From Akkermansiaceae bacterium (lineage in GTDB: Bacteria; Verrucomicrobiota; Verrucomicrobiia; Verrucomicrobiales; Akkermansiaceae): a DNA stretch of 32,404 nucleotides. Location of the stretch: contig CANHPN010000027.1 in assembly GCA_947462535.1 (NCBI GenBank), forward strand, positions 1 through 32,404, read 5' to 3'. A model generated the notes under the pieces. That model did no database searches. It worked only from the letters and a program-made list of their open reading frames with translations, and was not told the DNA's origin. The position numbers and the translations under genes are program-made. This document shows positions 1 to 32,404 of this stretch, piece by piece (position 1 is the stretch's first letter; the number at the start of each line of letters is the position of its first letter).

Positions 1-129
1 CACATTGTCCTGCCGCAAATAATTGCGCGCCGTAGTGCGGGACATCCCCGCTTTGATTGCACTCATGCTGATGTTTGCTCCTTGGTTGCGCTCGTAAACG
101 AGCTTGGTGAGTTGGGTTCTATTGACCAC
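1..129 (-). CDS. istA: IstA-type IS21 transposase, N-terminal part (runs off left edge)
   Basis: Only the first 43 codons are present, translated from a GTG at 127-129 and reading out of the window. The peptide starts MVNRTQLTKLVYERNQ and continues through a helix-turn-helix-like segment (SAIKAGMSRTTARNYL), which is the usual N-terminal DNA-binding start of IS21-family IstA transposases. IstA catalyses cut-and-paste transposition together with the AAA+ helper IstB, which should lie further left. No frame break is seen in the visible part, so the copy may be intact. The start is inferred from alignment with the usual family N-terminus; no clear ribosome-binding site was found. Confidence 0.75.
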   Translation of the reverse strand, partial: MVNRTQLTKLVYERNQGANISMSAIKAGMSRTTARNYLRQDNV

Positions 130-210
130 AACCCAGAGCGGCAGCCGCCGCCCCAACCGGTGTCAAACGGCATGCCGTCTGACCCCCAAAAACCGCCCAT
201 CCCAACTGGG

Positions 211-251
211 CAGTTTTAATTGTCGTCGGCGACCAGCTTTAATTGTCGTCG
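211..251. repeat. Two 18-bp terminal repeats of the IS21 element
   Basis: Positions 211-228 (CAGTTTTAATTGTCGTCG) and 234-251 (CAGCTTTAATTGTCGTCG) are direct repeats with one mismatch and a 23-bp period. They sit between the element tip and istA, as expected for the multiple transposase-binding repeats of IS21-family ends. Confidence 0.75.
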
Positions 252-255
252 TACA

Positions 256-542
256 TTAAGCTGACGCGAATGGCAATGATCCCAATTAGAACGTTGGTTT
301 CCGCAACTCCAAGCTTGCAGAACCAAGTGCCTAGTGGCAGAAATTCCCTGCTTGAACTGACTCAATCATCGCGCTCATATGAATTCCCTGATCTCTCGTA
401 TCATTCTGGGCCGGCCTTGTGCAATGGCTTAAGACAGCCACCGTAGCGGGAAACCGGATGTCAGCTGGCAAACGTTCGCCGCCCCCCCTTGATCCCGACT
501 TGAAGAAGGTCAAATAACAGGGATCTCGGATGCGGAATCGAA
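256..542. other. Intergenic stretch between two mobile elements, no gene recognised
   Basis: This 287-bp segment separates the IS21 tip from the broken IS30 transposase. It is less GC-rich than the rest of the window. Translation in all frames gives no recognisable protein, and the lost C-terminal part of the IS30 transposase is not found here, so the sequence is probably foreign flank or debris. Confidence 0.5.
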
Positions 543-1232
543 TCAAGGATACACAATCCCCCCCTTTTCCCACGACCGGTAGGGCTTGCAGAAATAGCTT
601 TCACATTCCAACAGCTCGTTGACCAGTTCGTGCATCGCAAACTCAAGGCCGTTGTCGTAGGTGATGCTGCTGACCTTGAGTCCGAACAGGATCGTCACGA
701 TCCCTTTCGTGGTTTCCGCGCTGCCCTTGTCAGGCAGCAGGTGAAGTCTCCCGATGCGGCTTTTCCGCTCATAGACCGAGAGCAGGAAACCGCTTCCCGC
801 CGCTCCCGGAATGAGGTCCGCCTCCCAGTCCCCAGAGCGTTTCCTGCCGGAAACAACCGCCGGACGCTCTTCGATGTCCACCCGGTTCGGGATCTTCTCC
901 CCGCGCCCGATCTTGCTGCGTCTGCGGTAGCAACGCCTTCCGTTAATCCGCAGATTGAGCGCGAGAGCGTCTCCGGCTTTCTTATCATCCGCAATGTGCC
1001 GATAGATCGTCTCATGACTAAACTTCAAGTTCCTAAGGGCGAGTGACTTGCTGATGGCGCTTTGGCTGCACCCGATGGCTTGCGCGATCTCGGTCTGGGT
1101 CTTTCCGGCTTGCTTCATGTTGCCGATCACTTTACGGTTTTCCGCACAGAGGCGGTGGTATTTGTTACTCACAGTCAGTTTGTTGTAAAACCAGGCTGGA
1201 TGAATCCCCGCCTCTGGCCATCTAACTTTCAT
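543..1232 (-). pseudogene. Broken IS30-family transposase
   Basis: The 229-residue reading frame has an IS30-type N-terminal helix-turn-helix (TQTEIAQAIGCSQSAISKSL), then SHETIYRHI, RINGRRCYRRRSKIGRGE, the first catalytic Asp in DWEADLI and the second in TYDNGLEFA. Family members usually have about 50 further residues between the helix-turn-helix and SHETIYR; here the two are joined directly, which indicates an internal deletion. The protein stops at SWEKGGIVYP, exactly where the family continues with the ENxNGL motif that supplies the third catalytic residue about 33 residues after the second Asp. The catalytic Glu and the C-terminal domain are therefore missing and the enzyme should be inactive. 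Normal family length is well over 300 residues. The true start is uncertain; homology begins near NKYHRL. Confidence 0.85.
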
Positions 1233-1369
1233 TCGCTAACAATCTGAAGCTGCCCCCACGAGAAATCGAGCTTGCGGGGGAGACTTGATTCTCTTACCGA
1301 ATATCCATCAGCCAGCCCGCTGAGATTTTAACAATTTAACGTAAAGAAAAATCCCCCCGTCCGTAAACC

Positions 1370-2968
1370 ATGAAAACTTTCTTTTTGATCTTCCTGTTGC
1401 CTGCTCTGTGTTTTGCGAACGACCCGTCGGTCGCCATAAGCGGCAAGGTTGTCGGACGTGGAGGCGTTCCCGTCAGTGGCTGTGTTGTGTCCATGGAAGG
1501 CAGCGAACTGAAGGCACGGTCGGATGCGACGGGAGAGTTCCTATTGACTGGCAAGGGGCCTGTTTCCAAGACGAATGCTCCTCACATCGTACACATCGAT
1601 TGCCCGGACCGGCCACGGCGCACTCTTCGGTTGACGGGCACCAAGGCGTCCTTGGGAGTGGTCAAGATCTTCAAACAGCCCAATTTCGTGGTGATCCTCA
1701 CCGATGACCAGGGATACTCCGACCTGGGAACATTTGGTTCCGGGACAGCACCTGCGGAGGGATGGCTTGAGAAGGATAGGATCCCCATTCCGACCCCCCG
1801 CATCGACCGGATGGCTGCGGAGGGTGTGAAGTTCACCGATTTCTATGCCCAGACCTACTGCGGCCCGTCGCGGGCGCAGTTGATGACGGGTTCCTATGCG
1901 GCCCGCGTCGCGACGAAGGACAATAACAAAGGAAAGTTCGACGGTCTCTTCAACGGCACGGGAGGAGTGGACCTCCATCCGTCCGAAATCACGATTGCCG
2001 AAGTGCTGAAGAAGGCCGGCTACGCGACGGGGATGATCGGCAAATGGCATCTGGGCATCGACGACGGATACAAACCGGTCGATCAGGGATTCGATTACTG
2101 GTGGGGTGCCCACTACAGCAATGACAGCGGGTCTTTTCCCTTGTACGAAAATGACAAACTCATCGGAACCTACGATGATATGGCCCACGTGACGCGCGAT
2201 TACTCGACAAAAGCCATCAAGTGGATCGGCGAGCATAAGGAGAAACCTTTTTTTATGTGGCTCGCCCATGCGATGCCCCATAAGAAGATCGGCGCTTCCG
2301 AGCCATTCAAGGGAACCACCGCCCGGGGGCTCTACGGGGACGTCATCGCGGAGATCGATTGGCAGACGGGGCAATTGTTGGACGCGTTGAAAAAATGGGA
2401 CATCGACGACAATACGGTCGTTGTTTTCTTCAGTGACAACGGACACTGGGGCAAGAGTGAAGATGCCGGATCGAGCTACCCCTTGAGAGGCTCAAAACTG
2501 GGGCCATACGAGGGCGGCCATCGGGTCTGCTTTGTGGCCCGAGGGCCGGGAATCATCCCGCCGGGGACAGTCAATCATGAGATCGCCACCAGCATGGATC
2601 TCATGCCCACCTTCGCCAAACTCGCGGGAGCCACGATGCCCGCCGACAGAATCATTGACGGAAAGGATATCGAGCCTCTCCTTCGGATAGAAGAAGGAGC
2701 GGTTTCGCCCCATGAAGCTTATTTCCTCTATAAAACCACCACCCTGAAATCCGTTCGGCAAGGGAAGTGGAAACTGCATATCAGGTATGAAGACAAGAGT
2801 ATCCTGGAGGGAGAACTCTACGATCTGGATGCCGATATCGGTGAAACGAATGATGTGTCCGGATCCAATCCTGCCGTGGTGAACCGACTGATGGCTTTGG
2901 CTAGGGCCGCCCGCGCCGACATCGGTGACTTCCATGTCGATGGGACAGGGCACCGAATGGCGAAGTAG
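1370..2968 (+). CDS. Secreted type I sulfatase with N-terminal beta-sandwich-like domain
   Basis: The 532-residue protein has a signal peptide (about residues 1-16, MKTFFLIFLLPALCFA). Residues about 20-100 look like a carboxypeptidase-regulatory or other beta-sandwich domain (ISGKVVGRGGVPVSG). The sulfatase domain then begins at PNFVVILTDDQGYSDLG, whose Asp pair binds calcium. The formylglycine site is Cys164 in CGPSR, and GKWHLG and FFSDNGHWG are typical sulfatase motifs. It should hydrolyse sulfate esters, probably on polysaccharides, in the periplasm or outside. It requires conversion of Cys164 to formylglycine by an enzyme not found here. It stands alone between IS debris and a RAYT fragment, apart from the sulfatase cluster at 6053-10473. 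The substrate cannot be deduced. The ATG at 1370 fits the signal peptide. Confidence 0.9.
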   Translation: MKTFFLIFLLPALCFANDPSVAISGKVVGRGGVPVSGCVVSMEGSELKARSDATGEFLLTGKGPVSKTNAPHIVHIDCPDRPRRTLRLTGTKASLGVVKIFKQPNFVVILTDDQGYSDLGTFGSGTAPAEGWLEKDRIPIPTPRIDRMAAEGVKFTDFYAQTYCGPSRAQLMTGSYAARVATKDNNKGKFDGLFNGTGGVDLHPSEITIAEVLKKAGYATGMIGKWHLGIDDGYKPVDQGFDYWWGAHYSNDSGSFPLYENDKLIGTYDDMAHVTRDYSTKAIKWIGEHKEKPFFMWLAHAMPHKKIGASEPFKGTTARGLYGDVIAEIDWQTGQLLDALKKWDIDDNTVVVFFSDNGHWGKSEDAGSSYPLRGSKLGPYEGGHRVCFVARGPGIIPPGTVNHEIATSMDLMPTFAKLAGATMPADRIIDGKDIEPLLRIEEGAVSPHEAYFLYKTTTLKSVRQGKWKLHIRYEDKSILEGELYDLDADIGETNDVSGSNPAVVNRLMALARAARADIGDFHVDGTGHRMAK

Positions 2969-3082
2969 ATCATGGTCCACTCGGAATGCACACACCAGCC
3001 AAACCGCTCCCGCCGCCTCGTATCGCAAGGGTCGTGATGGCATGAAATCTGTGGGTAGGAAAAACCGGACCATCCGGGACGA

Positions 3083-3103
3083 CAATGCTTGTTAGGCGAG
3101 ACT
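3083..3103. repeat. Left copy of 21-bp imperfect direct repeat flanking the RAYT fragment
   Basis: The sequence CAATGCTTGTTAGGCGAGAC begins at 3083 and recurs at 3801 with the first 13 bases identical and 18 of 21 matching overall. The two copies bracket the RAYT fragment, the arrangement expected of REP-like or element-end sequences. Confidence 0.5.
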
Positions 3104-3141
3104 CCGGGGTTCATGGTGAACCGGGACTCCGGGGTTCATGG
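3100..3141. repeat. Tandem pair of a 17-bp repeat
   Basis: GACTCCGGGGTTCATGG occurs at 3100-3116 and 3125-3141 (25-bp period). Between them GGTTCA-TGG-TGAACC forms a 6-bp stem with a 3-base loop, so the unit could fold as a small hairpin. It is immediately next to the 3083 repeat and upstream of the RAYT fragment. Confidence 0.65.
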
Positions 3142-3283
3142 CAAAAGGCCAATCGAAAGGCACAGTGAAAGCGCCGGGATAAACCGGCTTGGAATAGAGA
3201 ATGAAAGAGTCTTACTGAGAAAACCTAGCCAGTCGCTCTGGTCACAAGCCCTACGCTGGGAGCGGTGACGTTCCGGGTGTTGC

Positions 3284-3841
3284 ATGGGTGCGTGGCGACG
3301 CAGGCCAGCCATCGAGCTCCAAAATCCACACTTCCGGGGAGGCCGGGCCTATGCGGGGTATCTGGAGGCGCGGGCGAATGACGCCAAGGGAGCCGTGACG
3401 GATGCGGCGCTCAAGGAATTGAGGCGGGGATGGTGTCTGGGTGAGAGGTGTTTTGCGGAAAAGGTGTTGGAGGCGCTCGCCGGTGGAGCCCGCCCGAAGC
3501 GGAGGAAGGGCAGCGTGGCGGGAGCCGCCGCAAGGGCCCACGACGAGGCGGAGGCCGAGCGGCTCGCGGTGGCCGCCTTGCGAGCAATGGACGCGCCCAC
3601 CGAGGCGTCGCAGTTGTTCGGCAAGGGGAAGTGGGTCGATGAAACCGCAGTGGTGGCCGCACTGATCCGGAAACAAACCGGAGTGAGAAACCGCTGGGTG
3701 GCGGAACGTCTCGGGATGGGACACGATGGCAACGTGACTCGCGCAATCCGCAGGGTGAACGAATACCCTGCGTGGAAATCCAAGCTGCTGAGTCTCGAAT
3801 CAATGCTTGTTAGTCGCGACCTATTGATGCGGAGAGTCTAG
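3284..3841 (+). pseudogene. C-terminal fragment of a REP-associated tyrosine transposase (RAYT)
   Basis: The 185-residue frame contains LEARAN followed by LRRGWCLGERCFAEKVLEAL, then a basic Ala/Glu-rich linker (AHDEAEAERL) and a C-terminal helix-turn-helix-like end (VRNRWVAERLGMGHDGNVTRA). This is the C-terminal half of planctomycete/verrucomicrobial RAYT proteins. The N-terminal Y1 nuclease domain, with its HxH metal site and catalytic Tyr, is absent from the frame and from the upstream 300 bp. RAYTs are thought to mobilise REP hairpins. The fragment lies between two copies of a 21-bp imperfect repeat; the right copy overlaps its last codons. The annotated ATG is arbitrary. Homology was judged by eye and supports family membership well, but not activity. 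Confidence 0.65.
3801..3821. repeat. Right copy of 21-bp imperfect direct repeat flanking the RAYT fragment
   Basis: CAATGCTTGTTAGTCGCGAC at 3801 matches the copy at 3083 in 18 of 21 positions, including an uninterrupted 13-bp identity. It overlaps the last codons of the RAYT fragment. Confidence 0.5.
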
Positions 3842-3878
3842 CAAGGTGCTCGTTTTCCCGGCTCATAGTGGAATGTCA

Positions 3879-5282
3879 TCACGCTTCGGCGGCTTTGGCG
3901 ATCTGGAGCAATTTCGCCTCTCCCAGATGTGGGGCGAGGATCTGGAGGCCGACGGGGAGGCTTTTGCCGCCGTCGAAATCGGTGCTGCCGCAGGGGATGG
4001 AAATGCCGGGGATGCCTGCGAGGTTGGCGGCGATGGTGAAAATGTCGGAGAGGTATTCGTGGAGCGGATCGTCGGAAAAGCCGCCGATCTTGCGCGCCGG
4101 GCTGGGGGCGACGGGCGAGAGGATGGCGTCCACCTGCTGGAACGCGGTCTCGAAATCGCGACGAATGAGCGTGCGGACTTTTTGGGCGCGGCTGTAATAC
4201 GCGTCGTAGTAACCGGACGAGAGGACGTAGGTGCCGAGGATGATCCGGCGTTTCACTTCCGGGCCGAAGCCTTCCTCGCGGGATTTTTTATAAAGGTCGA
4301 GAATGTCGGCGGGGTTGGCGGCGCGGTGGCCGTAGCGGATGCCGTCGAAGCGGGAGAGGTTCGAGGAGGCTTCCGCCGGGGCGATGACGTAGTAGGTGGC
4401 GACGGCGTGCTCGGTGTGGGGCAGGGAAATCTTGACGATTTCCGCGCCCTGGGCGGCGAGCTTCTGGATGGCGGCCTCGACGTTTTTTCGGACGCCGGGG
4501 TCGATGCCTTCGCCGAAGTATTCCTTGGGAATCCCGAGTTTGAGGCCTTTGACGCCGTCGTTGAGACCGGAGAGGTAATCCGGGACGGGGGCGTCGAGGC
4601 AGGTCGAGTCGAGCGGGTCGCCGCCGGCGATGGCTTGGAGGATGAGCGCGGCGTCCTCGACGCTTTGCGTGAGCGGGCCGATCTGGTCGAGCGACGAGGC
4701 AAAGGCGACGAGCCCGTAGCGGGAAACACGGCCGTAGGAAGGTTTCAGCCCGACGACTCCGCAGTGCGAGGCGGGCTGGCGGATGGAGCCGCCGGTGTCG
4801 GAGCCGAGCGCGGCGATGGCGGTGAGGTCGGCCACGGCGGCTGCGGAACCACCGGACGAACCGCCGGGAACGCGCGAGTGGTCGTGGGGATTTCTCGTGG
4901 TCTGGAGCGCGGAATTTTCGGTGGAGGAGCCCATTGCAAACTCGTCTTGGTTCATCCGGCCGAAGGGGATGGCCCCGGCGGCGCGGAGTTTGCGGATGAC
5001 CGTGGCGTCGTAGGGCGAGATGAAATTTTCGAGGAACTTCGAGCCGCAGGTGCAGGGCTGGCCGAGGACGTTGATGTTGTCCTTGATGGCGATGGGAATG
5101 CCGCCGAGGGGCAGGGAGAGATCGGCGTTCGCAGCCTCGGCGAGGGCGGCCTCGAGATCGTGGGAAAGATAAGCGCCGGTCTGGCCGTCGCGGGCGGAGA
5201 TTTCCCCGGCGAGCTTTCCGAGGGTGGCGGCGGGCGTGGTTTCCCCGGCGAGGAGTTGCCGGCGGAGTCGGGTAATGGTCAT
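3879..5282 (-). CDS. gatA: Aspartyl/glutamyl-tRNA(Asn/Gln) amidotransferase subunit A
   Basis: This is the amidase-signature subunit of GatCAB, which converts mischarged Glu-tRNA(Gln) or Asp-tRNA(Asn) to the amidated form, releasing ammonia from glutamine. The 467-residue protein carries the Lys-cisSer-Ser triad: Lys67 in IAIKDN, Ser142 in PGGSSGGS and Ser166 in [10 protein letters not shown]. Their spacing (75 and 24 residues) matches well-studied GatA proteins. Length is close to the family norm. It lies 49 bp downstream of gatC on the same strand and is probably cotranscribed; gatB is not in the window. The start ATG at 5282 gives the usual short N-terminus. A long open frame on the opposite strand is a codon-bias shadow. 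Confidence 0.96.
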
Positions 5283-5294
5283 TGGGGTAAACGC

Positions 5295-5323
5295 TGAAAT
5301 TTTGAAATCTGAAATGCTGAAAC
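5295..5323. repeat. Short array of degenerate TGAAAT units in the gatC-gatA gap
   Basis: TGAAAT occurs at 5295, 5303 and 5310 and TGAAAC at 5318, spaced 8, 7 and 8 bp. The array fills the gap between gatC and gatA. No function can be assigned. Confidence 0.45.
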
Positions 5324-5331
5324 AAGAAAGA

Positions 5332-5625
5332 TCACGCGTCGGTCACCACTTTGGGGACGCGGATCTGGCCTTGGGCTTGGTCGGGCGCGTTTTGGAGCAT
5401 CGCGGCTTGGGAAAGGCTCTCGTGCGGCGTGTCATCGCGCATTTTACCGAAAACCGCACCGGCGTGCGCGGTCGGCTCGATGCCGGAAACGTCGAGTTTC
5501 GAAAGCGCTTCGACGTGGCTCAGGATGGCTTCGAGCTGGGGCTGGAAAGTGGCGACCTCTTCGTCGGTGAGTTCGAGGCGGGCGAGATTGGCGACGTAGC
5601 GGACGTCGATGTGGCTGTGCGACAT
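5332..5625 (-). CDS. gatC: Aspartyl/glutamyl-tRNA amidotransferase subunit C
   Basis: GatC is the small subunit that wraps between GatA and GatB and stabilises the transamidosome. The 97-residue protein starts [20 protein letters not shown], the characteristic GatC N-terminus. It continues with [14 protein letters not shown] and ends with the usual conserved region (MRDDTPHES, then PKVV). The frame is open further upstream to an ATG at 5661, but the ATG at 5623-5625 is preferred because the family starts just before this conserved motif. The next gene downstream is gatA, 49 bp away. Upstream lies an AT-rich gap that presumably holds the promoter. Confidence 0.93.
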
Positions 5626-5714
5626 GGGCGGGAGCGTCTTGAAAGGACGCGGGTTTTCCAAGTGCCAAGTGCGGTCCGTGAAAAAGATGGGAAAGCTTTT
5701 AAAATTTTTTGAAC

Positions 5715-5871
5715 ATTTGTGAAACTTGAAGGTCTTACCGCCATGAAAGCAGCGAGCAATCGCTCTTTCATGTAAGGGTGCAACAGCATGGTTGTCTGCC
5801 GAATCCTACGGGTGTGGGCGTGGGTATGACGATTTGGCCGCCGGGGAAGTGATTCCCCGGCGGCTTTTTTT
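5715..5871 (+). ncRNA. Candidate structured small RNA or leader ending in an intrinsic terminator
   Basis: No plus-strand gene precedes the strong plus-strand terminator at 5837-5871, so something else must be transcribed towards it. At 5742-5772 a near-perfect hairpin folds: CATGAAAG pairs with CTTTCATG, one bulged C, AGCGA pairs with TCGCT, capped by a GCAA (GNRA) tetraloop. A weak CAAC/GTTG hairpin follows at about 5780-5793, then the terminator. The AT-rich stretch at 5700-5730 (TTGAAC at 5709-5714) could hold a promoter, but no clear -10 box is visible. Two tiny reading frames inside (10 and 13 codons) are not convincing. It could be a free sRNA or an attenuating leader of the sulfatase at 6053. 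The family is not recognised and the boundaries are approximate. Confidence 0.45.
5837..5871 (+). terminator. Strong intrinsic terminator
   Basis: GCCGCCGGGGAA (5837-5848) pairs perfectly with TTCCCCGGCGGC (5853-5864) around a GTGA loop, a 12-bp GC-rich stem followed directly by seven T residues. The U-tract makes it functional on the plus strand. Confidence 0.9.
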
Positions 5872-6052
5872 ATCTCTGAGGTCCCTACGATAGGCGTGTT
5901 CGAAAAGTGGCCGGGCGGGCCGCTCGATCAGCGGCTGCGGCTTATGAAGCGATGGTGGATCTTTGCAATTCCATACCCGCCGCCTCGGGGTCCGGTGTTG
6001 ACAGAGTGGGGCGATGGGCTTGGTGTGTGGTGTCATTCATTACCGAAAGCCC

Positions 6053-7453
6053 ATGAAGCCCATCCTCATTGCGACCATCCTCCTTGGTCTCTGCGGACAT
6101 TCCTATGCGGAGGCAAAACCTAACATTGTCTTCATCCTCGCCGACGATCTCGGCTACGGTGACCTTTCCTGCTACGGCCAAAAGAATTTCAAGACCCCGG
6201 CCATCGACGCCCTCGCCGCAGACGGCATCCGCTTCACCGATCACTACGCCGGAGCCACCGTCTGCGCTCCATCGCGCTGCGCCCTGCTGACCGGCAAGCA
6301 CACCGGCCACGCCGCCATCCGGGGCAACGGTCCCGTTGACCTGCCCGCTGGCGAAACTACCGTCGCCACCCTGCTCCGGCAAGCCGGATACCAGACCGCG
6401 CTCATCGGAAAATCCTGCGTCACGGGCAACACCCAGACGCCCGAATCCCTCGCCCGTCACGGTTTCGCCTATTTCTACGGCACCACCGATCACCAGGACG
6501 CTCACTTCCGCTATCCCAAGTTTCTCTACGAAAACTCCAAGCGAATCAATTTCCCCGACAACCAGCTTCACACCGGAAACCACTACGATCTCGATCTCTA
6601 CACGGATCAAGCACTCACCTACATCGACCGCCAGTCGGACGAAAAGCCCTTCTTTCTCGTCTTCTCCGTTCCCGTGCCCCACGCCTCCATGGTCGCCCCG
6701 GAAGACTCCATGGCGAAAGCGCGGGCAAGCGTCGGCCCCGAGAAAAAAGTCAAGGTGTCCGCCAAGCACCCGCACTACACCGCAGTCGCGGAGCCCAAGG
6801 CATCCTACGCCGCCCTTGTCATCCGGATGGACGACGCGGTGGCGAAAGTCACCGCGAAACTCCGGGAAAAGGGCGTGCTCGACAACACCCTCGTCATCTT
6901 CACCTCCGACAACGGCTCGCACTCTGAAGGCGGATACCAGCCATCGATGCTGGATTCCAGCGGACTGTTCCGCGGCCACAAGCGTGACCTCTACGACGGC
7001 GGCATCCGGGTGCCCTTCATCGCCCGCTGGCCGGCCTCGATCGAGCCCTCTCAAACCTCCGCCCACCCGTCCGCGTTCTGGGATTTCCTCCCCACTGCCT
7101 GCGCGATCGCCGGAGCGCCCGTTCCCGCCGGGCTCGACGGCATCTCTTACCTGCCCACCCTGCTAGGCAGCGGCGATCAGAAACCGCATGATTCCCTCTA
7201 TTGGGAATTCCACGAAAAGGGCGGACGCCGCGCACTCCGCAGCGGGGATTGGAAGCTCGTGCAATACGACCTCGCCAAAACACCGCGCGGCCCGCTCGAA
7301 CTTTATAACCTCAAGGAGGACCCCGCCGAGAGCAGCAACCTTGCCGCCCGCCATCCTGATGTTTTGAAGTCACTAACGGCAAAGCTCGACGGAGCCCGCC
7401 AGCCCAGCGCCCTGTTCCCGCTCCCTCCGCTTGATTCCGCCGCGAAGGACTAA
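6053..7453 (+). CDS. Secreted type I sulfatase (arylsulfatase-like)
   Basis: The 466-residue protein begins with a signal peptide (MKPILIATILLGLCGHSYAE), followed by KPNIVFILADDLGYGDLSCY with the calcium-binding Asp pair. The formylglycine site is Cys71 in CAPSR. FTSDNGSHSEGG and YDGGIRVPFIARWP are typical late motifs. It should remove sulfate from carbohydrate or aryl esters outside the cytoplasm. The segment that normally reads GKWHLG is GKSCVTG here: the Lys is kept but the His two residues later is Cys. The ATG at 6053 is chosen over one at 6014 because it places a proper signal peptide at the N-terminus. It is the first gene of a three-sulfatase series; its stop codon is in the same frame as the next sulfatase, with only 13 codons to that gene's likely start. 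Confidence 0.92.
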   Translation: MKPILIATILLGLCGHSYAEAKPNIVFILADDLGYGDLSCYGQKNFKTPAIDALAADGIRFTDHYAGATVCAPSRCALLTGKHTGHAAIRGNGPVDLPAGETTVATLLRQAGYQTALIGKSCVTGNTQTPESLARHGFAYFYGTTDHQDAHFRYPKFLYENSKRINFPDNQLHTGNHYDLDLYTDQALTYIDRQSDEKPFFLVFSVPVPHASMVAPEDSMAKARASVGPEKKVKVSAKHPHYTAVAEPKASYAALVIRMDDAVAKVTAKLREKGVLDNTLVIFTSDNGSHSEGGYQPSMLDSSGLFRGHKRDLYDGGIRVPFIARWPASIEPSQTSAHPSAFWDFLPTACAIAGAPVPAGLDGISYLPTLLGSGDQKPHDSLYWEFHEKGGRRALRSGDWKLVQYDLAKTPRGPLELYNLKEDPAESSNLAARHPDVLKSLTAKLDGARQPSALFPLPPLDSAAKD

Positions 7454-7492
7454 ACCCGCATCGCGCGTAATTCCAAAAACCCAGGAACTAAC

Positions 7493-8998
7493 ATCAAGCC
7501 TTATCTCTCCATCTTGCTGGCTCTCGCGCCGTTCGTCGCTCCCGCCTCGTCCCTCGCTGCGGAACGGCCGCCGAACGTCGTATTCTTCCTGGTCGATGAT
7601 CTCGGTCAGCGCGACCTCGGTTGCTACGGCAGCACTTTTTACGAGACTCCTAACATCGACAGTCTCGCCAAGGACGGCGCGAAATTCACCGACGCTTACG
7701 CGGCGTGCGCGGTGTGTTCGCCGACACGTGCGAGCATCCTTTCGGGCCAGTGGCCGCCACGCACGGGCGTCACCGACTACATCGGCGCGCCGATGACGCC
7801 GGAGCAGTGGAGCCGCAACACCAAGCTGCGGCCCGCGCCTTACGCCGACCGCCTCGCGCTCGACTCGCCCACGCTCGCGAAGGCGATGAAGGCCGCGGGC
7901 TACGCGACGTTTTTCGCCGGCAAGTGGCACCTCGGCCCGAAGGGTTCGTGGCCGGAAAACCAGGGCTTCGACATCAACATGGGCGGCCATGCCGGCGGCG
8001 GACCTTACGGTGGCAAGGGCTACTTCTCGCCTTACAACAATCCCAGTTTGGGCGACGGCCCGGCCGGCGAGCACCTGCCGGACCGGCTTGCCAGCGAGAC
8101 GGCGCAATTCATCGAGACTAACAAGGACAAGCCGTTCTTCGCCTATTTCTCATTCTACTCCGTCCACACGCCGCTGATGGCGCGCGAGGATTTACGGAAA
8201 AAATACGAGGAGAAGCGGGCGCGGTTAGGGCTCAAGGAAAAATGGGGCCGTGAGGAACCACGTGACGTGCGCTTGGTGCAGGAGCACGTGGTTTATGCGG
8301 CGATGGTCGAGGCGATGGACCTCGCGGTCGGCAAGGTGCTGGCCAAGCTCGATGAACTCGGCTTGCGCGAGAACACCATCGTCATCTTCACCAGCGACAA
8401 CGGCGGACTCTCGACCAGCGAAGGCTCGCCCACCTCGAACCTTCCGCTGCGCGGCGGCAAGGGCTGGACCTATGAAGGCGGCATCCGCGAACCGCTGGTC
8501 GTCCGCTGGCCCGCCGTGGCCAAGGCTGGCAGCGTGATCAGCGCGCCGGTCAGCAGCCCTGACTTTTTCCCGACACTGCTAGAAGCTGCCGGCGCGAAGC
8601 CACAGCCCGGCCAGGTGCTGGATGGCGTGAGCCTGGTGCGGGCGCTCAAGGGCGGCGGTCTGCCGGAGCGCGCCTTGTTCTGGCACTATCCGCATTACGG
8701 AAACCAAGGCGGCGCACCGAGCGCGGCCGTGCGGCGGGGCGACTACAAACTCATCGAGTGGTTTGAAGACGGCCGTGTGGAGCTTTTCGATTTAAAACAA
8801 GACATCGGCGAGCAGTCCGACCTCGCCGCAAAACAGCCTGAGCGGGTAGCGGCACTCCGCGAGGAATTGCACGCTTGGCAGAAAAGCGTCGGGGCGAAAT
8901 TCCCCACGCCCAATCCGGGTTACAACCCCGACAAGCCCGATGGACGCGGCACGGGTTCATCGTCCAAGAAATCCGCCACCCAAAAAACAAACCCGTGA
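7493..8998 (+). CDS. Secreted type I sulfatase, probable ATC start
   Basis: The core begins PPNVVFFLVDDLGQRDLGCY. The formylglycine Cys is in CSPTR (codon 7715-7717), and GKWHLG, FTSDNGGL and YEGGIREPLVVRWP complete the sulfatase signature. The first conventional start in frame is a TTG at 7514, which would give a signal peptide without a basic N-region. An ATC at 7493, preceded by AGGA with a 6-base spacer, would give KPYLSILLALAPFVAPASS after the initiator, a complete signal peptide that resembles the N-terminus of the preceding sulfatase (MKP...). I therefore place the start at 7493 with 501 codons; 7514 is the conservative alternative. The C-terminus overlaps the next sulfatase by GTGA. 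It should act on sulfated glycans in the periplasm or outside. Confidence 0.88.
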   Translation: MKPYLSILLALAPFVAPASSLAAERPPNVVFFLVDDLGQRDLGCYGSTFYETPNIDSLAKDGAKFTDAYAACAVCSPTRASILSGQWPPRTGVTDYIGAPMTPEQWSRNTKLRPAPYADRLALDSPTLAKAMKAAGYATFFAGKWHLGPKGSWPENQGFDINMGGHAGGGPYGGKGYFSPYNNPSLGDGPAGEHLPDRLASETAQFIETNKDKPFFAYFSFYSVHTPLMAREDLRKKYEEKRARLGLKEKWGREEPRDVRLVQEHVVYAAMVEAMDLAVGKVLAKLDELGLRENTIVIFTSDNGGLSTSEGSPTSNLPLRGGKGWTYEGGIREPLVVRWPAVAKAGSVISAPVSSPDFFPTLLEAAGAKPQPGQVLDGVSLVRALKGGGLPERALFWHYPHYGNQGGAPSAAVRRGDYKLIEWFEDGRVELFDLKQDIGEQSDLAAKQPERVAALREELHAWQKSVGAKFPTPNPGYNPDKPDGRGTGSSSKKSATQKTNP

Positions 8999-10473
8999 GA
9001 CGCCGATCACTCCTCGGCACCGCGGTGGCGTTGGCCGCGTCCGCTGGACTTCTTCACGCCGCCGGGACGAATCGTTTCAACGTGTTGTTCATCGCCATCG
9101 ACGACCTTCGCCCGGAACTCGGCTGCTACGGCGCAGACTACGTCCGGAGTCCTAACATCGACCGGCTGGCCGCGCAGGGGACGGCTTTCTCCCGTCATTA
9201 CGTCCAGGTGCCCACCTGCGGCGCGTCCCGTTACGCGATGTTGACCGGGCGGAGTCCGGCCAAATCCGGCGTCGTCAGCAGCAACGAAGCGCTCTACAAC
9301 GGCCCGGCCGCGCTCGTGCAGGAAACATTGGCGGGGGCCCAGTCGTTGCCCGAACAATTCCGGCGCAGCGGCTATCGGACGGTCTGCATCGGCAAGATTT
9401 CACACACCGCAGACGGGCGGGTGTTCAGCTACAAAGGCAAGGGCGACGGGCGGCCGGAGCTGCCTAACGCATGGGACGATCTGGCCACGCCGTTCGGGTC
9501 GTGGGGGCGTGGTTGGGGTGCCTTCTTTGCATACTCCGGCGGGCGGCATCGCGAGGATGGCCAGGGCCACCGCGACCTGATGGAATTCACCGCGGAGCAC
9601 GACGAGGATCTACCCGATGGGCTGATGGCGGAGCAGGCGGTCGGGCAGTTGCAATCCCTCAAGAAGAGCGGGCAACGGTTCTTCCTGGGTCTGGGTTTCT
9701 TCAAACCCCACCTGCCGTTCGTCGCGACCAAGGGGGATTGGGAGGCCATGGAAAAGGTCAAGGTGCCGCCCGCGCCCCATCAGGAAAAGCCAAGCTCGGG
9801 CTACTGGCATGAGAGCAACGAGTTTTTCGGTTATAAATCTCCGCTTTCTAGAGCGAACCCGCTGGCGGCCCCTGATCAGTTGCAGGCGCGGCGCGGCTAC
9901 CTCGCCTGTGTGCGCTACACGGACCGGCAGGTCGGCAAGGTGCTAGACGCGCTGGACAAGCTGGGTTTGGCCCAGTCCACCATCGTCGTCCTTTGGGGCG
10001 ACCACGGCTGGCACCTTGGCGATTCTCAAATTTGGGGGAAGCACGCCCCGTTCGAGCGCGCCGTGCGGTCGCCGCTGATCATCCGGGCACCCGGCATTTC
10101 GCGGTCGGCGAAACCTTGTGACGCATTGGTGGAGACCACCGACATTTACCCCACCTTGATGGATCTCTGCCAGCCAGGCTTCACCCGCACGCAGCATCCC
10201 CTGGACGGGCTGAGCCTGCGGCCGTTGCTGGACGGTTCCACCCGATCGATCCGGGAAACCGCCGTTAGTTATTGGGAGAAAGCCGTGACGATCCGCACGG
10301 ATACCCATCGCTTGATCGCGATACGCAATGGCGGTGGCTGGTCGGGACAGGAACTTTATGACATGCGGCAGACCCCGGATCCGGTCGAGAACCTCGCGGC
10401 CAGCCAGCCGGACCTGATCAAAAGCATGATCCGCCTGGTGCCTGCGACAGCAAAGCAAAGTGAGCCGCGATAA
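8995..10473 (+). CDS. Tat-exported iduronate-2-sulfatase-like sulfatase
   Basis: The 492-residue protein starts at a GTG overlapping the TGA of the preceding sulfatase, which suggests translational coupling. This start puts a twin-arginine-type signal (RRRSLLGTAVALAASAG) at the very N-terminus; a frame open further upstream would bury it. NVLFIAIDDLRPELGCYG, the GKISH segment and WGDHGWHLGDSQIWGKHAPF are hallmarks of the iduronate-2-sulfatase branch. The catalytic site is Cys75 in CGASR, with Ala where Pro is usual. Export after folding by Tat would allow modification of Cys75 in the cytoplasm. The likely substrate class is 2-sulfated uronic acid or a related sulfated glycan, by family only. 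An SGNH esterase follows 172 bp downstream on the same strand. Confidence 0.9.
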   Translation: MRRRSLLGTAVALAASAGLLHAAGTNRFNVLFIAIDDLRPELGCYGADYVRSPNIDRLAAQGTAFSRHYVQVPTCGASRYAMLTGRSPAKSGVVSSNEALYNGPAALVQETLAGAQSLPEQFRRSGYRTVCIGKISHTADGRVFSYKGKGDGRPELPNAWDDLATPFGSWGRGWGAFFAYSGGRHREDGQGHRDLMEFTAEHDEDLPDGLMAEQAVGQLQSLKKSGQRFFLGLGFFKPHLPFVATKGDWEAMEKVKVPPAPHQEKPSSGYWHESNEFFGYKSPLSRANPLAAPDQLQARRGYLACVRYTDRQVGKVLDALDKLGLAQSTIVVLWGDHGWHLGDSQIWGKHAPFERAVRSPLIIRAPGISRSAKPCDALVETTDIYPTLMDLCQPGFTRTQHPLDGLSLRPLLDGSTRSIRETAVSYWEKAVTIRTDTHRLIAIRNGGGWSGQELYDMRQTPDPVENLAASQPDLIKSMIRLVPATAKQSEPR

Positions 10474-10645
10474 TAGTCGATTCAAGATAAACGCAAATGC
10501 GCGTCAAGTTTCCCAAGATGTGTGTAATATGGGTTGGTGACTGGCGAGTATCAGAAACGTCCTCCACGTTTCGGCCGCGAATCCGGATCGGGGGGATTCA
10601 CCAACCCGCTTTCAGCGAAATCGAAATACCCGAAAATACATAACC

Positions 10646-11758
10646 ATGAAAATCATGCGTTCCAAAATTACCTGTCGCCTGCTGGCGGTGCTGCTGATGT
10701 CCGTCTCCGGCGCGTCGGCGGCTGACAAGGTGGATACCACACCCGCCGACGTGTCCAAGCCCGTCAGGGTTTTCCTGATCATGGGCCAGTCCAACGCGGT
10801 TGGCTTGGGAAGCGTCACCGGCGACAAGCCTGGAACTTTGGAAAACGCCGTCAAAACCGAGAAGCTCTATCCCTTCCTCGTGGATGATGCCGGGGCCTGG
10901 GTGGAGCGAAAGGACGTGCGGAATGTGCAGGTCATGGTCGGCAAAGACGGCGGCATGTCGCTCTTGCATAACGAATGGATGACCGTCAAGGGCAAGACCA
11001 TGGGCGTGGAATATGGCGTCGGCCACCAGCTCGGAAACGCCATCGACGAGCCGGTCATGGTGCTCAAGAGCTGCATCGGTAACCGTTCGCTCGGTTGGGA
11101 CCTGCTTCCTCCCGGCAGCCGGCGTTTCCTAACGGAAGTCACCGACAAGAGCGGCAAAAAAACCGCAAAGGTGGTGGCTGGCTACAAGGACAAGCCCGAC
11201 ATGTGGGATGCGGATTTTACCAAGGGCCTGGCCACCGAGCCGCCGAAGGAGTGGCTGGACAAGAATGGAAAACCCATCGACTGGTATGCCGGCAAGCAGT
11301 GGGATAACGACATCGCCAACGCCAAGAAGGTCCTTTCCGAGCTCGGCACCTATTACCCGGAAGCCACGAAATACGAGGTCGCAGGCATTTTCTGGTGGCA
11401 GGGCGAGAAGGACGCCGGGAATGCGGCGCACGCGGAACGTTACGAGCAAAACCTAGTGAATCTCATCAAGGCGCTGCGCAACGAGTTCGATGCTCCGAAC
11501 GCCAAGTTCGTCATGGGCACCATCGGCGAAGTCACCAAGGGAGCGGCTGGCAACGGCGGCAAGATCCTCGACGCAATGATGGCTGTGGACGGAAAGAGCG
11601 GCAAATACCCCGAATTCAAGGGCAATGTCGCCACCGTTTACACTCACGACATGGCTCGTGGTGGTGGCGGCAACGGCCATTACGGCAAAGACAGCCGGGT
11701 TTATATGGATGTCGGACTCGCCATGGGCGAGGCGATGCTTCAAATCCAGGCCGATTGA
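10646..11758 (+). CDS. Secreted sialate-O-acetylesterase-like SGNH esterase
   Basis: The 370-residue protein has a signal peptide (residues 1-26, ending SGASAA). The SGNH block I motif is FLIMGQSNAVGLG with catalytic Ser49. A later block reads GIFWWQGEKDAG, and a possible catalytic Asp/His region lies near THDMARGGGGNGHYG at the C-terminus. The domain matches the SASA carbohydrate acetylesterase family (sialate O-acetylesterase and related xylan or pectin deacetylases). It lies behind three sulfatases on the same strand and could strip acetyl groups from the same polysaccharide; the true ester substrate is unknown. A TAATAT at 10525-10530 in the 172-bp gap could be a -10 box, so it may have its own promoter. 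The start may instead be the second ATG at 10655. Confidence 0.85.
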   Translation: MKIMRSKITCRLLAVLLMSVSGASAADKVDTTPADVSKPVRVFLIMGQSNAVGLGSVTGDKPGTLENAVKTEKLYPFLVDDAGAWVERKDVRNVQVMVGKDGGMSLLHNEWMTVKGKTMGVEYGVGHQLGNAIDEPVMVLKSCIGNRSLGWDLLPPGSRRFLTEVTDKSGKKTAKVVAGYKDKPDMWDADFTKGLATEPPKEWLDKNGKPIDWYAGKQWDNDIANAKKVLSELGTYYPEATKYEVAGIFWWQGEKDAGNAAHAERYEQNLVNLIKALRNEFDAPNAKFVMGTIGEVTKGAAGNGGKILDAMMAVDGKSGKYPEFKGNVATVYTHDMARGGGGNGHYGKDSRVYMDVGLAMGEAMLQIQAD

Positions 11759-11813
11759 TGCGGCCTTGATGGATGAAGATGTTTCATTGCCTGCGATGGG
11801 TCACCCACCTGTT

Positions 11814-13148
11814 TCACCCCAGGCCGGGGATCTCCCAGCCTTCGCGGTAATCCCTGCGGACGAGGGCGTTGGCTCCGGCATGGTCGAACTTCAGTTCCGG
11901 GCTGTTCCACTTGAGCGTGGTGTCCCGGAAACGCGACGCGATGCCGCCGATCAGGATGGCCTCGGTGAGCGGGCCTGCGTAGGAGAAGTCCGCGCTGGTC
12001 TTGCCCTCACCGCGGCAGGCGTCGATGAACTGGCCCCAGTGGTTGACGCCCTTGATCCGCGGCAACTTGTAGTCCTTGAACTTTTCGGCCGGGGAAAACT
12101 CGGGCAGATTGTAGTGCGGCAGCAGCATCACGCCTTCCGTGCCGATGAGGATGGAGCCGGATTGCGGAAGCTCGGCCTTGCCGGTCTTCGCGATGATCTC
12201 GGCCGGCGGGCTGGCGGCGCCGTCATACCAGAAGATGTCGAGCGTCTCGCCCGCAGTGAGCGGGGTGCCCTTGAACTGATAGACTACCTTGCTGTCCAGC
12301 GCCCAGTTATGATCGTTAGGCGCGGGGCCTTCGGAACGCACGGAGACGGGCGCGCCGAGACCGAGTCCCATGAATAGCGGATCGAAAATGTGGCAGCCCA
12401 TGTCGCCGAGGGTGCCGGTGCCGAAATCGAGGCGTTTGCGCCAGTTTTCCGGATGGTAGTAGTCACCGCCGATGAACGGCCGGTCGGCGCAAACGCCAAG
12501 CCACAGGTTCCAATCGAAACTTTCCGGCACGGCATCGGTCTTGTCCGGTCTCGGGCCCGTGTCGCCCCAGGATTTGGCGCACCACGAGTGGACCTCGCGG
12601 ACTTTCCCGATCACGCCGTCCCGCATGACCTGCGCCGCGATCCGATAGTAGGCGGTGGCGTGGCACTGGATGCCCATCTGGGTGACGACCTTGCTGGAGG
12701 CCGCCAGCTCGGTCATCCGGCGGACCTCGTGGAGATCGTGCGCGAGCGGCTTCTGGCCGTAAACATGCTTGCCGAGCTGCATCGCGCTCACGCCGATGGG
12801 CGCGTGCATGTGGTCGGGCGTGGAGACGTTGACGGAGTCGATGTTCTTCGCCTCCTTGTCCAGCAGCTCGCGCCAGTCCTGATAGATTCGCGCGTTCGGG
12901 AATTTCTGCCGCGCCTGCTCCGTGCGCTTGAGATCCACGTCGCAGACCGCGACGATCTCGACGTTGGGGCAGTTAGCGATCTGGGTGAGGTCGCTCCACG
13001 CCATCCCGCCCGCGCCGAAGCTGGCGTGGCGGATTGTTTTTGCCGGGGATTGGGCCATGAGGTTGCTGGTGACGAATGGAGCGCTTGCCGCGCTGGTGCC
13101 CAACAGCCTGAGCAGCGAGCGGCGTGAGTAATGGGGATGGTCTTTCAT
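11814..13148 (-). CDS. Tat-exported Gfo/Idh/MocA-family oxidoreductase
   Basis: The 444-residue protein has a twin-arginine signal near its start (SRRSLLRLLGTSAAS, residues 8-22), so it is probably exported folded with its cofactor. The Rossmann fold follows (HASFGAGGMAW at 41-51, VEIVAVCDVD at 63-72). The family EKP motif appears as YGQKPLA, with Lys133 as the likely catalytic Lys. NVSTPDHMHAPI and NWRKRLDFGTGTLGDMGCH are typical of the exported planctomycete/verrucomicrobial branch. Such enzymes use tightly bound NAD(P) to oxidise or rearrange sugars and glycosides. It is the last gene of a four-gene minus-strand operon, 26 bp after the MFS permease. The ATG at 13148 is chosen because upstream codons would bury the signal. 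Confidence 0.92.
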   Translation of the reverse strand: MKDHPHYSRRSLLRLLGTSAASAPFVTSNLMAQSPAKTIRHASFGAGGMAWSDLTQIANCPNVEIVAVCDVDLKRTEQARQKFPNARIYQDWRELLDKEAKNIDSVNVSTPDHMHAPIGVSAMQLGKHVYGQKPLAHDLHEVRRMTELAASSKVVTQMGIQCHATAYYRIAAQVMRDGVIGKVREVHSWCAKSWGDTGPRPDKTDAVPESFDWNLWLGVCADRPFIGGDYYHPENWRKRLDFGTGTLGDMGCHIFDPLFMGLGLGAPVSVRSEGPAPNDHNWALDSKVVYQFKGTPLTAGETLDIFWYDGAASPPAEIIAKTGKAELPQSGSILIGTEGVMLLPHYNLPEFSPAEKFKDYKLPRIKGVNHWGQFIDACRGEGKTSADFSYAGPLTEAILIGGIASRFRDTTLKWNSPELKFDHAGANALVRRDYREGWEIPGLG

Positions 13149-13174
13149 GGTGGCGGATGGGACGGGCTGAGGGT

Positions 13175-14575
13175 TCAATGCGGAGTCTTTGCCTCGCCGT
13201 CGGCAGGTTTGATGTTGTCGCGGAAGAACAGCAGGAAAATCAGGGCGATGACGGCGGCCATGCCGGCGGGGAAGAGCCAGTAGTGTTTCCAATCGGTCAT
13301 CGCCTTGGTGACGAGTTCCGGGTTCACGCCCTCGGGGTATCCCTTACCGAACATGCCGGCCATGGATTCGAGGAACGTGGGCGCGGGCTGGCTGCCTGCG
13401 GTGGCCTTGATGTTTTCCATCAGCGCGGCGTGGTTCACGGGGGCGGCCCCGTAAGCGCCGAGGGTGTTAGGAAGCGGGATGGTGGTGAATGGTAGGTTGC
13501 CGCCGAACGCCATGCGGAAACCGAAGAACATCCCCAGGCCCTGGGTGAGGAAGACCAGCAGGCTCTGCGCCTGGCCGCGGACCTCGGCGGGTGCCTTCTT
13601 GTCAGTGTAGATGAAGCCCGTGACGAAGAAAAAATCATAACAGATGCCGTGAAGCGCCACGCCTATCAGAAGCATCCAGGTCACCTGGTCGGGAGCACCG
13701 AAGGAGAACAGGACGTAGCGCAGCACCCAGCAGCCCATGCCCACGAGCAACATCAGTTTCACGCCGAGTTTACGGAAGAAGAACGGGATCAGGAGCATGA
13801 AGACAATCTCGGACATCTGGCCGAGGGTCATCGTCGATGCGGCTTGTTTGAAACCCGCAGCGCCGAGATAGGCGGAGGTTTGCCCGTAGTAGTAGCCGAG
13901 CGGGATGCAGATCAGTGTCGAGCAGATGGCGAACACCAGAAACGACGGGTTTTTCAGCAGTTTGAGCGCGTCCAGCATGAACAGCGAACCGATGTCGATG
14001 GGCTTGCCCTTGGCGGGCGGAGGAGTGTGGGGAAGCGTGAAGCTATACACGCCCAGCGCGATGCTGGAGGCGGCGGCGATCCAGAAAATGTTCAATGACG
14101 CGGACCAACCGGCGACGCCGAGCGCGAGGCCGGCGACGATCCAGCCGATGGTGCCCCAGACGCGGGCTTTCGGGAATAATTCCTGCGGCAGGTGCGTGAA
14201 GGTGATCGTGTTGCCCAAGCCGAGGGTGGGCATGTAGCAAAGCATGTAGGCGATCATCAACCAGACGATCTGCCCGCCTTTTTCCGCGCCTTGCGGTGCC
14301 ATGATGGCGATGGCGCACATGATGCCGCCGCCTATCAGCATCAGCACTCCCATCACGCGCTCGGAGGAGAACAGGCGGTCGGCGACGAGGCCGAGGAATA
14401 GCGGGGCGAAGATGGCGGCGATCGGCGCGCTTTCGTAAGCGCCGCCGATAGATCCGGACAAGCCGTTGTTTCCCATCGCGAGGGCGAGCGTGGCGAACCA
14501 CGACCCCCATGCGAAGAACTGGAGGAACATCATCACGGAAAGCCGGATGAGAGTGGAGCGCGGGGATGGAGTCAT
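13175..14575 (-). CDS. MFS permease of the nucleoside:H+ symporter family
   Basis: The 466-residue protein is strongly hydrophobic with about 12 predicted membrane spans. It has the N-terminal MMFLQFFAWGSWFATL (residues 15-30) and CYDFFFVTGFIYTD (312-325), both characteristic of the nucleoside:H+ symporter (NupG/XapB) branch of the major facilitator superfamily. Family members outside the enterics often sit beside sugar oxidoreductases, so a sugar or glycoside is as likely a substrate as a nucleoside. It lies in an operon between two Gfo/Idh/MocA genes, 13 bp after the upstream one and 26 bp before the downstream one. A loop with extra sequence around residues 350-430 is longer than in NupG. 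Substrate specificity cannot be read from the sequence. Confidence 0.9.
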   Translation of the reverse strand: MTPSPRSTLIRLSVMMFLQFFAWGSWFATLALAMGNNGLSGSIGGAYESAPIAAIFAPLFLGLVADRLFSSERVMGVLMLIGGGIMCAIAIMAPQGAEKGGQIVWLMIAYMLCYMPTLGLGNTITFTHLPQELFPKARVWGTIGWIVAGLALGVAGWSASLNIFWIAAASSIALGVYSFTLPHTPPPAKGKPIDIGSLFMLDALKLLKNPSFLVFAICSTLICIPLGYYYGQTSAYLGAAGFKQAASTMTLGQMSEIVFMLLIPFFFRKLGVKLMLLVGMGCWVLRYVLFSFGAPDQVTWMLLIGVALHGICYDFFFVTGFIYTDKKAPAEVRGQAQSLLVFLTQGLGMFFGFRMAFGGNLPFTTIPLPNTLGAYGAAPVNHAALMENIKATAGSQPAPTFLESMAGMFGKGYPEGVNPELVTKAMTDWKHYWLFPAGMAAVIALIFLLFFRDNIKPADGEAKTPH

Positions 14576-14588
14576 GGTTGTCGTTTGT

Positions 14589-15626
14589 TCAGAGTTTCAC
14601 GGGTGCGCCGCTGCGGATGGATCGCTCCTCGGCTTCGCAAATTTCCAGGGCCGTCACGCCGTCGAGCGCGCTGACCACGGTAGGTGCCTGGCGCTTTGCC
14701 ACACAGTCGATGATGTAATCGATTTCCTTCGAGTAGCCATCGCCATCACCGGTCTCCACCACGCGGGGTTCCTTGCCGGTTTCGGAGACCATCAGCGCGT
14801 TCGCGCCGCGGGCCAGATCGAAGTCGATGGTCGCATTTTCGCAGAGCAGGGTGTAAGACATGTTGAACCCTTGATTCAGCAACCAGCTGCCTTCCGCGTA
14901 AACGTTGGGACCGCCGGGGAATTCATATTGAGTGACCACATGGTTGATGGAGCCGCTGGCTGCGAGCACACCGGAGGAGAAAACACTGACCGGCCGGCCG
15001 AAAAGGTGGTTCACGAAATCGGAGTCGTGAATGTGGAGGTCGAACAACGCGCCGCCCAGATCCTGACCGCCGGAGTAGGTGCCTTGCTGGCTCCATCCGG
15101 GCATCGCCGAATCGCGGCGGAATCTAGCAGCCAGCACCTTGCCATAGGTTTCTTCCGCCACCGCTTGCTTGAGCCAGCTCCAGCCCGGCCAGAAACGCAT
15201 GCACATCGCGGGCATTAGAAAGCCGGGCGAGTCCGCCGCGATTGCCATAATCTCGCGGGCCTCCGCCGCAGTGCGGGCAAGCGGTTTCTCACAGATCACA
15301 TGTTTGCCGGCGTTGAGCGCGGCGATGACCTGCGCGGCGTGCAGCGGTGTGGGCGTGCAAAGATCCACCAGTTCCACGTCCGCGTCGGCGAGGAGTTCCT
15401 CCGTCGTGCGGTAAACCTTCACGTCAGGCCCGAGATCGATGTCGTCGGATTTCGTGATGTTGCCGGAGACTCCGGCGAGCACGCCGTTGACTGGCACGCG
15501 CATGGCGTCGCAGACAGCGACCACACGGGCTTGCGGGTTGGCGAGATAGGCGCGGAGGTGGGTCACGCCCATGAAGCCGAGGCCGACGACGGCCACGTTC
15601 ACGGGTTTTTCGGTGGCGGCGGACAT
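14589..15626 (-). CDS. Cytoplasmic Gfo/Idh/MocA-family dehydrogenase
   Basis: The 345-residue protein opens with a Rossmann motif NVAVVGLGFMGVTHLRAYL (residues 10-28). ARVVAVCDA (33-41) places the Asp that commonly selects NAD. The family motif CEKPLARTA contains Lys114, the likely catalytic Lys. The C-terminal half has the usual alpha/beta substrate domain with a DLHIHDSDF segment. There is no signal peptide, so it acts in the cytoplasm, in contrast to the exported paralogue two genes downstream. The gene starts 4 bp after the stop of the TIM-barrel isomerase gene, indicating tight coupling. Relatives include inositol and glucose-fructose oxidoreductase-like enzymes; the substrate is not identifiable. 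The ATG at 15626 is chosen to place the Rossmann motif at the usual position. Confidence 0.92.
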   Translation of the reverse strand: MSAATEKPVNVAVVGLGFMGVTHLRAYLANPQARVVAVCDAMRVPVNGVLAGVSGNITKSDDIDLGPDVKVYRTTEELLADADVELVDLCTPTPLHAAQVIAALNAGKHVICEKPLARTAAEAREIMAIAADSPGFLMPAMCMRFWPGWSWLKQAVAEETYGKVLAARFRRDSAMPGWSQQGTYSGGQDLGGALFDLHIHDSDFVNHLFGRPVSVFSSGVLAASGSINHVVTQYEFPGGPNVYAEGSWLLNQGFNMSYTLLCENATIDFDLARGANALMVSETGKEPRVVETGDGDGYSKEIDYIIDCVAKRQAPTVVSALDGVTALEICEAEERSIRSGAPVKL

Positions 15627-15630
15627 GTGG

Positions 15631-16467
15631 TTAGCGGATGGATTGAAGGACGACTTCCCGCGCGGTGCGGATGTCGGCGACGCGTTGGTCACCGGCTTCG
15701 CGCTCGATGACGATGTCGCCGGTGAAATGGATTTCCGCGAGTGTTGCGAAAAAGGCGGGCCAGTCAACCTGCCCGGTGCCGACCGCGACCTCCTCGCCCC
15801 AGGTGCCGGGAGTGGTGCCTTGGTTGGCGTCTTTCACGTGCACCTGCCGGATCCACGGGGCGAGCACGCGCAGGGCCTCGATGGGGTCACCCTTGCCGTA
15901 GAGCAGCATGTTAGCGGGGTCGAAATTGACGATCACGTTCGGCTGTTGGAGTGATTCTAACAAAGCCGCCAGTCCGTCTGCGGTTTCCTGGCCGGTTTCC
16001 AGTCCGACGCTGATATCGGCGGCGGCGAAAATTTCAGCCACGGTCTTGAGGCGGCCTACCATTTTCGCGAAATCCGGGTCCGCCGAATCATGCGGCACGA
16101 AGCCGGCGTGGAAGGTGACGAGCTTCAAGCCGAGCCTGTTGGCGATTTCCACGGTGGCGCGGATGTTTTCGAGATTCTGCTGCCAAGTCTCATCGGGCGC
16201 GATCCCGCCAGTCTCGCGGATGGTGTCCAGCGTCGAGTAGTCCTCGCCGACGCAGCCGAACATGCCGGAAACGATTTGGATGCCGACTTGATTGAGAATC
16301 GCTGCCGTCCCGCCCCAGACGGCGGGCTCATCCCGCAGCGGGTCGAGCGCGAGCTGGACGCGGGAAACGCCCGTTTCCTGGAGTTTTCCGGCGAGTTCCT
16401 GCGGGGTGGCCGCTTGCAGCGACCATGAGCAGACGGCGATTCGTTGGGGCAGGGTGAGGGTATTCAT
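15631..16467 (-). CDS. Sugar phosphate isomerase/epimerase-type TIM-barrel protein
   Basis: The 278-residue protein belongs to the xylose-isomerase-like/AP-endonuclease-2 TIM-barrel superfamily (IolE, hydroxypyruvate isomerase and epimerase relatives). Candidate divalent-metal ligands sit at the ends of successive strands: Glu157 in GLETGQE, Asp183 in NFDPANM, His210 in RQVHVKD and Glu255 in DIVIERE. These are the usual four positions. There is no signal peptide. It is the first gene of the operon with two Gfo/Idh/MocA enzymes and a permease, where it probably isomerises, dehydrates or cleaves the oxidised sugar. No clear Shine-Dalgarno sequence precedes the ATG; a TATAGT at about 16485-16490 on the minus strand could be a promoter element, but no matching -35 box was found. 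Confidence 0.9.
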   Translation of the reverse strand: MNTLTLPQRIAVCSWSLQAATPQELAGKLQETGVSRVQLALDPLRDEPAVWGGTAAILNQVGIQIVSGMFGCVGEDYSTLDTIRETGGIAPDETWQQNLENIRATVEIANRLGLKLVTFHAGFVPHDSADPDFAKMVGRLKTVAEIFAAADISVGLETGQETADGLAALLESLQQPNVIVNFDPANMLLYGKGDPIEALRVLAPWIRQVHVKDANQGTTPGTWGEEVAVGTGQVDWPAFFATLAEIHFTGDIVIEREAGDQRVADIRTAREVVLQSIR

Positions 16468-16732
16468 GGAAATTCAACGTGGCTGACTATACGTGCCGGG
16501 CGGACGGGCCTTTCACTTTCGGCGGCAAGGTATCGCAGCGTGAGCAAGCGGCGGCCTGCCTGCAACTCGTTAGATTCCGCGCTGTACGCGCGCGCATTGC
16601 GCCAGAAATAATGACCCCAGGTGTAAAAACTCCCGAGAAGCACCGGGTTCGGAGAAGCCGAATTCCTCGTAGAACCACAGCAAGTAAAAGGATGATCCTC
16701 TCCAGGTAAGCCGATGTTAGCGGCCCCCACCG

Positions 16733-18106
16733 TCAACATTCCACCACGTTGACGGCCAGGCCCCCCCTAGAGGTCTCCTTGTATTTCGATTTCATGTCGC
16801 GGCCGGTGTCGCGCATGGTGCGGATCACCTTGTCGAGGGAGACGAAGTGCGTGCCGTCGCCGGAAAGCGCGAGGCGGGAGGCATTGATTGCCTTGACCGC
16901 GCCCATCGCGTTGCGCTCGATGCAGGGGATCTGCACGAGCCCGCCGATGGGGTCGCAGGTGAGTCCGAGATTGTGTTCCATGCCGATCTCGGCGGCGTTT
17001 TCCACCTGCTTCGGGGTTCCGCCGAGAAACTCGACGAGGCCGGCGGCGGCCATGGAGCAGGCGACGCCGACTTCGCCCTGGCAGCCGGCTTCCGCGCCGG
17101 AAATCGAGGCGTTGCGCTTGTAGAGCATGCCGATGGCGGCGGCGGTTAGGAGGAAACGGTGCTCTCCGTCGGGAAACGGCGAGTTGCGGAATCTCACGGC
17201 GTAGTGGAGCACGGCGGGGATGATGCCGGCGGCGCCGTTAGTGGGGGCGGTGACGACCCGGCCGCCCGCCGCGTTCTCCTCGTTCACCGCGAGCGCGTAA
17301 AGGTTGACCCAGTCGAGGATGGTCAGCGGGTCTTTCAGCGCGGCTTCCGGTGAGTGGATTAGATTTTCATGGATCGCCTTCGCCCGGCGTTTCACCTGGA
17401 GGCCGCCTGGCAAGGTTCCTTCCTGGCCGCAGCCGCGCTTCACGCAGGCCTGCATGGCTTTCCAGATCCCGTCCAGCCGGGAGCGGGTCTGCGCTTCCGG
17501 GCGGAACGCGGCCTCGTTCGCCCACATCACGCCGCTCACCGGGAGCCCGGTGGTGGCACAGTGTTCCATGAGTTCGAGGGCGTTGGCGAATGGATAGGGC
17601 AGGCTGATGGAAGCAGGCGCGGGATGCTTCATCTCGGCCTCGGTGGCGATGAATCCGCCTCCCACCGAATACATCACCTCCTCGCTAACCGGCTCGCCCG
17701 CGGCATCGAGCGCCGTGAAATGCATCCCGTTAGGATGCAGGGGAAGCGGCTTCAGGCGCTTGAAATCCAGGTCCTGTTTTTCCTCGAAATCGAGTTCCGT
17801 TCCCCATGGTGCCAGCAACCGCTTCCTCGCGCGAAGGTCCGCGAGGCGGGCTCGGATCGCGTCGATATCGACGCTTTCGGGTTCCTCGCCGAGGAACCCG
17901 AGGATCACCGCGGCGTCCGTGCCGTGACCCTTTCCCGTCGCCGCGAGCGAGCCGTATAAATCGCATCTCAGGCGGGCCACGCGGGGCGCGAGCCCGTTAG
18001 TTTCCAGATCCCTGACAAACCGGCAGGCCGCACGCATCGGTCCCACCGTGTGCGAGGACGACGGGCCGACTCCGACAGTGTATAGATCGAGTGCTGAGAG
18101 AGGCAT
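16733..18106 (-). CDS. sdaA: L-serine dehydratase (iron-sulfur, single chain)
   Basis: The enzyme deaminates L-serine to pyruvate and ammonia using a 4Fe-4S cluster. The 457-residue chain begins [20 protein letters not shown], the signature N-terminus, so the ATG at 18106 is preferred over the upstream frame opening at 18208. Cluster cysteines are visible at Cys342 (GAEAGCQGE), Cys384 (LTCDP) and Cys395 (IPCIERN), spaced as in characterised bacterial enzymes. The last residue of the protein is Cys457 (NVVEC), matching the known arrangement where the C-terminal Cys reaches into the active site as fourth cluster ligand. It lies 58 bp downstream of the TonB receptor gene on the same strand and may share its riboswitch-controlled transcript. 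Confidence 0.95.
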
Positions 18107-18164
18107 GGCACGATGGAATTCCTTCTGCATTCGGCTGGCAAGCGGAATGCAGGCCCGTTCCGTT

Positions 18165-19994
18165 TCACCAATCGACGGTGATGCCGGCGTAGAGGCCGGT
18201 ACCGGCACCCTCGGTGGTAGTGCCGTAGAAGCTGGAGAGCTGATAGTTCTCGTCGAGGGCGTTCTCGACGCGGGCGTGGAGCTTCACCCTGTCGCAAACC
18301 TGATAGGAGCCGTAGAGGCGGGCGACGGTGTAGGATTCCAGCGGATCGCCGCCCCAGGAGTGGTCGGAGAGGTGGGTGGCTCCGATGCCGACGAGGGATT
18401 TCGGCGTGGGTTTCCAGTCGAGCGAGGCGGTGGCGGCGTTCTTTGGTTGGTCGCTGAGACTCTCGTGGAGATAGGTCCAGGCGAGGCGGTAGTTGAGGGA
18501 GTTTTCCAGCCAGGCCCCGCGGAGCCCGAGCTCGAGGCCGTCGGTGGTGGTGGTTCCTGGGAGGTTGGCGGCGGTGTAGGTCGTGAAGTCGCCGGAGGGA
18601 TTGGCGTAGGATTCGATGGCGTCCTCGATGCGGTTGGAGAACCAAGTGGCTTCGAGCGTGTGGTGGCCGCCGATTTTCTGTTCGATACCGATGTCCCAGC
18701 CGAGCGAGGATTGGGCGTCGAGGTCGGGGTTGGCGACGTATTTGAAATAGCCGAGGTCGATATTGTAAAACAGATCGTTGTAACTCGGGGCGCGGAACGA
18801 TCGTCCGAGTCCGGCGCGGAAGGAGGTGCCGGATTTCTCCAGTTGATAGATCGAGCCGATGCGCCAGGTAAATTCGTCACCGTAGGAGTCGTAATTCTCC
18901 CAGCGGAACGCCGCGGTTGTGGTCAGGCTTTCTACGGGCTCCCACTCGAGGGCGGAGTGGATGCCGTAGCGGTCGCCGCCTTCATCGACGCCATCGGTGA
19001 CTTGGAACGAGTCGTGATGGAAAAAGCCGCCCGCAAGGAGGCGGAGGTTTTCGGCGAGGGTGATCTCATGGTCGGTGGAAATGCTGCCGGCGCGCATGTC
19101 GCTGCCGTAGTTTCCGTAAGCAGAGTCGTTGTCGTAGAATTCCTGCTGGTAGCCCGCGAGGAAGCGGGCGGTCCAGCAGGAGGAGATTTTGCCGGTGGCG
19201 TAAAGGGTGGCGAGGCTGGAATCCACGCGGTTCTCGGAAGCGCCGTGGTCATTGTAGAAATTATCGAACGCGCGGAAAGTGGTGCCTACGGTCCAGACCG
19301 AGTCGATCCTGCCTTCCATGCGGAGGGCGGTGCGGCCTTGGTGGAAATCTTCGTTAGCCCCGTCGTTTTCGGTTTCCTCGTAACCGCCGGAGAGGAAATA
19401 GGAGAGTTTGCCGGTTTCTCCCTGAAACATGGCATTCGCGGCGAGCGATTGGAACGAGCCCGCTTCGAAAGTGGCCGAGCCGCGCGGATCGCCGGTGCCA
19501 CGCGGCGTCTCCATCCAGAGCACGCCGCCGATGGATTCGCCGCCGTAGATGGCACCCTGTGGACCGCGCAGGACCTCGATGTTTCCGACGTCGTAAACCC
19601 GGCCGCCGGAAAGGACATTGCCGAGAGGCGTGGAGGAGTCGCTGAGGCGTATGCCGTCGATGACGACCTGGGAGTCGGCGGTTTTCGTGCCGCGGATGAA
19701 CAGCGAGCTGACGGCTCCGGATTGTCCGCCGGTGGAGGTGGAAATCACTCCGGGCACGGCGTTGAGCGCGTCGCGGAGTTGGAGGATGCCTTGGTTTTGC
19801 AGGGCTTCGGGATCGAGCATGGTCACCGCAGAGGTGACGGTGGCGGCCGGGCGGGGGACTCGCAGGGCGGACAGGATCAGCGGTTCGAGTTCGGCCTTTC
19901 TTTCCTCCGCACGGGCGGGAGAGTGGGCAAGCAGGGTGATCAGTGCGAAGGCACTCCGGCGGGAGCCTCTGGGAGGCGTTGGTTGTAGTAGCAT
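18165..19994 (-). CDS. btuB: TonB-dependent outer-membrane receptor, BtuB-like (cobalamin uptake)
   Basis: The 609-residue protein has a signal peptide ending near Ala29 (HSPARA), a TonB-box-like segment (EPLILSALR, about 37-45) and a plug domain (about 50-160) with [27 protein letters not shown] and [21 protein letters not shown] beta-barrel follows and ends in an aromatic residue (ITVDW), the outer-membrane insertion signal. Size matches BtuB, which is shorter than siderophore receptors. The assignment to cobalamin comes mainly from the cobalamin riboswitch directly upstream. No BtuCDF genes are in the window. The ATG at 19994 gives the signal peptide; the frame continues upstream through the riboswitch only by chance. 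sdaA follows 58 bp downstream. Confidence 0.9.
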
Positions 19995-20035
19995 GGTTTC
20001 TGTCTCAATGTCTGTAAGTCGCAGACGTATGAAAA

Positions 20036-20210
20036 CCCCCTCAGGCTGGTGATCTGGCTGACCGTCCCGCTCTCGCGGTCCGGAATCACAGTGGCGATAC
20101 CGCGCCGGAATCTCACCGGCTTCCCCATCAATTTCCTGCCCCTGCGAGGGGCGTCCTGAAGAGAGTCGGATTTCGCCGACGGCGTGGTGGTATTCCACCG
20201 TGCGTCCCAT
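20036..20210 (-). promoter_or_regulatory. Cobalamin riboswitch
   Basis: Read on the minus strand, the leader contains GCCGGTGAGATTCCGGC (20120-20104) followed by GCGG and the B12 box GCCACTGTGA (20095-20086). It ends in AGCCAGATCACCAGCC before a G-rich stretch at 20036-20040. These are the conserved core and B12-box elements of the AdoCbl-type aptamer. It lies 41 bp before the receptor ATG. A GTCTG/CAGAC hairpin just before the start may form part of the expression platform that hides the initiation region when cobalamin is bound. The 5' boundary is approximate. Confidence 0.92.
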
Positions 20211-20339
20211 GGGCAAGCGTGAAGCTGTAAATGGGAGGAAATGCAGGCTCCTTGAGCGATTCGATCAAATGCACCGCTGGCGAAGGGCTGGAATTTCTTG
20301 GCGCTTGACGGCGGCGCGGCGCGGGATTTCCTTCCCGCC

Positions 20340-20687
20340 ATGTTCCGCGAGGTCCTGAAATCAAAATTACACCGGGCAATGATTACCGGATCGGACGTCG
20401 ATTACGAAGGCAGCATCGAAATCCCGACGGACCTGATGGAAGCCGCCGACCTCTGGGCGGGTGAAAAGGTGCTGGTCGCCTCGATCACCAGCGGTGCCCG
20501 CCTGGAAACCTACATTCTCCCCGGCAAACCCGGCACCGGTCACATCATGATCAACGGCGGGGCCGCCCATTTGATCAAGGCTGGCGAGCGCGTGGCAATC
20601 ATGGCTTTCGCGCTTTCAGAGACGCCGGTCGTCTCGAACAACCTGCTGCTGAATGAGAAAAACGAGATCGTCCGGCAGAGCCGCTGA
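20340..20687 (+). CDS. panD: Aspartate 1-decarboxylase
   Basis: This pyruvoyl enzyme converts aspartate to beta-alanine for pantothenate and coenzyme A. The 115-residue precursor begins MFREVLKSKLHRAMITGSDV and carries the self-cleavage site Gly24-Ser25 in DYEGSI; Ser25 becomes the pyruvoyl group, exactly as in E. coli. The later segments IMINGGAAHL and NEKNEIV are also conserved. The ATG at 20340 matches the family N-terminus; a frame open from 20298 adds an unlikely leader. The gene is divergent from the riboswitch-receptor unit, with about 130 bp between. No other pantothenate genes are nearby. Confidence 0.96.
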   Translation: MFREVLKSKLHRAMITGSDVDYEGSIEIPTDLMEAADLWAGEKVLVASITSGARLETYILPGKPGTGHIMINGGAAHLIKAGERVAIMAFALSETPVVSNNLLLNEKNEIVRQSR

Positions 20688-20860
20688 GACGGACCGGCGG
20701 GTTTGAAATGGTTTGTTAGGGCGTTTTCGGGTCTTTTTTGCTTGTCGCATCGGCTCGGCCTGCTTGGTTCCACGGGCATTCGGCAATTTTCCAGGGCGGA
20801 AAAACCTTGCTTCGGCACGCAATCCGCTTGGTTCAATGAGCCTCCTTCCCTTGATTGATC

Positions 20861-21544
20861 ATGATTTTCCCTGAATTCCCTAGCGCCTCATCCCTTTTTG
20901 AAGCCCGTCCGATCGACCGTCGTCGCGTCATCGGCGGCCTCGGGCTCGCCGGCCTCGGACTGCTTGTTTCTTCGACAACCGCCAGCGCCACCAGTTCCTC
21001 CAGCCGCTCCGCGCCGAAAGTGACCGTCCAGACCCAGGCCCGGCAGAGCATCCGCCCGGACAGCCTGCGGATCGACCTGAGCGGAGTGCCTGAGGATTGG
21101 GCGCGGAACCAAGGCTCGCTGCTGCCGGAATACAGCCGCTACCTCACCAACCTGAGACTGAAGAGCATCTCGCCGCAGCAGGTGATCGAGGCTCACGCAA
21201 AGTCGCATGGTTCGATCTGGAACACCTTGCCGCCGAAAGCTTGGTGGACACGCATGGGATATACGCTGCGTGTCGCCGACCGGATCGCTCTGGAACTCAA
21301 TGTCAGTGAGGTGGAAATCATTTCCGCCTACCGCGCCCCGGCTTACAACGCGCATTGCGAGGGCGCGAAATCCCGCTCATGGCATCAGGCGAACGTCGCC
21401 GTGGACGTGAAATTCCCGGTGCGCTCCTCACAAGCGACCGCGGCCGCGCGGAATCTGCGGAGCCGCGGGTTGTTCAAGGGCGGCGTCGGTGGTTACTGGA
21501 ATTTCACCCACATCGACTCGCGCGGCGAGAACATGGATTGGTGA
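20861..21544 (+). CDS. Tat-exported M15-type peptidase (YcbK/DUF882-like)
   Basis: The 227-residue protein has a twin-arginine-type signal (DRRRVIGGLGLAGLGLLVSS, about residues 19-38). The C-terminal half matches the M15 peptidase fold: ISAYRAPAYN, then a zinc site built from His175 (SRSWHQ), Asp182 (VAVDVKF) and His217 (FTHIDSRG). Relatives cleave or bind peptidoglycan peptide stems in the periplasm. The central part (residues about 60-150) is not assigned to a domain. A TTG at 20855 is in frame six bases upstream; the ATG at 20861 is preferred. A clear terminator follows at 21576. It stands between panD and the two-component pair, with no sign of cotranscription with either. Confidence 0.85.
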   Translation: MIFPEFPSASSLFEARPIDRRRVIGGLGLAGLGLLVSSTTASATSSSSRSAPKVTVQTQARQSIRPDSLRIDLSGVPEDWARNQGSLLPEYSRYLTNLRLKSISPQQVIEAHAKSHGSIWNTLPPKAWWTRMGYTLRVADRIALELNVSEVEIISAYRAPAYNAHCEGAKSRSWHQANVAVDVKFPVRSSQATAAARNLRSRGLFKGGVGGYWNFTHIDSRGENMDW

Positions 21545-21575
21545 GATTTGATCCCGTGTTGTTGCTCTAAATACA

Positions 21576-21616
21576 GAACGCCGTCTCCCCCCCCGGAAAG
21601 ACGGCGTTCCTTTTTT
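21576..21616 (+). terminator. Intrinsic terminator after the M15 peptidase gene
   Basis: GAACGCCGTCT (21576-21586) pairs perfectly with AGACGGCGTTC (21599-21609), an 11-bp stem with a C-rich loop, followed by a six-T run at 21611-21616. It is 31 bp after the stop codon. The opposite strand lacks a U-tract, so it works only for the plus strand. Confidence 0.9.
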
Positions 21617-21759
21617 GCCTTACCGCGACCCGCACTCGCGGAACTCAGGCAAATCCTATAAACACAACCAACACCGGTATTATTCCCCATATTCTCGGTT
21701 CCGAAAGCGGAGTTATGCTTATTCTCGTGTAGGGAGAAACACCGACATTTCCCGCAAGA

Positions 21760-22389
21760 TCAGTCCACCAAACCGTGCTGCATGGCATAGCGGGTGAGCT
21801 CGACGTTGGAGGACAAACCCATTTTCTCAGCGATCCGGCTGCGGTAGGTGGCCACGGTTTTGGCGCTCAATGCGAGCTCCGAGCTGATTTCCTTGATGGA
21901 TTTACCCATGGCGATGAGCCGCAGTACCTGGAGTTCCCGGTTCGACAGTGATTCGTGGGAGGTTGCGGCGGATTCGCCGGCCAGCGCCCCGGCGAGTTGC
22001 TCGGCAAGCGCCGGACTGATGTAGCGGCGGCCGGACAGGACCCGCTGAACGGCCGTGACCAGCACATCCGCCGCGCTTTGCTTGGAAACGTAGCCGACGG
22101 CACCTGACTTCAGCGCGCGCAGGGCGTAGTCCTTTTCCAAATGGCTGCTGATGACGAGGACGGGCAGCCCCGGCTTCTCGACCTTGATGTCCTGAATCAG
22201 CCCAAGCCCGTTGCGGCCGGGCATGTTGATGTCCACCATCGCCAAATCCCATGGCTCCCCCAGCACCGCCGCAAGGCCGGTCTTGGCATCCTCCGCCTCG
22301 CCGATTTCCACGCCCTTGAAATGTTCCCGCAACAGGGATGACATTCCGCGTCTCACGATGGCGTGGTCGTCAATGATCAGAATTCTCAT
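21760..22389 (-). CDS. NarL/FixJ-family response regulator
   Basis: The 209-residue protein has an N-terminal receiver domain with Asp7 and Asp8, phospho-acceptor Asp53 (LAMVDINMPG) and Lys103 (GYVSKQS). A LuxR-type helix-turn-helix follows (LSNRELQVLRLIAMGKSIKE, then SAKTVATYRSRI). When phosphorylated by its partner kinase it should bind DNA and control transcription. The start at 22389 (MRILIIDDHA) is the usual receiver N-terminus and overlaps the last codons of the histidine-kinase gene by 20 bases, so the two are translated from one message. Targets are unknown. Confidence 0.94.
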   Translation of the reverse strand: MRILIIDDHAIVRRGMSSLLREHFKGVEIGEAEDAKTGLAAVLGEPWDLAMVDINMPGRNGLGLIQDIKVEKPGLPVLVISSHLEKDYALRALKSGAVGYVSKQSAADVLVTAVQRVLSGRRYISPALAEQLAGALAGESAATSHESLSNRELQVLRLIAMGKSIKEISSELALSAKTVATYRSRIAEKMGLSSNVELTRYAMQHGLVD

Positions 22390-23398
22390 AGCGCAACTCG
22401 TGATTGGCATTGGACGGCAAGGGGATCGTTAGGGTCACCTCGGTTCCTTTTTCCGGGTGACGGGAGAAAACCACATGGCCGCCGACGTTTTCCGCGCGCT
22501 CGAGCATGCCGAGCAGGCCGAGCGACCGTGGATCCTCGACGATTGAAGGATCGATGCCCCTGCCGTCGTCACGGATCACCAGCTTGAGCACGCCATCGCT
22601 AACAGAGACGCCCGCCTCGACTTGGAGGGCTCCCGCGTGACGGGCGACGTTGGTCAGGGCTTCCTGGAAAATCCGGAACACGGTCGTGGAAACCTCCGAC
22701 GGGAGAACGGGCGGGATGTCCGTGATCGTGATGGAGCACGGAATCCCCGCGCGGCTGGAAAATTGCTCGGCTTCCTCCGTGAGGGCCGCCGCGAGTCCCA
22801 GGTGGTCCAAAGCGCTCGGGCGCAAGCCTGCGGAAATCCGCTGAACCGAGGCGATCGTGGCATCGACCAAGTTCGAGGTCTCCACCAGCTTGTCGATGAT
22901 CGGGTTCAAGGCGCGCTCGTCGCGCTCCTCGAGACGGTTTTCTATCAAGCGCAGCTGCATCTGGATTCCGGTGAGCAACTGCCCGAGCTCGTCGTGGATC
23001 TCCCGGGCGATCCAGGCGCGGTCTTTTTCCCGCAGCGACTGCACGTGGGACGAGAGCTTGCGGAACTTCTCGCGGGCTTGGTCGATCACCGTGACCCGTT
23101 CCTGCTCGGCGCGGCGCCATCCGCTGTAGGCATGCCGCAACACGAAAAATAACAGGATGGCCGTGGTGATGACGAAATTGAGCCCCTTGAGCGTCTGGAT
23201 GAATCCGGTTTTGGCATCGTTTACCGCGGACTTCGTCAGGACCAGGTCCGAACCCACGATCCAGACGCTGGCGACGATGAAATAGATCGCGACGATCCTC
23301 ACCTCGGGCAGCGACCAGCGACGTGGTGGACGGGCTTGGCGCACACGTGGACCTTGCTCGGAAGCATGATCAGGGTCAATAATGACGATGCTCTTCAC
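22370..23398 (-). CDS. NarX/DegS-type sensor histidine kinase
   Basis: The 342-residue membrane kinase has two predicted membrane spans (about 33-55 and 72-90) separated by a very short loop, leaving almost no periplasmic sensor. A linker helix leads to the HisKA_3 dimerisation domain with phospho-acceptor His135 in IAREIHDELGQ. The ATPase domain shows FRIFQEALTNVARHA (N box), IRDDGRGID and GLLGMLERAE (G boxes). It should phosphorylate the response regulator encoded directly downstream with a 20-base overlap. The signal is probably sensed within the membrane or by a partner protein, because no PAS, GAF or periplasmic domain is visible. It is transcribed divergently from the Nudix gene. Confidence 0.93.
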   Translation of the reverse strand: MKSIVIIDPDHASEQGPRVRQARPPRRWSLPEVRIVAIYFIVASVWIVGSDLVLTKSAVNDAKTGFIQTLKGLNFVITTAILLFFVLRHAYSGWRRAEQERVTVIDQAREKFRKLSSHVQSLREKDRAWIAREIHDELGQLLTGIQMQLRLIENRLEERDERALNPIIDKLVETSNLVDATIASVQRISAGLRPSALDHLGLAAALTEEAEQFSSRAGIPCSITITDIPPVLPSEVSTTVFRIFQEALTNVARHAGALQVEAGVSVSDGVLKLVIRDDGRGIDPSIVEDPRSLGLLGMLERAENVGGHVVFSRHPEKGTEVTLTIPLPSNANHELRYENSDH

Positions 23399-23520
23399 TT
23401 ATGCATGCAATAGCCCAAGGAATCCACGAGGTCGAGCCGGGAATTCAAAGGTGTCGGCCCGCCAATATCCTGGAAAGTTAAGGGTTGTCACAAAGGGGGT
23501 GAAACGGCATCTAAAAAGCC

Positions 23521-23985
23521 ATGGTTCGTTACCGCCCGAATGTCGCCGCGCTGGTCGTGAATTCAGCAGGCAACCTGCTGATCTGCGAGCGCTGGACGGT
23601 TCCGGGCGCATGGCAATTTCCGCAAGGTGGTGTCGATGCCGGCGAAACTCCTGAAGAAGCGCTCTTCCGCGAGGTCCGCGAGGAAGTCGGGCTGGAGGCG
23701 AAACACTACGAGGTGATCGATCGCCGGGAAGGCTATCGCTACCTCTATCCGCACGGCGCGCGCGGCAAAAAACTCCGCAAGCACGGCAGCCACGGCCAGG
23801 AACAAACCTATTTTCTCTGCCAGCTGAAGCCCGACGCGCCGCAGGTGAACGTGCATCAGAAACAACGGGAATTCCGCGCCTACCGCTGGATTCTACCAGT
23901 GGAGTTCGACCTCGACTGGCTGCCCGCCTTCAAGCGCGACGTTTACCGCGAAGTCATGCGCGACTTCTTTCAGGTGGAGCTCTGA
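23521..23985 (+). CDS. rppH: RppH-like Nudix RNA pyrophosphohydrolase
   Basis: The 154-residue protein starts YRPNVAALVVN and carries a complete Nudix box at residues 36-58 (GGVDAGETPEEALFREVREE followed by VGL), including the metal-binding Glu residues. The N-terminal YRPNV, the GAWQFPQGG lead-in and the overall length match RppH, which removes pyrophosphate from the 5' end of mRNA and triggers decay. A dinucleoside-polyphosphate hydrolase role is the main alternative within this family. No Shine-Dalgarno sequence lies before the ATG. The 3' end overlaps the convergent HAD gene by 16 bp. Confidence 0.9.
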   Translation: MVRYRPNVAALVVNSAGNLLICERWTVPGAWQFPQGGVDAGETPEEALFREVREEVGLEAKHYEVIDRREGYRYLYPHGARGKKLRKHGSHGQEQTYFLCQLKPDAPQVNVHQKQREFRAYRWILPVEFDLDWLPAFKRDVYREVMRDFFQVEL

Positions 23986-24734
23986 CCCATCCCCGCAGGG
24001 TCGCGGCCGATGCCGAGAAGCAACGCGAGCGCGCGCCGGGCAAACCCGATCCGCGACCTCCACGGGCGTGCCGGACGGACGATTTCCCAGCCGGACTCTT
24101 CCGCGATGGCGGCGAGCCGGAACGACGGGTTGACCACGGTGACCGAGTCGCAAAGCGCGAGCATCGGCAGGTCCGCGCAGCTGTCGGTGTAGCCGTGGCA
24201 GTGGCGCAATTTGGCGTTTTCGAAATACGCCGACGGCAGGAGCTCCCTCAAGCACTGCACCTTCGCCGCGCCCTTGTTGTTTTCCAGATCCGGGAAAAAC
24301 GGCCCGAGCTCCACAGGCGTGCCGAGCGTGAGATCAAATCCGAGTCCGCGGCCGATCTCGCGGACATAGAATTCCGGACTCGCGGAGGCGAGGATCAGCA
24401 AATGGCCGGCGGCGCGATGGCGTTCCAACCTCTCGCGAAGCTCCGGATAGATCCCCGGCATCAGGGATTTCGCGAACTCCCGCGAGTATCCGGCCAGCGC
24501 CTCCCGCTCCATCAGCCACAGATAGCTGAGGAAAACCCGCTTCATCCCCGCAGCCTCAAGCAGCCCCGCCAACGGCAGGAACGCCAGGAACACCGGCAGG
24601 AAAACCGCCCGCCACGGCTCGCGCCGGACGACGAAATGCCGGAATAACAACTGACAGTCCCAGGCGAGCAAGGTCCCGTCGAGATCAAACAAGGCGACGC
24701 CCGCAGGCGGAGTTTTCGTTAGCGGTGCTGGCAC
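23970..24734 (-). CDS. HAD-superfamily IB phosphatase (SerB-like)
   Basis: The 254-residue protein has the HAD motif I ALFDLDGTLLAW with nucleophile Asp17 and Asp19. Motif II is LILASASPEFYVREI, and motif III/IV appear as NNKGAAK and GYTDSCADLPML. The helical cap between motifs I and II is typical of subfamily IB (phosphoserine-phosphatase-like). Substrate is unknown. No ATG lies near the conserved start; a GTG at 24734, with GGATG about 8 bases upstream, is the best start, while the frame stays open to 24839. The gene converges on the Nudix gene with a 16-bp overlap at their 3' ends. Confidence 0.85.
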   Translation of the reverse strand: MPAPLTKTPPAGVALFDLDGTLLAWDCQLLFRHFVVRREPWRAVFLPVFLAFLPLAGLLEAAGMKRVFLSYLWLMEREALAGYSREFAKSLMPGIYPELRERLERHRAAGHLLILASASPEFYVREIGRGLGFDLTLGTPVELGPFFPDLENNKGAAKVQCLRELLPSAYFENAKLRHCHGYTDSCADLPMLALCDSVTVVNPSFRLAAIAEESGWEIVRPARPWRSRIGFARRALALLLGIGRDPAGMGQSST

Positions 24735-24850
24735 GCGCCGAACATCCCGCCATCCGGACCAGGGATCAAGATTCGACTGCCAATGACCGTAACAGGAACA
24801 TCCCTGCTCCAGACCGTGCAGGGAGCGCCTCCCTCCCATCTTCTCTTCAT

Positions 24851-24880
24851 TTCGACGTTCAATGTTGGGCGTTCGATGTC
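24851..24880. repeat. Degenerate short-unit repeat (CGAAC/TGAAC type)
   Basis: On the minus strand the stretch reads as units of 7-8 bases containing CGAACG, CCAACA, TGAACG and CGAAAT. It resembles in style the TGAAAT array between gatC and gatA. No function is assigned. Confidence 0.35.
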
Positions 24881-25099
24881 AACAGGGGCAGTCGGCGGTG
24901 AGGAAGCGCACGGCGACGTTTTCGCAGGTGAGCGTTTCGAAGCGCCAGCCGCGCAGGTCGGGCGGCAGGAGCAGCGGGGGTCGTGGTCAATGTTGACGAA
25001 GCGGGCGTATGTTCCCTCGATACGCGGACCGAGGCGGATTTATTCCTGGAATCTGAATTCGAAGTCCGACAGGCTGCTAGGGACGATTTTTTTATCCAT
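24879..25099 (-). pseudogene. Decayed small gene of about 73 codons, family unknown
   Basis: From an ATG at 25097-25099 the minus strand encodes MDKKIVPSSLSDFEFRFQE, then an in-frame TAA (25040-25042), then IRLGPRIEGTYARFVNIDHD. A shift at the five-C run (24976-24980 on the plus strand) leads into PPDLRGWRFETLTCENVAV and a stop at 24879. Replacing the TAA by a sense codon and adding one C would give one continuous protein of plausible composition. I infer an inactivated gene with one nonsense and one frameshift mutation. A sequencing error at the homopolymer could explain the shift but not the TAA. I do not recognise the family. Confidence 0.45.
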
Positions 25100-25192
25100 T
25101 CGTTGAAAATCGATGGGCCAAAGTTCGGAAAATAGCGGATATGGTGCAGACAGTCACTGCGCCGCAGGATTTCCACGTCCACACTTCAGTCC

Positions 25193-25804
25193 ATGATCGA
25201 GCCTGAGTTCACCCCAAACCCGAATTTCCCCGCTGTTTTGGGCGAAGACCAGACGGGTGTTGCGGCGGCGTTGATCGATCGGATGGCGAGGGGAGACGGC
25301 AGTGCGCTCACGGAACTTTATGGCATGTGGAGTCCGATCCTGTTAGGAGTATCGGTTCGGATGCTGGGGGACCGCCACGAGGCGGAGGAAATCGTGCAAG
25401 ACGCCTTCGTGCGGATGTGGCACCGCTCGGTTGATTATGACCCGTCTCAATCGCCGCCTTTTGCTTGGGCCTTTGCGGTGATGCGTGGCTACTGCATTGA
25501 CCGCCTGCGCTACCGCCACCGGAGCAAGCGCGATTCCTCGCGCGTGGTTCCCATCCACCTGCATGCGCCTACGGAAGAGAGCGAAGATCCGCGGGTGATG
25601 ATGAAGGACGATTGGCGCCGAGTCCGCGCCGCACTTCAAATTTTACCGCCTGACGAACGCGAGTGTTTGGAACTGGCCGTCTTTCTGGAATACACCCATT
25701 CGGAAATTTCCGCGCACCTCGGAACTCCGCTGGGGACGGTAAAAAACCGACTACGCCGTGCATTGGACAAGGTGCGCAACCACTTATCACGTTATGAATT
25801 CTGA
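25193..25804 (+). CDS. ECF-type RNA polymerase sigma factor
   Basis: The 203-residue protein has region 2 at about residues 27-110 (LGDRHEAEEIVQDAFVRMWH, AWAFAVMRGYCIDRLR) and region 4 at about 140-195 (LPPDERECLELAVFLEYTHS, then LGTPLGTVKNRLRRAL). No region 3 is present, which is normal for group IV sigma factors. It should redirect RNA polymerase to a small regulon when released by its anti-sigma partner, whose gene starts inside the last codons (11-base overlap, translationally coupled). No autoregulatory promoter could be identified upstream. The sequence around region 4 resembles the SigK/SigL-like group paired with RskA-type anti-sigma factors. Confidence 0.93.
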   Translation: MIEPEFTPNPNFPAVLGEDQTGVAAALIDRMARGDGSALTELYGMWSPILLGVSVRMLGDRHEAEEIVQDAFVRMWHRSVDYDPSQSPPFAWAFAVMRGYCIDRLRYRHRSKRDSSRVVPIHLHAPTEESEDPRVMMKDDWRRVRAALQILPPDERECLELAVFLEYTHSEISAHLGTPLGTVKNRLRRALDKVRNHLSRYEF

Positions 25805-26831
25805 CCCACACGAAACCGCAGTCTGGCGGGTATTTGGGATGCTTGATGCCGACGAAGCCGCTGGCTTTGACGAGGCAATGCGCCAATACCCCGAGCTAAG
25901 ATACGCCTACCGGGAAATGAACGTTTTGTGTGCTGCCGTGGCCGCGGCCAGCATTGCGCCGCTACAGCCCCACACGGGTCAATTGGAGCGGCTGCAAGCG
26001 CGCTTGGGGCTACAATCTTCAAAGTCGGTGAATTGGCTGGGCATCTCTGGCTGGGCTGCCGCCGCCGCGGCGCTTACGTTCATTCTGCTGGTGGATCGCA
26101 AATCACCCGTGCCGACGGAAAGCGTCAAGAACGGCGCCACTCCCCATGCCACCAAGCGGGAGGTCCAGATGATTCAAAAAGCTACCGCCCAAGAGCTGGC
26201 CGCCCAGCCATCTCCGGATGTGGGATCCGAGCTGGCCGAAGATGCGACCGCCAACCGAAATGTCGCCACCCAAGAGAACCACGTGAAGTTGGTTACTAAG
26301 GTGGAAACGAAACGCCTTGTTCAGGAGATCGCGGTCTTGCGTGAAAAACTCGAGAGCGTCGAAAAACGCGAACGGCAACGCTTGGAGCCAGTTCAAGGGA
26401 CGGCGTGGCCGATCGTGATGACGATGAGACCGCCGCGTGCGGAAACCCAGATCGTATCTGCAGCAGATGCCGACCCGTCGGTGGTGGGTATGCTAGGTGA
26501 TGCGCTGGCAGGAAAATCATCTTTGGCAGATAACCGGGCGGCACAGGGCGTTGCCGATACTCCATCTGCAGTGCCGATTTATGACCCGGCGACGGGGACT
26601 GGAACTTTAGTCGCGAACAATCTGTCAGACACGAATTTCTGGGTCACTGCGAGGGGTGAAGACAAGCCGCGCTTGCTAGGTAGAATTCCGCAAAGCCGTG
26701 AGGCGTATGAGTCTGTGGAATTCGAGCTCCCTGCGGGCACAATTCCAGACAATTTCGTGATCACCAACGACTCCGCCGGGAAGGACGCTCCTCCGTCCGA
26801 CAAAAACACGGTTCTCATCGGGCCGCGGTAA
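25794..26831 (+). CDS. Membrane anti-sigma factor (RskA-like)
   Basis: The 345-residue protein begins with a short cytoplasmic anti-sigma domain (residues 1-75, HETAVWRVFGMLDADEAAGF). It lacks the HxxxCxxC zinc motif. One membrane span follows at about 81-100. The extracytoplasmic part contains a charged coiled-coil-like helix (about 165-198, TKRLVQEIAVLREKLESVEK) and a C-terminal RskA-like segment (GTLVANNLSDTNFWV, LGRIPQSREAYESVEFELPA). It should hold the sigma factor encoded directly upstream until proteolysis or a signal releases it. The start at 25794 overlaps the sigma gene by 11 bases. The inserted coiled coil makes it longer than typical RskA (about 230 residues), suggesting an extra interaction surface. 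Confidence 0.85.
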   Translation: MNSDPHETAVWRVFGMLDADEAAGFDEAMRQYPELRYAYREMNVLCAAVAAASIAPLQPHTGQLERLQARLGLQSSKSVNWLGISGWAAAAAALTFILLVDRKSPVPTESVKNGATPHATKREVQMIQKATAQELAAQPSPDVGSELAEDATANRNVATQENHVKLVTKVETKRLVQEIAVLREKLESVEKRERQRLEPVQGTAWPIVMTMRPPRAETQIVSAADADPSVVGMLGDALAGKSSLADNRAAQGVADTPSAVPIYDPATGTGTLVANNLSDTNFWVTARGEDKPRLLGRIPQSREAYESVEFELPAGTIPDNFVITNDSAGKDAPPSDKNTVLIGPR

Positions 26832-27195
26832 TGGTGATCACCAAGTGGTAATGACCGGTCGCTCCCGATCCGACCTGGGGATACTCGTTTCCAAGCCGGA
26901 GCATGGCTCCAAGATACTCCGCCCCGGCAAAAAGTCGAGGGCACGTCATACCAGTCCGCCAGGCAAAGGAGGCGAAGCTGGTCTGAAAAACGATCGGCAA
27001 CCGGTGGCTGCCACCACCCGCACCCGTCTCCACCTTCCGTCCCGGAAGCTAAGATCCCGCAAGGTTCAGAACCAGCCCCGCCAAATCGAAAGTTCCGATC
27101 TGGCAAGCCCTGTCACGCCAAAACCGGCCTTCAGAAAAAATCAAAAAAACACCTTGTTTCAATCTGATCCTACTGACCCCGGAGCAGGCAGGGAG
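26832..27195. other. Convergent intergenic stretch, no gene recognised
   Basis: The 364 bases between the anti-sigma gene and the convergent epimerase gene contain open frames on both strands, but none with a recognisable domain. A minus-strand frame (about 26815-27033) has natural-looking composition but no homology I can name and runs into the 3' end of the anti-sigma gene. The T-rich stretch at 27136-27149 (minus strand) probably belongs to a terminator. Confidence 0.45.
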
Positions 27196-27201
27196 TCAGA
27201 T
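27136..27201 (-). terminator. Possible terminator after the epimerase gene
   Basis: On the minus strand the stop codon lies in ATCTGA (27201-27196 region), which can pair with TCAGAT at 27167-27162. A small AAACA-agg-TGTTT hairpin (27159-27147) then runs into T tracts (27149-27143 and 27141-27136). The stems are short, so termination is only suggested. Confidence 0.35.
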
Positions 27202-28089
27202 GAGATCCGCCAGCGCTTCCCCGAGGGTGGGGAAACGGAATTGGAAGCCATCGGCTTGGAGGGCGGCGGGCAGGGCGCGCTGGCTGGCGAGCAGGGCGCT
27301 GCTGAACTCGCCGAGCATGAGCCTGAGGGCGAAGGCGGGTGAGGGGAGGATGGCGGGACGGTGGAGGGCGGCGGCGAGCTTGCGGGTGAAGTCGCAGTTG
27401 CGCTCGGGATGGGGGGCGGTGGCGTTGATAGGGCCGCTTAAATTTTCCGAGAGCAGGGCGTGGAGGATGGCGGCGCGGTGGTCGGCGAGGTGGATCCATG
27501 GCATCCATTGCTTGCCGGAGCCGAGCCGGCCGCCGATGCCGAGTTTGAAAACGGCGAGGAGCTTTTCAAAGGCGGCACCGTTTTTCCCGAGGACGATGCC
27601 GGTCCGTAGGCGGATGACGCGGACACCGAGCGATTCGGCGTCCTGCGCGGCGTGTTCCCAGTCGTGGCAGAGATCCGCGAGATAGCCGGTGCCGCGGCGG
27701 GCGTTGTCGGTGAGGATTTCATCGCCGCGGTCGCCATAGATGCCGACGGCGGAGGCATTGACGAGGACCTTGGGGCGCGAGTCGGCGGGGAGTTTGGCGA
27801 TGGCGGCGACGACGCGGCCGGTCAGGCCGACGCGGCTCTCGCGGAACAGGCGGCGGTTTTTTTCGGTCCACCGCCGGTCGATGGGTTCGCCGGCGAGGTT
27901 GATGACGGCTTGGTGGCCGGAGAAGTCGAGGGTGTCGGGGGTTTGCCAGTGGTCGATGCAAGGGAGCGCGCCTTTTCCGGAGCGGCTGATGCCGGTGGTG
28001 GCGACGCCCATTTCCGCGAGCAGGGTGGGCAGGCCGTGACCGACGAACCCGGTCACTCCGATGATGGCAGCGCGTTGGATCGATTGCAT
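27196..28089 (-). CDS. TIGR01777-family NAD(P)-dependent epimerase/dehydratase-like protein (YfcH)
   Basis: The 297-residue protein is an extended SDR: GVTGFVG (11-17) binds the dinucleotide, INLAGEPI (63-70) and NRRLFRESRVGLT are family-specific, and NASAVGIYGD (111-120) contains the position of the catalytic Tyr region. MPWIHLAD and the C-terminal DUF1731-like segment (FALRLMLGEFSSALLASQRA) complete the TIGR01777/YfcH/SDR39U1 pattern. The physiological reaction of this family is not established. It is divergent from lptD, with about 106 bp between the two start codons, which must contain both promoters. Confidence 0.93.
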   Translation of the reverse strand: MQSIQRAAIIGVTGFVGHGLPTLLAEMGVATTGISRSGKGALPCIDHWQTPDTLDFSGHQAVINLAGEPIDRRWTEKNRRLFRESRVGLTGRVVAAIAKLPADSRPKVLVNASAVGIYGDRGDEILTDNARRGTGYLADLCHDWEHAAQDAESLGVRVIRLRTGIVLGKNGAAFEKLLAVFKLGIGGRLGSGKQWMPWIHLADHRAAILHALLSENLSGPINATAPHPERNCDFTRKLAAALHRPAILPSPAFALRLMLGEFSSALLASQRALPAALQADGFQFRFPTLGEALADLI

Positions 28090-28195
28090 GGCCGAGTATT
28101 GGCGTGGAATCCAAGCGGCGAAAGGGGATTTTATCAGTCACTTGGGCGGGCTTTCGCCCTTTACTTCACGGGCCGGGGGTTTTCTGATCACGCCG

Positions 28196-30664
28196 ATGCT
28201 GAAACTTGGTGCATGGATCATTTCGCCGCTGTTGTTTCTGCCGCTTCGTGCCCAGGAGGAGCAAGCCCTCCCCGAGGGCACTCCCGGGATTCCGGCGGTG
28301 GATTTGATCACGCCGGTGCCCGCGCCGGAAATTCCGTTCGGCACGCCGGGGGCGAACGCTTTCGAAGCGCCGAAGAACCTGCAGATCAGCAACTACGGCG
28401 GCGGGCCGATCGAGGGGAGCAAGGACAACGAGTTGCGCTACAAGGGTCCGGGAATCAAGATCACCGGCGACAACGGGATGGAAGCCTTCGCCGACAGCGC
28501 GGTGGTGGACCTGAAGGCGCAGAGCGTGACGCTGCTGGGGAACGTCAGCATCTACCAGGGAAGCATCCTGCAGCGCGGCGACCGGGCGGTGTATTATTAC
28601 GAGAAAAAGTTCATGGACACCCGCGGGCTGCGGGCCGGGCTGGATCCAATCCTGTTGGAAGCGGGGAAGTTCACCGCCCAGGACCGGGACGGCAAAAAGG
28701 TTTACGTCGGCGAGGACGCTGGAATCACCACGGACGACTCGGAGGACCCGAATTTCTGGGTCCGGGCGAAGAAGATCACGATCTATCCGGAGGATAAGAT
28801 CGTTTTCAAAAACCTGCGGCTCTACGCGGGGGATCTGCCGGTTTTCTGGCTGCCTTACCTGAGCCAGCCGCTGCACGCCGAGCTGGGCTACCATTTCATG
28901 CCCGGCGCCCGTTCCAGCTGGGGGCCGTTTTTGCTCAACAGTTACGGCATGATGCTGGGTGGAAAATATAACGAGAAAACCGGGGAAAACGAGGACGCCT
29001 GGCTGCTTTCCCGCTGGCATCTCGATCTCCGCGGGAAACGCGGTGTGGCGGCGGGAGTGGATTTCGTCGATACCCGGGTGGAGAACAAAGAGGAAATCAG
29101 CGGGCTGAGTTTCTACTACCTCAACGACATCGCGCCGGAAACCAGCACCACCGGCATCACGCGCGGCGAGGTGGACAGTGATCGCTACAGCATCGAGGCG
29201 AAGTATCGCCACGAGCTCGATTTCCCGGACGACGCGGACTGGCGGATCGAATCCAACATCTCACTCCTGAGTGATCAATATTACCTCGAGGATTTCGACA
29301 TCGACACCTACCGGACCAATCCGGCGCCGGACAACACGCTCGGGATCTACCGGCGGGATGACAGCTCGCTGCTGTCGCTGTTCACGCGCTACCAGCTCAA
29401 TGATTTCTATCGGGCTGACAGCCGCCTGCCGGAGGTTTCCTTCGACCAGGCGCGGGGGGCGCTCTTCGGGTCGGCGCTGCTGCACGAGGGCAGGACGTCC
29501 CTTGGCTACATCGGGGAAAAAGCCGCGGACCTGGCAGCCGGGACGATTGTCAATCCGCTGATGGACATGACCGCCGCCGATCCCGCAGCAGGGGCGCTGC
29601 TCAGCCAGCTCAGCGGATACGAGCGACAGCTTGCCGAAAAGCTCCTCGCACTGCCGCTCGGCGACTCAAGGCGGGACGACATCCGCACCCAGTTGATTGA
29701 TTCGAACTACGCCCGCTTCAACACCTATCAGGAGCTGTCGCTGCCGATGACCTTCGGTGGTTTCCTGAACGTCACTCCCCAGGCCGGGCTGGGCTATACG
29801 CGATATGCCGCGGCGAACTGGAAACTCGACGATTTGGACCGGACGACCCTCCACATGGGCGCGGAGACATCGCTGAAACTCTCCAAGGAGCTGGGCTCCT
29901 ATCGGAACTCCCGGCTCGGACTTGACGGCCTCAAGCATGTCCTCCAGCCGTATGCCGCCTGGTCGTTCGTTTCCACCGATGATTTCGACCTTAACAACCC
30001 GAACGTGGACCGGCTCACCCCGACCACCCGCCCGCGGCCCCTGGACCCGGTGCGGTTTTCCGCGATCGATGACATGCATAGCTGGAACGTGGTCCGCATG
30101 GGCGCGCGCAACCGGCTGCTGACCAAGCGCGACAACCAGGCCTTCGAGTGGCTTTATGTCGATACCTATATCGATGGTTTCATTGATGACCCCGAGGGAA
30201 TGAGGGACTACTCGAACCTATACAATGATGCCCGCTGGAGGCCCCTGCCATGGTTAGAGATGGATCTTGAAACACAATTCCCCATCACGACCAACGGCTC
30301 CGGGTTCAATGAATTCAAGCTGGGCACGCGTTTCATGCCGACCCGCAACTTTCAATTCTCGATAGGCTACCGTGAGCTGAACGGTCATCCAGTCCTCATC
30401 GATTCCAACCAAGTCGTTTTGGAATCCTTCACCCGGCTCAACGGGAACTGGGGCATCGGCACGCGCCACACCGTTGAGCTGGATGACGGGACGCTCGAGC
30501 GCCAGCAATATTCCCTGCACCGCGACATGGGAAACTGGGTGGCGGGGATGGGGCTGACCAGCGAGGATAACCGCTATCAGTCGGAATACGGAGTTGTTTT
30601 CAGTCTAACCTTGAAGGATTTGCCCTCGGTGTCCTTGCCTTTCGGGATTAATACGAGACAGTAG
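28196..30664 (+). CDS. lptD: LptD-like LPS-assembly outer-membrane protein
   Basis: The 822-residue protein has a signal peptide (MLKLGAWIISPLLFLPLRAQ), then an N-terminal OstA/LptA-like beta-jellyroll (about 85-240; DSAVVDLKAQSVTLLGNVSI, GDRAVYYYEKK). A large C-terminal beta-barrel follows, with the family pattern LPVFWLPYLS. LptD inserts lipopolysaccharide into the outer leaflet of the outer membrane together with lipoprotein LptE, so this supports a diderm cell. The barrel has a long insertion (about 455-510) rich in Ala and Gly. The ATG at 28196 is preferred over ATGs at 28061 and later because it gives the signal peptide. Sequence divergence from proteobacterial LptD is high, so an LptD-related outer-membrane protein of another role remains possible. 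Confidence 0.82.
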   Translation: MLKLGAWIISPLLFLPLRAQEEQALPEGTPGIPAVDLITPVPAPEIPFGTPGANAFEAPKNLQISNYGGGPIEGSKDNELRYKGPGIKITGDNGMEAFADSAVVDLKAQSVTLLGNVSIYQGSILQRGDRAVYYYEKKFMDTRGLRAGLDPILLEAGKFTAQDRDGKKVYVGEDAGITTDDSEDPNFWVRAKKITIYPEDKIVFKNLRLYAGDLPVFWLPYLSQPLHAELGYHFMPGARSSWGPFLLNSYGMMLGGKYNEKTGENEDAWLLSRWHLDLRGKRGVAAGVDFVDTRVENKEEISGLSFYYLNDIAPETSTTGITRGEVDSDRYSIEAKYRHELDFPDDADWRIESNISLLSDQYYLEDFDIDTYRTNPAPDNTLGIYRRDDSSLLSLFTRYQLNDFYRADSRLPEVSFDQARGALFGSALLHEGRTSLGYIGEKAADLAAGTIVNPLMDMTAADPAAGALLSQLSGYERQLAEKLLALPLGDSRRDDIRTQLIDSNYARFNTYQELSLPMTFGGFLNVTPQAGLGYTRYAAANWKLDDLDRTTLHMGAETSLKLSKELGSYRNSRLGLDGLKHVLQPYAAWSFVSTDDFDLNNPNVDRLTPTTRPRPLDPVRFSAIDDMHSWNVVRMGARNRLLTKRDNQAFEWLYVDTYIDGFIDDPEGMRDYSNLYNDARWRPLPWLEMDLETQFPITTNGSGFNEFKLGTRFMPTRNFQFSIGYRELNGHPVLIDSNQVVLESFTRLNGNWGIGTRHTVELDDGTLERQQYSLHRDMGNWVAGMGLTSEDNRYQSEYGVVFSLTLKDLPSVSLPFGINTRQ

Positions 30665-30671
30665 CCCCGCC

Positions 30672-31316
30672 ATGATCATGACTCCTGACCAACTTCTCGC
30701 CTCGCTCCGCTGGCGCTACGCCACCAAGAAATTCGACGCCTCCCGCAAGATTCCCGCCGCGACTTGGGACGCCATCGAGGAATCGCTCGTTCTCACGCCG
30801 TCGTCCTTCGGTCTCCAGCCGTGGAAATTCATCGTCATCCAGGACCCCGGCATCCGCGCGAATCTATCGCCGGAATCGTGGAGGCAGCCGCAGGTCACCG
30901 AGGCGTCGCATTACGTCGTCCTAACGGCACGCACGGATCTGGATGCCACCGACATCGACGCCTGGATGGCGCGGATGTGCGAGGTGCAGGGCAGCAGCCC
31001 GGAAGCCGTCGCGCCGCTCGACGGCATGATCCGCGGATTCGCCCAGGCGATGAGCCACGAGGCGCGGCACGCATGGAACATCCGGCAGGTTTACATCGCT
31101 TTGGGCCAGCTGATGGCGTCTGCGGCGCTGCTAGGAATCGACGCCTGCCCGATGGAAGGCATCAGCGCGGCGGGCTACGACCACGTGCTCGGCCTTGAAG
31201 GCAGCGGCTACGCGACCGTGGTGGCCTGCGCCCTGGGCTATCGCGCGGCGGACGACAAGTATGCGGAAATGCCCAAGGCCCGCTTCGACCGTTCACGGGT
31301 CATCAGCCATCTTTAA
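30672..31316 (+). CDS. Nitroreductase-family NAD(P)H-dependent flavin oxidoreductase
   Basis: The 214-residue protein starts with LRWRYATKKFDASRKI, the family's FMN-phosphate-binding RxxxRxF-like segment. LTPSSFGLQPWKFIVIQ follows, the classic nitroreductase motif of the NfsB branch. RQVYIALGQLMASAALLGID and CPMEGI are also typical. Such enzymes reduce nitro compounds, quinones or flavins with FMN as cofactor; the natural substrate is unknown. It begins 7 bp after the lptD stop and may be cotranscribed. Its stop codon overlaps that of the convergent small gene by a few bases. A second ATG at 30678 is an equally possible start. Confidence 0.93.
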   Translation: MIMTPDQLLASLRWRYATKKFDASRKIPAATWDAIEESLVLTPSSFGLQPWKFIVIQDPGIRANLSPESWRQPQVTEASHYVVLTARTDLDATDIDAWMARMCEVQGSSPEAVAPLDGMIRGFAQAMSHEARHAWNIRQVYIALGQLMASAALLGIDACPMEGISAAGYDHVLGLEGSGYATVVACALGYRAADDKYAEMPKARFDRSRVISHL

Positions 31317-31774
31317 AATTTGTCCTTCGGTGGCGGCGGTCTGATCCCGAGGAATTTCCAGACATCCTTCATCAGGCGCACGGCGATTTCACCGGAAATC
31401 CCTGCGTCCTTGGCTTTCCCGGAAACTCCCACGTCGAGCGACGGAGCCGTGCCACCCATCGGCGTGGCGACTCCGCCGAGCCTGACGAAAAGGCGTCTGC
31501 CGAGTTCGCTGGCGGCTTCCTCGTCGGAGCTTAGCTTCAATTTCCGCGGCAGTTCCAAGTCCTTGCTCAACTGGATCAAAAGCGCCTCATCTTTCAGTTT
31601 CGCCGTCAGTTCCTTGAGGATTTCCTGCCTTTTTTCGCCGGGCAACGCGGGATTGAGCGGCAGCGGAACCCACATCGGATGCGGGCGGTTCTGTTTGTAA
31701 TTCGAACAGGCAAACACTCCGCCGCCGAGCATCAGCATCATTGCCACCACACCCATCACGATCCACCGTTGCAT
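31313..31774 (-). CDS. Hypothetical membrane-anchored small protein
   Basis: The 153-residue protein begins MQRWIVMGVVAMMLMLGGGV, a single N-terminal membrane anchor or signal peptide. VFAC follows, a weak lipobox, so a lipoprotein is possible. The rest is hydrophilic: a Lys/Leu-rich helical part (EILKELTAKLKDEALLIQLS), then EAASELGRRLFVRLGG, a Gly/Ser linker, and a C-terminal helix ending in a Pro/Lys-rich tail (GIRPPPPKDKF). No domain is recognised. The ATG at 31774 is chosen over 31810 because it places the hydrophobic segment at the N-terminus. The gene is divergent from the M16 protease (47 bp) and convergent with the nitroreductase. Confidence 0.7.
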   Translation of the reverse strand: MQRWIVMGVVAMMLMLGGGVFACSNYKQNRPHPMWVPLPLNPALPGEKRQEILKELTAKLKDEALLIQLSKDLELPRKLKLSSDEEAASELGRRLFVRLGGVATPMGGTAPSLDVGVSGKAKDAGISGEIAVRLMKDVWKFLGIRPPPPKDKF

Positions 31775-31821
31775 TGCCGTTGCCGATACGTCATTCACCC
31801 CTTCATCCAAGCCAGAACTTC

Positions 31822-32404
31822 ATGGAATACCCCGCTACCGCCGCCACCGTCGAAACCCTCCCCAACGGGCTCACCTTGATCCTCGATCCGGACCCCGCCG
31901 CGCCGGTGGTTAGCGCGCAGATATGGGTGGCCACTGGCAGCATGCACGAGGACGCGCACCTCGGCGCGGGGATCTCCCATTTCCTCGAGCACATGGTTTT
32001 CAAAGGCACCCGCGACTTCGACGCCGACACTCTGGCGGGCACCGTGCAGGCGGCCGGCGGCCATTGGAACGCCTACACCAGCTTCGACCGCACCGTCTAT
32101 TACATCGACGGGCCGGCCGCCTCCCTGCCTGTTTTCCTGAAAACCCTGACCAACCTCGTCTTCTTTCCCAACCTGCCGGAATCCGAGTTCGAGAAGGAAA
32201 AGGACGTCATCCGCCGGGAAATCGACATGGGCCTCGATGATCCGGACAACGTCGCCTCACGCCTGTTATTCTCCACCGTTTTCGCCCACGATCCGCGCCG
32301 CCATCCGGTGATAGGCCACCGCCATCTTTTCGACGCGATCCGCCACCAGGACCTCACCGCATACCACCGCGCCCGCTACACGCCGGACCGTTGCTTCGCG
32401 GTGA
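31822..32404 (+). CDS. M16-family zinc metalloprotease, N-terminal part (runs off right edge)
   Basis: The first 194 codons are present. The inverted zinc motif HxxEH is HFLEH at residues 53-57 (His53, Glu56, His57), and the distal zinc ligand is Glu133 in IRREID, 76 residues after His57, as expected for M16 peptidases (pitrilysin, insulysin, processing-peptidase-like). The N-terminal ETLPNGLTLILDPDPAAPVV is typical. No signal peptide is visible in the N-terminal residues. The protein probably degrades or processes peptides; location and partner are unknown because the C-terminal domains are beyond the window. Confidence 0.92.
   Translation, partial: MEYPATAATVETLPNGLTLILDPDPAAPVVSAQIWVATGSMHEDAHLGAGISHFLEHMVFKGTRDFDADTLAGTVQAAGGHWNAYTSFDRTVYYIDGPAASLPVFLKTLTNLVFFPNLPESEFEKEKDVIRREIDMGLDDPDNVASRLLFSTVFAHDPRRHPVIGHRHLFDAIRHQDLTAYHRARYTPDRCFAV

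Follow-up and report, generated by a model that had tools for sequence, protein, structure and literature searches.

The analysed window, a stretch of 32,404 nucleotides from an Akkermansiaceae bacterium (contig CANHPN010000027.1), harbored a plus-strand segment (5708-5871) that reads as a small-RNA gene composed of a promoter-like element, a predicted transcript of ~130 nt and a strong terminator; from its sequence and conservation, it is almost certainly a conserved stand-alone RNA gene. Pfam identified the nearest upstream gene, which lies on the minus strand, as gatC (GatC, 2.4e-20). Downstream, 140-180 nt from the RNA and on the same strand, lay a sulfatase gene, the sulfatase genes starting from 6014. 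Judged from promoter spacing, the 5' end of the RNA would fall at about 5738-5743, immediately ahead of the first hairpin (P1). The parts of the locus were as follows.

5708-5714, plus strand: -35-like element TTTGAAC; TTGAAC was found in 35 of 35 copies detected by blastn and also precedes divergent copies detected with a model of the RNA only
5732-5735, plus strand: -10-like element GTCT, 17 nt past GAAC; GTC at this distance in 35 of 35 blastn-found and 75 of 77 pattern-found copies
5741-5871, plus strand: predicted transcript of ~130 nt, delimited by the spacing from the putative promoter and by the terminator; homologous along its length in relatives
5742-5772, plus strand: hairpin P1, 13 bp with bulged C5750 and a GCAA loop, from the predicted fold
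5770-5788, plus strand: conserved motif AUGUAAGGGUG(C)AACAGCA between P1 and P2, the most conserved block in alignments A1 and A2, predicted to be only partly unpaired
5791-5833, plus strand: helix P2, GUUGUC (5791-5796) with GACGAU (5828-5833), then GCC (5798-5800) with GGU (5823-5825), from alignment A2
5805-5818, plus strand: hairpin P3, CCUAC-GGGU-GUGGG, in copies of type A, with 100 % of cells paired
5836-5871, plus strand: intrinsic terminator and T tract, with covariation in 54 copies

A first-pass annotation, made from the letters of this DNA, had described elements that were indeed present where it placed them. Its hairpin at 5742-5772 was recovered as a stem of 13 bp, interrupted by a single bulged C (5750) and capped by a GCAA loop, and its terminator consisted of a stem at 5836-5865 with 12 Watson-Crick pairs and a closing G-T, a loop of four and a T7 tract (5865-5871), facing the plus strand. 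As it had also remarked, no plus-strand gene stands ahead of this terminator, gatC being oriented the other way. Its additional small CAAC/GTTG hairpin fared less well: the letters are present, yet the fold of the whole segment did not use them and the complement was missing in several copies, while in the conserved helix P2 the partner of GTTGTC is GACGAT.

Elsewhere in the window, a Cobalamin riboswitch was detected on the minus strand (20027-20174; 43.9 bits against a gathering cut-off of 31.5), where a large frame on the same strand (18165-20216) begins; this frame reads like a TonB-dependent receptor. A match to Group II intron D1D4-6 (3206-3351, plus strand) barely exceeded its threshold (50.4 versus 49 bits) and may be an intron remnant. 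A minus-strand frame at 543-1232 resembled, from its translation only, an IS30-related transposase and was apparently incomplete. No tRNA or tmRNA was found in the window.

Relatives of the RNA were gathered in three ways. A blastn search with positions 5640-5900 hit 29 of 59 genomes, among them that of the window, some of the matches being short or restricted to the flanks; reading the sequences left 35 true copies, several genomes having at least two. One false core match (L009_855) was removed ahead of the promoter count. A pattern scan through a collection of 84,980 species returned 78 matches on 74 stretches. One of these, from Ca. Aegiribacteria, lay inside protein-coding sequence and, judged by eye, looked like chance; the other 77 were all labelled as verrucomicrobial, at various ranks, and mostly as metagenome-assembled genomes (MAGs) of Akkermansiaceae, Verrucomicrobiaceae or Verrucomicrobiales. 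Named carriers were Haloferula sp. BvORR071, H. luteola, H. rosea, Luteolibacter marinus and L. pohnpeiensis, next to MAGs labelled Akkermansia or Prosthecobacter. Viral contigs displayed no exact match to the pattern. Altogether 81 distinct copies with the exact N17 promoter-like element were collected, the window copy among them, and two stretches (L078 and L084) carried paired copies.

Third, 54 of the 81 copies served to build a covariance model (R1), on the RNA part only, with the promoter excluded. It matched 87 of 195 genomes of the family (68 of 148 of good quality), counting the window's own genome and several other weak matches that were included without individual reading; each of these genomes had one to six copies, and the matches spanned nine of the 16 genera. 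One match (genome G176) was rejected, its likeness to the core being limited to a lysine/alanine-rich stretch, plus a terminator; it was the sole match of its genus, and its removal leaves 86 genomes and eight genera. The remaining 108 of the 195 genomes lacked an R1 match under strict search filters, so that absences within the family are not firm. At the level of the order, 31 of 239 genomes were matched, all within the family (G176 included). At the level of the phylum, 17 of 387 were matched, 14 within the family (again with G176) and three outside it. These three (E 0.004-0.008) were rejected as weak: two cover only model positions 81-133 or 104-133, and the third, despite a core-like stretch, spans just 58 bases, all of them within long frames on both strands. 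The order and phylum searches thus returned no convincing match outside the family. The labels of the carriers suggest that the RNA belongs to Akkermansiaceae, including Luteolibacter and Haloferula.

Folding of the whole segment was markedly better than that of shuffled sequences (z = -4.49; none of 200 shuffles equally good), whereas without the terminator the advantage was slight (z = -1.45; 14 of 200 shuffles equally good); folding alone is therefore insufficient to settle the presence of an RNA, and conservation decides. The first-pass annotation had named missing conservation of the hairpin in relatives as a refuting outcome, and the comparison of copies did not refute it. In 80 of 81 copies P1 folded into one hairpin with 8 bp or more, the upper stems being variable, and a GNRA loop capped it in only 36 of 81, so that the GCAA loop is no family trait. 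In the alignment of type A (25 copies), 29 pairs from outer P1, P2, P3 and the terminator were formed in 96.1 % of cells, and 11 of them displayed changes on both sides. None of 500 shuffles reached the covariation score of this alignment (0.277, compared with 0.201 in shuffles, a control that leaves the relatedness among copies in place), and sliding the partners gave no more than 0.113.

The elements differed in how far such changes reached. Helix P2 was paired in 93.2 % of cells of alignment A2, with changes on both sides in four of nine pairs; in P3 of the type A copies, one of five pairs had changed on both sides and three on one side only. In the mixed alignment (54 copies), both-side changes affected 12 of 17 pairs, and in the terminator 10 of 11 (54 copies). 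P2, P3 and the terminator are thus supported by compensatory changes. For the stem at 5742-5772, the outcome was divided: two of six outer pairs displayed such changes in the mixed alignment, but in that of type A, in which 87 % of cells of outer P1 were paired, all four outer pairs lacked them. When the mixed alignment was folded automatically, the consensus contained the terminator and no other element; we think that the difference in P2 between copy types is the reason. A terminator stem of at least 9 bp was called in 81 of 81 copies, one of which (L063) was cut by the end of its locus, and the tail was not a plain T run in some. In five copies from Haloferula, Luteolibacter marinus and MAGs (L044, L058, L059, L076 and L107), the terminator was followed by TACTCTTGTAC or TTCCCTTGTAC in place of the T run.

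The most conserved block of the RNA was AUGUAAGGGUG-N1-3-ACAGCA, located between P1 and P2. Copies from the pattern scan had been selected by the AUGUAAGGGUG..ACAGCA core, those from blastn and the covariance model had not. Within this block, UAA and ACA were predicted to be mostly open and GGGU mostly paired, in the latter case presumably with conserved C residues close to the 5' end.

Conservation extended to the promoter-like element. In all 35 copies detected by blastn, a set gathered with no requirement for the element, GTC stood exactly 17 nt after TTGAAC. TTGAAC belonged to the scan pattern, so the 77 pattern-found copies provide no evidence for it; GTC was absent from the pattern, and its G, T and C were found in 77, 76 and 75 of these copies, respectively. 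The spacer was variable, 14 of its 17 columns holding less than 0.5 bits in the 77 pattern copies. Among loci found with the model of the RNA only, 53 had a recognisable core, and 47 of these carried TTGAAC with a gap of 17 or 18 nt to GTC, while six lacked the exact element; many of the 53 overlap the training set, and cores that were too diverged are excluded from the count. Regarding more diverged model-found copies, TTGAAC-N17-GTC was present in L166, L178, L179 and L180, L181 displayed ATGAAC-N17-GTCT, and L177 had no such promoter element.

The consensus given for AlgU is GAACTT-N16/17-TCTNN (PMC7641640), and the sigmaE elements given for micA and rybB are GGAACTTTT and GTCAAA (PMC1804206). 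Because its elements, fixed gap of 17 nt and variable spacer match these published consensus sequences, the putative promoter at 5708-5735 is very probably of the ECF type, with the sigmaE/AlgU shape. Alternatively, TTGAAC-N17-GTC might be a site for another sigma factor or for an activator. Two results speak for this alternative: the search for an ECF gene that itself starts with this element returned none, and a sigma70-like site was scored at 5678-5705 (one found versus 0.4 expected); the agreement with the published consensus in all three respects nevertheless makes it rather improbable.

Candidate sigma factors were numerous, with seven matches to PF08281 in the window's genome and 17 and 42 in two complete relatives. 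Upstream of these sigma genes, GAAC-N16-18-GTC was found at none of the 30 loci examined (of the 66 PF08281 matches in the three genomes). An RpoE-like ECF factor was present as a single close orthologue across much of the family. In 30 genomes, its gene displayed the element at its start in none; two of the 30 had a motif match, located at 412 and 1212 nt and thus too far away for an own promoter. A partner gene of ~200 aa overlapped the end of the ECF gene in 29 of 30 loci and presumably encodes an anti-sigma factor. Of the 87 genomes with the RNA, 84 contained the RpoE-like gene, compared with 57 of the 108 without it, a suggestive co-occurrence that has shared ancestry as a confounder. The window itself carried, at 25193-26831 on the plus strand, a gene for an ECF sigma factor, with regions 2 and 4 recognised by Pfam, that overlaps a frame of 357 aa without Pfam match, which occupies the place expected for an anti-sigma factor.

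A strict motif search through nine genomes gave 27 matches, compared with five in the backward control. Twelve of the 27 were these RNAs, which formed the largest group; four sat at one site adjoining a mutL-like gene, and further matches lay in frames. The window's genome displayed six matches against four in the control, and the strict motif was not clearly common to protein genes. The site adjoining mutL was found in four genomes of another genus (L248, L258, L260 and L267, ~1501-1850), where TTGAAC-N17-GTCTNA stands after AAGAAATTTCT; a gene that we take, from its sequence, to be mutL-like has its 3' end ~260-315 nt away, and in three of the four genomes a conserved hairpin follows the element. 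Here, the sigma factor in question may drive a second transcript.

The first-pass annotation had left the choice between a stand-alone small RNA of about 130-160 nt and an attenuator or riboswitch-like leader of the sulfatase genes. The neighbours of the 81 copies (141 frames) distinguished between the two. Groups of copies retained different conserved neighbours. Upstream, these were a secretin-domain gene in the orientation of the RNA (12 copies; Pfam-confirmed on one representative), gatC in the opposite orientation (11 frames including the window's site, two of which are long and overlap the RNA) and, at three copies, a presumed ksgA-like gene, named from its sequence alone. Downstream, they were an unnamed gene in the opposite orientation (six) and a SurA_N-domain gene in the orientation of the RNA (six; Pfam-confirmed on one representative). 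Of 70 immediate downstream neighbours examined, 39 faced the opposite way and 31 shared the strand of the RNA. According to neighbour clustering, a sulfatase was located downstream only in the window copy and in a close relative (L053), and upstream in L015 and L113.

A constant class of same-strand downstream genes, as expected of a riboswitch or attenuator leader, was thus not observed, and because downstream genes and strands differ among copies, the RNA is not a general leader. In the window, a cis-acting role for the sulfatase genes from 6014 might be suspected from the common strand, the distance of 140-180 nt, the strong terminator standing before the sulfatase and the recurrence of this arrangement in L053. 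The varying downstream genes, more than half of them on the opposite strand, and the occurrence of paired copies on one stretch make such a leader scarcely credible. The other proposal, the stand-alone RNA, was borne out at the level of the predicted transcript by its own promoter-like element, conserved structure, changing neighbours and own terminator. Coding for a small protein is only marginally more credible: AAGGG stands 9 nt ahead of ATG 5788, which opens a frame of 13 codons, but neither the start codon nor the frame length was conserved, the first frame after AAGGG ranged from two to 31 codons without common length (20 commonest classes, 65 of 80 copies), and the compensatory changes keep stems.

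The best reading of these data, which we regard as probable, is an ECF-dependent, self-terminated small regulatory RNA acting in trans; its transcription, ECF control and regulatory function are deduced from the features described above. Envelope or other stress would release an ECF sigma factor, which would transcribe the RNA copies together, the plus-strand copy in the window from the promoter at 5708-5735, and transcription would end at the RNA's own terminator (5836-5871). The RNAs would then act in trans via AUGUAAGGGUG..ACAGCA between P1 and P2, either by pairing with mRNA or by binding a protein.

As to the manner of action, we are about evenly divided on whether the RNA is a base-pairing regulator. 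An Hfq domain was detected in none of 117 genomes of the family and in none of three in a separate check, while five of 14 control genomes were positive, E. coli included; a ProQ domain was detected in none of 60 family genomes, with a positive E. coli control. Because neither chaperone was detected in the family genomes, the RNA is unlikely to work exactly like MicA or RybB. In the window's genome, blastn (E up to 1) revealed no extended complement of the core. With regard to repression of outer-membrane protein mRNAs by pairing, a trait of RNAs of the MicA/RybB kind, complements of the core were not enriched at start codons in 713 start regions at the examined loci once RNA copies had been masked; the excess seen before masking came from the RNA genes themselves.

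These results would also suit the main rival of mRNA pairing, in which the RNA binds or sequesters a protein, in the manner of 6S or CsrB, or binds the ribosome through the conserved motif. In its favor, the motif is near-identical in paralogues and across genera while flanking stems vary, and to this are added the undetected chaperones, the missing extended target and the start codons without enrichment. Against this, the rival has no known partner, Rfam scans of the window and 15 loci gave no 6S or CsrB match, and seed regions of base-pairing small RNAs can be as conserved as the motif seen here; on balance, we consider it rather unlikely. For the preferred reading as a trans-acting regulator, a broader picture can be drawn only tentatively, and we incline against it slightly: a stress response triggered by an ECF factor, in which paralogous structured RNAs share one motif that is read by a protein or the ribosome, or that pairs without known chaperone. 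If true, this would be a convergent, chaperone-free counterpart to the enterobacterial sigmaE small-RNA circuit, in a family without detected Hfq or ProQ.

The first-pass annotation had not recognised the family of the RNA, which agrees with the results of Rfam 15: no family reached its gathering cut-off in the window copy or in 15 loci with other copies. In a permissive search of the window copy (E up to 10), matches to Spot 42, RcsR1 and anti-hemB overlapped the 3' half and terminator (5770-5871) at 15.3-16.4 bits, compared with gathering cut-offs of 49.5-80, and were rejected as being at chance level. Literature searches on small RNAs in Verrucomicrobia, Akkermansia and Luteolibacter, on structured RNA motifs and on ECF-dependent small RNAs yielded no description of it among the records listed. 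The main text of two RNA-discovery papers (PMC11109978 and PMC8632094) holds no words beginning with Akkermansia, Verrucomicrob, Luteolibacter or Haloferula. On the basis of Rfam 15 and these searches, we take the RNA to represent a new, apparently uncatalogued multi-copy small-RNA family. For comparison, a Rfam-based tally of 2022 gives eight catalogued small-RNA families for the whole Planctomycetes-Verrucomicrobia-Chlamydiae group (PMC9029176). The RNA is widespread in its family, strongly conserved and equipped with a defined promoter-like element; it gives direct access to the regulation of stress responses in Verrucomicrobia and to a possible Hfq-free action of small RNAs, and the covariance model is ready for annotating these genomes.

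Among known systems, MicA and RybB of enterobacteria are likewise encoded by intergenic genes whose promoter, with a GAAC -35 and a GTC -10 element, is conserved together with the RNA, and they depend on Hfq (PMC1804206). In contrast to these RNAs of 70-80 nt, the RNA described here is ~130 nt long, occurs in one to six paralogous copies and has no Rfam match, and its family genomes displayed neither Hfq nor ProQ. It thus resembles a stress small RNA in gene architecture, yet cannot be filed in the Hfq-dependent class. With respect to copy number, it is reminiscent of Qrr, a multi-copy small-RNA family in which several similar RNAs per genome share one conserved segment, and from which it differs in promoter class and sequence.
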